A DNA stretch of 58,128 bases from Myxococcaceae bacterium (GTDB lineage Bacteria; Myxococcota; Myxococcia; Myxococcales; Myxococcaceae), in NCBI GenBank assembly GCA_019694595.1, contig JAIBBQ010000017.1:1-58128 (forward strand). Reading direction: 5' to 3'. Made by a program: the position numbers and the translations under genes. The notes beneath the pieces were generated by a model. That model was given only the letters and a program-made list of their open reading frames with translations, did no database searches and had not been told where the DNA came from. This document shows, in pieces, positions 1-58,128 of the stretch (position 1 is its first letter; each line of letters opens with the position of its first letter).

Positions 1-206
1 TCCCCGAGCACCACCTGGAGCCAGAGCCCGCGCTCGTCGGTGCGCAGCACGATGCCGATGCCGCGCTGCTCGCCGCGCACGCCGACCTTGAGCGTGCGGC
101 CGGCGTCGGCGCGCAGCACCTCGCGCGCGTGGGTGAGCCGGCGGCCCGACAGCACCACCTCGCCGTTCGAGCCGAGCTCTCCCGGCTCGAGCAACAGCTG
201 GTTCAC
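1..206 (-). CDS. rsmE: 16S rRNA m3U1498 methyltransferase RsmE, N-terminal part (truncated by window edge)
   Basis: Only the first 68 codons are in the window; the reading frame is open to base 1. The translated start (residues about 1-60) has the look of the PUA-like RNA-binding domain of RsmE, with the stretch RLTHAREVLRADAGRTLKVG matching the family's usual R-x-x-H-x-x-x-VLR-x-x-x-G-D motif. RsmE methylates N3 of U1498 in 16S rRNA; the catalytic SPOUT domain would lie outside the window. The GTG start at 206-204 overlaps the TGA stop of the upstream dehydrogenase gene as GTGA, so the two are probably translationally coupled. The call rests on a short fragment. Confidence 0.7.
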   Translation of the reverse strand, partial: MNQLLLEPGELGSNGEVVLSGRRLTHAREVLRADAGRTLKVGVRGEQRGIGIVLRTDERGLWLQVVLG

Positions 207-1303
207 ACGCTGGTGAGCGAGTCGGTCTCGCGCTTGATCTCGCCCTTCCAGGTCTCGGCGTCCTTGTTGGCGCCGGTCCTGGCGGCCTTGGCGGCGCGCT
301 GGCGCTCGACGAGGTCGAAGTGGGTCGAGAAGTAGGGGAGCGACTTGCCGACGAGCTGGCTGATGTTCTCGAGCTTGTGGTCGACGAGCACCTTGAGCAG
401 CTCTTCGTTGAGCTTGTTGATGCACTCGTAGCCCTGGAGCATCGCGCCGGTGCAGACCTGCACCGTGCTGGCGCCGAGCGCGAAGAACTGCGCGGCGTCG
501 AAGCCGGTCTCGATGCCGCCCATGCCGGAGATGGCGACGCCGGGGACCGCGCGGGCGATCTCCATCACGTGGCGCAGTGCGATGGGGCGCACCGCCTGGC
601 CGCTGTAGCCGCCAGGCACGGTGTAGCCCTCGACGGTGGGCATCGGGCGCAGCGTGCGCAGGTCGACGCCGACCACCGAGAGAATGGTGTTGATGGTGCT
701 GATGCCGTGGGCGCCGGCCTTGAGCGCGGCCTTCGCCGGCACCTTGGGGTCGCCGACGTTGGGGGTCATCTTCGCCCACACGGGGATCTTGGAGACCTCG
801 CGCACCCAGCCGACGACTTCCTCGCAGATCGACGGGTCCTCGCCCATCGCCATGCCCATCTTCCGCTCGGGCAGGCCGTGGGGGCACGAGAGGTTGAGCT
901 CGAAGGCGTCGACGCCCGTCTCCTGCACCTCGCGCACGATCGTCTGCCAGGCGTCCTTCCGGTACTCCTCCATGATGGAGGCCACCAGCACGCGGTTCTT
1001 GTACTGCTTCTTCAGCTGGCGGAACTCGTCGAGCCAGGTGGCGTACGGCCGGTCGGAGATGAGCTCGATGTTCTCGAAGCCCACCACGATGTCGGGGTTC
1101 GTCTTGTCCTTGAGCTTGCCGTAGCGGGGCGCGGTGTTGACCACCTTGGAGGCGTCGAGCGAGATGGTCTTGCCCACCACGCCGCCCCAGCCGAGGTCGA
1201 ACGACTTGGCGATCACCTTGGCGTTGGTGCCCGGAGGCCCCGAGCCCAGGAGGTAGGGGTTCTCGAAGTCGATGCCGGTGACCTTGGTCTTGAGCGATGC
1301 CAC
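203..1303 (-). CDS. preA: Dihydropyrimidine dehydrogenase, PreA/PYD1-type FMN subunit
   Basis: A 366-residue dihydroorotate-dehydrogenase-fold flavoprotein expected to reduce uracil/thymine (first step of reductive pyrimidine catabolism) or run the reverse reaction. Visible family signatures are LGSGPPGTN near the N terminus, KTISLDASKV, NLSCPHGLPER and a C-terminal SGMGGIETGFDAAQF phosphate-binding region. Unlike E. coli PreA (about 411 aa) there is no C-terminal pair of 4Fe-4S ferredoxin motifs; the tail (YFSTHFDLVERQ..., ending in KRETDSLTS-type residues) resembles plant PYD1 instead. The loop after CPHG reads GMAMGED, with Met where animal DPD carries its catalytic Cys. I chose the GTG at 1303 because GAGGGGG lies just upstream; an upstream in-frame start at 1369 would add 22 residues. 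No obvious electron-transfer partner is in the window. Confidence 0.8.
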   Translation of the reverse strand: MASLKTKVTGIDFENPYLLGSGPPGTNAKVIAKSFDLGWGGVVGKTISLDASKVVNTAPRYGKLKDKTNPDIVVGFENIELISDRPYATWLDEFRQLKKQYKNRVLVASIMEEYRKDAWQTIVREVQETGVDAFELNLSCPHGLPERKMGMAMGEDPSICEEVVGWVREVSKIPVWAKMTPNVGDPKVPAKAALKAGAHGISTINTILSVVGVDLRTLRPMPTVEGYTVPGGYSGQAVRPIALRHVMEIARAVPGVAISGMGGIETGFDAAQFFALGASTVQVCTGAMLQGYECINKLNEELLKVLVDHKLENISQLVGKSLPYFSTHFDLVERQRAAKAARTGANKDAETWKGEIKRETDSLTSV

Positions 1304-1500
1304 GTGGTGCCCCCTCGGTTGGAAAAGGAGGGTGGGCATAGCGAAGTTCCTTGGGTGGATGCCAGCCACCTCAGGACGTCGTGGTGCGTCATGGACTGAA
1401 TGACAGGGGGGCCACCGGGCACTGGAAGGGGCCGCCTTGAAGGTTGGGGCCGAAAGTGGTGTACGCCCCGGGCGCCCGGGGCAGACGGAGCCTCGCGGGA

Positions 1501-3444
1501 ATGGACGACATGGACCAGACGCTCGGCCAGCAGCTGATGCTCAACTACCGGCGGGCGCTGGTGGTGCTGGTGCACCTGGTGCTGTGGACGGCATCGCTGC
1601 TGCTCGCGTTCCTGCTGCGGTTCGAGTTCAGCATCCCCGACGAGTACTTCCCCCACCTCTACTTGTGGCTGGCCGGCAGCCTGGCGGTGAAGCTGTTCTG
1701 CTTCGCGCTCTTCGGCATGTTCGCGGGGCTCTGGCGCTACACCGGTGCGCGCGACCTGGTGGCGCTCTTCAAGAGCGCGACCCTGGCGACGGCAGGGTTC
1801 TCGGTCTTCCTCATCCTCGGGTCGTTCCGCGGCTTCCCCCGGTCGCTCCTGGTCATCGACTGGCTGGCGACCATGATGCTGGTGGGCGGGCTGCGCTTCG
1901 GCATTCGCACCCTGTGGCAGCTCGCGGCGAGCGTGACCCGGGAAGAGAAGGAAGGCGACCGGCGCCGCATGCTGATCGTCGGCGCGGGCAACGCGGGCGA
2001 GATGCTGCTGCGCGAGATCCAGAAGTCGTACACCTCCAAGTACGAGGCGGTGGCCTTCGCCGACGACGACGCGCGCAAGTTCGGGCGGCAGATTCACGGC
2101 ATCCCGGTGCTGGGGCCGCTCGCCCGCATCCCCGCCATCTGCCGCCTCAAGGGCGTGCAGGAGATCGTGATCGCCATTCCCACCGCGTCCGGCAAGGAGA
2201 TGCGGCAGATCCTCGAGCACTGCGCCCCGGTGCAGGTGCCGATCCGCACCATTCCGGGCATCGACCAGGTCATCGACGGCCGGGTGACGATGAGCCAGAT
2301 CCGCGAGATCAACATCGAGGACCTGCTGGGCCGCGAGGCGGTGACGCTCGATCAGCGCTCGATCCAGGAGCTGCTCGAAGGCCGGGTGGTGATGGTGACC
2401 GGTGCGGGCGGCAGCATCGGCAGCGAGCTGTGCCGCCAGCTGGCGCGCTTCAAGCCGTCGCAGGTGGTGCTGGTGGAGCAGGCGGAGAACGCGCTCTTCG
2501 AGATTCACCGCGAGCTGCTGGCGCGCTTCCCCGGGGTGGCGCTGGTGCCCTGCATCGCGGACATCTGCGACCTGAAGCGCATGGAGCAGATCTTCCAGCG
2601 GCACCGGCCGTCGGTGGTGCTCCACGCCGCGGCGCACAAGCACGTGCCGATGATGGAATGGAACCCCGGCGAGGCGGTGAAGAACAACGTGCTGGGGACC
2701 CGCACGCTGGCCGACCTGTCGCACGCGCACGGGGTCGATCGCTTCGTGATGATCTCCACCGACAAGGCGGTGAACCCCACGTCGGTGATGGGGGCCACCA
2801 AGCGCCTGGCGGAGATCTACGTGCAGGCGATGTCGCAGCGCTCGAAGACGCGCTTCGTCGCGGTGCGCTTCGGCAACGTGCTCGGCTCGGCGGGCAGCGT
2901 GCTGCCCATCTTCCGCCAGCAGATCGCCGCGGGTGGCCCGGTGACGGTGACCCACCCCGAGATGCGGCGGTACTTCATGACCATTCCCGAGGCGAGCCAG
3001 CTGGTGCTCCAGGCGGGCACGATGGGCAAGGGCGGCGAGACCTTCGTGCTCGACATGGGCGAGCCGGTGAAGATCGTCGACCTGGCGCGCGATCTCATCC
3101 GCCTGTCGGGGCTCACCCCGGACAAGGACATCGAGATTCACTTCAGCGGCATGCGCCCGGGCGAGAAGCTCTTCGAGGAACTGTCCACCGCCGACGAGAA
3201 CGCGGACAAGACCCTGCACCCCAAGATCTTCATCGGCCGGCTCACGCCGCGCCCGCACGATCTGGTGCTGCGCGAGTTCGAGGCGCTGCAGGCGATGGCG
3301 GACACCGCGCCGGCGCCCGCGCTCATCGAGCGCATCCGGGTGCTGGTGCCGGAGCTCAGCCGCGAGGTCGCCGAGGCAGGCGGGGCCGAGGCGGTGGCTG
3401 CCGCGCCCGCGGCCGACGTGATTCCGCTGCGTCGGCCGGGGTGA
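1501..3444 (+). CDS. WbpM/CapD-family membrane nucleotide-sugar 4,6-dehydratase/epimerase
   Basis: This 647-residue protein has the full WbpM/FlaA1-like large architecture. It begins with a hydrophobic block of about four membrane helices (residues 12-130). A CoA/NAD-binding-like Rossmann domain follows (GAGNAGEML near 159), then a C-terminal extended SDR domain with the NAD motif TGAGGSIGSEL near 298 and the active-site region STDKAVNPTSVMGATK near 418. The catalytic Tyr of ordinary SDRs is Met here (M-x-x-x-K), as known for large WbpM-type enzymes. Such proteins make 6-deoxy or 2,6-dideoxy UDP-HexNAc precursors for O-antigen or exopolysaccharide. The ATG at 1501 starts right before the first hydrophobic helix. 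The nearby nucleotidyltransferase and O-antigen ligase genes support a surface polysaccharide role. Substrate cannot be told. Confidence 0.88.
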   Translation: MDDMDQTLGQQLMLNYRRALVVLVHLVLWTASLLLAFLLRFEFSIPDEYFPHLYLWLAGSLAVKLFCFALFGMFAGLWRYTGARDLVALFKSATLATAGFSVFLILGSFRGFPRSLLVIDWLATMMLVGGLRFGIRTLWQLAASVTREEKEGDRRRMLIVGAGNAGEMLLREIQKSYTSKYEAVAFADDDARKFGRQIHGIPVLGPLARIPAICRLKGVQEIVIAIPTASGKEMRQILEHCAPVQVPIRTIPGIDQVIDGRVTMSQIREINIEDLLGREAVTLDQRSIQELLEGRVVMVTGAGGSIGSELCRQLARFKPSQVVLVEQAENALFEIHRELLARFPGVALVPCIADICDLKRMEQIFQRHRPSVVLHAAAHKHVPMMEWNPGEAVKNNVLGTRTLADLSHAHGVDRFVMISTDKAVNPTSVMGATKRLAEIYVQAMSQRSKTRFVAVRFGNVLGSAGSVLPIFRQQIAAGGPVTVTHPEMRRYFMTIPEASQLVLQAGTMGKGGETFVLDMGEPVKIVDLARDLIRLSGLTPDKDIEIHFSGMRPGEKLFEELSTADENADKTLHPKIFIGRLTPRPHDLVLREFEALQAMADTAPAPALIERIRVLVPELSREVAEAGGAEAVAAAPAADVIPLRRPG

Positions 3445-3525
3445 CGGCGCGGTTCGTTTCGAAGGTGCGAGGAGAGCGGGGGAATGGCCGGTGCCCAGCG
3501 AGAGGAAGCCGCGGCTGGCTCGAGC

Positions 3526-4491
3526 TCAGCCGTGGCCTTGCGCTTCCTCGCGGTTCGCCCGGAGCTTGCGCAGCACGACCTTCGGCAGGTCGACCGTGGG
3601 GACCATCGCCAGGCGCAGCAGCCGCGCCGAGGTGGAGCTCTCGGCACCCGTACCCCGGGCCAGCTCGAGCAGCGCGTGGGTGAGCTGGGCGCGCGCCCGG
3701 CCGACGCCCAGCGCCTCGAAGGCCGCCTCGGGGATGCTCACCGCGAGCAGCTCGCGGGCGTCGCGCCAGGCGAGCTCGACGGCGGCGGCGGCGTTCCACG
3801 CGCGCGCGCGGCGGGCCGCTTCCACCCAGTCGACTCCGCTCAGGTGCAGGCCCTGGAGGTCCACCACCCAGGCGAGCCGCATCATCGCGTGGGTGGCGGC
3901 GTGGAGCGCGAGGTAGACGGCGTCGTCTTCCAGCGCCAGCGCGGGCAGGGGGCCCTGGCCGGTCACCACGCGCCGGCGGCGGGCGAGCAGGTGCTCCACG
4001 TCGACCGTGAGCTCGTGGTGACTGGTGAGCCCGTGGTGGAGCTCGATGTTGAGCCCGCCCGGCGCCGGCGTCAGGGTGGCGTTGTGGAGGTGACGGCCTT
4101 CGACGACGCGCGCGCGCGCCACCCCGGCGTCGAGCAGCGCCTTCGCCGCGCGCTCGAGCGCGTGGGGGGCGACCAGGAGATCGACGTCGCCCTGGGGGCG
4201 CACGGTGGGGTCGGGCCACAAGCTGGCGCAGGCGGCGCCCTTGAGCACCACCACCTCGATGCGCTCGGCTTCCAGCGCGGCCACGCAGCGCAGGGTGAAG
4301 CGCAGCGCCCGCAGGCTCCTCGCGCGCAGGGCGAGCGCGGCGGGCGCCTTTGGCTCGAGCAGACCGATGACGCCGTGGCGCTCGGCTTCCAGCTGGAGCG
4401 CGGCCCGGCGCTCGCTCGACCAGGCGGCGGGCGCGAGCTCGCCGCAGAGCCAGCGGGACAGCTCGAGCAGGCGGGCGTGGGCGTCGTTCAC
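3526..4491 (-). CDS. Nucleotidyltransferase-fold family protein (NTP_transf_5-like)
   Basis: A 321-residue protein with the hallmark of the uncharacterised nucleotidyltransferase family (Pfam NTP_transf_5): VVLKGAAC at residues 81-88 followed by RPQGDVDLLV at 98-107, where the paired Asp residues are the expected metal ligands. A later NIELHHG segment fits the third-acid region. Members are common beside polysaccharide biosynthesis genes in bacteria, but substrates are unknown. It is divergent from the O-antigen ligase and convergent with the dehydratase gene, so it has its own promoter. No signal peptide or membrane helix is seen. The fold assignment is fairly secure; the reaction is not. 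Confidence 0.75.
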   Translation of the reverse strand: MNDAHARLLELSRWLCGELAPAAWSSERRAALQLEAERHGVIGLLEPKAPAALALRARSLRALRFTLRCVAALEAERIEVVVLKGAACASLWPDPTVRPQGDVDLLVAPHALERAAKALLDAGVARARVVEGRHLHNATLTPAPGGLNIELHHGLTSHHELTVDVEHLLARRRRVVTGQGPLPALALEDDAVYLALHAATHAMMRLAWVVDLQGLHLSGVDWVEAARRARAWNAAAAVELAWRDARELLAVSIPEAAFEALGVGRARAQLTHALLELARGTGAESSTSARLLRLAMVPTVDLPKVVLRKLRANREEAQGHG

Positions 4492-4550
4492 CAGGTGAGT
4501 CTGCCGCAGCCGTGGGCGGCGCGCTCGCCCGCGCTTTGTGGGGGCGACCG

Positions 4551-7028
4551 GTGAAGGACGGCGCGTCGGCGCAGCGGCCGCGACGGAGGATCCCCCGCGC
4601 GCTGGCGGCGGCCCTGCTGGTGCTGGCGGTCGCTTGCCCGCTGGCGCTGGGCGGCGTGGCGCCGCTCACCCCGCTGGTGGTGGGGCCCATCGCCCTGGTG
4701 CTGGTGGCCCTGGCGCTCTCGATGCGTGCCACCGCGCCGTTGCCGCTGGTGGCGGTGGTGCCCGGCGTGGCAGCGCTGGCCTGCGCCTTCCAGCTGGTGC
4801 CCTGGCCGCGGCCGCTCCTGTGGCTGTGGAGCCCGGAGGCCCACTCCCTGATGGACTTCACCGTGGGCCAGCTCGGGCTGTCGACGTGGCGGCCGGTGTC
4901 CATCGATCCTCCGGCCACCGCGCGCATGGTGGCCTTCTTCGTCGGGCTGTCGGCGGTCGCCTGGGTGGCGTACCTGGCGGCGCGCGGGTCGAGGTCGTTC
5001 CGCCGGCTGGTGCCGCGCGTCTTCGCGGTGCTGGGGGCGGCGCTGGTGGCGAGCGCGGCGCTCCACCAGCTCCTCGGGGTCGACGCGCTCTTCGGGCTCT
5101 ACCGCTTCCAGCAGGCCCACCCGCCGCTGCTCACCCCGTTCGGCAACCCGAACCACCTGGCCTCGTTCCTCACGCTCTGCGGCACGCTCGCGCTCGGGCT
5201 GGCGGTGGAGTCGTCGGGGCGCTTCGAGCGGCTGCGCTGGGGAGCGGCGTGGGCGCTCGCCGGCGCCGGGGTGGTGTGGAGCAACTCCCGCGCGGGCATG
5301 GGGTTCTTCGCGCTCGCCCAGGTGGCGGTGCTGGCGCTCTCGTGGCGCAAGTCCCGCGAGCGCGACGAGCGCACCGGGCTCCTGCAGCTCGCCGGTGTAC
5401 TGGCGCTGGCGATGGCGGCGGTGCCCCTGGTGCTGTGGGACCGCGTGCTGGAGCGCTTCGGCGACACCCAGAGCGCCTGGCTCAAGGTGGCGCAGTGGCC
5501 GAACGTGGTGACGGCGATCGGCGATTACTGGCGGCTCGGCATGGGCCGCGGCGCCTTCGAGCTCGGGTTCGCGCGCTACTACGCCGACCACCACGGGAAG
5601 ACCTTCAGCCACCCCGAAGACGTGGTGCTGCAGTGGGTGGTGGAGCTGGGGCTGCCGGTGGCGGCGCTGATCTTCGCGCTCGCGGGCCGGGTGCTCTGGC
5701 AGGCCTTCCGCCACCGGTCGGGGACTCCCGTCGAAGGCGCGGCGCTGGTGGCGGTGGTGGCGGTGGCGGCGCACGACCTGTTCGACTTCGGGCTGGAGCA
5801 CGCGGGCGTCGCGGTGCCGGTGGCGGTGCTGCTCGGGGCGACGCTGGGGCCGCTCGACGGCGTGCCGGTGCGCATCGTGGCGCCGCGCCCGATCCTCGCC
5901 GCGGCGCTGGCGCTGCTGCTGGTCGCGCTCTTCCAGGGGCGGCACTTCACCTACAGCGCGGAGCTGGAGCTGGCGAGCCAGCTCGAGGACGCGAGCGACG
6001 TGAAGGCGGCGAACGCGGCCGCGCTGCTGGCCATCGATCGCCACCCGGCCGACGGGCTGCTCTACGCGCAGGCGTCGCGGGCGTGGCTCGCCCGGCCCGA
6101 CGGCGATGCCCGTCAGGCGCTGGCCTACGCCAACCGGGCGCTCCTGCTGTCGCCCCGCATCTCCGCGTCGCACCGGCTCGCTGCCGAGGCCTTGCTGCGG
6201 CTCGGCAAGCGCTCCCAGGCCATCGGCGAGTACCGGCTGGCGCTGGAGACCGAGACCGCGGCCGACCCCACGCCGCTGATGCGCGAGGCGCTCCAGGCGG
6301 CGCGCACCCCTGCCGACGGGTGGGCGCTCGCCGGCGGCGCACCCGCAGGGGCAGTGCAGCTCGCGCGCGTGGCGGGCGGCCTGCGCGGCGTGGCCTTCGC
6401 GGGCGGGCTGCTCGACCTCGCGCTGGCGGAGACGACCGAGCCCGTCGGACGGGAGCTCCTGTTCCAGGAAGCCTTCGCGCTCCACCTCGGCGCGCAGGAA
6501 CTCGAGCAGGCGAGGGCGTTGCTCGCGGAGGCGCCTCAGGGCGCCGTGGGCACGGTGCTGGCGACGGTGGCGCTGGAAGAAGCCCAGGGCCGCCCGGCGG
6601 AGGCGCTCGAGGCGCTGCGGCGCGCATTCGACGCGCAGCCGGCGAGCTTCGTGCTCGCGCAGCCGCTGGTCGAGCGGCTCCTCAAGGCGAGCCGCACCGA
6701 CGAGGCGCGCGGCGTGCTGCGGCGGGTCTCACCGGCGGTCACCCGCAACGAGCAGCGGGTCGAGCTGCTGCTGCTCGAGGCCCGCGCGCTGCAGGACGCC
6801 GGGCTCCCCGAGCTGTCGGTGGAGCCGCTGCGCAGCGCGGTGCGACTCGCGCCGAGCTCCCGGACCCACCAGCTGCTGGCGAGCGGCCTCGAGCGGCTCG
6901 GGCGGCTCGACGACGCCATCGCCGAGGTCCGCACCGCGGGCCGCCTCGAAGGCACTCCCGACGCCCCTGGGTTCAGGGAGTGGATCGACCGCCTCGAGCG
7001 GCAGCGGGCCACGCCCAAGTCGCGGTAA
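4551..7028 (+). CDS. O-antigen ligase/polymerase (Wzy_C) family protein with C-terminal TPR region
   Basis: The first ~465 residues form a polytopic membrane domain (about 10-12 hydrophobic helices). It carries two family signatures: TPFGNPNHLASFL near residue 194 and SNSRAGMGF near 244, typical of the Wzy_C loop region of O-antigen ligases/polymerases. The remaining ~360 residues are Ala/Leu/Glu-rich helical repeats of TPR type (for example YANRALLLSPRISASHRLAA), a frequent extension in deltaproteobacterial members. The protein probably polymerises or transfers surface glycan on the periplasmic side of the inner membrane. I prefer the GTG at 4551, six bases after GGGGG; the frame extends up to a GTG at 4512. 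It begins close to the divergent nucleotidyltransferase gene. Confidence 0.82.
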   Translation: MKDGASAQRPRRRIPRALAAALLVLAVACPLALGGVAPLTPLVVGPIALVLVALALSMRATAPLPLVAVVPGVAALACAFQLVPWPRPLLWLWSPEAHSLMDFTVGQLGLSTWRPVSIDPPATARMVAFFVGLSAVAWVAYLAARGSRSFRRLVPRVFAVLGAALVASAALHQLLGVDALFGLYRFQQAHPPLLTPFGNPNHLASFLTLCGTLALGLAVESSGRFERLRWGAAWALAGAGVVWSNSRAGMGFFALAQVAVLALSWRKSRERDERTGLLQLAGVLALAMAAVPLVLWDRVLERFGDTQSAWLKVAQWPNVVTAIGDYWRLGMGRGAFELGFARYYADHHGKTFSHPEDVVLQWVVELGLPVAALIFALAGRVLWQAFRHRSGTPVEGAALVAVVAVAAHDLFDFGLEHAGVAVPVAVLLGATLGPLDGVPVRIVAPRPILAAALALLLVALFQGRHFTYSAELELASQLEDASDVKAANAAALLAIDRHPADGLLYAQASRAWLARPDGDARQALAYANRALLLSPRISASHRLAAEALLRLGKRSQAIGEYRLALETETAADPTPLMREALQAARTPADGWALAGGAPAGAVQLARVAGGLRGVAFAGGLLDLALAETTEPVGRELLFQEAFALHLGAQELEQARALLAEAPQGAVGTVLATVALEEAQGRPAEALEALRRAFDAQPASFVLAQPLVERLLKASRTDEARGVLRRVSPAVTRNEQRVELLLLEARALQDAGLPELSVEPLRSAVRLAPSSRTHQLLASGLERLGRLDDAIAEVRTAGRLEGTPDAPGFREWIDRLERQRATPKSR

Positions 7029-7121
7029 CCCCTGGCATGACGCGGCGCGAGACACCGGTGCGCGTCGCCTGGGCCAGGCCGCGGGTTGGGGTGGTGCTTT
7101 CTCGATTGGTACGAAGTGGGT

Positions 7122-8591
7122 GTGTTTCACAGGGGAGCGGCAGCGTTCGTCCTGGCCGTGGTCGCCGCTTCCTGCGGTGGCGGTGAGGCGCTGCCCGAGC
7201 CCGAGGGCAGCGTGCAGGGCGCGGTGGGCACCTGGGAGACGGGCCCGTCGGTCGGCACCGGGGTGGCCTTCATGGACACCGGCAACGTGCTCGGGGAGAA
7301 CGTCTTCGTCGGTTACGCGGGCTTCAACATCAACCTCGCGCAGGCGCAGGCCTGGGTGGCGACGCTGTACGACGCTCGGCTGCGCGCGCTCGGCGTGCGC
7401 TACCTCTTCGCGGTCCAGGGGCCGGCTGACTCGCTCTACAACGGGCTGGAGATCGGCAACTCGAAGATCGCCGCCGCCCTCAACCGGCTGGTGAGCCCGC
7501 GCATGGGCTTCATCGTCGTCGCCGGCCACTCCAGCGGCTCCTTCGTGGCCGACGAGCTGCTGCAGCAGCTGGACACCGGCGCCGACCCCTCGGGGGCGCT
7601 GGGGAGCCGCCTGGTGTACTTCGACCTCGACGGCGACCAGCGCTACGTGGCGGCGAGCGGCATCAACCGGCTGCGGCGGGCCTACTACGTCAACGCCTAC
7701 AGCGCCGCGGCGGGCACCGCGTCCTACAACCACGCGGTGATGAACTCGCTGGGGGCGGCCTTCGCCGGCAAGGGCGGCACGTACCAGTACGAGGCCAGCG
7801 GCTCGGGCTGCACCGGGGGCGGGGTCTTCTGCGTGCACATCGCGCTCATCAACACCCACCCGCACGACCCGCAGAACGGCAGCGGCATCGACTACGCGGA
7901 CTTCGGCGGCCGGCCGGTGAACTTCGCGTGGCTCGACGCCAAGGAACAGGACGCCGCGCTCGGCCAGTGCAACGCGGCGGTGAGCACCAAGGGCGCCATC
8001 CTCTACGCCTACGCGCTGCTGGGGGGCTGCGGCTCGTTCCTCGGCGCGCCCACCACCGACGAGCTGGGGACCCCCGACGGGCGTGGCCGGTACAACCACT
8101 TCCAGGGCGGGTCGATCTACTTCACGTTCTTCACCGGAGCGCACGAGGTGCACGGCGCGATCCGCGCGCTGTGGGCGTCGCTGGGCTGGGAGCGCAGCGC
8201 GCTCGGCTACCCGATTTCCGACCAGCACCTGGTGCAGGGCGAGCAGCGCAGCGACTTCGAGCACGGGAGCATCGCCCTGCGCGCCGACGGCACGGCCTAC
8301 GTGGTGCCGCCGCCGAGCGATGCCGGGCCGGCGATGCCCGCCGACGCTGGGCCCCACGACGCGGGCGCGCACGACGCGGGGCCGGGGCCTGGCGGCGCCG
8401 ATGCCGGCGCGCTGGCCTTCGCGGCCCCGCCGCTGCGCTCGCAGGTGCTGGTGCTTCCAGGCGCGCGCGGGCCTGCGGCCGACGGCGCTCCGCTCGAAGG
8501 TGGGTGCAGCGTCTCGAGTGGCCCGGCGGTGTTGCTGCTGGCGGCAGCGTTGCTTCGTCGGCGCCGCGCTTTGGCGCGCTCCGAGGTATGA
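7122..8591 (+). CDS. Secreted lipoprotein: GHSSG hydrolase-like domain, LGFP repeats, MYXO-CTERM-type tail
   Basis: About 489 residues. The N terminus is a lipoprotein signal (hydrophobic stretch then AASC, Cys about 18). A following alpha/beta region contains VVAGHSSGSF (residues 133-142), a G-x-S-x-G nucleophile elbow as in lipases/esterases. Residues about 310-400 carry LGFP-type repeats (ELGTPDG, LGWERSALGYP), cell-wall-associated modules best known from actinobacteria. An Asp-Ala-Gly-rich linker leads to a tail of Gly-Gly-Cys, a hydrophobic helix and RRRR, the MYXO-CTERM sorting pattern. Lipobox and MYXO-CTERM together would give two anchors. The start is GTG at 7122 (7116 also possible), chosen because it opens the signal peptide. 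Enzyme activity is an inference from the GHSSG motif only. Confidence 0.7.
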   Translation: MFHRGAAAFVLAVVAASCGGGEALPEPEGSVQGAVGTWETGPSVGTGVAFMDTGNVLGENVFVGYAGFNINLAQAQAWVATLYDARLRALGVRYLFAVQGPADSLYNGLEIGNSKIAAALNRLVSPRMGFIVVAGHSSGSFVADELLQQLDTGADPSGALGSRLVYFDLDGDQRYVAASGINRLRRAYYVNAYSAAAGTASYNHAVMNSLGAAFAGKGGTYQYEASGSGCTGGGVFCVHIALINTHPHDPQNGSGIDYADFGGRPVNFAWLDAKEQDAALGQCNAAVSTKGAILYAYALLGGCGSFLGAPTTDELGTPDGRGRYNHFQGGSIYFTFFTGAHEVHGAIRALWASLGWERSALGYPISDQHLVQGEQRSDFEHGSIALRADGTAYVVPPPSDAGPAMPADAGPHDAGAHDAGPGPGGADAGALAFAAPPLRSQVLVLPGARGPAADGAPLEGGCSVSSGPAVLLLAAALLRRRRALARSEV

Positions 8592-8621
8592 AGGGCCCTT
8601 GCCCACGCAAGGAGCCCTTCG

Positions 8622-10301
8622 ATGAAGCCCAGCGCAATCGCTGCCGTTCTCGTGCTCTTCACCTCGGGGGCGTACGCCCAGGCGCCCTGTGAGACTCCCC
8701 GGGCCCGCAACACCGCGGCGCTGAGCGAGGCCATCGCGCAGGACGACGCCATGGCCCAGACCTTCGAGCGCACCGCGGCCGCGTGCGCGTCGGTCGGCGA
8801 CGCCTGCGAGCAGGCGAAGGTCAGGTGCAGCGAGCAGCTCGCGGCGACGCTGCAGCGGCAGGTCGGCTTCGACGACGGCGCCTACCTGCGCGACATGCTG
8901 GTGCCCTTCCAGGGGCAGACCTACCGCATGGCTGCCGGCGTCACCCAGGGCACCATGCTCACCGACGTGAGCTGCAACGCCGAGCCGTCGACGCTCGGGC
9001 TGGTCGCCGGCCGCCGCAAGGCGCAGGCCGAGCGCCGCCGCGCGCTGCTCGCGGAGTACCCGCGCTGGCTCAAGTGGACGCAGGACGAAGCGCGCCGCTG
9101 CCAGGAGCTCGCCGCCGCCGCCAAGGCACAGGACTCGGCGCGCAGCTCCGACGCCACCAAGGCCGCCGCGGCCACCGCCGCCGCCGCCGCTGCTGCCGCC
9201 GCCGCCGCCAAGGTCGCCGAGGATCAGCGCCTCGCCGCGGCCAAGGACAAGCTCGACGCCGAGACGCGCGCCAAGCTCGATGCCGAGGCCGCCGCCAAAG
9301 CAGCCGAGGAGCGCGCCGCCAAGCAGCTGGAGGCCGAGAAGCAGGCCCGTCTCGACGCCGAGGATCGCGCCCGTCGCGAGAAGGAAGACGCCGAGGAGAA
9401 GGCCAAGCGCGAGCAGCTCACCGCCGAGGAGCGCGCGGCGGTCGAGGAGCGTGAGCAGAAGAAGGCCGAGGCGCGCGCCCGGAAGGCCGAGCTGGAAGAG
9501 AAGGAGAAGCAGCGCCGCGAGCAGGCGAAGCGCGACTTCGAGGCCAAGCAGCGCGCGGCCGCCGACGAGCATCAGCGCAAGCTGGAGCAGCTCAAGATGT
9601 CCGTGGGGCTGACCGAGGATCAGCGCGCCGCGCAGCTCGCGGAGGAGCAGCGCCAGTTCGACGAGGCCGAGCGGCTGCGGCAGGAGCAGGCCAACAAGGA
9701 GATCTCCGGCATCGAGGTCGACGTGTCCGACGAGCGCCAGCGCGGCACCCTCGCGGGCCACGGCGCGGCAGCGTACTTCGGGCTGGGCTCCGGCTCGGGG
9801 GCGATGGTCGGTGGCCAGTTCATCCTCCGCCACGGGTTCTTCGGCACCGCGCCGGCCTCGGGGCTCGCCTGGGGCCTCGAGCTGCGCGGCTCGGCGCTGA
9901 TCCTCACCTCGGTGGGCAGCGCGACCGCGGCCTCGCTGATCTCGTTGGCGCCCGAGGTGCGGTACTGGTTCGGGCGGCTGGGGCTCGGGGTGGCCTTCGA
10001 GTGGAGCCGCTTCGGAGACACGCCGGTCGGCCTGTCGCCGCAGACCAAGATCACCCAGGGCATCGGCCCCACGCTCTCGCTCGCCGCGTGGGACGGGCCG
10101 AGCTCGCGCCTGGTGCTCGCGGTGAAGTGGCTGCCCGTCGTCAGCAACCAGCTGGACCGCGTGCTGGGCGAGGCCGAGCTCGGCTTCGGCTGGCTGTCGA
10201 TCACCGTGCAGGCGGGGCTCCTGCGCGACGACTCCAACCTGAGCACCGTGCGCAGCGGCTGGTACGTCGGGGCGGGGGTGGGGCCGAGGATCCGCTGGTA
10301 G
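8622..10301 (+). CDS. Exported coiled-coil protein with C-terminal beta-rich domain, function unknown
   Basis: A 559-residue protein with a clear Sec signal peptide (MKPSAIAAVLVLFTSGAYA, cleavage before Gln). It has a Cys-containing N domain to about residue 160 and a poly-Ala patch near 180-195. A long charged coiled coil follows (about 195-370, Ala/Lys/Glu/Arg rich), then a Gly/hydrophobic C-terminal domain with alternating pattern and final aromatic Trp that could be an outer-membrane barrel-like or porin-like fold. The coiled coil could span the periplasm between wall and outer membrane. The start ATG follows AAGGAGCCC. No enzyme motif is recognised. The gene is separated by only 30 bp from the upstream lipoprotein. 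Confidence 0.7.
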   Translation: MKPSAIAAVLVLFTSGAYAQAPCETPRARNTAALSEAIAQDDAMAQTFERTAAACASVGDACEQAKVRCSEQLAATLQRQVGFDDGAYLRDMLVPFQGQTYRMAAGVTQGTMLTDVSCNAEPSTLGLVAGRRKAQAERRRALLAEYPRWLKWTQDEARRCQELAAAAKAQDSARSSDATKAAAATAAAAAAAAAAAKVAEDQRLAAAKDKLDAETRAKLDAEAAAKAAEERAAKQLEAEKQARLDAEDRARREKEDAEEKAKREQLTAEERAAVEEREQKKAEARARKAELEEKEKQRREQAKRDFEAKQRAAADEHQRKLEQLKMSVGLTEDQRAAQLAEEQRQFDEAERLRQEQANKEISGIEVDVSDERQRGTLAGHGAAAYFGLGSGSGAMVGGQFILRHGFFGTAPASGLAWGLELRGSALILTSVGSATAASLISLAPEVRYWFGRLGLGVAFEWSRFGDTPVGLSPQTKITQGIGPTLSLAAWDGPSSRLVLAVKWLPVVSNQLDRVLGEAELGFGWLSITVQAGLLRDDSNLSTVRSGWYVGAGVGPRIRW

Positions 10302-10320
10302 ACGGACGCGGCCTTCGCGC

Positions 10321-10662
10321 TCAGCGCTGCAGCACGCGGACTTCGCTGGCGCGCACCTGATCGCCGTCGGCGACGGTCCCGAAGACCTGCACCCGGGCGC
10401 CCGGCCGCAGCTCGCCGCCCTTGATCAGGGTGGCCTGCCGCAGCTCGACCTCGAGGTTCTCGGCCAGCGTCAGCCGCCGGCCTTCGCGCGCGACGACCCG
10501 GGCGTTGCGGATCTCCACGTCTTGCCGGTGCCGCACCACCACCTGCCTGAGCCCGTCGTCCAGCCGCCCCACGGGCCGCTCCCCGGGCGCTGCCGCCACG
10601 GTGAGCCCAATAAAGGTGGCTGCCACGACCAGTCGCACGGCGCCGCACCATGCGGACTTCAT
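10321..10662 (-). CDS. Small exported OB-fold-like protein, function unknown
   Basis: A 113-residue protein with an N-terminal hydrophobic signal (VRLVVAATFIGLTVAAA) and a short beta-rich body. The body is made of two repeats of the form 'R-x-V-R-x-x-G-R-x-L-T-L' and 'G-A-x-V-x-V-F-G-T-V', which suggests an OB-like or DUF5666-like fold. It is probably periplasmic. It lies tail-to-tail with the coiled-coil gene, 19 bp apart. An inverted repeat at 10701-10725 lies about 40 bp upstream of its start. I do not recognise a named family. Confidence 0.55.
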   Translation of the reverse strand: MKSAWCGAVRLVVAATFIGLTVAAAPGERPVGRLDDGLRQVVVRHRQDVEIRNARVVAREGRRLTLAENLEVELRQATLIKGGELRPGARVQVFGTVADGDQVRASEVRVLQR

Positions 10663-10700
10663 GCCACCTCATCCGACATCGGAAGTGGCTGAAATCACGA

Positions 10701-10725
10701 GGTGCAGCGGGTGAGGTGCTGCACC
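10701..10725. repeat. Perfect 8-bp inverted repeat between two co-oriented genes
   Basis: GGTGCAGC (10701-10708) and GCTGCACC (10718-10725) are perfect reverse complements separated by 9 bp. The element lies downstream of the IPT lipoprotein stop (minus strand) and 39 bp upstream of the small exported protein start. It could be a terminator hairpin without a T-tract or an operator. Confidence 0.45.
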
Positions 10726-10790
10726 CTGCACGTCACAGTGGCCGCGGTGGTGGAGCAGCCAGGCTCCGATCGGCCACGCCGGGCCCGCGC

Positions 10791-11981
10791 TCAGGGCAGG
10801 GTGACGGAAAGCCCGGTGTCGGCGTCGGAGCAGTCCTTGCCGCGCAGGCGCACCGGGTAGGTGCCCGGCGGCAGGTCCGGCCAGTCTCCGACGAACTCGT
10901 CGGTGGCGGCGCGGTAGACCGAGCGGCCGAGCGCGACGCCGCCGATGACCACGTCGGCGGTGGAACCGAGGTTCGTTCCCTTCACCGAGATGGCCTGGTC
11001 GCGCGAGCTGGGGAGCACCACCATGCTCACGCTGGGCCTGGCCAGCGAGGCGTCGCAGACGAACAGGGGGTACTGCTTCCACGCTTGGCCGCCGCGGCTG
11101 TCGCGCAGCACGCTCCACAGCGTGGCCTGGCGCCGGGGCGGCAGCGGGTCGTCGGGCACCTCGAGGCCGCCGGGGGCGATGAAGGTGGTGTCGGGGTGGG
11201 TGTCGAGATCGATGCGCGCGTCGCGGAAGCGGCCGGCGCTCGAGTACCACGCGGCCACCAGGCTCTCGGTGCGCTGCTGCGGCCCGTCGGGCAGGCGGAC
11301 CTCGTAGGTCTCGCGGTCCTCCGCGGGGGCGCTCAAGGTGAGCGTGAGGTGCTGGCCGGGCGCGGCGAGCAGCTGGGCCCCCTTGGGCAGCGGCTGGCCG
11401 TCGACCACCAGCGTCTCGAGCCGGGGGTTCTTGTTGAGCGCCGCCTTCTCGCTCACGGTGACGCGGGTGAGCGCGAGCACGGTCTGCACTTCCTGCTTCT
11501 CGATGCGGGTGAAGAGCTCGCGCAGCTCGGCGTCGGACGAGGTGGGCTTCACCTCTTCGCCGATCACCACCGCGAGGATCTGCCCCACCGTGCCGTTGAA
11601 GCGAATGGGGTCGTCCTTCTCCAGCACCGAGAAGAGGTCGGCGGGCGGCGTGTAGAAGGCCTTGGGCCCGAAGCCCAGGATGCGCACGCCCGGCGGGAAG
11701 GTGGAGAACGCGGTCGGCTGCAGGAGCGCGGTGGTGTCGTTGCACGCGCCGCGGCCCAGGTTGAACGGGTCGGGGTCGCACCCCACCCACACCACGGTGG
11801 TGACCTGCATCGGCCGCGACGGGTCGAGCTCCAGCACCTCGACCTGGGTGGTGTCGCCGGGGTGAATCTCCGGGGGCTCCGCGGTGAGCGACAGCACGCG
11901 CAGCTGGTCGACCAGCGTCTCCGGCTTGAGCTGGGGGCCGCAGGCCGCGAGCACCACGGCGGCGACGGCGAGCGCGCGCAT
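10791..11981 (-). CDS. IPT/TIG-domain lipoprotein of a TonB-receptor operon
   Basis: A 396-residue lipoprotein: MRALAVAAVVLAAC gives a lipobox with Cys15. The middle of the protein has no family I recognise. The last ~85 residues look like an IPT/TIG immunoglobulin-like fold (SVKGTNLGSTADVVIGG, then LPPGTYPVRL). Its ATG shares one base with the receptor's TGA (TGATG), so it is the last gene of the operon discoidin-like protein, TonB receptor, lipoprotein. By position it may be the surface or periplasmic partner of that receptor, as SusD-like lipoproteins are in Bacteroidota. That is an analogy, not homology I can see. Confidence 0.68.
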   Translation of the reverse strand: MRALAVAAVVLAACGPQLKPETLVDQLRVLSLTAEPPEIHPGDTTQVEVLELDPSRPMQVTTVVWVGCDPDPFNLGRGACNDTTALLQPTAFSTFPPGVRILGFGPKAFYTPPADLFSVLEKDDPIRFNGTVGQILAVVIGEEVKPTSSDAELRELFTRIEKQEVQTVLALTRVTVSEKAALNKNPRLETLVVDGQPLPKGAQLLAAPGQHLTLTLSAPAEDRETYEVRLPDGPQQRTESLVAAWYSSAGRFRDARIDLDTHPDTTFIAPGGLEVPDDPLPPRRQATLWSVLRDSRGGQAWKQYPLFVCDASLARPSVSMVVLPSSRDQAISVKGTNLGSTADVVIGGVALGRSVYRAATDEFVGDWPDLPPGTYPVRLRGKDCSDADTGLSVTLP

Positions 11982-14563
11982 CAGAACTCCCCCCGGGCGC
12001 CCAGCGCAGGGAGGATCGGCACTCCGCTGACGATCTGCTTCTGGGTGTAGTTGTAGTTGTAGAAGACGCCTTCCGCGTTGGCGCGGTTGGTGACGTTCTG
12101 CACGTCGGCGTAGATGTCGAGCGTCCACTTCTCGAAGACGAAGCGCTTGTCGATGCGCGCGTCGAGCTGGAAGAAGTTGGGCAGCCGCTGGCTCCACGGC
12201 AGCCCGGGCAGCGGGTAGTAGTAGTTGCCGCTGCCGTCGTAGAGCGAGGCGACGATGGGCGTCACCAGCGGGCCAGACGCGAAGCGCAGCTTCACGCCCA
12301 CCGTGATGTCCCAGGGGAGCTGGTAGCTGCCGACGACGATCAGGTTGTGCGGCTGGTCGAGCGGGCCCGGCGCGTAGGCCACGCCGCCATAGTAGTCGCG
12401 CTCGAAGCGGGAGATGGAATAGGCGACCCAGCCGAAGAAGTGGTGCTTGGGCTTGTGGCGCAGGAGGATCTCCGCGCCGTAGCTGCGCCCGTAGCCCTTC
12501 GAGGTGTAGCGGGTCTCCGCGCCGGGAATGTTGATGTCGCTGCCCAGGCCCGACGAGAGCGTCTGCCGCGCCTGGTCGAAGAGGTCCTTGTAGTAGCCCT
12601 GCACGTCGAGCTCGAGCGCGTCGGTGAAGCGCGCCTCGGCGCCCGCGGTGTAGTGGCGCGCGCCTTCGGGCAGGAGCGCGGGGTTGCCGAAGGTGGGCGA
12701 CAGCTGCCCGGAACGGTAGTCGGCCGGCTGGTGGAAGACGCCGGCGGCGGCCTTGAAGGTCACCGGTTCCCACGGGGTGAAGCGCACCGCGACGCGCGGG
12801 TCGACCCAGGCGTGGCCCTGCTTCGATTCCACGTCGGCGCGCACGCCCGCGCTCACCACCAGGCTGCTCACCGGCGTCCAGGTGGCGTCCAGGTACACGC
12901 CGGGCTCGTGGTACGTGGTCTGCGAGCGCTCGGCGACCAGCTGCCGCTCCACGTACGGGTCGGGGATCTGGTTGGCGTGGAACGCCGGAGGGCTCTGCGC
13001 CTCGACGAAGATGGGCGTCGAGAGGAAGTCGAGGCCCGCAGCGAGCTCGAGGTGCGACTCGGGGATCTGGAAGGTGAGCTTCTCGCGCAGCTGCACCGGC
13101 ACCTCGGTGTCCCGGTAGGTGATGTCGGTGGTCGCCCCGGAGATGGTCGAGCGGTCGAAGCCCACCGAGTTGCGCGAGGTGAGCACCACGTTGGGGCCCA
13201 GCCGGTGGTCCACTCCGAGCGTGAAGCGGTTGTAGAGCACCGTGGTGCCGAAGCTGCCCTGGTTGCCTTCGGATTCGGGGTCGAGGAACGGGTTGGGCAC
13301 CGTGAAGGCCCACGCGTCGGAGCTGCCGTAGACCGCCACGAAGACCCGGTTCGAGCTGCCCGCCACCCGGCGCTCGGCGCGCAGCTGGTAGTCGTAGGAG
13401 ATGGGCGCCAGCGTGAAGCCCACGGTGTTGAGCGCCTGCGGCGCGAAGGTCTTGAGCGCGAAGGGCACCGTGAGGTCGGTGAGCGCCCGCCGGGCCGACG
13501 CGGAGACGCTCCAGGTCGATGAGATGGGCGCTTCCACCATCGCCGAGACGTCGAACGGGTTCACGTCGGCGTAGCCGTGGAGCCCGGTCTTCGACGGAGT
13601 GCGCGCCTGCGCCCGCACCAGGCCGCCGATGCTGCGGCCGAACTCGCTGCCGAAGTTGCCCGGCTGGAAGGTGACGTCGTCGAGCAGCGCGGAGTTGAAG
13701 GTCGCGGTGATGCCGCCGTAGTGGAACAGCTGTGGAATGAGCACGTCGTCGACGTAGGTGCGCGAGTCCCAGGCCTTGCTGCCGCGGACGATGAGCACCC
13801 CCGCACCGAACGGCGAGCGCGCCACGCCGGGCAGGTTCTGGATGACGCGGAACGCGTCGCCGTGCGCGCCCGCCACCACCTTCACCTCGGCCTGGGTCAG
13901 CTTGACGCGCGCCACCTCGCGGCGCTCGCGCACGTCGCGCACCACGGTCTCCCGCTGCTGCTCGCCGGTGCCGCGCAGCACGTAGCGCAGCGAGGTGCGC
14001 TCGCCGGCCACCACCAGCTCGTCGGACTCGAAGCGCTCGAACCCCGGCGCGCTCACCAGCACCTTCACCGTGCCCGCGGGCACCCCGGCGAGCTCGAAGT
14101 GGCCCTGGGCGTCGGTCACCGCTTCCAGCGCGCCCGCGGTGACCAGCGCCCCCGCCACCGGCTCCCGCGTGCCCGCGGCGCGCAGCGTGCCTTCCAGGTT
14201 CACCGGGGGCGGTCCTTGGGGCTCCGGCTCCGGCGGCACGAATTCGTGGCGGTACTGCACCTTCACCGCCGCCTTCTGCCCGTCGAGCTCGGCCGGGGTG
14301 AAGCGGGCGCGGGCGAGCGCGCCGCGCGCCGCCTCGTCGAGCGCGGGGACCCCCGAGCTCTGCGCCACCTTCACGTCGACCACCGCGCCGGCGTCGGACA
14401 GCTCCAGCTCCAGCACCACCGCGCCGCCCACGCGCTGCTGCAGCTGCTCGGGCGGGTAGGGCACCTCGAGCGTGCCCACGAGCGTGGGGGCGCGGGTCAG
14501 CACCCCCTGCGCCAGGGCGAGTGCGGGCAACAGCGCAGCGAGGCTGGTGAGAGCGCGGGTCAC
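11981..14563 (-). CDS. TonB-dependent outer-membrane receptor with N-terminal TonB_C-like domain and carboxypeptidase-regulatory domain
   Basis: 860 residues: signal peptide (to about 19), then a segment at 25-95 resembling the C-terminal domain of TonB itself (VGGAVVLELELSDAGAVVDV, then SSGVPALDEAARGALARARF). A carboxypeptidase regulatory-like beta sandwich follows (about 105-170: GALVTAGALEAVTDAQGHFEL). A plug domain comes next (VIQNLPGVARSPFG, then VLIVRGS, YVDDVLIPQLFHYGG) and a long beta-barrel ending in Phe, the usual outer-membrane C-terminal residue. The GTG start at 14563 overlaps the upstream stop as GTGA. TonB receptors import siderophores, cobalamin or glycans; the substrate here is not evident. 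Having a TonB_C-like domain inside the receptor is the unusual part. Confidence 0.85.
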   Translation of the reverse strand: MTRALTSLAALLPALALAQGVLTRAPTLVGTLEVPYPPEQLQQRVGGAVVLELELSDAGAVVDVKVAQSSGVPALDEAARGALARARFTPAELDGQKAAVKVQYRHEFVPPEPEPQGPPPVNLEGTLRAAGTREPVAGALVTAGALEAVTDAQGHFELAGVPAGTVKVLVSAPGFERFESDELVVAGERTSLRYVLRGTGEQQRETVVRDVRERREVARVKLTQAEVKVVAGAHGDAFRVIQNLPGVARSPFGAGVLIVRGSKAWDSRTYVDDVLIPQLFHYGGITATFNSALLDDVTFQPGNFGSEFGRSIGGLVRAQARTPSKTGLHGYADVNPFDVSAMVEAPISSTWSVSASARRALTDLTVPFALKTFAPQALNTVGFTLAPISYDYQLRAERRVAGSSNRVFVAVYGSSDAWAFTVPNPFLDPESEGNQGSFGTTVLYNRFTLGVDHRLGPNVVLTSRNSVGFDRSTISGATTDITYRDTEVPVQLREKLTFQIPESHLELAAGLDFLSTPIFVEAQSPPAFHANQIPDPYVERQLVAERSQTTYHEPGVYLDATWTPVSSLVVSAGVRADVESKQGHAWVDPRVAVRFTPWEPVTFKAAAGVFHQPADYRSGQLSPTFGNPALLPEGARHYTAGAEARFTDALELDVQGYYKDLFDQARQTLSSGLGSDINIPGAETRYTSKGYGRSYGAEILLRHKPKHHFFGWVAYSISRFERDYYGGVAYAPGPLDQPHNLIVVGSYQLPWDITVGVKLRFASGPLVTPIVASLYDGSGNYYYPLPGLPWSQRLPNFFQLDARIDKRFVFEKWTLDIYADVQNVTNRANAEGVFYNYNYTQKQIVSGVPILPALGARGEF

Positions 14564-15348
14564 GGATCCTTCGGCGCGGGCGGACCTTCGGGCGCGGCCG
14601 GTGCCGCCGGTGCCGCCGGTGCCGCCGACTTGGGGCGCTGCGAGTACCAGTAGCCGACGATGACCACCACCCCGAGGCCCAGCGTGCCCCAGGCGTCGAA
14701 GTTGGGGTCGATGAGCCAGCTCACCAGGTAGACGCCGGCCGCCATCGGCAACAGGTAGGTCAACTTCACCAGCGGCGTGGCGCCGGGCTTCACGGTGGAG
14801 ATGGCGAGCAGCATCGCGAGCACGAAGAAGGCGATCACCAGCCGCGCCGGCGGGGAGATCGGCTGGCCGGAGATGCGCTCGAGCACCGGCGGCCAGGGGG
14901 CCGGGCAGGTGCTCCAGGCCGCGATCTCCGAGATGGCGTAGAGCCCGTCGCCCCCGGTGGTCCACACCTTGAGGTAGCGGGCGGTGGCCTGCACCTGGCC
15001 GTAGCGGGTCAGGAGGCCGGCGTTCTCCTGCTTCTCGGCGGCCCAGATGCGGGTGAAGGTCTCGCCGTCGAGCGAGCCGTCGACGATGTAGTCCTCGTTG
15101 TTGTCGCCCTGGAGCGCCAGGCAACGGATCTCGGTCGGCGCTCCGAGGTCCCAGCGGGCGAAGCCGTTGGGCTCGATGCGCGCGGAGAACGGCGCGTCCC
15201 ACGACTCGCCTTCGCGCAGGAAGACGCCGTCGGTGAGCTGCTGCGGGGTGAGCACGCCCTGCGAGGCGGACGGGGGCTTGCCCTGGAGCAGATCTCCCGG
15301 AGGGATGGCCGGGGCGGCCACCAGCACGAGCGCGAGCAGGCACGTCAT
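14560..15348 (-). CDS. Discoidin (F5/8C)-like membrane protein, first gene of the TonB-receptor operon
   Basis: 262 residues. After a signal peptide (TCLLALVLVAAPA) comes a ~120-residue beta-rich domain with discoidin/F5-8C features: LTDGVFL, FARWDLGAPTEIRCLALQGD, GSLDGETFTRIW, ARYLKVWTTGGD. These domains bind carbohydrate. Three membrane helices follow (about 167-185, 193-212, 218-236) and then an Ala-Pro-rich tail. It starts the operon and overlaps the receptor by GTGA. A sugar-binding periplasmic domain anchored in the inner membrane next to a receptor with its own TonB_C domain suggests a dedicated uptake or sensing module; this is inference from order. Confidence 0.68.
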   Translation of the reverse strand: MTCLLALVLVAAPAIPPGDLLQGKPPSASQGVLTPQQLTDGVFLREGESWDAPFSARIEPNGFARWDLGAPTEIRCLALQGDNNEDYIVDGSLDGETFTRIWAAEKQENAGLLTRYGQVQATARYLKVWTTGGDGLYAISEIAAWSTCPAPWPPVLERISGQPISPPARLVIAFFVLAMLLAISTVKPGATPLVKLTYLLPMAAGVYLVSWLIDPNFDAWGTLGLGVVVIVGYWYSQRPKSAAPAAPAAPAAPEGPPAPKDP

Positions 15349-15403
15349 CGGCGGCGCCTTCTGGCACGAGCGCCGGTCGAAACAAAGGGCCGGAACGCGG
15401 CCG

Positions 15404-16351
15404 TCAGGCCTTGGGGGCGGTGGTGGCCGGCCGCAGGGTGAGGAAGCGCTCGGCCGCCTTGCGCGCGGCGCCCTCGAACTTCACCGTGGCCCCGAAGCCC
15501 GACCGGCGCCGCTTGCCGAAGCCGGCGTCGTGGCGCACGAAGGCGACCACGCCCGGGAGCACGAAGGTCTCCCGCCAGGGGAAGGTGACCGCGACCGACA
15601 CCGCGCTGCCCACCTGGGGGGGGAAGGCCGAGCCGATGAAGAGGCCGCTGAGCGCGCCCGCATCGTCCACCAGCAGGTTGTGCTCCGAGAGCGTGTCGAG
15701 GCCGACCTCGAGGCGCGTGGGCGTGGTGCTGCGCTCGTCGGGCCGGCTCAGCTCCTCGTCGATCAGCGCGGCGAGCGCCTGCAGGGCGGCGCCTGCCTGG
15801 GCGCGGGTCTGCTTCACCGGGGCGACGACCGCGGGCTTCACCGTCTCCACCGGGGGCGGGGTGAAGGGCCCGTCGTCGAGCTCGAGCGAGAGAATGGCGT
15901 CGGCGCTCAGGCCGCCCACCATGGCCTGGGCAGGGCTCGCCTCGGCCGCCACGCCGGGCGTCGAAGGGCCGAGCTCGGGCAGCAGCGCTTCCAGCGGCTC
16001 GCGCAGCAGCACCCGCACCGGGATCGCGCCGTCGGCGCCGAGCTTGGCGGCGAGCGTCTGATCCTTCGCGTCGGCCTCGCTCAGCATGAGGATGAAGCGG
16101 GCCCCGACCATCTCGCGCACCGTGCCGAGCACCGAGGCCATGGCCTCGACCGACAGCCCGGCGGCGCGCGGGTTGACCAGCACCAGCTTGGGCTGCGACA
16201 GCGCGATCAGCTCCGGCGACAGGCCGTCGGCGGCGGGCAGGGTGTCCACCACCCGGTCCGGGCCCGCGAGCAGCTGCGCGAGCAGATCGAGCAGGGCGAC
16301 GTCGTCGTCGACCAGCGTCAGATAAATCTTGGTCGCCCCGGTGGCGCTCAT
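15404..16351 (-). CDS. Degenerate receiver (pseudo-REC) plus PilZ-like domain protein
   Basis: 315 residues. The N-terminal ~120 residues have receiver topology with the acidic pocket (LVDDD), but the phosphoacceptor position reads LVLVNPRA with Asn, and the usual Lys before Pro is replaced (VLLREPL). It is therefore probably not phosphorylated. After a Pro/Val-rich linker the C-terminal ~100 residues (TPTRLEVGLDTLSEHNLLVDD, FPWRETFVLPGVVAFVRHD) match myxobacterial PilZ-type domains, although I cannot see a clear RxxxR c-di-GMP motif. The ATG overlaps the pilT-like stop as ATGA, so the protein is made with the motor ATPase and probably regulates it. Confidence 0.68.
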   Translation of the reverse strand: MSATGATKIYLTLVDDDVALLDLLAQLLAGPDRVVDTLPAADGLSPELIALSQPKLVLVNPRAAGLSVEAMASVLGTVREMVGARFILMLSEADAKDQTLAAKLGADGAIPVRVLLREPLEALLPELGPSTPGVAAEASPAQAMVGGLSADAILSLELDDGPFTPPPVETVKPAVVAPVKQTRAQAGAALQALAALIDEELSRPDERSTTPTRLEVGLDTLSEHNLLVDDAGALSGLFIGSAFPPQVGSAVSVAVTFPWRETFVLPGVVAFVRHDAGFGKRRRSGFGATVKFEGAARKAAERFLTLRPATTAPKA

Positions 16352-17454
16352 CGGCGGGTCTTGAGCTCCAGGGACGGTCCAGACGTGCCGCTGGAGTCGA
16401 GCGCCAGCGAGCGCTCGAGGTTGGCGACCGAGGTGGCGTTGGCCTTGGCGGTGTCGAGCGAGATGAGCTTCTGGGCGACCAGGTCCTGCAGGTGCTGGTC
16501 GAAGCTCTGCGAGCCCAGGTCCTCGCGGCCGCGCTCGATGAGGGCGGCGATCTCGGCGTGGCGCGCCGGGTCGCGGATCGCCTGCTGCAGCGCCATGGTG
16601 GTGAACATCAGCTCGCACGCCGGCACCAGGCCCTGGCCGTCGGCGCGGGGCAACAGCCGCAGCGACAGCACGCCCTTGAGCACGTCGGCGAGACGGCCGC
16701 GGGCCAGCGCCTGCTCGTCGGCCGGGAACAGGCCGAGGAAGCGGTTGACGGTGCGGGTGGCGTCCATGGTGTGGAGCGTGGCCACGATGAGGTGGCCGGT
16801 CTCCGCCGCCTTGAGGCAGATGTCGGCGGTCTCGGTGTCGCGCAGCTCGCCCACGAAGATGACGTCGGGGTCCTGCCGCATCGCCGCGCGAAGGGCCTGC
16901 TTGAAGCTCGCGGTGTCGCTGCCCACCTCGCGCTGGATGATGAGCGACTGCGCCACCGGGAAGAGGAACTCGATCGGGTCCTCGATGGTGACGATGTGCA
17001 GCCGCTCCTTGGCGTTGAGGCGCTGGAGCAGGGCGGCGATGGTGGTCGACTTGCCCTGGCCGGTGGCGCCGGTCACCAGCACCAGGCCTTCGCGCGCCTC
17101 CGACAGGCGGCTGGCCGCCGCGGGCAGGTGCAGCGACTCCAGGGTGGGAATCTCGAAGGGGATGACGCGCAGCACGAGGCCGAAGCTGTTGCGCTGCCGG
17201 AAGATGCTGGCACGGAAGCGGCTGACCCCGGTGATGCTGTAGCTGGTGTCGAGCTCGCCTTCGAGCTTGGGCTTGTCGTTGCAGATGGCGGCCGCGGCGG
17301 CGGCGGTGTCTTCCGGCTTCAGCGCTTCGAGCCGCGCGCCGTAGAGCGCCCCGTTGACCCGGTACATCGGCGGGTAACCGACCTCGAGGTGAATGTCGCT
17401 CGCGCCCTTGCGGACACCCAGGGTGAGCAGTGCATCGAGCTGCTGCTTCGTCAT
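16348..17454 (-). CDS. pilT: PilT/PilU-type type IV pilus retraction ATPase
   Basis: 368 residues with the full secretion-ATPase motif set: a PilT N-domain (ASDIHLEVGYPP), Walker A GATGQGKSTT near 134, Asp box HIVTIEDPIEF, Walker B DVIFVGELRD and His box HLIVATLHTMDAT. PilT hydrolyses ATP on the cytoplasmic side of the pilus machine to depolymerise pilin. The Walker A deviates from the common GPTGSGKST (Gln for Ser). The LISLDTAKANATS segment near the C terminus is PilT/PilU-like. I chose the ATG at 17454 because GAGGAG lies 9 bases upstream. It may be one of several PilT paralogues expected in a myxobacterium, so orthology to the main retraction motor is not certain. Confidence 0.88.
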   Translation of the reverse strand: MTKQQLDALLTLGVRKGASDIHLEVGYPPMYRVNGALYGARLEALKPEDTAAAAAAICNDKPKLEGELDTSYSITGVSRFRASIFRQRNSFGLVLRVIPFEIPTLESLHLPAAASRLSEAREGLVLVTGATGQGKSTTIAALLQRLNAKERLHIVTIEDPIEFLFPVAQSLIIQREVGSDTASFKQALRAAMRQDPDVIFVGELRDTETADICLKAAETGHLIVATLHTMDATRTVNRFLGLFPADEQALARGRLADVLKGVLSLRLLPRADGQGLVPACELMFTTMALQQAIRDPARHAEIAALIERGREDLGSQSFDQHLQDLVAQKLISLDTAKANATSVANLERSLALDSSGTSGPSLELKTRR

Positions 17455-17543
17455 GTGCGGAGGCTCCTCGAATGTCCTGGGGCGCCACGGCCCCTGAGGC
17501 CGCAGCAACCCACACTGATTGGGGACGTCAAGGTTACGCGCGC

Positions 17544-17569
17544 TTCATGGGGAATCGAACCCCCATGAA
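17544..17569. terminator. Perfect 9-bp hairpin between metalloprotease stop and pilT start
   Basis: TTCATGGGG (17544-17552) and CCCCATGAA (17561-17569) are perfect complements around an 8-base loop AATCGAAC. It lies about 44 bp downstream of the metalloprotease stop and about 90 bp upstream of the pilT-like start. There is no T-tract. On the minus strand the loop reads GTTCGATT, like a tRNA T-loop, but no tRNA body is present. Confidence 0.5.
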
Positions 17570-17612
17570 ATGTGCGGAAAACCCCGATGTGGCCTCGCCG
17601 GAAGCCCCGGGG

Positions 17613-20087
17613 CTAGCGGCGCGCGCGGCGGCGCAGCAGCGCGAGGGCGAGCAAGAGGCCCGGGCCGACGCCGGTCGAGCAGCCGCAGCCCTTGGAGGTG
17701 TTGCCGAGCGGGTCGGGGACCGCAGGCAAGCTGCCCGCGTCGTTCCCCACGCCCGCGTCGAAGGCGCCCGCGTCGGCCACGCCGGCGTCGTCGACCGTCA
17801 TCACGCCTGCGTCGCTGCCCGCGTCGGGCACCTCGCAGGTGTCGGCCTCGGTGTACGTGTACGCCAGGTTCTGCATCTGGCGGTCGCGGCGGCTGGTGTT
17901 GGCGACGGTGAAGTAGAGGTCGCCGCCGCAGGGCACCGCGATGGGGGCCACCGCTTCCATCGTCTGGTTGGTCGGTCGCGACGGGACGATGGCGAGGTCG
18001 GCGTCGTTGGTCACCTTGCCGTTCGCCTTGGCGAAGGTGATGGGCGCGTTGCTCTTCACCAGCAGCTGCAGCTGCGCGGTCGGCGTGGCCTGGAAGCCGA
18101 AGTACGGCCCGCTCACCTTGAGCGACTTGGCGCCCTTCGGCACGTGGATCTTCATCTGGTAGGGCCCGGGAATCGGCTCGCCCGCGGTCACCTGGGAGAA
18201 GTCGGCGCCGGGGATGATGTACACGTCGCGCTTGCCGGTGCCGGGGCTCACGTCGAGCACCTTGGAGCAGTGGCTCACGCCGCGCTGGTCGAAGATGGCC
18301 TTCATCTTCGATTCGGCCTGCGGGTCGCTGCTGAAGGCCTGGCCCACCGACGCGGAGATGATGGCCGCGGCCTTCTCGAAGCCCACGTCGGGCGGGAAGG
18401 AGATGACCGCGGCGTAGAAGGCGGCGTCGAAGGTGGCCTTGTCGGCGGCGAAGGCGGTGCTGCGCGCCTGCCACAGCGCGCCCGCGTAGTGCTGGCTGTC
18501 CTGGTGCGACTCGCCCCACAGCACGTCGGGGCACTTGAACTGGTTGTCGGCGTTGCGCAGCAGCTCGGTGGTGAAGGCGCTGCGGGGGCTCACGTAGACG
18601 CCGAGCTTCGACTCGTTGCCGGTCATGAACGCGAACACGTCGGCGGTGCCTTCGTGGAGCGCCGACGACTCGTTGTTGGCGCTGCGGTTGTCGAAGGTGA
18701 CCACCGTCTGCCAGTTCGACGTCGAGTAGACGACGCCGTGGCCGAACTCGTGCCACATCACCGGCGCGTCGTAGGCGAAGTCGGCGTGGTTGCCCTGGTA
18801 GATGACGAGCGCGTCGGTGGTGAAGGCGTACTGGGGCACCGAGGTGAACTGCATCTGCTCGCGGGGCATGAAGACCGCGTTCTCCACCCGCGACAGCTGG
18901 TTGCTCACGTAGACGCCCTGGCCGTTCTGGGTGGCGACGCTGAAGTCGGGCTCGCTGGAGTTCACCCACACCGCGGGTACCTGACCGGTCTTGAGGTCGC
19001 GGAGGATGAACGGCGAGAGGCCGGCGTCGACGCCGAACGGCCCCGTGGAGAGGGCTTCCACGAAGTCGTACACGCGGTTCACGTGGTAGTACGCCTGCAC
19101 CTCGGCGAAGGTGTCGAAGTCGGCCTTGGAGGCGTACGACGGGCTGAGCGTGCTCGGCGGGTCGACCGGCTCGTAGACGTAGTTGGCGTCGGGGTTCACC
19201 GCCGGATCGTTGCTGGCGCGCTGGACGCGATCGCAGATGGCGACGTCGAAGTTCACCGGCCCCTGGAACGTCTGCAGCATGCCGGTGGCGCGCTTGGCGC
19301 CGGCGTCCTCGAGGCAGTTGGCGGTCGGGCAGCAGTTGAACGCGCGGATGTGCTCGCCGTCGAGCTGACCGCCGTCGGACCGCAGGTGGGTCAGCATCAC
19401 CTGGGTCAGCGGGCCCTTGCCCACGCCGGCGTCGATGCCGCCCGGGCTGGGATCGTAGACCTGCGCGTCGACCGCGTGCAGCGCGCGATCCTCGACCCAC
19501 AGCACGTCGCCGGTGGTGGCGTCGACCGCGGCGTGCCAGTCCTGGCTCGAGCGCAGCGTGGGCACCCACACCAGGTAGCCCGCGTGGAGCGCGCTGCCGT
19601 TGAAGAAGGCGCGCGGCGCGTAGCCGCCTTGCACCTGGCCCTGGGCGTCGAGGAGCGCGCCGTCGATCTCCTTGGCGGCGGCGGCGAGCGCCTGCGGGCC
19701 GGTCAGCCGCGGGGTGAGCGCCGCGCTGGAGGCCCGGCGAATGCTCGAGGCCAGCCGCACCACGCGGCGGCCGGAGTCGAAGGTCACCACCACCCTCGAG
19801 CCGTGGACCTCGAGGCCGCCGACGTGCTGCGCGAGGTGCACCGCGCCGCCGAAGCGGCCGCCGAGCGCGGCGACCACCTCGAGCGTGTCGGTGGGCCCCA
19901 GGCCCAGCTCGTCGCGGCGCGACTCCGCGAAGCGCTTGGCGGCGAGCGCGAGGTCGCCCGGCTGGGGCGCGGACAGCACGCCGTGGACGAGCGCGAGCTC
20001 ACCGCCCGGGGCAGGGAGCACGAACGGCGCAGGAGCGGCAGCGGTGGCAGCGACGAGGAGAGGGATCAGGCTCATGGCGGCCGCCAC
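17613..20087 (-). CDS. Secreted zinc metalloprotease (thermolysin/fungalysin-like) with MYXO-CTERM-type tail
   Basis: 824 residues. It has a Sec signal peptide, then a propeptide-like region (about 40-230) with FTP/PepSY character (GVLSAPQPG, VVVTFDSGRRVVRL, GDVLWVEDRAL). The catalytic domain has HEFGHG near residue 446 and a downstream Glu in SALHEGTADVFA, i.e. the gluzincin HExxH...E arrangement. A beta domain follows near 620-740, then Asp-Ala-Gly-rich repeats. The C terminus is KGCGC, a hydrophobic helix and RRRARR, the MYXO-CTERM sorting pattern. It is probably a cell-surface or secreted predatory or nutritional protease. The start is ambiguous between GTG 20087 and ATG 20075; both keep the signal peptide. 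Confidence 0.85.
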   Translation of the reverse strand: MAAAMSLIPLLVAATAAAPAPFVLPAPGGELALVHGVLSAPQPGDLALAAKRFAESRRDELGLGPTDTLEVVAALGGRFGGAVHLAQHVGGLEVHGSRVVVTFDSGRRVVRLASSIRRASSAALTPRLTGPQALAAAAKEIDGALLDAQGQVQGGYAPRAFFNGSALHAGYLVWVPTLRSSQDWHAAVDATTGDVLWVEDRALHAVDAQVYDPSPGGIDAGVGKGPLTQVMLTHLRSDGGQLDGEHIRAFNCCPTANCLEDAGAKRATGMLQTFQGPVNFDVAICDRVQRASNDPAVNPDANYVYEPVDPPSTLSPSYASKADFDTFAEVQAYYHVNRVYDFVEALSTGPFGVDAGLSPFILRDLKTGQVPAVWVNSSEPDFSVATQNGQGVYVSNQLSRVENAVFMPREQMQFTSVPQYAFTTDALVIYQGNHADFAYDAPVMWHEFGHGVVYSTSNWQTVVTFDNRSANNESSALHEGTADVFAFMTGNESKLGVYVSPRSAFTTELLRNADNQFKCPDVLWGESHQDSQHYAGALWQARSTAFAADKATFDAAFYAAVISFPPDVGFEKAAAIISASVGQAFSSDPQAESKMKAIFDQRGVSHCSKVLDVSPGTGKRDVYIIPGADFSQVTAGEPIPGPYQMKIHVPKGAKSLKVSGPYFGFQATPTAQLQLLVKSNAPITFAKANGKVTNDADLAIVPSRPTNQTMEAVAPIAVPCGGDLYFTVANTSRRDRQMQNLAYTYTEADTCEVPDAGSDAGVMTVDDAGVADAGAFDAGVGNDAGSLPAVPDPLGNTSKGCGCSTGVGPGLLLALALLRRRARR

Positions 20088-20198
20088 GTAACACCCGCCC
20101 CCTGCCGCGCGCGAGCCGAAGTGCCTCCGGCCATGCCGCAGTGCGTTTCAATTCAATGAGCGGGAGGACCTCGAGTCCGCGCCGGAGCCCCCCCGACG

Positions 20199-20834
20199 TC
20201 AGGGCGCGGTGGTGGGCTGGGCCGCGACCGACTGCCAGCCTTCGGCGCACTGCTGCACGTCGGGGTAATACGCCTGCGCGCTCTGGCAGTAGTAGTAGAC
20301 GGGCGGCTCGCTGATGGGCTGCGCTGCCGGCGGCGGCGCGGCCGTGGGGTACGGGTAGACCGGCGCCGAGTACGGGTACCAGGCGCTGCCCACGCCCCAC
20401 CACCAGCCGACCGTGGTGCCGTGCCAGCCGTAGTACCAGCGGCCGGTGCGCCAGCCCGGCGAGCCGAAGCTCACCACCACCGACGGCGCGCTCCAGCCGA
20501 ACGAAGGCCGCACCACCGGGACGTAGACCGGCGCCCGCCAGCGCTCGACGACCACCGGTGCGCGGTAGTGCACGCCGAAGTTGCCGCCCCAGGTGCCGCT
20601 GCCGCCCCAGCTGCCGCCGTGGCTCCATCCGCCGCTGTGGCCCCAGCCTCCGCCATGGCCCCAGCCTCCGCCGCCGCGCACGAAGCCCCCGCCGCCCCAC
20701 CCACCGTGGCCGAAACCGCCGCGGCCGTGGGCGAGCGCGAGCCCGGGGCTGAGGGCCACCGCCAGGCCGAGCGCGAGGAGCGCCCGGCGGAAGGTGGAAC
20801 CGGCTGCAACTGCTGAGGTCTTGGTCGTCTGCAT
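20199..20834 (-). CDS. Exported Gly/His/Trp-rich protein, function unknown
   Basis: 211 residues: signal peptide ending LSPGLALA, then a low-complexity Gly-Trp-His block (about 37-85), a middle region with many Tyr/Trp (RTGRWYYGWHGTTVGWWW) and a C-terminal YYYCQSAQAYYPDVQQCAEGW motif. The last motif, two Cys among aromatics, is seen in many small proteobacterial exported proteins of unknown role. It is probably periplasmic or surface associated. The His content could bind metal, but nothing in the sequence proves it. The gene stands alone between the metalloprotease and the ankyrin gene, all on the minus strand. Confidence 0.65.
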   Translation of the reverse strand: MQTTKTSAVAAGSTFRRALLALGLAVALSPGLALAHGRGGFGHGGWGGGGFVRGGGGWGHGGGWGHSGGWSHGGSWGGSGTWGGNFGVHYRAPVVVERWRAPVYVPVVRPSFGWSAPSVVVSFGSPGWRTGRWYYGWHGTTVGWWWGVGSAWYPYSAPVYPYPTAAPPPAAQPISEPPVYYYCQSAQAYYPDVQQCAEGWQSVAAQPTTAP

Positions 20835-20895
20835 GGCATCACCTGCGGACTGCGAGGTGCTTCAATGACACCAACGCACAGTCAGGCGCCGAAAT

Positions 20896-21642
20896 TCAAT
20901 GGCTTCGGGTCACTCGCAGCCGCAGCGCGCCGACGAGCTCCTCGTGCCCCAGTTCGCGGGCCAGGTCCTCCGCGGACAGCGAGGCGCCGTCGCGCTCCCA
21001 CCGCGCGGTGACGTCGACGCCCTCGGCGACGAGGAAGCGGACGATGCGGGCCGCGCGGGCCTCGACCGCCGCGTGCAACAGCGGGCGGTGGCCTTCGCTC
21101 GAGCGCTCGAACTGCTCCGGGAGATCGGGCGTGTACCCGTCGCGGAAGGCCTCGATGTCGTCGGCGTCGAGCGCCTGGCGTACCAGCCGCAGCCCGCGGT
21201 CCGACAGGCCGAGCTGCCGCCGCTGGGTCGGCGACAGGCGCGGCGCGGGGAGCGCGCCTCTCCAGTCGGTGGTCTCGAGCGACGGGTGGAGCCCGAGCCG
21301 GGGCCGCTCGCTGGTGGCGCGATCGACGTGCTTGGCCGCCTCCGCGCGGCGCCCGGCCTTCATCAGCTCGAGGCCGAGCTCGAGCTCCAGCTCCCAGCGC
21401 AGATCGTCGTCGCCGCCGTGGGCCGCGATGGCGGCGCGGTAGGCCTCGATGGCGTGCGGCACCTGGCCGAGCTTCGCGTGGCAGTAGGCGCGCACCCGCA
21501 AGGCCTGCAGCGGCGCGCGCGCGCCCAAGGTGGACAGCGTCTCCAGCGCGGCGTCGTAGTCACCCGCCTGGTACTCGCGGATCGCGCGCTGCACGGCGCT
21601 CGTCGGTTTGGGCACGGGGGGCGTTCTCGGTCGTGGGCTCAT
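20896..21642 (-). CDS. TPR plus ankyrin-like repeat protein
   Basis: 248 residues without signal peptide. The N-terminal ~110 residues form TPR helices (AIREYQAGDYDAALETLSTL, AYCHAKLGQVPHAIEAYRAA). The C-terminal ~90 residues read as ankyrin-like repeats (GHRPLLHAAVEARAARIVRFL, then EGVDVTARWERDGASLSAEDLA). It is a cytoplasmic protein-protein adaptor by type; partner unknown. It is divergent from the four-helix membrane protein gene, with only 33 bp between the starts. Confidence 0.65.
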   Translation of the reverse strand: MSPRPRTPPVPKPTSAVQRAIREYQAGDYDAALETLSTLGARAPLQALRVRAYCHAKLGQVPHAIEAYRAAIAAHGGDDDLRWELELELGLELMKAGRRAEAAKHVDRATSERPRLGLHPSLETTDWRGALPAPRLSPTQRRQLGLSDRGLRLVRQALDADDIEAFRDGYTPDLPEQFERSSEGHRPLLHAAVEARAARIVRFLVAEGVDVTARWERDGASLSAEDLARELGHEELVGALRLRVTRSH

Positions 21643-21675
21643 CCGCGGCGCCGCGACGCTAGATTGAGCGGCAGC

Positions 21676-22206
21676 ATGATCAAGGTTTGCGCCCTGGTGC
21701 TCGCGGTCCAGCTGGCCGCGCCGCTCGACCTGCGGGCGGTGAACCAGTCGCGGCTCGACGCCAACCGCACCGCGATGACCGTGCTGGCCTCGTGGGCCAC
21801 CGCGAACCTGGTGGCGGGCCTGGGGGCGTTCGCCACCGACAGCCCGCGCTGGCGCGCCTTCTTCCTCGGCGGCGCGGCGTGGAACGTGGTGAACGAGGTG
21901 CTCGCCGGCGTCGCGCTGGGCAGCCTGGTGCGCAGCGACCCCGGCGCGCTCGACTTCCAGCAGAGCCTGAACGAGGGCCTGGGCCTCGAGAAGACCTACC
22001 TCTTCAACGCCGGCCTCGACGTGGCGTACCTCGCCGCCGCGGGCGGCCTCATGCTCTGGGGCCGGCTCGACGACTCACCGCGGCTCACCGGGCTGGGCAA
22101 CGCGCTGCTCTTGCAGGGGGCGTTCCTGCTGGTCTTCGACTCGGTGATGGCGCTGGTCATCGGCGGGCTCAACCGCCCGCTGGTCGCCGCGGCCCGGCCG
22201 AATTGA
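21676..22206 (+). CDS. Four-helix membrane protein, DUF6992-like
   Basis: 176 residues with an N-terminal hydrophobic/signal segment and about four membrane helices. The order LDANRTAMTVLASWATANLV, then FFLGGAAWNVVNEVLAG, resembles the small DUF6992 family (NR...LggWa..N / N..WN.vN). The first ATG at 21676 gives a good N terminus. Function of the family is unknown to me. It is followed 45 bp later by another envelope gene on the same strand. Confidence 0.6.
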   Translation: MIKVCALVLAVQLAAPLDLRAVNQSRLDANRTAMTVLASWATANLVAGLGAFATDSPRWRAFFLGGAAWNVVNEVLAGVALGSLVRSDPGALDFQQSLNEGLGLEKTYLFNAGLDVAYLAAAGGLMLWGRLDDSPRLTGLGNALLLQGAFLLVFDSVMALVIGGLNRPLVAAARPN

Positions 22207-22251
22207 AGGCGCGGCGCCGTCCCTCTACGGTGCGTGCCCCGGAGGTCGCTC

Positions 22252-23193
22252 ATGTTCCGCTGGCCGTTGATGCTGGCCCTGCTGTCACTCCCCGCCGTGG
22301 CGGACCCGCAGGGCTTTTCCTCCGACGGTCGTTACTGGGTCACCACCGAGACCCTGTCCGGGACGCTGGGCCAGGTCGACGAGAACACCGGCGCGCAGGA
22401 AGGGCCGTTCTGGTCCGCGTCGCTCGCGGTGGTGAACGACCTGCTCACCGGCAAGGCGGAGCGCTACGCCCTCTCGCTCAAGGGCGACGACAAGAAGGCG
22501 ACCGCCAAGGCGCAGGACGCGGTGAAGGGGCTGCCCGACGCGGCGGCGTACGAAGGCTGGAAGAAGGAGCACCCGCTGACGCTGCACCTCTCGCGCACCT
22601 CGCCCGACGGCAAGCGCACCGCGGAGATCTCGGTGAAGCCCAGCGACGAGGTGTCGTGGAAGCAGGGCACCTTCACCTTCGAGCGCATGTTCAGCGACGA
22701 CGGGTGCCGCTCGTTGCTCACCTTCTCGGTGGTGACCGACGGCAAGGCGCAGCCCGTGCAGACCTGGTGGGGCGAAGGCCCTTCGGCGGGCATGCTGTCG
22801 GGCACCGTGAAGCCGGCCTGGTCTCCCGACGGCCGGCGGGTGGCGTGGGTCATTCACCGCAACATGGGCATGGTGCGCGACACCGCGATGGACCTGGTCA
22901 AGCTGAGCGCCACCTCGGGCCCGCGCGTCGAGGTGCTCGCCGACAAGAGCATCGCCGAGCAGGCGGTGCCCAAGGTGACGGAGGCGCTGGGGCTCAAGGG
23001 CACCTTCGTGGCCAACGTCGGCCCGGCGAAGAAGGCCCGCGACGCTTCCGTCGTCTACGCCGCCAAGGGCTTCGAGGCCCAGGCGAAGGAGCTCGCGGCG
23101 CTGGTGCCCGGGGGCGCCACCGTGGAGCCGCTCACCTGGAAGACGGAGTCCGAGCTGGTGATCGCCGCCGGCCGCTCGGTGCTCAAGCCCTGA
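22252..23193 (+). CDS. Exported protein with LytR_C-like C-terminal domain
   Basis: 313 residues: signal peptide (MFRWPLMLALLSLPAVA), then a beta-rich domain that contains 'SPDGRRVAWV', typical of propeller or PD40-like strands. A C-terminal segment (about 235-313; GTFVANVGPAKKARDASVVYAAKGFE, shown in parts: GTFVANVG, KKARDASVVYA, ESELVIAAG) has the alpha/beta pattern of LytR_C domains. The ATG is preceded by GGAGG at a spacing of 6. Its stop codon overlaps the start of the cytochrome gene (CTGA), which implies joint expression. Function is unknown. Confidence 0.62.
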   Translation: MFRWPLMLALLSLPAVADPQGFSSDGRYWVTTETLSGTLGQVDENTGAQEGPFWSASLAVVNDLLTGKAERYALSLKGDDKKATAKAQDAVKGLPDAAAYEGWKKEHPLTLHLSRTSPDGKRTAEISVKPSDEVSWKQGTFTFERMFSDDGCRSLLTFSVVTDGKAQPVQTWWGEGPSAGMLSGTVKPAWSPDGRRVAWVIHRNMGMVRDTAMDLVKLSATSGPRVEVLADKSIAEQAVPKVTEALGLKGTFVANVGPAKKARDASVVYAAKGFEAQAKELAALVPGGATVEPLTWKTESELVIAAGRSVLKP

Positions 23194-24176
23194 AGGCGCG
23201 GCTCTTCGCCATCGCGCTCGCCCTGGCCTCCTGCGCGCCGCGGCTGAGCCGTGCGCCGAGCGTCAGCCTGGTCAACGGCGGCCGGGCACCGCTCGAGGGC
23301 GTGGTGGCCCCGCAGGGCTTCGACGTCTCGGCGCGCAGCTGCCTCGACTGCCACGCAGACGCGTCCCACGCGTGGGCGGGCTCACGGCACGCGGCGGCGT
23401 TCGAGAACGCCATCTTCCAGGCCTCGTTCGCCCGGGAACCGAGAACGTGGTGCGTCAACTGCCACGCGCCGCTGCCCGAGCAGGCGCGGGGCGCGCTGCG
23501 CGCCGAAGGCGTCAACTGCGCGGCGTGCCATCTGCGCGACGGGGTGGTGCTCGTCGCCGGGCTGCCCAGCGCCAGCGGCACCGCGGCCCACCCGGAGCGC
23601 CAGGAGCGCGGCCTCACCGACGGGGCGCTCTGCGCCGGCTGCCACCAGTTCGACTTTCCGGGCACCCACGCGCCGATGCAGAACACGGTGGCGGAATGGA
23701 AGGCCTGGGGGCGCGCCCGGCCGTGCGTGGACTGCCATTCGCACGCGCTGGGCGGCGCGCACGACGAGGCGCGGGTGAGCGAGGCGCTCGAGCTCTCGGC
23801 CACCGCGCGCGGCGACGAGGTCGACGTGGCGATCGCGCTCCGCGGGGTGGGGCACCGCTTCCCGTCGGGCGACCCGTTCCGCCGGCTCATCGTCGAGCTC
23901 TGCCAGGGCCCGCCGTCGTCGCTGGAAGAAGGCGCGGGCGGCTGCGCGGTGGAGGCGGCGCGCGTGCTGCGCCGCGAGGTGAACCCCGACACCTTCGCGC
24001 TGGTGCGCGAGGGCGCGGTGCCGCCACAGGGGCTGAACTTCACGCTCCACGCCCCATCCGCCACCCACTACCGCGTGGAGTACCGCTTCGCGGCGCCGAG
24101 CACCGAGGCCGCGCTGGCGCCCTGGGACACCGCCTTCGAGGTGGCGCGCGGCACCATCGGCGGCCGGGTGAAGTAA
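23190..24176 (+). CDS. Pentaheme c-type cytochrome lipoprotein, apparent CTG start
   Basis: 328 residues with five CxxCH heme sites at residues 51, 88, 110, 138 and 159, all in the N-terminal half. The C-terminal half is a beta-rich domain (LELSATARGDEVDVAIALRGVGHRFPSG). The N terminus KARLFAIALALASC is a lipoprotein signal with Cys15. No ATG, GTG or TTG lies near the start of this signal; the only suitable codon is CTG at 23190, which overlaps the upstream TGA as CTGA, the same geometry as the NTGA overlaps elsewhere in the window. A later GTG (about 23299) would lose the signal peptide. Multiheme cytochromes of this kind carry electrons in the periplasm or at the surface. Confidence 0.75.
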   Translation: MKARLFAIALALASCAPRLSRAPSVSLVNGGRAPLEGVVAPQGFDVSARSCLDCHADASHAWAGSRHAAAFENAIFQASFAREPRTWCVNCHAPLPEQARGALRAEGVNCAACHLRDGVVLVAGLPSASGTAAHPERQERGLTDGALCAGCHQFDFPGTHAPMQNTVAEWKAWGRARPCVDCHSHALGGAHDEARVSEALELSATARGDEVDVAIALRGVGHRFPSGDPFRRLIVELCQGPPSSLEEGAGGCAVEAARVLRREVNPDTFALVREGAVPPQGLNFTLHAPSATHYRVEYRFAAPSTEAALAPWDTAFEVARGTIGGRVK

Positions 24177-24186
24177 GGAGCCGACG

Positions 24187-24849
24187 ATGGACGAGCGCAC
24201 CGTGCAGCGCAGCACCGCGGCCGGCCTGGCATCGGAGCTGGTGAGCCAGTTCGAGTCGGCCGCGCGCAAGGCGATCGCCGCGCGGGGCCGCTTCACCTGC
24301 GCGCTCACCGGTGGCTCCACCGCCAAGCTCCTGTACCCGAGCCTCGCCCGCGCCGACGTCGACTGGCGGTGCGTGGAGCTCTTCCTGGGCGACGAGCGGC
24401 TGGTCCCGGCCGACGACCCCGAGAGCAACGGTCGCCTGCTCGCCGCCACCTTCCCGCTGCGCGTGCTGCACCGGGTGCGCACCGAGCTTCCGGGCGACGA
24501 CGCGGCGCGGGACTACGAAGGCCGGCTGCCCGCCGAGCTCGACGTGGTGCACCTGGGCGTGGGCCCCGACGGCCACGTGTGCTCGCTCTTCCCCGGGCAT
24601 GCGCTCTTGTCCGAGCGGAGCCGCCGGGTGTCGTGGCTGAGCGACTCGCCCAAGCCGCCGCCGGGGCGGGTGACGCTCACGCTGGAGGCGCTGTCCCGTG
24701 CGCGGGAACTCTGGTTCTTCGCCATGGGCGCCGAGAAGGCGACCGCGGTGCGCGAGGCGCGGGAAGGGCGCAGCCCGGCTGCGCTCGCACGCGCGGTGGC
24801 GCGCCGAGCGGCGTGGTTCGTCGACGACGCTGCCGCCGGCGCGGCGTGA
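24187..24849 (+). CDS. pgl: 6-phosphogluconolactonase
   Basis: 220 residues of the DevB/SOL-type glucosamine-6-phosphate isomerase-like fold. Signatures are ALTGGSTAKLLYP, VELFLGDERLVPADDPESN and VHLGVGPDGHVCSLFPGH. It hydrolyses 6-phosphogluconolactone in the oxidative pentose phosphate pathway. AAGGAG lies just upstream of the ATG. It is the first of pgl-gnd-zwf. It sits 10 bp after the cytochrome stop, so it could be read from the same transcript. Confidence 0.92.
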   Translation: MDERTVQRSTAAGLASELVSQFESAARKAIAARGRFTCALTGGSTAKLLYPSLARADVDWRCVELFLGDERLVPADDPESNGRLLAATFPLRVLHRVRTELPGDDAARDYEGRLPAELDVVHLGVGPDGHVCSLFPGHALLSERSRRVSWLSDSPKPPPGRVTLTLEALSRARELWFFAMGAEKATAVREAREGRSPAALARAVARRAAWFVDDAAAGAA

Positions 24850-24915
24850 TTTCCGTCGACCCCCTCGGGGCCGGGCGCGTTAGCGTGCGCCCGCACTCGA
24901 CTTCGGGAGGTCACG

Positions 24916-25926
24916 GTGGACATCGGAATGGTGGGACTCGGCCGGATGGGCGGGAACATGGTGCGGCGGCTGATGGCGAAGGGCCACCGCTGCGTCGCGC
25001 ACAACTCGTCCGAGAGGTCGATTCACGAGCTGGCCAAGGAAGGCGCGGTGCCCGCGCTCACCACCAAGGCGCTCGTGGCCGCGCTCCCCAAGCCCCGCCT
25101 GGTGTGGCTCATGGTGCCCGCGGCGGTGGTGGACACGGCCATCGACGGCCTGGTGCCGCTGCTCGACCCGGGCGACACCATCGTCGACGGCGGCAACTCG
25201 CACTACCAGGACGACCTGGTGCGCGCGAAGCGGCTCAAGGACAAGGGCCTGCACTACCTCGACGCCGGCGTCAGCGGCGGCATCTTCGGGAAGGATCGCG
25301 GCTACTGCCTGATGATCGGCGGCGAGGCCGAGGTGGTGAAGCGCTACGAGCCGATCTTCGCCGCGCTGGCCCCGGGCAAGGACGCCGCGCCGCCCACGCC
25401 GGGCCGCAACGGAGGCTCGGCGGAGCAGGGCTGGCTGCACTGCGGCCCCGCGGGCGCCGGGCACTTCGTGAAGATGGTCCACAACGCCATCGAGTACGGA
25501 ATGATGGCGGCGTACGCCGAAGGCTTCAACGTGCTGAAGCACGCCAACGCCGGCAAGGGCTCGCACGCGAAGGACGCGGAGACCACGCCGATGCGGCACC
25601 CGGAGCACTACCAGTACGACTTCGACCTGAAGGAGATCTCCGAGCTCTGGCGGCGCGGCAGCGTGGTCTCGTCGTGGCTGCTCGACCTCTCGGCGCAGGC
25701 GTTCGCGGCCGATCCGGCGCTCCAGCAGTTCGCCGGCAAGGTGTCGGACTCGGGCGAAGGCCGGTGGACGCTGGCGGCCGCGAACGACCTCGCGGTGCCG
25801 GCTCACGTGCTCGCCGCGTCACTCTTCGAGCGCTTCAGCTCGCGCGGTGAGGCGGAGTTCGGCAACAAGTACCTGTCGGCGCTGCGCTTCGGCTTCGGCG
25901 GTCACCTGGAGAAGAAGTCGTCGTGA
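24916..25926 (+). CDS. gnd: 6-phosphogluconate dehydrogenase, decarboxylating (short, GndA/YqeC-type)
   Basis: 336 residues. N-terminal Rossmann motif [43 protein letters not shown], and the catalytic segment [14 protein letters not shown] (Lys and His-Asn pair). It converts 6-phosphogluconate to ribulose-5-phosphate and CO2. At about 336 residues it belongs to the short class, whose characterised members often prefer NAD; coenzyme preference here is inferred. The GTG start at 24916 follows GGGAGG. Its TGA overlaps the GTG of zwf as GTGA. Confidence 0.92.
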
Positions 25927-27332
25927 GCGCGTCCGACTCGCTGACGTTCTTCGGCATCACCGGGGATCTCGCCTACAAGAAGATCTTCCCCGCGCTGCAC
26001 GCGCTCGCCCGGCGCGGCCGCCTCAACATCCCGGTCGTCGGCGTGGCGTCGTCGGAGCAGACGGTGGCTGGCCTGCTCGAGCGCGCGCGCAAGAGCATCA
26101 GCGAGCAGGGCACGCTCGACGAGGCGGCGTTCGCCATCATCGCCAAGCGGCTCAAGTACGTGCGCGGCGACTACCAGAAGCCCGAGACGTACGACCGCAT
26201 CCGCACCGAGATCGAAGGCGCGCAGCGGCCGCTCCACTACCTGGCGATTCCTCCGTCGCTCTTCCAGAACGTGGTCGAAGGGCTCGGGCGGGTGGGGCTC
26301 ACCCAGCAGGGGCGGGTGGTGCTCGAGAAGCCCTTCGGCCGCAGCCTGGCTTCGGCGCGCGAGCTGAACGACGTGCTCTTCGCCCGCTTCCACGAGAAGT
26401 CGATCTTCCGCATCGACCACTACCTGGGGAAGGAAGCGGTCCAGAACGTCCTCTACTTCCGGTTCGCCAACGCCTTCCTCGAGCCGGTGTGGAACCGCCA
26501 CCACGTGGACTCGGTGCAGATCACCATGGCCGAGAAGTTCGGCGTGGGCACCCGCGGCAAGTTCTACGAGGAGACCGGCATCATCCGCGACGTGATCCAG
26601 AACCACCTGCTGCAGGTGATCGCGTTCCTGGCGATGGAGGCTCCGACCTCGGCCTACGCCGACGCGATCCGCGACGGGCAGGCGAGCGTGCTGCGCTCCA
26701 TCCGCCCGCTCAACGAGGAGCACCTGGTGCTGGGGCAGTACCGCGGCTACCGCGACGAGGTCGGCGTCGCCAAGAGCAGCCGGGTGCCCACCTACGCCGC
26801 GATGCGGCTGGAGATCGACTCCTGGCGCTGGGCGGGCGTGCCCTTCTTCATCCGCGCCGGGAAGATGCTGCGCAACACGTGCACCGAGGTGCTGGTGAAG
26901 TTCAAGCCCACGCCCCGGGTGGTCTTCCAGGAACCGTTCCCGTCGAGCGCGGGCAACTGGGTGCGCTTCCGGCTCGGGCCCGAAGTGCAGATCGGCATCG
27001 GCGCGCGGGCCAAGCGCGCGGGCGAGAAGATGGCCGGCGAGAACACCGAGCTGCTCCTGGTCCGCAGCAAGCAGACCGACGAGATGGACGCCTACGAGCG
27101 CCTGCTCGGCGACGCGATGAACGGCGACCCCACGCTCTTCGCCCGCCAGGACGCGGTGGAAGCGGAGTGGAAGGTGACCGACCCGCTGCTCGACCTGCCG
27201 GTGGAGCCGCTGCCCTACGAGCCCGGCACCTGGGGCCCGTCGGAGGCCGACCTGCTCACCCAGGTCTCCGGTGGCTGGAACAACCCGCCCGAGGCCGCGC
27301 CTCCGCCGCCCAAGCCGTCGGCGCCCCGCTAG
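25923..27332 (+). CDS. zwf: Glucose-6-phosphate 1-dehydrogenase
   Basis: 469 residues with the coenzyme motif [16 protein letters not shown] and the substrate/catalytic motif [18 protein letters not shown] and a C-terminal half typical of G6PD are also present. It makes 6-phosphogluconolactone and NAD(P)H, feeding pgl and gnd encoded just upstream. The GTG start overlaps the gnd stop as GTGA. Its TAG stop shares the four bases CTAG with the stop of the convergent PhyH gene. Length is near the 480-500 norm. Confidence 0.94.
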
Positions 27333-28120
27333 GTCCGGCGGAAGACGGGCACGAAGACGCGCGGGGCCTTGCGCTTGCGCAGGCAGCGGACCTGCGCGCT
27401 CATGAAGCACACCGAGAAGCCGCGGCGGCGCAGGCCCGGCCGGCCGCGGCCCGAGCGGTGCCAGACCGCGTTGTGGAGCAGGAGGCCTTCGCCCGCGGCG
27501 CAGGGGAGCGGCACCACCTTCGCTTCGGCGCCCGCGCGCGCGACCTGGTCGTCGGGCACCACGCCGCCGAGCGGCGTCGCCAGCCCCCCGAGGTGGGTGC
27601 CGGGCACGGCCTCGAGGCAGCCGCCGCCTTCGGGGGCGTCGTCGAGCGCGGTCCAGATCTGCAGCTCGGGCTCGGCGCTCAGCCCCCAGAGCTTGCCCCC
27701 GTCCTGGTGGAAGGGGACCTCGCTGCCGCCGCGCTGGCCCTTGTGGAAGAGGATCGCGCGGTAGATGACGACGTCGCCGTCGATGCGCGCGCGCGCGATG
27801 CGCTCGAAGAGCGGGTTCTCGATCCACGCCTTGAAGAGCGGGTCGAGCTCGAGCTTCTCGAGCTTGCGGTAGTCGAGCGACGGGCCCTGCCAGCCCAGGC
27901 CCAGCGGCGCGTCGACGTAGCGGCCCGACGGCGCGTCCATCTGGAAGAACATGCCGGGGTAGCTGACCTCGCCGAGCATCAGCGCGTCGGCGCGCGCTCT
28001 CAGCGCTTCCAGCCCGTCTGCGCCGAGGATCGGGCCCAGCCGTGCGAAGCCGTCGCGCTGCAGCTGCGCGAGCGGCGCGGTGAGGTCGAGGCCGGCGGCG
28101 GCGGGCGCGAGCAGGTTCAC
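27329..28120 (-). CDS. Phytanoyl-CoA dioxygenase (PhyH)-family Fe(II)/2-oxoglutarate oxygenase
   Basis: 263 residues. The iron-binding facial triad is visible as HQD (138-140) and a distal His (H216 or H221 in [12 protein letters not shown]), with Arg residues after it that can bind 2-oxoglutarate. [15 protein letters not shown] is typical of the family. Members hydroxylate lipids or small molecules, and the substrate is unknown. The GTG start overlaps the aldo/keto reductase stop as GTGA, so it is the last gene of the probable metH operon. It is convergent with zwf, sharing CTAG. Confidence 0.82.
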
Positions 28121-29028
28121 CGCGCGTACCGGGCGTCGGTGCCCACGTGGTCCCGGTGGAGTTCGTCGATCGCCGCGCGCACGGTCGGCTCGAGCCTCAG
28201 GGCGCACCCGTCGACGGCCGCGTCGAGGTGGGCGACCGTCGCCGGCCCGCACACCACCGCGTCGACGCCGGGGGTGCCCGCGCAGAAGGCGTACGCGAGC
28301 GCCACGGGCTCGAGGCCGTGCTCGCGGGCCAGCGTCCGGAAGGCGGCCGCCAGCCGGAGCATCGGCTTCGACCAGAAGCGCCGCCGGTAGAGGCCGTTCG
28401 ACTCGAAGCGGGACCCCTTGGGAATCGCCGCCGCCTCGTCGAGCTCCCGCGCGAGGAGCCCCGCGGCGAGCGGGTTGAACACCGAGGTCTCGATGGGGTG
28501 GGCCGCCGCGAAGCGGAAGTACTCCACGTCGAGCTGGCGGATGAGCAGGTTGTAGAGCACCTGCGAGGCCTTGGGCCCCGGCAGGCCGAGCCGGGCGCAC
28601 GTCTGGCTCAGCTCGAGGATCTGCCACGACGCGTGGTTCGACACGCCCCAGGCCTTCGCCTTGCCCGACGCCAGCACCGCGGCGATGCCTTCGAGCGTGG
28701 CCTCGATGGGCGTCGCCGGGTCGGGCGCGTGGAGCAGGTAGAGGTCGACCGAGTCCACCCCGAGCCGCCCGAGGCTCTCGTCGAGCGCGGCCACCACCCG
28801 CGCGCGGCCCAGGCCTTCCTTCTTCCAGAGGCCGACCTTGGTGGTGAGGTGCGCCTGGGCCTTCCGTGGCCCCAGCGCCGCGCCCAGCACCCGCTCGGCT
28901 TCGCCGTCGTTGTAGAGGTTGGCGGTGTCGAAGCGGGTGACGCCGCGCTCCAGCGCGCGCTGCACCAGGCGCTCGGCTTCGGCCCGCGGCGCGCGGGTCC
29001 CGAAGTTCATGGTACCGACGGTGAGCAT
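28117..29028 (-). CDS. Aldo/keto reductase
   Basis: 303 residues of the AKR TIM barrel. The catalytic tetrad is visible: Asp and Tyr in FDTANLYNDGEAE, Lys in LTTKVG and His in LYLLHAPDP. The C-terminal region binds NADPH in this family. The ATG lies 12 bp after the metH C-terminal gene and its stop overlaps the PhyH start. Substrate is not evident. Placement in a methionine-cycle operon might be read-through rather than a functional link. Confidence 0.85.
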   Translation of the reverse strand: MLTVGTMNFGTRAPRAEAERLVQRALERGVTRFDTANLYNDGEAERVLGAALGPRKAQAHLTTKVGLWKKEGLGRARVVAALDESLGRLGVDSVDLYLLHAPDPATPIEATLEGIAAVLASGKAKAWGVSNHASWQILELSQTCARLGLPGPKASQVLYNLLIRQLDVEYFRFAAAHPIETSVFNPLAAGLLARELDEAAAIPKGSRFESNGLYRRRFWSKPMLRLAAAFRTLAREHGLEPVALAYAFCAGTPGVDAVVCGPATVAHLDAAVDGCALRLEPTVRAAIDELHRDHVGTDARYAR

Positions 29029-29040
29029 GCCCGCCGGCTT

Positions 29041-31733
<2,693 letters not shown>

Positions 31734-31737
<4 letters not shown>

Positions 31738-32795
31738 CGAACCTCCAGGGGCTCGAGGCCCGACAGCCGCATCACGGGGGCGGCCGGCGGGCGCCGGCGC
31801 GGCGGCAGGCCCTTCACCGCGGCGGCGATGGCGGCGATGTGCTCGGGCGTCGAGCCACAGCAGCCGCCCACCAGGTTGAGCCACCCCTGGCGCGCGAAGT
31901 CGCCCAGCACCCGCGCCATGTCCGCCGGCGTCTCGTCGTAGCCGCCGAAGGCGTTGGGGAGCCCGGCGTTGGGGTAGCAGCTGACGTGGAACTCGCACAG
32001 GCGCGAGAGCTCTTCCATGTACGGGCGCATCTCCTTGCCGCCGAGCGCGCAGTTGATGCCCACGCTGAACGGCTTCGCGTGGCGGATCGAGTTGTAGAAC
32101 GCGCTCAGGGTCTGGCCCGACAGCGTGCGGCCGGACGCGTCGGTGATGGTGACCGAGACCATCACCGGCACGCGGCGCCCGCGTTCCTCGAAGACGTCTT
32201 CGATGGCGAAGAGCGCGGCCTTGGCGTTGAGGGTGTCGAAGATGGTCTCGACCAGCAGCAAGTCGACGCCGGCGGCGAGCAGGGCGCGGACCTGCTCGGT
32301 GTAGGCCGCGACCACCTGGTCCCACGTCACCGCGCGGTACTCGGGCCGGTTGACGTCGGGCGAGAGCGACAGGGTGCGGTTGAGCGGGCCGATCGCTCCG
32401 GCGACGTAGCAGCGGCGCCCCGGGGTCTTCGCCTCGGCCGCGACCGCCGCGCGGCGCGCGCAGCCCACCGCCGCGGTGTTGAGCTCGGCGACGATACTCT
32501 CGAGCCCGTAATCGGCCTGGCCGATGCTGGTGGAGCTGAAGGTGTTGGTCTCCGCGATGTCCGCGCCGGCGGCGAAGTAGCGGGCGTGGATGTCCTCGAT
32601 GACCTCTGGCTTGGTGAGGCAGATCAGGTCGTTGTTGCCCTTGAGGTCCTTGGGGTGGGCCTTGAAGCGCGCGCCCCGGAAGTCGGCCTCGGTGAGCCGG
32701 TAGGTCTGCACCATGGAGCCCATGGCGCCGTCGATGATCAGGATGCGCTGCTGCACCAGCGCCTCGAGCTCGGCACAGCTCTTCTCGTCGATCAT
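31734..32795 (-). CDS. metH: Methionine synthase MetH, N-terminal homocysteine-binding polypeptide
   Basis: 353 residues of the homocysteine S-methyltransferase barrel. It opens with the typical [14 protein letters not shown]. The three zinc-ligating cysteines are visible in GINCALGG and [10 protein letters not shown]. It activates homocysteine for methylation by the cobalamin-bearing subunit encoded next. Its ATG overlaps the stop of the ArsR-methyltransferase gene as ATGA, and its stop overlaps the downstream metH start as ATGA. The three genes are therefore tightly coupled. Confidence 0.95.
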
Positions 32796-33733
32796 GTCGG
32801 TCGCCTCTCGAGTGAAGTCCGGGGTCGGGCCCGCGCACCGGCGCGTCGCACGCCGGTCAGCAGGAAGGCCTTGAAGGGGGAATCGACCGAGCGCGGAGCG
32901 TCGGCCTCGGTCAGCTGCTCGAGGCCCACGGCTTCCATCGCGGCCTTGAGCGCCTGGGGCTCGAACCCCAGCACCTGGTGGCCGAGGCGGGACTTCACCC
33001 AGGTCTCCTGGTGCGGCAGCAGCTCGAGCACCACCAGCTTGCCCTGGGGCTTGAGGAGCCGCGCCGCCTCGGCGAGCACCCGCTTGGGGTCGGCGACGTG
33101 GTGCAGGCTCTGGCTGAGCACCACCAGGTCGGTCTCGCCGGTGCCCAGCGGGAGCGAGGTGAGGTCGGCCTGCAGGAAGGTGAGGTTCGAGACGCCTTCG
33201 CGGGCGGCGCGCGCACGCGCCTGCGCCAGGGCGTCGGCGCTGTGATCGATGGCCGTCACCCGGCGGGCCCACCGCGCCAGCTCGACCGAGAGCACGCCGG
33301 TGCCACAGCCGAAGTCGACCGCGTCGAGCGGCGGCAGCAGCCGGCCGAGCGCCGCGGCCCACAGGCGCCACGACTGACCGGGCTCGAGCAGCCGCTCGTT
33401 GAGCGTGTGCACGTCTTCGCGGCGGCGCAGCAGCTCGGTGAGCCGTGCCTGATCGCCGTGCTCGTCCTCGGCCTGGCGGGCGAGCACCACCAGCGGCCAC
33501 AGGGCGTGCTGGGCGTCGATCGCCAGCGAGTAATAGGTGAAGCCCGACAGGCGCTCCTCGCCCACGAGCCCGGCGGCCTTGAGCTTGGCGAGGTGATGGG
33601 AGACCGACGACTGCGCCACCCCCACCACCGAGACGACCTCGGACACGTTGAGGCGCGTGTCGGCCAGCAGCCGCAAGATGCGCAGCCGCGTGGAATCGCC
33701 CAGCACCCGGAAGGCTTCGCTCACCGCGCTCAT
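32792..33733 (-). CDS. ArsR-family regulator fused to SAM-dependent methyltransferase (likely metH-operon regulator)
   Basis: 313 residues. Residues 1-95 form an ArsR winged helix ([37 protein letters not shown]). Residues about 120-290 form a class I methyltransferase ([14 protein letters not shown] motif [19 protein letters not shown]). There are no Cys pairs for metal sensing in the DNA-binding part. Such fusions are known beside methionine-cycle genes and are thought to sense SAM/SAH (SahR-like regulators). That role fits its place as first gene of the metH operon. An inverted repeat overlapping a promoter-like element lies 5 bp upstream of the start, suggesting autorepression. Whether the methyltransferase is catalytic cannot be told. 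Confidence 0.85.
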
Positions 33734-33737
33734 TTCG

Positions 33738-33773
33738 CCAGATGTTCATATGTCGATTTGGCATCTGGTGCAA
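33738..33773 (-). promoter_or_regulatory. Promoter-like element and operator dyad of the arsR-metH operon
   Basis: On the minus strand TTGCAC (33773-33768) and TATGAA (33750-33745) are 17 bp apart, a reasonable sigma-70-type promoter. A perfect inverted repeat CCAGATG (33762-33768 read on minus) and CATCTGG (33738-33744) with a 17-bp spacer encloses the -10 region. The predicted transcript would begin about 5 bases before the ATG at 33733, i.e. almost leaderless. A bound ArsR dimer here would block polymerase. Confidence 0.5.
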
Positions 33774-33799
33774 GCCGGCGCCCCCCCCGGGGGCTGGCC

Positions 33800-35002
33800 T
33801 CACCCCTCGCCGTAGACCGGGAGCTGCAGCCAGGCGCCGGCCTCGATCTGGTTCGGGTCGGGCATGGGGTTCAGCGCCAGGATGTCGGCGAGCACCTGCT
33901 CCGGGCTCGGCGTGCCGCCGTGCTGCTGGCTGATGTTCCAGGCGAGGTCGCCGAGCGTGTCGCCCGGCTGGATCTGGTACGGCTCGCTCGTGGGGGCCGC
34001 GGCCTCGGTGCCGGCGTCGGCGCCTTCGGGGGGCGCGGACTGCGCGGTGCCCGTCTCCTCCGGAGCCGGCCCTTCGGTGCCGTCGCCGGTCGGGGGCTCG
34101 GGCGGCGCCTCGGTCCCTCCGAGCGACATCGCCGACAGCGCGGCATCACGGGCCTTCGCGCCGATCTCCTGGAGCAGCGAGGCCTGGGTCGGCAGGTGGC
34201 GCCGTTCGAGCTCGGCGTTGAGGACCTGCAGGTGGCTCCCCAGCTTGGCGATCTCCTCGGACAGCGCCCTGGCCTGTTCGGGGTGCTCGGCGAGCTGCTT
34301 CACCGCCGCGTCGTACTGGGCCTGGACCTGGGCCTGCTCCGACTGCAGCGCGCCGTCGGACAGCCGGTGGGCGGCCAGGTGGTAGAGCAACAGCGGGGTC
34401 TTGGGGTCGTCGATCACCCGCTGCGCCTGTTCGCTGTGGACCGCGTCGAGCTTCGCCTGGAGCGCCTGCGCATCGGCCTCGTTGGTGTGCGGCCCGCTGC
34501 GCGCGTCGTCGATCGCCGCCTGCAGCCGCTCGGCCTCGGCGGCGAGCTGGGCGTCGCTGAGGGCAGGGAGCTTCTTCTCGTAGTCACCGAGCGGGAGCGC
34601 GGGGTCGGTCAGGGCGCGCCGCGCCTGCTCGGCCTCGATGAGCTTGAGCTTCCACGCGGCCTCGGCGGCCTTGGCCTGGTCCTGGTCGACGCCGGTGGTC
34701 GCTTCCTGCTGGCGCTCGGTCTGCTTGGCGGCCTCGGCGGCGAGCTCCTCGTCGCTCATGCCCGCGAGCGAGCGGGAGTACGCCACCTTCTCGAGGATGT
34801 CCTTGGCGTGGCCGGCGAGGGCGGGCTCGACCCCCAGCGGCCCGGGGAGCGGCCGCCGCTGGGCTTCGAACACCGACGCGTCGGGGCCGAGCACCGGCCG
34901 GGAGGGGACGGCCGCCGGCACCGGCGGCGTCGGCGGCGTCGGCGCGGCGCGCTGCGGGACCACCGGGGGAGGAACAACCAGCTTGGGGGCGATGCGGTTC
35001 AT
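33800..35002 (-). CDS. LysM-domain protein with helical middle, no signal peptide
   Basis: 400 residues. The N-terminal 45 residues are Pro/Val/Ala-rich with no hydrophobic signal. Residues about 60-290 are long charged helices with repeated '[14 protein letters not shown]' / '[13 protein letters not shown]' type units. Residues 295-345 are a Pro/Glu/Ala linker and 345-398 form a LysM peptidoglycan-binding domain ([20 protein letters not shown], then [22 protein letters not shown]). A wall-binding module without a Sec signal suggests export by another route or action after cell lysis. AAAGGAG precedes the ATG. A TTGACA box lies at 35100-35095 on the minus strand, but I see no good -10. Confidence 0.7.
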
Positions 35003-35109
35003 GGTGCGTCTCCTTTGTCGAGAAAGAGAGGCGCCCCGGCGGCACTTCCAAGCGCGCGAACGTCAGGAGATTTGGCACGGGTAGGGCGAGATGGTGTCAA
35101 ATCGAGGCC

Positions 35110-36642
35110 ATGCGGTTCCGGGGGCCACTCGCGCAGCGGGTCGTGCTGGGGCTGCTGCTGGCGTGCGTGCCGCGCTGGAGCGCCAGCGCCTTCGCGGCGA
35201 AGTTCGAGGTGGGGTCGGTCGCCAAGAGCGTCGACGCGGCGCCCTCCGTGCAGGTGGTGCCGCACGGCCTGGGCGAGACGCCGGTGGCCTTGCTCATCTG
35301 GTCCGACGGCCGGCGCGTCCAGACCATCGGCAACGAAGTGCAGCTCGGCATGGGGGTCTGCGACGGAACGACGTGTGCGAGCGCGGCGGTCGCGGTGGCG
35401 AACGGCGTCAGCCCGTCGAACAGCTCGCGGCGGATCGCGCCGGTCGCCCTCACGCTCGTGCAGCCGGGCGAGGTGGTGCGCGCGGAGGCGACGCTCTCCT
35501 CGTGGAACGCCACGTCCTTCACGCTCCAGTGGACCACCAACGACGCGCTGCCGGCGGAGCTGGAGTACCTGCTGATCTCCGGCCCCGAGGTGAAGGCCAA
35601 GGTGGTGCGCTGGGCGATGCCGGTCGACGCCGGGGTGCTCGAGGTGACCGGTGTCGGCTTCCAGCCGGACGTCGTCGTCTCGATGGACCTGGGCAGCTCG
35701 TCGTCGGTCTTCCCCGACCTGCGGCCCAGCGCGCACTTCGACTTCGGGGTCGCCGACCGCGGCGGCCACCAGTGGGTCACCGGCCTCTACGTTCAGGACA
35801 ACCAGACCGCGAGCAACTCGACCCGCTACCAGCGCACCGATTCGATGATCGGCGTGGCGCAGAGCAGCAACTTCTACATCCGGGCGGCGCTGGCCTCGAT
35901 GACGTCGGACGGGTTTCGTACCGACTTCGTGGCGCCGAGCGTCGCCGGGCCCGCGCAGGTGCTGACCCTGGCGCTGGGCGGCGTCTCGGCGCGCGCGGGG
36001 AGCTTCGCCAAGTCGATCGCCACCGCCCCCACGTCGCAGTCGGTGAGCGGCATGGGGTTCGCGCCGCGCGCGCTCCTGGTCGCGAGCTTCCAGTCTCCTG
36101 CGCGCACCACGGCCACGGCGAGCGCAGCGCTCGGGGTGGGGATCACCGACGGGGTGACGCAGGCCGCATTCGCGTTCCGCGACGTGGACGCTGCCAATCC
36201 GTCGAGCGCCATCCGCCAGCACCTCGAAGATCGGCTCTTGCTCTGCCTCGATCCGCTCAGCAGCGCGTCGAGCGCGGAGGCGGCACTGACGTCGCTCGAC
36301 CCCGACGGCTTCAGCGTGTCCTGGTCGGTGAACGACCAGCAACCGTCCGAGCAGGTCTACCTCGCGCTCGCGCCCTCCGCGGCTGGCGGGGGCGGTGGCA
36401 GCGGAGCCGGCGGTGGCAGCGGAGCGGGCGGTGGCAGCGGAGCGGGCGGAGGCGGCGCCAGCGCTTCCGGTGGCGGGAGTTCCGGCGGTGGTTCCAGCGG
36501 AGGAACCTCGGGCGGAGGCGACGGTTCCGGGCCGGCGGATCCGCTCGCGCTGCGCGTGGGCTGTGGCTGTTCTTCCCCGGGGCTGGCGTCGGTCGCGCTG
36601 CTCGGTGTCGCCGTGCTGCGACGGCGACGGCGGTCCAGTTGA
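35110..36642 (+). CDS. Secreted repeat protein with MYXO-CTERM-type tail
   Basis: 510 residues. Signal peptide (VVLGLLLACVPRWSASAFA), then two to three copies of a ~130-residue beta-rich unit. Compare KSVDAAPSVQVVPHGLGETP..ALLIWSDG near 40 with KSIATAPTSQSVSGMGFAPRALLVASF near 300; a third related unit starts EVTGVGFQPDVVVSMDLGS near 180. A Gly-Ser-rich linker (about 420-475) leads to VGCGCSS, a hydrophobic helix and RRRRR, the MYXO-CTERM sorting pattern for surface display. No catalytic motif is seen. A TTGGCAC at 35072 with GGGC at -12 spacing hints at sigma-54, but the match is weak. Confidence 0.72.
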   Translation: MRFRGPLAQRVVLGLLLACVPRWSASAFAAKFEVGSVAKSVDAAPSVQVVPHGLGETPVALLIWSDGRRVQTIGNEVQLGMGVCDGTTCASAAVAVANGVSPSNSSRRIAPVALTLVQPGEVVRAEATLSSWNATSFTLQWTTNDALPAELEYLLISGPEVKAKVVRWAMPVDAGVLEVTGVGFQPDVVVSMDLGSSSSVFPDLRPSAHFDFGVADRGGHQWVTGLYVQDNQTASNSTRYQRTDSMIGVAQSSNFYIRAALASMTSDGFRTDFVAPSVAGPAQVLTLALGGVSARAGSFAKSIATAPTSQSVSGMGFAPRALLVASFQSPARTTATASAALGVGITDGVTQAAFAFRDVDAANPSSAIRQHLEDRLLLCLDPLSSASSAEAALTSLDPDGFSVSWSVNDQQPSEQVYLALAPSAAGGGGGSGAGGGSGAGGGSGAGGGGASASGGGSSGGGSSGGTSGGGDGSGPADPLALRVGCGCSSPGLASVALLGVAVLRRRRRSS

Positions 36643-36675
36643 GCACCTCGAATTCGCGGAACTGGTCCTGGTACC

Positions 36676-36696
36676 GTGTCGTGCGCGGCGCGACAC
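36676..36696. repeat. Inverted repeat GTGTCG-N9-CGACAC
   Basis: Perfect 6-bp arms at 36676-36681 and 36691-36696 in the 88-bp gap between two co-oriented genes, 35 bp before the next start. It could be an operator for the downstream gene or a terminator for the upstream one. Confidence 0.35.
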
Positions 36697-36730
36697 AGAG
36701 CGTGTTCGCAGCACCAACTTCGGAGGTCAC

Positions 36731-37321
36731 GTGAGCATCAAGGCAATCAAGGCGTTCGACGCGGCGTGGTCGGCGGCACGCGATGGTGGAGAGCAGGGCT
36801 ACCGGGTCTCGTACGCGGAGTTCAAGACGGCGGTCGCCGAGCTCAAGAAGGACGGCGGCCGCATCAGCCGCGACGAGCTGCAGCACGTGGCGCAGACCAT
36901 CGCCGAGTCGCCGTACCTCACCGCGCCTGCGGCGAAGGAAGCGTTCTCGCTGCTCAAGACGCTGGGCACCAGCAAGCTCGACTCGGCGACCATCGACCTG
37001 ATGAAGGCCGAGTTCTCGATGCGCAACCGCGATCCGTTCAAGTACCTCGACCTGCCGGGGCGGCTGGTGAAGAACACCGCCGACCTCCCCGACGCCGTCG
37101 CGAAGTCGGTGACCACCACCCACGACGCCGACAGCGACGAGGACTGGGGCGAGATCGAGTGCCGCTCGGCCACGCTCGCCGGTCAGCCGGTGTACCTGGT
37201 CATGCACCGCGAGCTGGGTGGCAACCTCGACGCCCAGAAGCTCGAGATCTTCGCGCGCGACGGTCGCACGCTCGCCACCGGCGGCATCTGGGACGGCATG
37301 GCCGGTTTCATGTGGGACTGA
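36731..37321 (+). CDS. Hypothetical protein, mixed helical/beta, no signal peptide
   Basis: 196 residues starting at GTG 36731, which is preceded by GGAGG with 5-base spacing. The N-terminal ~115 residues are amphipathic helices (AIKAFDAAWSAARDG, SRDELQHVAQTIAESPYL). The C-terminal ~75 residues look beta-rich (WGEIECRSATLAGQPVYLVM, LEIFARDGRTLATGG). I recognise no family. It is probably cytoplasmic or exported by a non-Sec route. It is convergent with the NHL-like lipoprotein gene, 10 bp apart. Confidence 0.55.
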   Translation: MSIKAIKAFDAAWSAARDGGEQGYRVSYAEFKTAVAELKKDGGRISRDELQHVAQTIAESPYLTAPAAKEAFSLLKTLGTSKLDSATIDLMKAEFSMRNRDPFKYLDLPGRLVKNTADLPDAVAKSVTTTHDADSDEDWGEIECRSATLAGQPVYLVMHRELGGNLDAQKLEIFARDGRTLATGGIWDGMAGFMWD

Positions 37322-37331
37322 CGCTCGCCGC

Positions 37332-38291
37332 CTAGAGCGGGCAGAGCACGTCGATCGCCGAGGAGCGGCTCACGTAGACGTGACCGCTCTTCGGTTCGAT
37401 TGCGATGGCGCCCACTTCGCGGGAGCCGCCGAAGCCGAACTCGCCCAGGAAGCCCCCGGTCGGGCCGAGCTTCTGGATGCGAGAGACGTACGGGTCGTTC
37501 GCGTAGAGGTCGCCCTTGGCGTCGAGCGCCAGGCGCGACGGCCCCCAGACCACCACCGGGTCGGCGTTGTCGCCGTCGAAGCGGCCCTGGCCGGTGCCCT
37601 TGCCGCCGAGCAGCGCGAGCTGGGAGAACGTGGTGCCGTCGTAGACGCGGACGGCGTTGCTGCCCATGTCGGGCACCCAGAGCTTTCCGCGACCGTCGTT
37701 CACGGCCTGGCGCGGGAACTCGGCGCTGGCGCCGAAGCTGGCCACGAAGCCCCCGTCCGGCGTGTAGCGGTGCATCCCTTCGCCGGTGAGCACCAGCTCG
37801 CCCTTCGCGGTGATGCCCAGGCCGAAGAGCCTGGCCGACGAAGGCACGGTCCAGCGGCGCTGCAGGCTCCCGACCATGGTGTACGCGCTCACCCGGCAGT
37901 CGTCGGTCTGGGTCTGCGCTTCCAGCACGTAGAGGAGCCCCGCGCCGTCGAGCACCAGGTCGGTCGCGAAGCGGAGGTCGCCGCGGCCGAAGGTGGTGAG
38001 CACCGGGTGGCTGGGCGCCGGCCCGAGCACCGTGATCCACGAGGTGGACTCGCCGTCGGGCTGGTTGAGCACCACCAGCACACCTTCGGGCGTGAAGGCC
38101 ATGGCGCGGATGCCCGCGAAGGCGTCTGGCGAGGCGGGCACCGGCACGTGCACCTCGTCGGTGCGCGAGCGCATGCAGCCGTGATCGACCGCGCCGCCGC
38201 CGCTGCCGCCGCCGCTGCCGCTCGAACCGGTCCGCAGGCCTCCGCAGGCGAGGAGGCTGAAGGCGAACAACCCGGGGCAGAGCCAGCGCAC
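37332..38291 (-). CDS. Beta-propeller (NHL-like) lipoprotein
   Basis: 319 residues. The GTG at 38291 opens a lipoprotein signal (LFAFSLLAC, Cys16); a longer frame to 38381 would overlap the divergent gene. After a Gly-Ser linker there are about six repeats of propeller type (AMAFTPEGVLVVLNQPDG, ATDLVLDGAGLLYVLEAQ, LALDAKGDLYANDPYVSRIQ, AIAIEPKSGHVYVS), matching NHL/SGL-type blades. It is a surface or periplasmic ligand-binding or enzyme scaffold; function is not evident. Confidence 0.7.
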   Translation of the reverse strand: MRWLCPGLFAFSLLACGGLRTGSSGSGGGSGGGAVDHGCMRSRTDEVHVPVPASPDAFAGIRAMAFTPEGVLVVLNQPDGESTSWITVLGPAPSHPVLTTFGRGDLRFATDLVLDGAGLLYVLEAQTQTDDCRVSAYTMVGSLQRRWTVPSSARLFGLGITAKGELVLTGEGMHRYTPDGGFVASFGASAEFPRQAVNDGRGKLWVPDMGSNAVRVYDGTTFSQLALLGGKGTGQGRFDGDNADPVVVWGPSRLALDAKGDLYANDPYVSRIQKLGPTGGFLGEFGFGGSREVGAIAIEPKSGHVYVSRSSAIDVLCPL

Positions 38292-38370
38292 GAGGGGGCT
38301 TGTAGCGACGGTCGTGGCCGGTGCGCAAACCGCGTTGAGGCGCAGCGGGCGCTGGGCTACGAGCACGGGC

Positions 38371-38793
38371 ATGAACCGCACTCACGCGCTGTGGCTCGCC
38401 GGGCTCGTCGCCGGCTGCGCCAGCATCCAGACGGTGGCTTACACGGTGAACCCGGCGCGCATCAGCGACCCGAAAGCGGAAGTGCTGACGCTGATCAAGG
38501 CGAACGTGCGGCCCGGCTGCATCGCCGAGCCGGCCTTCGAAGGCACGCTGCTCAACGTGAAGTTCGTCTGCTCGCTCGGCGTGGGTAGCGCGGTGGCTCG
38601 CCTCGACAAGGTGGAGTCGATCACCCTGCAGCAGTACGAGGACTGGTACCGGGTGCTGGTGCACCACACGGTCGGCGAGGACTTCTCGTGGACCTCCAAG
38701 AGCCTCGAAGACATGCAGCGGCTGGCCGACGCGCTCACCGCGCTGTCCGCACCCAGCGCGCCCGCGCCCACCACGCCCACCCAGTCGATCTGA
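38371..38793 (+). CDS. Small lipoprotein, function unknown
   Basis: 140 residues with a lipoprotein signal (LWLAGLVAGC, Cys16). The body is a mixed alpha/beta domain with two further Cys (VRPGCIAE and KFVCSLG) that could form a disulfide, and the tail is Pro/Ala/Thr rich. I recognise no family. It lies 13 bp upstream of tmk and probably shares its transcript. Confidence 0.6.
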   Translation: MNRTHALWLAGLVAGCASIQTVAYTVNPARISDPKAEVLTLIKANVRPGCIAEPAFEGTLLNVKFVCSLGVGSAVARLDKVESITLQQYEDWYRVLVHHTVGEDFSWTSKSLEDMQRLADALTALSAPSAPAPTTPTQSI

Positions 38794-38806
38794 CGGCGAG
38801 CGTCCG

Positions 38807-39574
38807 ATGGCGATTCCCGGGGGGCTGCTGATCGCGCTGGAAGGCATCGACGGCACGGGGAAGTCGACCCAGGCCGCGCTGCTGCGCGACTGGCTCGCCG
38901 GGCTCGGGGTCGAGGTGCTGTCGACCAAGGAGCCGACCAGCGGGCCCTGGGGCAAGAAGATCCGCGACTCGGCGGTCTCCAGCCGCATGTCGCCGCAGGA
39001 CGAGCTCCACGCCTTCGTGAGCGATCGCCAGGAGCACGTGCGCGACGAGATCCTCCCCGCGCTGCGGCGCGGCGCCGCGGTGGTGATCGATCGCTATTAC
39101 TACTCGACCGTCGCGTACCAGGGCGCCCGGGGGCTCTCCAAGGCCGACGTGCTCGCCGCCAACCGCGCGTTCGCGCCGATCCCCGACGTGGTGTTCCTCT
39201 TCGATCTCGAGCCCGAGGCCGGGCTCGAGCGCGTCACCGGGCGAGGGCAGGGCAAGGACCTCTTCGAGACCGTCGACGAGCTGTCGAAGGCGCGCGAGAA
39301 CTTCCGCTGGCTGGCGCGCACCAACCAGCACGTGGTGCAGCTCGACGCGGCCCAGGCGCCGGCCGAGGTGCACCGGGCGCTGGTCTCCGCGCTCGTCCGC
39401 GGGCCGCTGCTCGCGCGGCTCCCCGGGCTCGCGGCGGCGCTCACCGTTCCTCCGGCGAACCCGGCCTACGCGTTGCTCGCCCTCGCCGTGCAGCTGTCGG
39501 CGGACGCGTCGCTCCTTCCCCAGGAACGCGCGCGCCGGCTGTGGGTCGCGTCCGTGGCCCCGGTGGGCCGCTGA
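38807..39574 (+). CDS. tmk: Thymidylate kinase
   Basis: 255 residues. P-loop EGIDGTGKST near the N terminus, the DR(Y/H) motif VVIDRYYYSTVAYQG and FLFDLEPEAGLERV mark a dTMP kinase (dTMP to dTDP). The usual length is about 210; here about 45 extra residues follow at the C terminus (LARLPGLAAALTVPPANPAY and onward). Its TGA is directly adjacent to the stop of the convergent ABC transporter gene (TGATCA). Confidence 0.9.
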   Translation: MAIPGGLLIALEGIDGTGKSTQAALLRDWLAGLGVEVLSTKEPTSGPWGKKIRDSAVSSRMSPQDELHAFVSDRQEHVRDEILPALRRGAAVVIDRYYYSTVAYQGARGLSKADVLAANRAFAPIPDVVFLFDLEPEAGLERVTGRGQGKDLFETVDELSKARENFRWLARTNQHVVQLDAAQAPAEVHRALVSALVRGPLLARLPGLAAALTVPPANPAYALLALAVQLSADASLLPQERARRLWVASVAPVGR

Positions 39575-41404
<1,830 letters not shown>

Positions 41405-41416
41405 CGGCCCTTCAAT

Positions 41417-41444
41417 TCCACCGTCGGGCCGCGAAATCCACCGT
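41417..41444. repeat. Direct repeat TCCACCGT, 20-bp period, in a divergent promoter region
   Basis: TCCACCGT occurs at 41417-41424 and 41437-41444 with similar flanks (AAT/AAA before it). The 20-bp period is about two helical turns. It lies between the divergent ABC transporter and the Lys/Ala-rich protein genes, a plausible binding-site pair. Confidence 0.35.
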
Positions 41445-41490
41445 TCGAATCGGCGCGCCGGTGCCGCCGAATCGGGGCATAACCAGCGCC

Positions 41491-41835
41491 ATGCCCAAGA
41501 CCCTGACCCAGGCCGAAGCGACCGAGCACCTCGAGCGCGCGTGGAACGAGGCCTCCCGGCTGCAGCTGCACTTCTCCCAGCGCCCCAAGGTGGAGAAGAA
41601 GCGCCTCGGGCTGCTCCAGCAGGTGGTGCCCAAGCTCAAGCGGCTGGCCAAGGGCTCCGCGAGCCCGGCCGACGCGGTGACCCAGGACGAGCTCGCGGTG
41701 CTGCAGACGCTGGTCCCTGCGGCGGCGCCGGCCAAGGAGGCCGCGCCCGCGAAGCCGGAGCCCGCGGCGAAGGCGCCCGCGGCGGACAAGGCGGCACCCG
41801 CGGCCAAGAAGGCGAGCGCGGCGAAGAAGAAGTAG
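41491..41835 (+). CDS. Small protein with Lys/Ala/Pro-rich histone H1-like tail
   Basis: 114 residues. Residues 1-70 are helical and basic (LERAWNEASRLQLHFSQRP, VVPKLKRLAKGSASPADAV). The rest is a Lys-Ala-Pro low-complexity tail (AAKAPAADKAAPAAKKA, ending in KKK), the composition of bacterial histone H1-like DNA-binding proteins. It may bind nucleic acid, which is inference from composition. The ATG at 41491 is the second of two in frame and fits the helical start. Confidence 0.55.
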   Translation: MPKTLTQAEATEHLERAWNEASRLQLHFSQRPKVEKKRLGLLQQVVPKLKRLAKGSASPADAVTQDELAVLQTLVPAAAPAKEAAPAKPEPAAKAPAADKAAPAAKKASAAKKK

Positions 41836-41910
41836 CGCTGGAGGTTTCTTCGGGAAGCTGGCGAGCGCGGCGAGTTCGAACCGACCCTCGAGCCACTGCA
41901 CCGCCGGGAT

Positions 41911-41945
41911 GAGCGGTCCGCCGCGGTGAAGCGGCGGACACGCTC
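41911..41945. terminator. Bidirectional terminator-like hairpin downstream of the cold-shock gene
   Basis: GTCCGCCGC (41916-41924) pairs perfectly with GCGGCGGAC (41931-41939) around GGTGAA. An outer GAGCG/CGCTC pair (41911-41915, 41941-41945) extends the stem with one bulge. It lies between the convergent Lys/Ala-rich and cold-shock genes, 15 bp after the cold-shock stop. No T-tract. Confidence 0.6.
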
Positions 41946-41959
41946 GGGTTCAGCTCACA

Positions 41960-42163
41960 TCAGATCGGACGAACGTTCGCGCCCTGGAGACCCTTGGGGC
42001 CCTTGGTCACGTCGAACGAGACCTTCTGACCCTCGCTCAGGGTGCGGAAGCCGTCAGCCTGGATCGCGGTGTGGTGGCAGAACACGTCCTCGCCCCCGCC
42101 GTCCTGGGTGATGAAGCCAAAGCCCTTCGCATCGTTGAACCACTTCACGGTACCGGTAGCCAT
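41960..42163 (-). CDS. csp: Cold-shock domain protein
   Basis: 67 residues covering one complete cold-shock domain. RNP1 is KGFGFIT and RNP2 is DVFCHHTAI, where most relatives have VFVH. It starts with [12 protein letters not shown] and ends in [10 protein letters not shown]. It binds single-stranded RNA/DNA as an RNA chaperone or antiterminator. The ~60-90 nt leader contains a pair of mutually exclusive hairpins (separate entry), as expected for a post-transcriptionally controlled csp mRNA. Confidence 0.93.
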
Positions 42164-42196
42164 TGTTCAGCTTTCTGTTGAGTCGCTCGAAGATTG

Positions 42197-42224
42197 GAGC
42201 GGCACCGCTCTTTCTGTAGAGCGG
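42197..42224 (-). promoter_or_regulatory. Mutually exclusive hairpins in the cold-shock mRNA leader
   Basis: Read on the minus strand, the leader has CCGCTC (42224-42219), GAGCGG (42210-42205) and CCGCTC again (42202-42197). The middle segment can pair with the first (8-base loop) or, with a shorter stem, with the second, but not with both. It lies 34-61 bases before the csp ATG, so it could switch structure with temperature. Confidence 0.45.
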
Positions 42225-42350
42225 CGGGGCACGGATACGGGGAATCGCGCCAAATAGCCACCCCCCCACGACGAATTCCCGCGCGCCGCACGCCGGTCTT
42301 CGGGCCCGAGGGGCGCGATGTGTGCCTGTCGTCTTCGAAGAACACTGCAA

Positions 42351-42370
42351 CCCGGAGAGCGCGCTCCGGG
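42351..42370. repeat. Palindrome CCCGGAG-N6-CTCCGGG upstream of the wall-hydrolase gene
   Basis: Perfect 7-bp arms (42351-42357 and 42364-42370) about 63 bp before the start of the peptidoglycan-binding protein, in the divergent region shared with csp. It is a candidate operator for one of the two genes. Confidence 0.35.
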
Positions 42371-42432
42371 TGCTTCAACTTCTTGAAACGACTCGCCATT
42401 GCTGCGGCAAGCGGTTCGCATTGCCCGGGGGC

Positions 42433-43944
42433 ATGCTCGCTCCCGTCGCCCCGCGCCCGACCACGACCTCCACCCCCACCACCGGCGGTGCCGAAGCCCC
42501 TCCTGCGGCTCCTGCCCCTCGCGTCGTTCACCCCAACGACGAGATCGAACGCCGCGCCGCGCGCCGCGCCAAGGCGATGCCCGCACTGCACCAGGGCTCG
42601 AGCGGCGGCTCGGTCAAGACGCTGCAGCGGCTGCTCGACAAGGGCGGTGCGCACCCTGGCGCCGTCGACGGCGCGTTCGGCCCCAAGACCCGGGCCGCGG
42701 TCGCGCAGTTCCAGAAGGCGCACGACCTCCCGGCCACCGGGAAGGTGGGGCAGAAGACGTGGGCGGCGCTCATCAAGTCGTCGATCCGCCGCGACTACAC
42801 CTTCAAGCAGGGCCAGCAGGACGCGGCCATCGAGCGCGCCGAGCAGCGGCTCCAGCGCCTCGGCTACGACGTGGGCAAGGCCGACGGGTACATGGATGCG
42901 CAGACCGCGAAGGCCATCAAGGCGTACCGCAAGGACGAGGGGCTCGGCACCTCCGGCGGCCTGACCCGGGCGGTGCGCAGCGACCTGCACCACGACGTCG
43001 CCGCGCTGGCGCACGACCCCCGCCGCGCGCGGGTGAAGGCGACGCGCGAGAACCGCCGGCTCGACGCCGCCACCGCGACTGCCGCGGCCCGAGGCGACGG
43101 CCTGGGCGTGGGCGACTCCGGCCGGGCGGTGAAGAACGTGCAGGCGCACCTGCGGTCGGCCGGGTTCGACCCCGCGAACGTCAGCGGTCGCTTCGACGAG
43201 CGCACCGCGGGCGCGCTCAAGGCGTTCCAGCGCAAGTCGGGCCTGCCCGCGACGGGCACCGTCGATGCCCGCACCTGGTCGAAGCTCAAGCAGGCGCGCA
43301 TGCAGGCCACCGGGGCCACCTCGCCCGCGCAGTCGCTCAACGAGCAGTCGTCGGCGGTGAAGCGCTCCGAGGCGCTGCTCAAGAAGCTCGGCTTCCACCC
43401 GGGCAAGGTCGACGGGCTGTTCGACCAGCACACCCGCGCGGCGGTGAAGGCCTTCGAGCACAAGTACAAGCGCCACGTCGACGGCGCCATCGGCACCGCG
43501 GACCTGAAGAAGATGAAGCAGGTCCTGAAGAACCGGGGCGGGGTGGGGCACGTCACCGCCACCATGCGCCGGCTGGCTGCCGCGGGCACCACGGCGGCCA
43601 TGGGCCTCGGCGGCTACACGTCGCTCGGCAAGTGCGCCACGGGCGTGAGCCGCGCCCTCGCCAGCGCGATGGGGCTGAGCGTGGGCGGCAACGGCAATCA
43701 GATCGACAACAACCTGCCGCGCAGCAAGTTCCGGCAGATCCACATCCCGCTGTCGAAGGCGCTCAAGATCCCCGGGCTGGTGCTGACCTGGGAACACACC
43801 TCGACCACGCTGGGCAGCATCTACGGACACACCGCCATCACCCGGGGCGACGGCCACACCAGCATGAGCGACTTCATCGAGAACGACACCCTGGGCGGCT
43901 CGAGCGGGCGCACCGGCCTCAAGATCTTCATGCCCATCGGCTGA
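42433..43944 (+). CDS. Peptidoglycan-binding protein: four PG_binding_1 modules plus CHAP-like C-terminal domain
   Basis: 503 residues. After a Pro/Thr/Ala-rich N terminus there are four PG_binding_1-type repeats at about 55-115, 125-175, 225-285 and 305-360. Examples are VDGAFGPKTRAAVAQFQ, ADGYMDAQTAKAIKAY, VSGRFDERTAGALKAFQ and VDGLFDQHTRAAVKAFE. The C-terminal ~125 residues contain LGKCATGVSRAL near 400 and IYGHTAI near 465, the Cys and His layout of CHAP/NlpC-like wall hydrolases. No Sec signal peptide is seen. I chose the ATG at 42433 over a GTG at 42322 because the extra segment is Cys-rich and unlike the rest. A role as secreted lysin in predation is plausible but inferred. Confidence 0.75.
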   Translation: MLAPVAPRPTTTSTPTTGGAEAPPAAPAPRVVHPNDEIERRAARRAKAMPALHQGSSGGSVKTLQRLLDKGGAHPGAVDGAFGPKTRAAVAQFQKAHDLPATGKVGQKTWAALIKSSIRRDYTFKQGQQDAAIERAEQRLQRLGYDVGKADGYMDAQTAKAIKAYRKDEGLGTSGGLTRAVRSDLHHDVAALAHDPRRARVKATRENRRLDAATATAAARGDGLGVGDSGRAVKNVQAHLRSAGFDPANVSGRFDERTAGALKAFQRKSGLPATGTVDARTWSKLKQARMQATGATSPAQSLNEQSSAVKRSEALLKKLGFHPGKVDGLFDQHTRAAVKAFEHKYKRHVDGAIGTADLKKMKQVLKNRGGVGHVTATMRRLAAAGTTAAMGLGGYTSLGKCATGVSRALASAMGLSVGGNGNQIDNNLPRSKFRQIHIPLSKALKIPGLVLTWEHTSTTLGSIYGHTAITRGDGHTSMSDFIENDTLGGSSGRTGLKIFMPIG

Positions 43945-43948
43945 CCGG

Positions 43949-43967
43949 GCGCGCTCGCACAGCGCGC
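43949..43967 (+). terminator. Terminator-like hairpin after the peptidoglycan-binding protein gene
   Basis: GCGCGCT (43949-43955) and AGCGCGC (43961-43967) are perfect complements with a 5-base loop, starting 4 bases after the TGA. No T-tract follows. Confidence 0.5.
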
Positions 43968-44035
43968 GGGGCGCAACTCACCGGGAGCACGCACGAGCTT
44001 GCCCGGCGGAGCCTTTCGCGCGCTATGAGAGGGGC

Positions 44036-45406
<1,371 letters not shown>

Positions 45407-45414
45407 AGACACCG

Positions 45415-45449
45415 CGGCCTCGCCCCCCCACGACGGGGAAGCGAGGCCG
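45415..45449. terminator. Bidirectional terminator between the activator and lipoprotein 1
   Basis: CGGCCTCGC (45415-45423) pairs with GCGAGGCCG (45441-45449), and the loop has a further CCCC/GGGG pairing. It sits between convergent stops at 45406 and 45483. Confidence 0.65.
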
Positions 45450-45482
45450 GGTGCGAAGCGTGGTCGTTGAAGGACCCGGAGG

Positions 45483-46340
45483 TCAGTTCACGCCGCCGCC
45501 GGTGCCGTTGCCACCCGAGCCGCCGGCGCCGCCCGCGCCACCCATGCTGATGGTGCCGCCGTCGGCCGCGCAGCTCGAGCTGCCGCTGGTGGGGTGCAGG
45601 TCGTCCTCGGAGTCGCAGTCCGCCTTCTCGTGGCCGCAGCCGTGCATCGAGACGTGGCCGCCGTGCTCGACCTCGGCGTGGCACTCGTTGTCGTCGTCGT
45701 CGTGCTTCACGCCGCCGTCGGCCGAGTGGTGGTCGTCATCGTCGTCGTCCTTGGCGCCGCCGTCGCTCTTGTGGTCGTCGTCGTCGTCGGAATCCACGCC
45801 GCCGTCGGACGAGCCGTGGTGGTCGTCGTCGGACTTCACGCCGCCGTCGGACTTCTGGTCGCAGTCCTTGTCGTCGCCGCCCTTGCCGCTCGACGAGCCG
45901 CCGTCGCTCTTGTGATCGTCGTCGTCGTCACCCTTGAGCGACTGCTGGGTGCTCCCGGCGACGCAGGTCTGCGCCACGGTGTCGAGGTTGGCGATGGCCT
46001 CGGGGCGGGCGAGACCGGCCGGGCGCACCACGCCGAGGTCGAGCCGGGGACCGGCGGTGACCTTGAACCAGTCGGGGCCGATGTGGCGCTCGGCGATCAC
46101 GGTGCCGTCGGCGGCCGCCCGGCCGATGACCAGCCGCACCGGCTGGTCGACGGGGATCGCCAGGGCGAAGAGGCCGCGGGCGGTGACGTGGCTGACCGTC
46201 TGCTGACCATCGGCGGTCTGGCTGACGACGAGCGTCTGGGAAACCGGGATCCCGGCGAGCTGACCCTGGACCTCACGGGTTCCCTGGGAGCCGCAGGCCG
46301 CGGCGAGCAGGGCGAGAGAGGCGATGACGACGTGGCGCAT
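45483..46340 (-). CDS. Acidic Asp/His-rich lipoprotein 1, paralogue of 46588-47670
   Basis: 285 residues. Lipoprotein signal (IASLALLAAAC, Cys16). Residues about 20-130 form a beta-rich domain shared with the neighbour (REVQGQLAGI; AERHIGPDWFKV; GPRLDLGVVRP). Next comes a remarkable block of Asp runs and S/A-D-G-G units, with His (DDDDDHKSDGG and similar, about 145-225). A shared Cys motif follows (EVEHGGHVSMHGCGHEKADC) and a Gly-rich tail. The acidic block should bind Ca2+ or other cations, and the conserved Cys could form disulfides. AAGGAG precedes the ATG at 46340. A sigma-54-like promoter and palindrome lie upstream. No known family is recognised. Confidence 0.78.
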   Translation of the reverse strand: MRHVVIASLALLAAACGSQGTREVQGQLAGIPVSQTLVVSQTADGQQTVSHVTARGLFALAIPVDQPVRLVIGRAAADGTVIAERHIGPDWFKVTAGPRLDLGVVRPAGLARPEAIANLDTVAQTCVAGSTQQSLKGDDDDDHKSDGGSSSGKGGDDKDCDQKSDGGVKSDDDHHGSSDGGVDSDDDDDHKSDGGAKDDDDDDHHSADGGVKHDDDDNECHAEVEHGGHVSMHGCGHEKADCDSEDDLHPTSGSSSCAADGGTISMGGAGGAGGSGGNGTGGGVN

Positions 46341-46380
46341 GTGGAACTCCTTGTTCGAATGGGGCTGCGGGCCCCTGCAT

Positions 46381-46396
46381 TTCAAGCGCTGCGCCA
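46381..46396 (-). promoter_or_regulatory. Sigma-54-like promoter of lipoprotein 1
   Basis: Minus strand TGGCGC (46396-46391), 5 bp, TTGAA (46385-46381); consensus TGGCAC-N5-TTGCA. The -24 box is good, but the -12 box has GA instead of GC. It leaves a leader of about 30 nt to the ATG. The same TGGCGC-N5-TTGAA is found before the paralogue. Confidence 0.55.
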
Positions 46397-46446
46397 CCGG
46401 GAGCCGTGCCAAGTGCTCGGAATCCGAAGTGGGCCGAGGTGGGTGT

Positions 46447-46464
46447 TGTCAGGTGGATCTGACA
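46447..46464. promoter_or_regulatory. Palindrome TGTCAG-GTGGAT-CTGACA, candidate activator site (copy 1)
   Basis: Perfect 6-bp arms with a 6-bp spacer, centred 62 bp upstream of the -24 box of lipoprotein 1. It is identical in arms to the copies at 47776 and 53657. Confidence 0.7.
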
Positions 46465-46517
46465 GCCGGCACATCGACGCCCGCCGAGTGTCAAGGCGCG
46501 TTGCCCCGCAACGCACC

Positions 46518-46560
46518 GCGGCCCACGCCCCTCCCTTTCGAAGGAGGAAACGTGGGCCGC
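46518..46560 (-). terminator. Terminator-like long hairpin after lipoprotein 2
   Basis: GCGGCCCACG (46518-46527) pairs perfectly with CGTGGGCCGC (46551-46560); inner CCTCC/GGAGG segments pair as well. It lies 28 bp downstream of the lipoprotein 2 stop. Confidence 0.6.
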
Positions 46561-46587
46561 GATCACCTCAGGGGGGAAGTTCTCGGC

Positions 46588-47670
46588 TCAGCCGATCGGC
46601 GGGGGAATGCCACCGACGCCGGTGGTGCTGCCGGTGCCGCCGGCCGGCGGGTTGCTGCCGACGCCGGTGGTGCCGCCGGTCGCGCCGCCCGCTGCGCCAC
46701 CCGCCGCGCCGCCCGCGGCCGAGCAGGTGTTGGTCGTCGACGAGGCCTCGGTGGCTTCGAGCGACTTCTCGGCGTCGCAGTCGGCCTTCGCGGTGCCGCA
46801 GTTCTCGACCTCCACGTGGCCGCCGTGCTCGACCTCCGGGGTCTCGCCGGCCTCGTGGCAGGCGCCGTCGTCGCTGCCGCCGCTGCCGCTGCCGCTCGAC
46901 GAGCCGCCGCTGGTCTCGTCACCCGACAGCGGGGCCGAGCTCGAGCCGCCGCCGTCGCAGTAGCGCAGGTCGAGGTGGTCGGTCTCCTGGCTGCCGTCGG
47001 CGTTCTCCCAGGTGATGAAGGCGCGGTCGCGGCCCACGTCGCGGTTGCCCATGTGCGAGCAGTCGGCCGCGGTCACGGTGAAGCTGGCGTTGGACTTGAG
47101 CTCCGCCAGGCGCCAGTCGCCGCCGTCCATGGTGACCGAGACGATCTTCGCGGGAACCGGCCCCTTCTCGAGGAAGGCGTCGGTGAGCTTGAAGTTCTGG
47201 CCGACGGCGAGCTTCACGTCGTACGGCAGGTCGGCGCGCCCCGGCGCCGTGGTGGTGGTCGACGTCGAGGTTTCCTTCGGAGTGCCGCTGCAGCTGCCCG
47301 ACGCAGGGGCGGTGGTGCCTTCGATCAGCACCTGCGGGTTGGCGACGCCCTCGGGGCGCACCAGGCCGAGATCGAGGCGGGGGCCCTGGGCGACCTTGAA
47401 CCACTCGGGGCCGATGTGGCGCTCGGCGACCGCGACGCCGCTCTGGCCTTCGCGGGCGATGATCAGCCGCGCAGGCACGTCGACCGCGACCTCGATGGCG
47501 AAGCGGCCGTCGGGGCTCACGTGGGCCACGCCGACCTGACGGTCGGGGGTCTCGCTGAGCACCATCGCTTTGCTCAGGGAGATGCCGGCGAGCTGGCCCT
47601 GGACCTCGCGGGTCGCGGGGCCGCCACAGGCGGCGAGGATGACGCAGGCGGCGAGTGTGACGTGGCGCAT
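46588..47670 (-). CDS. Cys-motif lipoprotein 2, paralogue of 45483-46340
   Basis: 360 residues. Lipoprotein signal (AACVILAAC, Cys15). The N-terminal domain is shared with lipoprotein 1 (REVQGQLAGISLSKAMVLS; AERHIGPEWFKV; GPRLDLGLVRPEGVA). A middle domain of about 90 residues is absent from lipoprotein 1 (LPYDVKLAVGQNFKLTDAFL, CSHMGNRDVGRDRAFITW). A Ser/Gly/Asp linker, the shared Cys motif (EVEHGGHVEVENCGTAKADC) and a Gly/Ala/Thr tail follow. AAAGGAA precedes the ATG at 47670. It has the same type of upstream promoter and palindrome as lipoprotein 1. It is probably an envelope protein made under a specific signal; function unknown. Confidence 0.78.
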   Translation of the reverse strand: MRHVTLAACVILAACGGPATREVQGQLAGISLSKAMVLSETPDRQVGVAHVSPDGRFAIEVAVDVPARLIIAREGQSGVAVAERHIGPEWFKVAQGPRLDLGLVRPEGVANPQVLIEGTTAPASGSCSGTPKETSTSTTTTAPGRADLPYDVKLAVGQNFKLTDAFLEKGPVPAKIVSVTMDGGDWRLAELKSNASFTVTAADCSHMGNRDVGRDRAFITWENADGSQETDHLDLRYCDGGGSSSAPLSGDETSGGSSSGSGSGGSDDGACHEAGETPEVEHGGHVEVENCGTAKADCDAEKSLEATEASSTTNTCSAAGGAAGGAAGGATGGTTGVGSNPPAGGTGSTTGVGGIPPPIG

Positions 47671-47709
47671 GGTGGCGTTCCTTTCGAGGAGGGCTGCAGG
47701 CCGAGGTAC

Positions 47710-47725
47710 TTCAAGCCTTGCGCCA
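47710..47725 (-). promoter_or_regulatory. Sigma-54-like promoter of lipoprotein 2
   Basis: Minus strand TGGCGC (47725-47720, preceded by C), 5 bp, TTGAA (47714-47710). Geometry and boxes equal those before lipoprotein 1. The -12 box is imperfect (GA for GC). Confidence 0.55.
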
Positions 47726-47775
47726 GGAACGCCTCGTGCAACCACGCGAAACCACGGACCCTTCACGGGCCCGCC

Positions 47776-47793
47776 TGTCAGGTCGGTCTGACA
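47776..47793. promoter_or_regulatory. Palindrome TGTCAG-GTCGGT-CTGACA, candidate activator site (copy 2)
   Basis: Perfect arms, 6-bp spacer, centred 62 bp upstream of the -24 box of lipoprotein 2, the same distance as copy 1. The ~50 bp between palindrome and promoter do not resemble those of copy 1. Confidence 0.7.
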
Positions 47794-47836
47794 GTCGGAG
47801 CGCCGATGGGCTGTGGGCCCCTCGCCGACCCCTGCT

Positions 47837-48763
47837 TCAGCGGGTCGGGTTCTTCTCGAAGCGCCGGGCCAGGCCGTCGAGCGCCGCGGCCGTCTCGCCG
47901 CTCGCCGCGCTGCGCGCCTGGGCGATGAGGTCGGGGGTCTGCGGCGCGTCGACCACCATGAGGGCGTCGCTCGCCGCCGCACGCACCTCGCCGCTCTCGG
48001 TGGCGAAGACGCGCACCAGGGCGCGGGCCGCGGTGGCGCGGACCTCGGCCTCTTCGGTGCGCGCGGTGACGCCCGGGGTCTTCCAGGCCCATGCGTTGCC
48101 CACCTCGCCCAGCGCGCGCACCACCGCGATGCGCTCACGCACCTCGGCGGGCTCGAGCGCGCGGGCGGCGAGCTCGGCGGCGACCACCGTGCGGCGGCAG
48201 CTGCCCATGCCGGCGCGGATCGCCTTGGCGGCGTCGCCTCCGGCCTGCGAGCGGCGGACGAGCTCGGCCGCCGCGGCGTCGGTCTGACGCATGCCGTAGG
48301 CGTCGGCCGCGGTGCGCAGCACGTCGGGGTTCTGCCGCGGGCTCGAGAGCACCGCGAGCAGCACCGGCTCGGCCTCGGGGCTGCGCAGGTCGCCCAGCGC
48401 CTCGAGGATGCCGATGGTGACCGCCTTGGCCGCGAGCGGCGTGAGCTGCGCGGTGCCCTGGTCGAGCGCCAGCACCTCGAGCATCGGGTACAGGGCGCCC
48501 GGGCCCACCTGCTTGAAGGCCCGGCCCATGGGGGCGAGCGGCCCGCGCTTCTTGGCGTCGAGCGTGTTGGCGCTCTGCACCAGCTCACGCACGGCGTCGT
48601 ACGGCCCAGGCGCGTTGATGCGCGCCGCGCCGAGCTGCGCCTGGAGCGCGCGCACGGTCCCGGCAGGCAGCTCCTCGGCCGAGAGGGCCACGCCGCCGGC
48701 GAACGCCAGCGGAGCGCCGAGCACCGCCGCGAGCAGGAACGACTTCGAGATTCGCGCGCTCAT
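47837..48763 (-). CDS. Exported HEAT-repeat-like protein
   Basis: 308 residues: signal peptide (SFLLAAVLGAPLAFA), then Ala/Leu/Arg-rich helical pairs with HEAT/armadillo character (TIGILEALGDLRSPEAEPVL, IAVVRALGEVGNAWAW, TAARALVRVFATESGEVRAA). Such solenoids bind protein partners. The ATG overlaps the stop of the deiminase gene as ATGA, so the two exported proteins are made together and may interact. No catalytic motif. Confidence 0.72.
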   Translation of the reverse strand: MSARISKSFLLAAVLGAPLAFAGGVALSAEELPAGTVRALQAQLGAARINAPGPYDAVRELVQSANTLDAKKRGPLAPMGRAFKQVGPGALYPMLEVLALDQGTAQLTPLAAKAVTIGILEALGDLRSPEAEPVLLAVLSSPRQNPDVLRTAADAYGMRQTDAAAAELVRRSQAGGDAAKAIRAGMGSCRRTVVAAELAARALEPAEVRERIAVVRALGEVGNAWAWKTPGVTARTEEAEVRATAARALVRVFATESGEVRAAASDALMVVDAPQTPDLIAQARSAASGETAAALDGLARRFEKNPTR

Positions 48764-50757
48764 CGTCCGGTCTCCCACCACATCGTCGAAGGAATCTTCC
48801 GTGCCGCGTTGGAGCCGCAGTGAACCTCGCCGGCGTTGATGTGGTACAGGTACCAGTCCTCCACCCAGCTGACCGAGACGCCGAACGGCTTGAGCGCGTC
48901 CTCGAGCTGGACCTTGAAGATGTCCTTGCCGCCGATGATCGGCCCGTGGGTCTCGGGCGGGGCGAAGACCTTGTTGTTCACCAGCAGGCCGTTGGCGGTG
49001 CCCGGCTGGTAGGCGAGCGCCACGCCCATCACCTTCTCGTGCAGGTACGGCACGTGGATGATCTCGGCGTCGGTGAGCCCGGTGGCGTTCTTGATGATGT
49101 CGAGCTGGGCGTCGACCGCGGCGGCGGCGGTGGCGCTCTCGGCCATCAGCGCGGTGTCGGCGAGCACCTGGTTGATGGTGCGCGAGGCCGAGACGTACGC
49201 GGTGCCCTGGGCGTTGTAGGTCTGCTGTCCGGGGAACATCACCGCGCTGCCGTTGCCGGCGGTGACCTGGTCCTGGAGCATCTGCTTCGCCAGGCGCGCG
49301 TCGTTGACGAGCAGGATCCACCCGCGCGGCGAGTTGACGGGAACGAAGCTCACCGTCTCGTCGATGTGGCCGACGAGCAGCCACGAGGTGTCGACGTAGA
49401 CCGGCGGCTGGATCGCCTGCGACTCCATCATCTTCAGGAAGCTCTGGTCGGGGTGATAGCTGGGCACGTTGCCGCGGATGATGCGGCCCAGCGGGTAGTT
49501 CACGCCGCCGAACGAGTACGGGGGAATCGTCTCCAGGTTGCCGAAGGAGTTGAGCGTGTCCTCGGTCGACGAGCCGGGCGAGAACTGCTGCACGGTGCCG
49601 ATGTTGGGCCCGCGCAGCGTGCTGTAGATGATCTTGCCGGCCGGGCGCAGCGGGTCGGCGGTGCTGCCGCCGTACACGTTCGCCGAGCGGATGCCGACGC
49701 GCATGGTGTGCGGGCCGCTCTTGCCGGGCATGGTCATGTAGCCGGTCTCGAAGAAGTCCTCGGCCCACTGGTCGGGGCCGTTGCCGTCGAAGTCGGTCTG
49801 CAGACCGACCAGCGGGGTGGGCACGCCGCCCAGGGTGAGCGCCGCCTGGAGCCCGTTGCGGAAGTCGACCGAGTCGCGGTCCGGGAAGGCGGTGGCGTAC
49901 GCGGTCTCGACCTCGGTGATGTGGCTGAAGGTGAGCAGCGGGGCCACGCGCATCAGCACCTGGTCGATCTGGAGGATCTCCTCGTACTTCTCGCCGCCGT
50001 CCCACACGCCAGGGGTGCCCGGGCTGCCGTCGGCCTTGCCGGTCTTCACGGTGAGCACCAGGCCGACCATGCCGTCCCACACCGCGCGGTCGCGGACCAG
50101 GTCCTTGGCCTCGATGCGCAGGTCGATGCCCTTGCGCAGATCGGCGGCGCTCAGGGTGTCGGTCTCGGGGTTGAACTCCGACCACATCTGCCACGAGGTG
50201 AGGTCGGTCGCGCCCTGGACCGGGCGGAAGATGCGCACGCGGGGCGCGGCGGCCGAGCTCACCGAGATGGTCGCGGTGGCGGTGTCGGGCGCCTTGGGCC
50301 AGGGGAGCACCTTGAGCGGCGCGAGGTCTTCGAGGTCGGTGTCGCCGTTGACGATCTGGTCCGCGCCGTCGAAGCACTTGGCGAGGTCGATGTCGGTGCC
50401 GGTCTTGGCGCAGCGCGCGTCGTCGTCGTCGAGGTTGGGCAGGAGGATCGCGCCGGCGTCGGTCGACCAGGCTTCCTCGGTGGCGTCGTCGAGCGCGCCG
50501 GTGAGGTCGAGCACGCCGTCGCGGTTCACGTCGGCGCGGAGGTCGACGATGGGCGGGTCGACCATCATCTGCGCCATGCCGCCGCCGGAGCCCGAGGTCC
50601 CGCCGCCGGAGCTGGTGGCCCCGCCGCCGCTGGCCGTGGAGCCGCCGCTGCCGCCGTTCCCGCCGCTGCCAGCGCCGCTCGAGCCGCCACTCCCACCGCA
50701 CCCGGCGATCACACCCGCCAGCGCCAAGAAGCCCACTGCCCAAGCTGTTGTGCGCAT
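48760..50757 (-). CDS. Peptidylarginine deiminase (PAD)-family lipoprotein
   Basis: 665 residues. Lipoprotein signal (FLALAGVIAGC, Cys20) and a Gly-Ser linker. An EF-like acidic segment (DVNRDGVLDLTGALDD) lies near 85. The C-terminal ~350 residues match the animal-type PAD catalytic domain. Visible catalytic positions are the Asp in WAEDFFETGY near 334, the His and Asp in VGHIDETVSFVP near 464/466, and the Cys in GEVHCGSN near 647. All four residues equivalent to Asp350, His471, Asp473 and Cys645 of human PAD4 are present. PADs convert protein arginine to citrulline with Ca2+. An envelope-anchored version could modify the cell's own or prey surface proteins. It is followed by the coupled HEAT-repeat gene. 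CGAGGTG precedes the ATG. Confidence 0.85.
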   Translation of the reverse strand: MRTTAWAVGFLALAGVIAGCGGSGGSSGAGSGGNGGSGGSTASGGGATSSGGGTSGSGGGMAQMMVDPPIVDLRADVNRDGVLDLTGALDDATEEAWSTDAGAILLPNLDDDDARCAKTGTDIDLAKCFDGADQIVNGDTDLEDLAPLKVLPWPKAPDTATATISVSSAAAPRVRIFRPVQGATDLTSWQMWSEFNPETDTLSAADLRKGIDLRIEAKDLVRDRAVWDGMVGLVLTVKTGKADGSPGTPGVWDGGEKYEEILQIDQVLMRVAPLLTFSHITEVETAYATAFPDRDSVDFRNGLQAALTLGGVPTPLVGLQTDFDGNGPDQWAEDFFETGYMTMPGKSGPHTMRVGIRSANVYGGSTADPLRPAGKIIYSTLRGPNIGTVQQFSPGSSTEDTLNSFGNLETIPPYSFGGVNYPLGRIIRGNVPSYHPDQSFLKMMESQAIQPPVYVDTSWLLVGHIDETVSFVPVNSPRGWILLVNDARLAKQMLQDQVTAGNGSAVMFPGQQTYNAQGTAYVSASRTINQVLADTALMAESATAAAAVDAQLDIIKNATGLTDAEIIHVPYLHEKVMGVALAYQPGTANGLLVNNKVFAPPETHGPIIGGKDIFKVQLEDALKPFGVSVSWVEDWYLYHINAGEVHCGSNAARKIPSTMWWETGR

Positions 50758-50865
50758 CGACACCTCGTGAAGACTGCCGGCCAGGCGCGGCGTGCTAGCG
50801 CTGTTGCGTGCCCGGTGCAAACCACCCTGGTGACGCACGGCGTCGAGAGTCCCGCGGCGAAAAGT

Positions 50866-51762
50866 TCAGGGCCGCGGCGGCGCCACCAGCTCCTGCCAGA
50901 GCGAGCGTGGGCCGGGAGGCGAGAGGCCCAGGGTGGGGGGCGTCTTCGGCGCGGGCCGGAAGGTTCCGAAGACCCGGTCCCACAGCACGGTGTGGCAGCC
51001 GTAGTTGCACGCGCCGAGCTGCACCTCGGCGGCGTGGTGGAGCGCGTGAATGGCGGGCACGTTGAGGAGCAGGCCGCCCAGCCGGGGAGACACCTCGACG
51101 TTGGCGTGCGCGAGGATCCCCAGCACGCCGCAGAGGTAGCCCGCGGTCGAGACCTCCTCGGCGCCGGCGCCGAGCACCACGAGTGGAATGGTGCGCGCGA
51201 GGAAGAAGAGGACGTTGTCGAGCGGGTGCGTGCGCAGCGCCGCGGCGCCGGTGAGCTCGGCCACCACGTGGTGGGTGGAGTGGAAGCGCCAGAGCAGGGG
51301 CACGCGGTGCGCGGCGCGGTGGTAGCCGTAGCTGCCGAGCTCGAGGACGAAGAAGGCCAGCGCCACGCGGGCAGCGAAGGGCGCCGCGCTGGGCCAGAGC
51401 CGGGGCCGATCGAGCGCCAGCCCCAGGGCCGCGAGTCTCGAGGTGAGCTCGCGATCGACCAGGGTGATGGCGAGCGCACTGAGCTGGGTGACGATGAAGA
51501 CGTAGAAGAGGTCTCGCCCGAGGCGGCGGATGCCGTCTGGCTTGCCCGACAGCAGCCGGTAGTTCCACGCGGGGACCGCCGGGAACACCTGCTCGGCCAC
51601 GAACACCGCGAGCAGGGTCAGCAGCAGCGCGACGGTGCCGAAGTCCACCTTGAGTGCGAAGTGCGCGACGAGCGCCTCGCGCCAGATCCACGCTGCGGCG
51701 GAGACCCCGAGGACGGTGGGGAGGAACGCGAAGCGGAAGATCGCCCGGGCAGCGTCGCTCAC
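50866..51762 (-). CDS. Sterol desaturase/fatty acid hydroxylase-superfamily membrane protein
   Basis: 298 residues with about five membrane helices. The three histidine clusters are HRAAH, HSTHH and HALHH, which bind the di-iron centre (third cluster followed by NYGCH). The enzyme would hydroxylate or desaturate a membrane lipid, possibly a sterol, which some myxobacteria make. The substrate cannot be told. It starts at GTG 51762, divergent from the outer-membrane protein gene. Confidence 0.87.
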   Translation of the reverse strand: MSDAARAIFRFAFLPTVLGVSAAAWIWREALVAHFALKVDFGTVALLLTLLAVFVAEQVFPAVPAWNYRLLSGKPDGIRRLGRDLFYVFIVTQLSALAITLVDRELTSRLAALGLALDRPRLWPSAAPFAARVALAFFVLELGSYGYHRAAHRVPLLWRFHSTHHVVAELTGAAALRTHPLDNVLFFLARTIPLVVLGAGAEEVSTAGYLCGVLGILAHANVEVSPRLGGLLLNVPAIHALHHAAEVQLGACNYGCHTVLWDRVFGTFRPAPKTPPTLGLSPPGPRSLWQELVAPPRP

Positions 51763-51861
51763 GCGGTGGCGTCCGTTTCCGGGACATGCAGAGGCCCGGC
51801 GCTAGGCTCATGGTCACCCGCCGCGCGCGGGTTCCACGCCGACCTCAAGGGGGAACACCAC

Positions 51862-52563
51862 ATGGCGCACACCTACCCGAAGTTTCGCTCGCTCGCCCTT
51901 GCCGCTGCGCTCGCAGCAGCCCAGGCGCTGGCCGCCGACCCTGCGCCCGCGCCCGCGCCCGCAGCGCCGCCGCCCGCTGAAGGGGCCAAGCCGCCCGACG
52001 CTCCCGCAGCCGCCAGCGAGTCGACGACGCCCGCGGCTCCGACGGAAGGCGGCATGATGAAGCTGCCGATCCGCTTCCGGCGCGGCTTCAACATCGGGGG
52101 CGGCGTCACCCTGGGGGGCAGCCTCAGCGGCGTCGGCGGCGCGGCCGCGCGGTTCGGCGTGCAGATCACCGACATGTTCAGCGCCTACTACCAGGTGACT
52201 GCGCTGGTCGGCGGGTACGGCCGGGGCTCCGCGTCGGGCGGGGTGAGCGTCGGCATCTTCGCCGGCGCGTACAGCTCGTTCATGGCGGGGACCACGTTCT
52301 TCGACTTCATCGACGTGGGCTTCGGCCCCTCCGTCGACGTGCTCGACATCCTGAGCGCCTCGGCCGGCCCCGGCACCGCGGGGGCGGGCATCGGCGCGGG
52401 CGTCTTCTTCGGCCTCGACACCCGGGTGGCCTTCGCCATTCCGAGCCACAAGCCCGACGGCGGTCGCAGCGGCTTCTGCATCACCTTCGACGCCCACCCC
52501 ACCTTCGTCGGCGGGGGCACCATCACCGCGATGACGGTGGGGCTCGGCGGCGAGTGGTACTAG
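51862..52563 (+). CDS. Exported protein with probable outer-membrane beta-barrel
   Basis: 233 residues: signal peptide ending AQALA, a Pro/Ala-rich linker (25-60), then a Gly-rich beta domain (FNIGGGVTLGGSLSG, SAYYQVTALVGGYGRG, AVFAIP-type strands) ending in aromatic WY. This composition and end fit a small barrel. Its TAG stop shares CTAG with the stop of the pseudokinase gene. Confidence 0.65.
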   Translation: MAHTYPKFRSLALAAALAAAQALAADPAPAPAPAAPPPAEGAKPPDAPAAASESTTPAAPTEGGMMKLPIRFRRGFNIGGGVTLGGSLSGVGGAAARFGVQITDMFSAYYQVTALVGGYGRGSASGGVSVGIFAGAYSSFMAGTTFFDFIDVGFGPSVDVLDILSASAGPGTAGAGIGAGVFFGLDTRVAFAIPSHKPDGGRSGFCITFDAHPTFVGGGTITAMTVGLGGEWY

Positions 52564-53573
52564 CGGCGTGAGACGAGCACCTTCTTGCCGCCGGCCTTCT
52601 TGAAGGTCACCGGCGCAGCGACCGGCACCGCGACGTACTTGGGCGCCGGGGTCGGGGCAGGGGCCGCGCGGGGAGCCTGCGCGGTCGCGGCGACGGCCTC
52701 GGTCGTCGCCGGGCGCTTGGGCGCGGCCTGCGGCAGAGCGAGAGAGAGCAGCATGCCCAGCATCACGGTCCCCGCGCCCACCGCGATGCGCGTCGGAGTG
52801 AGGTACGGGCGCAGCCACGCGGGAGCCTCGAAGCGCTTCACCGGCACGTAGAGCTCGGCGGACTGCTGGGTCTCCACCACCGGCCGAGGCGCGCGCCGCG
52901 GAGCCGGGGCCTTCACCACGACGGGAGCCTGGACTGCGACGGGAGCCTGGACCACGACCGGGACCGGCGCCGGCGCGGGCTGCACGGGCGCCGGCAGCGC
53001 GGCGACCTGCACCACCGGGCTCGGAGGCTCGACCGCGACGGCCGCAGTCGACGCCGCCTGCACGGGCGGGAGCAGGCCCGAGGCGCCGGGCACCGCGAGC
53101 ATCAGGTTGCCCAGGCCTTCCTTCGACGGGGAAAGGCCCAGCTCCTCGAAGAGGCCGGAGATGGCGTCGATGAGCACCCGGGCGTCACAGGGGCGGCCGT
53201 TGCGGTCGGGCGCGACGGTGGCCATCACCACCGCGTCGAGCTCGGCGTCGACGCCGGGGTTGAAGTAGCTGGGCGGCCACTCGCTCACCGACTCCGAGCC
53301 GGACAGGAGCCGGTAGACCAGCCGCCCGAGGCGGTGCACGTCGTCGTTCTGGCTGACCAGCGGCGCCGGGGTGAGGGCGATCTGCCCCCCCTTGAAGCAC
53401 CGGATGCCGTCGGCGGTCAGCGGCGAGGCGCTCAGGCCGGCGACGTGGAACTCGGAGAGCTTCTGCGCCACCGCGAGGCAAGTGCTCAAGGCCACGTCGA
53501 GCGGGAGCCGCTCACCTTCGCGGGCTTCGAGGATCTGCTCCAGGGTGACGGCGCCGGGGGTGGTGTGGGGCAT
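52560..53573 (-). CDS. Membrane pseudokinase-like protein of the sigma-54 regulon
   Basis: 337 residues. Residues 1-140 resemble the C-lobe of a Ser/Thr kinase: AQKLSEFHVAGLSASPLTAD, DDVHRLGRLVYRLLSG and RNGRPCDARVLIDAI. There is no Gly loop, no VAIK lysine, no HRD and no DFG, so it cannot be an ordinary active kinase. A Pro/Val/Ala repeat linker (VVVQAPVAVQAPVVVKAP) precedes one membrane helix (about 258-279) and a ~58-residue Ala/Pro/Lys tail, probably periplasmic. AAAGGAG precedes the ATG at 53573. A sigma-54-like promoter and a TGTCAG palindrome lie upstream, linking it to the two lipoproteins and the FHA activator. Confidence 0.72.
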   Translation of the reverse strand: MPHTTPGAVTLEQILEAREGERLPLDVALSTCLAVAQKLSEFHVAGLSASPLTADGIRCFKGGQIALTPAPLVSQNDDVHRLGRLVYRLLSGSESVSEWPPSYFNPGVDAELDAVVMATVAPDRNGRPCDARVLIDAISGLFEELGLSPSKEGLGNLMLAVPGASGLLPPVQAASTAAVAVEPPSPVVQVAALPAPVQPAPAPVPVVVQAPVAVQAPVVVKAPAPRRAPRPVVETQQSAELYVPVKRFEAPAWLRPYLTPTRIAVGAGTVMLGMLLSLALPQAAPKRPATTEAVAATAQAPRAAPAPTPAPKYVAVPVAAPVTFKKAGGKKVLVSRR

Positions 53574-53599
53574 GGCAGGCTCCTTTGCCTGCCGTGCTT

Positions 53600-53615
53600 T
53601 GCAGTCCCCGCGCCA
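53600..53615 (-). promoter_or_regulatory. Sigma-54-like promoter of the pseudokinase gene
   Basis: Minus strand TGGCGC (53615-53610, preceded by C), 5 bp, CTGCA (53604-53600). The invariant GG and GC are both present at correct spacing, so this is the best of the three. Confidence 0.6.
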
Positions 53616-53656
53616 GGTCTGCGGCGCGTGGTCCAGGGGACTTCGGGGGCCTGGTT

Positions 53657-53674
53657 TGTCAGGTCCACCTGACA
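53657..53674. promoter_or_regulatory. Palindrome TGTCAG-GTCCAC-CTGACA, candidate activator site (copy 3)
   Basis: Perfect arms and 6-bp spacer, centred 53 bp upstream of the -24 box. That is 9 bp (about one helical turn) closer than in copies 1 and 2. Confidence 0.7.
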
Positions 53675-53723
53675 GGGGTGCGCAGCCGCTCCAGCGCCGG
53701 GTGCGCACCGGTGTGGGACAAGG

Positions 53724-54641
53724 TCAGTGCAGCGGCCAGCCGAAACGCCCGCGCGGGTCGGCGCTGCGCTGCTGGCTCTTCTCGTCTCGCTGGTACGACG
53801 CGTGGGCCTGCAGCACGAGCGCGCGCAGGTTGGTGGAAGCGGTCTTCTTCTCGGCGTCGCTGAGCGGGGCCTTCGCGTAGTAGCCGTGGGCGAAGGCGTC
53901 GATGGTGCGGCCGAGCGCCGAGCCCCAGGGCTGGGTGGAGAAGGCGATCACCGCCAGCTCGAGGGGAATGCCCTTCTTGGCGAAGATCTCCCCGCACTCG
54001 CGGTTGGCGGCCACCTCGTACTTGAGCGGGTCCTTCGCCTGGGTGGCCTCGTCGACGAGCAGCGGGTCGCCGTTGCGCAGGTGGCCGAGCTCGTGGGCGA
54101 CGGTCTGCGCGATGCCGTTCTGCACCCGCTTGTTGATGGTGAGGTGGAGCTTCTGATCCTGCCCGATGTAGGTCGCGCCGGAGGCTGGCGGGTAGGCGAC
54201 GTTGCCGGGCCCGATGCTGGTGCCGCGGCCGAAGTCGCCCACGTCGACGGAGACGTCCTTGGCGATGGGCGGCGTGTGGGTCGCGTTGTACTGCGCGATG
54301 CGCTTGGAGACGCCCGGCAGCTCGTCGGCAAGGAGCCGCTTGGTGAAGGCCGACCAGAACTCCGCGGGCTGGCCGTCGACCGAGGCGCGCGTCGGCACCA
54401 GCGTGCGCTCCTGGTACGCCTGGCGCTCGTTGATCCGCGGGGTGAACTGGGTCGACGGCACGGGCTTGCCGGTGAGCACGGTGAGCGGCGCGCCGAGCAG
54501 CTGCGACGGGTCGGTGATGAACTTCGACACCACGCCCGACGAGCGGTCGAACATCGAGTCGATGAAGGCCTGGCTGTCGACGCGCTTCACTGCGGGGCCT
54601 CTCGCGGCGGCGGTGACGGCGGTGACGGTGGCGACGCGCAT
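53724..54641 (-). CDS. Zinc metalloprotease-like protein (HELGH), no signal peptide
   Basis: 305 residues. VAHELGHLRNGD at 181-192 is a zinc-binding HExxH, and YEVAANRECGEIF near 208-220 offers the third Glu ligand, as in ExxAx-type gluzincins (M48/M78-like). The rest (TSIGPGNVAYPP, DQKLHLTINKRV) is beta-rich. The N terminus is Ala/Thr/Val-rich but lacks a Sec signal. CGGAGCC precedes the ATG at 54641. A sigma-54-like promoter lies at 54696-54711. It could be an exported effector protease or a cytosolic regulator; I cannot decide. Confidence 0.7.
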   Translation of the reverse strand: MRVATVTAVTAAARGPAVKRVDSQAFIDSMFDRSSGVVSKFITDPSQLLGAPLTVLTGKPVPSTQFTPRINERQAYQERTLVPTRASVDGQPAEFWSAFTKRLLADELPGVSKRIAQYNATHTPPIAKDVSVDVGDFGRGTSIGPGNVAYPPASGATYIGQDQKLHLTINKRVQNGIAQTVAHELGHLRNGDPLLVDEATQAKDPLKYEVAANRECGEIFAKKGIPLELAVIAFSTQPWGSALGRTIDAFAHGYYAKAPLSDAEKKTASTNLRALVLQAHASYQRDEKSQQRSADPRGRFGWPLH

Positions 54642-54695
54642 GAAAGGCTCCGGGGTGGGCCGCGCGGATTCGCGGCGAGTGGTCTCCACCCAGAG

Positions 54696-54711
54696 AGCAA
54701 GGTGTGCGCCG
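54696..54711 (-). promoter_or_regulatory. Sigma-54-like promoter of the zinc protease gene
   Basis: Minus strand CGGCGC (54711-54706), 5 bp, TTGCT (54700-54696). The -12 box is perfect and the -24 box lacks only the first T and central A of TGGCAC. The leader would be about 44 nt. Confidence 0.5.
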
Positions 54712-54770
54712 CGCGCACATCGCTCGTGTTCTTACGCACCTGGCTCGCACGGGCGTCGTCTCGGAGACTA

Positions 54771-54797
54771 CGGCTGTCGCGCCATGGGTGACAGCCG
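54771..54797. repeat. Inverted repeat CGGCTGTC-N11-GACAGCCG between divergent sigma-54-like promoters
   Basis: Perfect 8-bp arms (54771-54778, 54790-54797). The centre is about 63 bp from the plus-strand -24 box and 75 bp from the minus-strand one, i.e. at enhancer distance. A second dyad TCTCA-N5-TGAGA lies at 54820-54834. Confidence 0.4.
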
Positions 54798-54844
54798 CGG
54801 GCGCGGCGTGAGGCCAACCTCTCATTTCCTGAGAAACCGAACGC

Positions 54845-54860
54845 TGGCGTGAGGCTTGCG
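54845..54860 (+). promoter_or_regulatory. Sigma-54-like promoter of the M23 peptidase gene
   Basis: TGGCGT (54845-54850), 5 bp, TTGCG (54856-54860), 44 bp before the ATG at 54904. The invariant GG and GC are in place. Confidence 0.5.
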
Positions 54861-54903
54861 AGGGGCGCCGCGCCACGTGGGACTCACGAGGGGAGCCTTG
54901 GAC

Positions 54904-55887
54904 ATGATGGGTCGACTGATGTTGCCGCTGCTGTTGGTGTCGGGCTGTGCACTGGAAGGAAGCCCGGTTCCGGGGGCGGACGATGGAGCGGGAGCGGCAA
55001 GCGAGGAGCAGAGCTCGGGCCAGGCGATCTCCTGTGCGCCGTTGATGAACACCTTCCCGGTGCCGGGCGAACACAACATCGGGTGGGATCCCGCGTCGTG
55101 CGGCTCGGGGCACTGCGAGACGGCCTGTCTCGACCCCTACGCCAACTCCGACTGGCGCGGCGATCACCACGGCATCGATCTCTTCGCGCACTATCGGGCG
55201 CCGATCGTCGCGGTGGTCGACGGCACGGTGGTGCGCGCCGGCTGGTTCAGCGACACCTCGGGCTACCGCGTGCGCCTGCGTGACGCGTGCGGCTGGGAGT
55301 ACTGGTACGGCCACTTCGACGAGCTGGCGGTGACCGCGGGCCAGCACGTCCAGGCGGGCGACCTGCTCGGCTACATGGGAAGCACCGGCACCAAGTCGGT
55401 GCACCTGCACTTCAACGTCGATCGCGACGGCGACTACGAGAACGACATCGATCCGATGAACCTGTTGCTCGCGACCGAGGGGACCGCGTGCGCCGCCGCG
55501 CCTCCTCCTCCGCCGCCGCCGCCTCCTCCTCCTCCGCCTCCTCCGGAAGGGTGCGGTGGGCTCGGGGTCGACGCGGTGCTGGGCGCGGATCAGTCGGTGC
55601 CGTCGTGCGATGGCCGCTTCGCGCTGGTGATGCAGTCCGACGGGAACCTGGTGCTCTACATGGGCGACGTCGCGCTCTGGTCGTCAGGGACCTACGGCTC
55701 GGGGGCGAACCAGGCGGTGATGCAGTCCGACGGCAACCTCGTCCTCTACACGGCGGACGGCACCGCAGCGTGGGCCAGCGACACCTCGGGGCACGACGGC
55801 GCGACCCTGGCGGTGCAGGACGACGGCAACCTGGTGCTGTACCAGGACGCCTCGGTGCTCTGGCAGAGCCACACCTGCTGTCACTGA
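54904..55887 (+). CDS. M23 peptidase lipoprotein with polyproline linker and B-lectin domain
   Basis: 327 residues. Lipoprotein signal (LMLPLLLVSGC, Cys15). The M23 (LytM) domain spans about 45-190 with the zinc motifs HHGID (88-92) and HLHF (167-170), typical of endopeptidases that cut peptidoglycan cross-links. Fifteen consecutive Pro (about 200-214) follow. The C-terminal ~110 residues are a bulb-type lectin domain with three mannose-site-like motifs (VMQSDGNLVLY twice, VQDDGNLVLY once). Wall hydrolase plus lectin suggests a glycan-targeted lysin. Several Cys pairs fit oxidising surroundings. A tandem ATG at 54907 is an alternative start. Confidence 0.87.
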   Translation: MMGRLMLPLLLVSGCALEGSPVPGADDGAGAASEEQSSGQAISCAPLMNTFPVPGEHNIGWDPASCGSGHCETACLDPYANSDWRGDHHGIDLFAHYRAPIVAVVDGTVVRAGWFSDTSGYRVRLRDACGWEYWYGHFDELAVTAGQHVQAGDLLGYMGSTGTKSVHLHFNVDRDGDYENDIDPMNLLLATEGTACAAAPPPPPPPPPPPPPPPEGCGGLGVDAVLGADQSVPSCDGRFALVMQSDGNLVLYMGDVALWSSGTYGSGANQAVMQSDGNLVLYTADGTAAWASDTSGHDGATLAVQDDGNLVLYQDASVLWQSHTCCH

Positions 55888-56618
55888 GGCGGCCGGGCGA
55901 GCAGCCGCTTCACGCGCTCGCGCACCAGGCCTTCGCGATCCGCCGCGATGAGCCTGGCCGCGAGCCGCTGCGCTTCCTGCTGCTGCCCGAGCGCGAGCAG
56001 GGCTTCGAGCTTCACCAGCTCGGCTTCGCCCCGCAGGGCGCCCCGGGGGAACTCGCGGGCGTGGCGGGCGAGGGTGGCGAGCGTGGCCTTCGGGTCGGCC
56101 TTCAGGTGGCCGCGCGCCTCGTCGAGGAGCGCGAGCTCCTTGGCGAGCAGGTCCGGATCCTCGGCGGGCGGTGAGGCGGGGCGCCGGGGCCTGGTCGCCG
56201 TTCCGGCGTCGAGCGGCGCGGGCGCGGCGGGCGCCGGGCCGGCCTCGGCGGCGGCGTCGGGCTCGACGGCCGGGTCGGCCAGGGCGAGCGCGGCTCCCGC
56301 ATCGACCGGGGCCATCGGCTGGCTGGGGACCTCGGGCACCACCGGGCCGGGCCTCACGGTCGCTGGTGCCTCGCCGCGGGTGAGCAGCCACCAGGCGAGC
56401 AAGAGCGCGAGCGCGCCCAGCGCCACGGCCGCGGCGCGCCTCCACCGCCGGGAACCAGCGGGGAAGGGCGGCGGTTCGAGGTCGGTGGGCGCCGCGGTGC
56501 CATCGAGCACGGCGTCGCGCCGCGCGCGCGCGCGATCCGCATCGGGCCGCTCGGCGCGGGCCGCCGTCAACAGCCGCTGGCGGAGCTCCTCCAGCTCTCG
56601 CGGAGTCCGTGCGCTCAT
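55881..56618 (-). CDS. Single-pass membrane protein, probable anti-sigma/partner of the adjacent sigma factor
   Basis: 245 residues. Residues 1-60 are cytoplasmic and helical (RELEELRQRLLTAARAERP). One membrane helix follows (about 64-82, AAAVALGALALLLAWWLLT). A Pro/Ala/Asp linker and a C-terminal helical domain (LLDEARGHLKADPKATLATL, ELVKLEALLALGQQQEA), TPR-like, are probably periplasmic. The ATG overlaps the sigma factor stop as ATGA, the usual layout for ECF sigma and anti-sigma pairs. I see no zinc-binding HxxxCxxC motif, so the anti-sigma role is by position. Its 3' end overlaps the M23 gene by 7 bp. Confidence 0.65.
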   Translation of the reverse strand: MSARTPRELEELRQRLLTAARAERPDADRARARRDAVLDGTAAPTDLEPPPFPAGSRRWRRAAAVALGALALLLAWWLLTRGEAPATVRPGPVVPEVPSQPMAPVDAGAALALADPAVEPDAAAEAGPAPAAPAPLDAGTATRPRRPASPPAEDPDLLAKELALLDEARGHLKADPKATLATLARHAREFPRGALRGEAELVKLEALLALGQQQEAQRLAARLIAADREGLVRERVKRLLARPPQ

Positions 56619-57187
56619 GGGCGGTGGTCTCCGAGATCTTCGCGCAGCAGCTCGTCGAACGCGACCCGGGCCCGGCGCAGCCGGGTGGCCACGGTGCCCT
56701 GGGGAATTCCCAGCGCATCCGCGGTCTCCCGCTTGGAGAGCCCTTCGATCTCCTGCAGCACGAAGACGCTGCGGAGGTCGTCGTCCATCTTGGCCAGGAT
56801 CCGGTCGAGCACCGCGCGCTGGCGGCGCAGCTCCGCTTCCTCGTCGGGGCGCGAACTCGACTCGGTCTCGGGCAGCTCCTCGGTCAGTTGCTCGCGGCGC
56901 GGCGTCGAGCGCCACTTGCGCGCCACCATGAGCGCGGTGGCGCAGAGGAACGCGCGCTCCTTGTCGCGCTGGAGAGCGTCGAGCCGCCCGAGCGCGACCA
57001 GGAACACCTGCTGGGCGCCGTCGTCGGCCTGCGCCTCGTTGAAGGCGAACCGGCGCAGCACCCGCCACACCAGGTCGTGGTGGGCGTCGAACATCGCTCC
57101 CAGGCGGGCCCGCTGCTCGGCCGAGAGCGAGGTCGCCGGCCGACCACCGAGCTGGGCCTGCGTGAGGATGGCAGCGAGGGGCAGCAC
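56615..57187 (-). CDS. ECF-type RNA polymerase sigma factor
   Basis: 190 residues. Region 2 near 30-95 (ARLGAMFDAHHDLVWRVLRR, DDGAQQVFLVAL). Region 4 near 125-175 (VFVLQEIEGLSKRETADALG, GIPQGTVATRLRRAR) contains the -35-binding helix-turn-helix. It lacks regions 1 and 3, as in ECF factors. It is co-transcribed with the membrane protein downstream. The target promoters are not evident. Confidence 0.87.
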   Translation of the reverse strand: MLPLAAILTQAQLGGRPATSLSAEQRARLGAMFDAHHDLVWRVLRRFAFNEAQADDGAQQVFLVALGRLDALQRDKERAFLCATALMVARKWRSTPRREQLTEELPETESSSRPDEEAELRRQRAVLDRILAKMDDDLRSVFVLQEIEGLSKRETADALGIPQGTVATRLRRARVAFDELLREDLGDHRP

Positions 57188-57295
57188 CGGGACGGTCTGT
57201 ATGTCACGACGCCCGCGCCTGGATCTCCGCTGAATTTCAGGTCACCGCGCCGGCGATCCATTTCCTGCGCTGGCGGCATCTTGGCGGTCCTGTCC

Positions 57296-57311
57296 GGAGG
57301 CGCTCGCCTCC
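57296..57311. repeat. Palindrome GGAGGCG-CT-CGCCTCC
   Basis: Perfect 7-bp arms, 36 bp before the small membrane protein gene, in the 159-bp divergent region shared with the sigma factor gene. Candidate operator. Confidence 0.3.
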
Positions 57312-57346
57312 CACCTGCGGCGCGGTCGGCGCACACGGGGGTCGCC

Positions 57347-57553
57347 ATGAAGGTCTCGCCCAAGACGATCTCCCGGCAGGCCCGCCGAGGCATCCGCGCT
57401 GCCCAGCTCGAGCGGCCGGACCCGGTGTCCAAGGCCAGGCGGCTCCTGCGCCTGCTCGGCGTGAGCACCGACGAGGGGGGCGCGCGGCGCTCGCTGTGGC
57501 TGGCCGCCGCGGCGGCGGTGCTCACCTGGGTGCTGAGCCGGGTGCTCTCGTGA
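57347..57553 (+). CDS. Small membrane protein with C-terminal helix, function unknown
   Basis: 68 residues. A basic N-terminal part (SPKTISRQARRGIRAAQL, ARRLLRLLGV) is followed by a C-terminal membrane helix (SLWLAAAAAVLTWVLSRVL), giving a tail-anchored layout. GGGGG lies 7 bases before the ATG. It lies immediately before the convergent outer-membrane gene. Confidence 0.5.
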   Translation: MKVSPKTISRQARRGIRAAQLERPDPVSKARRLLRLLGVSTDEGGARRSLWLAAAAAVLTWVLSRVLS

Positions 57554-57557
57554 CGGC

Positions 57558-58128
57558 TCAGGGGAAGGCGCGCCCCAGCTCGAGCCCGCCGGACAGAAAC
57601 CAGTCGGGCACCGTGAGCACCACGCCGTTGGGGTCGATGAAGTACCGCTCGCGGCGGAGGTTGGCGGTCAGCGCGCCGCCGAGCGCCACGCGCCAGGCGC
57701 CGAGGCGCAGCGTGACGCGGGCCTGCGGGCCGAGCGCCCACAGCCAGCGCTGCGACGAGCTCACCTCGTCGGCGCCGACGCCCCGCAGGAGCACCGGCGT
57801 CAGCTGCGCGGCGAGGCCGAGCTCGGGGCGCACCGGGCCGAGCTCGAGCCCGGCTCCGGCGGACAGTTCGGCGGCGAGGTGCGGGAGGTACTCCACGCTG
57901 CCCGCGCTGGCGCTGATGCCGCGGCCGGCGACGCCCGCCATGGCGATGCGGCCGACGAAGAGCGGCAGCACGCCTGGAGCGCTCAAGGCGAGCTCGACGC
58001 TCGCTCCGGCGCCGAGGTCGGGCTGGGCGCTCAGGCCGGTGGTGACGACGCCGCGGGCGTATGCCGCGAACTCGGGGCGCACGCCCACCGGGGCTGGCGC
58101 CGGCGCGGGCGCCTCGACCACCACCGGC
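57558..58128 (-). CDS. C-terminal part of a probable outer-membrane protein (5' end beyond window)
   Basis: The frame is open to the window edge, so the N terminus is missing. The visible 190 codons begin with a Pro/Ala linker (VVEAPAPAPAPVGVRPE). A beta-rich domain follows with alternating hydrophobic strands (AGASVELALSAPGVL, AELSAGAGLELGPVRPELG, ARVTLRLGAWRVALGGAL), as in barrel proteins. Families with a periplasmic linker and C-terminal barrel are common in myxobacteria. No specific family is recognised. Confidence 0.6.
   Translation of the reverse strand, partial: PVVVEAPAPAPAPVGVRPEFAAYARGVVTTGLSAQPDLGAGASVELALSAPGVLPLFVGRIAMAGVAGRGISASAGSVEYLPHLAAELSAGAGLELGPVRPELGLAAQLTPVLLRGVGADEVSSSQRWLWALGPQARVTLRLGAWRVALGGALTANLRRERYFIDPNGVVLTVPDWFLSGGLELGRAFP

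Follow-up and report, generated by a model that had tools for sequence, protein, structure and literature searches.

The window, a stretch of 58,128 nucleotides from one contig of a Myxococcaceae genome (GCA_019694595.1, JAIBBQ010000017.1), carries on its reverse strand two overlapping genes, one for a predicted lipoprotein of the peptidylarginine deiminase (PAD) family and one for a predicted exported HEAT-repeat protein. Their features are as follows.

48760..50757, minus strand: PAD lipoprotein gene, with ATG at 50757 and stop at 48760; 665 amino acids plus stop.
50698..50757, minus strand: lipoprotein signal peptide (residues 1-19) and predicted acylated Cys20; lipobox VIAGC, with Gly at +2.
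50566..50697, minus strand: Gly/Ser-rich linker (about residues 21-64) that replaces PAD_N, from the sequence and the lack of a PAD_N match in the Pfam scan.
50203..50547, minus strand: PAD_M-like middle domain (residues 71-185), from a subthreshold Pfam match and a structural alignment that starts at PAD4 residue 112-114.
50515..50532, minus strand: DVNRDG acidic motif (residues 76-81), from the MAFFT alignment with PAD4.
50326..50436, minus strand: Ca3/Ca4 ligand stretch N108-D144, from the alignment, with ligand roles from PMC3559651.
48772..49968, minus strand: PAD catalytic domain (residues 264-662), Pfam PF03068.
49756..49758, minus strand: catalytic D334 (PAD4 D350), from the alignment.
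49360..49368, minus strand: catalytic H464 and D466 (PAD4 H471 and D473), from the alignment.
48817..48819, minus strand: catalytic nucleophile C647 (PAD4 C645), from the alignment.
48760..48763, minus strand: ATGA overlap, read from the sequence, in which the HEAT start lies over the PAD stop TGA.
47837..48763, minus strand: HEAT-repeat partner gene, 308 amino acids, with a predicted signal peptide (about residues 1-22), no lipobox and a helical-solenoid model.

Gene starts were picked by rule, and signal peptides were recognized from two simple criteria, hydrophobicity and a lipobox, rather than by a trained predictor. By these rules the PAD protein is a predicted lipoprotein, as had been proposed, with an N-terminus (MRTTAWAVGFLALAGVIAGC) in which a hydrophobic signal segment is followed by a lipobox, V-I-A-G-C, ending at Cys20. 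Pfam PF03068 matches residues 264-662 over positions 4-395 of the 395 in the profile (294 bits, E 1.9e-87), a search of the source genome with this profile gave the protein 296 bits (E 7.2e-88), and phmmer finds residues 71-662 homologous to human PAD4 (E 3e-48). The PAD_M match to residues 71-185 reaches 20.2 bits, below the Pfam cut-off of 24.8; PAD and PAD_M were the only families found in a Pfam scan at E up to 1, and PAD_N was absent. Searches of NCBIfam and PHROGs returned no family for the protein, and a search of PDB sequences with the middle domain alone found nothing. A second PAD copy, 68.5% identical, lies on another contig of the source genome. No sigma-70 promoter or terminator patterns were seen near the operon, which says little at this G+C.

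An AlphaFold2 model built on an alignment of 43 Myxococcota sequences (mean pLDDT 91.8, pTM 0.91) predicts a well-formed PAD fold that includes the middle domain. PAD4 structures rank first in a Foldseek search with this model, and VIA-align superimposes it on inhibitor-bound PAD4 (3b1u) with a Z of 50.6 and an rmsd of 1.8 Å over 517 residues at 28% structural identity. Alignments with Ca2+-free PAD2 structures gave lower Z scores, about 40-42; AlphaFold2 places no calcium and favors the closed form. At the level of the predicted fold, the active site is thus assembled. The E-values and the fold together rule out a chance motif match.

The original prediction held that all four catalytic positions of PAD4 could be placed in this protein, and the MAFFT alignment, for which PAD4 residue numbering was checked, bears this out: PAD4 D350, H471, D473 and C645 correspond to D334, H464, D466 and C647. 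These four are invariant in the aligned Myxococcota PADs except at locus L087, a true pseudoenzyme within the phylum that has lost all of them. Also kept are W331 and V462, the counterparts of the substrate-pocket residues W347 and V469 that PAD4 requires (PMC5314407). R372, which is essential for peptide binding in PAD4 (PMC5314407), has no clear counterpart (the aligned residue is N360); the loop contains an indel, and the region around PAD4 369-374 is unreliably aligned.

The calcium sites are kept to different degrees. All of the Ca3 ligands are retained, with N108, D110, D112, D130, D141 and D144 corresponding to PAD4 N153, D155, D157, D165, D176 and D179, of which D155, D157, D179 and N153 are Ca3/4 ligands necessary for PAD4 activity (PMC3559651). 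Ca1 ligand positions are also retained, with PAD4 Q349 replaced in the window copy by E333, a residue that is rare or variable among relatives. Most Ca4 ligands remain, and the calcium-switch Asp, D388 (PAD2 D389), is N385 in the window copy and Asp in most relatives. The Ca2 ligands E351, D369 and N373 are replaced by F335, R357 and L370, the last at a position that is aligned uncertainly. An aromatic residue (sometimes Leu) at 351 together with Arg at 369 recurs across the main Myxococcota clade and the actinobacterial PADs, and R357 may take the place of either Ca2 or R372. The acidic DxNxDG motif (DVNRDG, residues 76-81) presumably occupies the place of the PAD2 Ca6 site (compare PMC8826395). 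Periplasmic or extracellular calcium should be enough to bind the conserved Ca1 and Ca3/4 sites.

Two kinds of PAD have been distinguished: a three-domain form (clade Ai), described from animals and late cyanobacteria, and a two-domain form, described from fungi, actinobacteria and proteobacteria, which lacks PAD_N, has altered Ca2 and Ca4 sites and carries a triple-His linker as well as an insert in the Ca3-5 region (PMC8826395). The window PAD has the long Ca3-5 loop insert that is common to actinobacterial sequences, and its linker between PAD_M and PAD_C reads FSHI, compared with the His-rich FHHL of most of its clade and THHH of Streptomyces. A quick-mode maximum-likelihood tree of 68 rows, with one animal row, no cyanobacterial or fungal rows and SH-aLRT as its only support measure, unites the Myxococcota clade of the window PAD with actinobacterial PADs to the exclusion of PAD4 and of deep-branching Myxococcota PADs (SH-aLRT 99). 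Its description as an animal-type enzyme therefore holds for the family, by PF03068 and the phmmer match to PAD4, and fails for the subtype, given the missing PAD_N, the missing Ca2 ligands, the actinobacterial insert and the tree. Recent transfer of an animal-type PAD is likewise ruled out by the absence of PAD_N and of the Ca2 ligands and by the tree. Judged by its sequence features, the protein is a member of the PAD family proper (PF03068) and not of the three-domain type of animals and cyanobacteria.

With vertebrate PAD4 and PAD2 (PF03068, PF08527 and PAD_N) the window PAD shares the fold of PAD_M and PAD_C, the catalytic residues and the Ca1 and Ca3 ligands, but it lacks PAD_N and the Ca2 ligands, has Asn at D388 and bears a lipoprotein signal. 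The three-domain PADI of cyanobacteria is also a bacterial PAD, with demonstrated Ca2+-dependent activity, but differs by description in its degenerate PAD_N, in its Ca2 and Ca4 sites and in grouping with animals (PMC8826395). Porphyromonas PPAD resembles the window PAD, by prediction, as an exported bacterial peptidylarginine deiminase, but it is described as an extended agmatine deiminase without PAD_M or PAD_N (PMC8826395); the proposed distinction from it stands, since the window protein belongs to PF03068 and matched no PPAD family in the Pfam scan, which rules out the Porphyromonas type. The nearest outside group to its clade in the tree is formed by the citrulassin-type PADs of actinobacteria such as Streptomyces (PMC9266682, PMC12971885), which likewise have two domains, have lost the Ca2 ligands, carry the long Ca3-5 insert and are exported. 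These are 35-39% identical to the window PAD and, unlike it, show no lipobox and, across 27 loci, no HEAT gene.

The view that bacterial PADs are little studied needs qualifying, because activity has been demonstrated for cyanobacterial PADI (PMC8826395), and in vivo a Streptomyces PAD turns des-citrulassin into citrulassin (PMC9266682; PMC12971885). Strains without pad make the arginine form, and adding pad converts a des-citrulassin producer (PMC9266682); the gene is unlinked to the biosynthetic cluster. The citrulassin A producer is S. albulus NRRL B-3066 (PMC9266682), and we infer that our locus L163, in the actinobacterial sister clade and titled S. noursei strain B-3066, comes from this strain. 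Because the L163 PAD has the same Ca2-site replacements as the window PAD, the absence of Ca2 ligands does not exclude activity.

Of 195 Myxococcota genomes, 54 encode a PAD that scores above the Pfam cut-off, as do 49 of the 149 with at least 90% completeness and at most 5% contamination. Named genomes, when scanned, yielded 452 relatives, and the best 80 of these include Myxococcus xanthus AM003, Pyxidicoccus, Polyangium, Labilithrix and many Streptomyces. Plasmid carriage of PADs was considered and was seen in four actinobacterial records only. Within the collection of papers searched, nothing relevant turned up on PADs in myxobacteria. Nearly all Myxococcota PADs have an N-terminal lipobox, and Streptomyces PADs have Sec-type N-termini without one. 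In M. xanthus, Lys at +2 marks inner-membrane lipoproteins and Ala at +7 marks matrix lipoproteins (PMC3222651). Because the window PAD has Gly at +2 and Ser at +7, the outer membrane is our default guess, likelier than the inner one.

The gene that overlaps the PAD stop codon encodes what is, by sequence and model, a HEAT-repeat protein with an all-alpha solenoid fold. It matches HEAT_2 at 35.3 bits (cut-off 27.7) in Pfam, and its model is all helical (pLDDT 94.3). Structural matches are weak and general, to HEAT proteins and artificial alphaRep (best E 1.4e-3), and an NCBIfam search gave no specific family above casual level. The likeness to HEAT_2 and PBS-lyase-like HEAT proteins lies in the alpha-solenoid, PF13646 being matched in 56 of 61 members of the partner family. 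Within this family C189, R190, W225 and R242 are near-invariant and R73 is nearly so. The original prediction had mentioned neither this coupled gene nor the spread of PADs through the Myxococcota.

Linkage between the two genes is close. Among the main-clade PAD genes fetched, 41 of 43 have a HEAT gene, 39 directly downstream and two upstream (L065 and L066); the exceptions are L040 and L074. A search of the 195 genomes for the partner gave 41 matches in 38 genomes, every one adjoining a PAD, in a search that was limited to 11 scored candidates per genome and could therefore miss distant copies. Nearly all pairs have a 4-nt overlap between the HEAT start and the PAD stop; where the start was listed at -19 or -22, a further start codon lies inside at -4. 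In each of three genomes with two PADs, both copies have a HEAT gene of their own, a sign of co-duplication. At the named loci, which partly repeat genomes of the 195-genome survey, HEAT genes accompany 50 of 55 non-actinobacterial PADs, and three of the five exceptions are cut by contig ends; at the 27 actinobacterial PAD loci examined there were none. No other neighbor of PAD is conserved across lineages, recurrences reflecting synteny within one genus. Genes for HEAT proteins are frequent in these genomes (the source genome gave 78 first-look candidates), but because they make up only roughly one gene in a hundred by our estimate, the linkage is not due to chance, and a random neighbor is ruled out by its presence at 41 of 43 main-clade PADs. 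Among the genomes searched, the pair was found only in PAD-bearing myxobacteria. The partner is not strictly required, since four PADs with full-length flanks have none (L040, L074, L077 and L104). The entries L074 and L136 are the same gene.

The association extends beyond the main clade. Deep-branching lipoprotein PADs, which are 26-33% identical to the window PAD, have an exported gene overlapping or at most 16 nt downstream in 10 of 11 cases, and nine of these ten genes give at least a weak HEAT_2 match. When a profile of five deep-branching partners was compared with the main HEAT family, hhalign gave a probability of 98.1 (E 9.7e-14); common descent is likely, although repeat proteins match easily. 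The very divergent L088 PAD, which has no recognized signal peptide, adjoins a HEAT gene that also has none. Pairwise distances of PAD and HEAT proteins correlate with an r of 0.93 over 28 pairs, which shows co-inheritance and not contact, just as the genomic coupling shows co-production and not contact.

Taken together, these features make it probable that the window encodes a Ca2+-dependent, envelope-anchored peptidylarginine deiminase that acts on extracytoplasmic proteins together with a stoichiometric HEAT partner. As originally proposed, it might citrullinate proteins of the cell itself or of its prey. The lipoprotein signal would direct export of the PAD, which would then be lipidated on Cys20 and stay attached to the envelope through its Gly/Ser tether. 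The chemistry is that of the PAD family: with D334 and D466 holding a peptidyl-arginine, the C647 thiolate would attack its guanidinium carbon, and H464 would act as general acid/base; ammonia would leave, and hydrolysis would then yield citrulline. The HEAT protein, translated by coupling from the overlapping ATGA, would be a soluble exported solenoid, docking onto the PAD and controlling or presenting the substrates of this enzyme; it may fill in trans part of the role of PAD_N in animals. We infer that it most likely associates with the PAD, directing or restraining it, and we prefer an adaptor to an inhibitor because the partner is conserved rather than diversified and because PAD_N is missing. 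More tentatively, the pair may be a two-component extracytoplasmic citrullination system that is older than the split between main and deep-branching PADs, with the HEAT protein as a trans-acting specificity or activation subunit of the lipid-anchored PAD.

It is unlikely, in our judgment, that the HEAT protein instead inhibits an active envelope PAD, or serves as an immunity-like protein that shields the periplasmic proteins of the producer. Such a role would suit the strict one-to-one linkage, the overlapping genes and the co-duplication, which are also typical of toxin-immunity pairs, as well as the shared lack of recognized signal peptides in the L088 pair. However, the PAD comes first in the operon and is predicted to be lipid-anchored to its producer, C189, R190, W225 and R242 are conserved across the HEAT family although immunity proteins usually diversify, and L040 and L074 have a PAD without HEAT and are presumably viable.

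We give a similarly low probability to a substrate other than envelope proteins, be it free arginine, a small guanidino compound or a secreted peptide as for the Streptomyces PAD. The closest functionally tested relatives do tailor lasso peptides (PMC9266682), but the two-domain fold matches protein-arginine deiminases across both domains. No recurrent biosynthetic gene other than HEAT adjoins the PAD, an argument weakened by the unlinked pad of citrulassin.

Less probable still is that the HEAT protein is itself the main substrate, with citrullination of its conserved arginines switching the binding of a third partner. R73, R190 and R242 are nearly invariant and the overlapping genes imply stoichiometric co-expression, but the share of Arg among Arg plus Lys in the family (0.75) equals that of neighboring genes (0.74), which rules out an unusually arginine-rich substrate; moreover, GxGxxR is common in HEAT repeats, and in the partner model R242 lies inside a helix and R73 and R190 beside helix ends. 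A PAD relative with a binding or structural role, barely active or inactive as a deiminase in the manner of mammalian PAD6, would account for the absent Ca2 ligands, the replaced R372 and Q349 and the existence of L087 in the phylum, but it is equally improbable given the retained catalytic residues, the retained equivalents of W347 and V469 and the in vivo action of sister-clade PADs with the same Ca2 pattern (PMC9266682).

The PAD observation is itself real, and the conserved PAD-HEAT pair is a more interesting feature than the PAD alone. To our knowledge, work on citrullination has centered almost entirely on animals and a single oral pathogen. In a published census, PADs were reported from 0.76% of bacterial species, from 0.43% of Proteobacteria and from 11% of cyanobacteria (PMC8826395), in contrast to the third of good Myxococcota genomes that have one here; in nearly every case it is a lipoprotein, and it rarely lacks the shared partner. 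Because cultured Myxococcus, Pyxidicoccus and Polyangium carry PADs, a bacterial role for protein citrullination is directly testable, and the conserved partner would offer a natural regulator, or a guide for substrates, that can be set beside PAD_N.

A lipoprotein relative of the peptidylarginine deiminase (PAD) encoded at another locus (L087:6038-8059, minus strand) has all four catalytic residues substituted (by N, G, G and D) and is probably a pseudoenzyme. The same genome encodes two further PADs.

The PADs at L085:5942-8200 (minus strand) and L086:5249-7507 (plus strand) bear an N-terminal extension, which in the former has a weak likeness to CarboxypepD_reg; no lipobox was found in either protein, and no HEAT gene adjoins the PAD gene at either locus. 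Two divergent PADs have no recognised signal peptide. One (L084:5291-7942, plus strand) carries, in addition to PAD_M and PAD, a Ulp1-type C48 peptidase domain at its C-terminus (E 8.4e-6 for the C48 domain), all in a single protein. The other, very divergent (L088:5331-8588, plus strand), has about 22 nt downstream of it a HEAT_2 gene whose product likewise has no signal peptide and is a distant profile match to the exported HEAT partner family.

In the window, the gene upstream of the PAD-HEAT pair is:

50866-51762, minus strand (as the pair), fatty acid hydroxylase (PF04116, Pfam family match)

Its product has a weak likeness to the ornithine lipid hydroxylase OlsE. Downstream of the pair, at 45483-47530 (minus strand), are two tandem paralogous lipoprotein-like genes sharing the pattern MRHV...CG...TREVQGQLAG, one with a long, repetitive, Asp/His-rich tail.

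Within the HEAT partner itself (47837-48763), GxCRR (residues 187-191) and W-A-W-x-T (residues 225-229) are near-invariant across the partner family; the two motifs are candidates for a binding surface.
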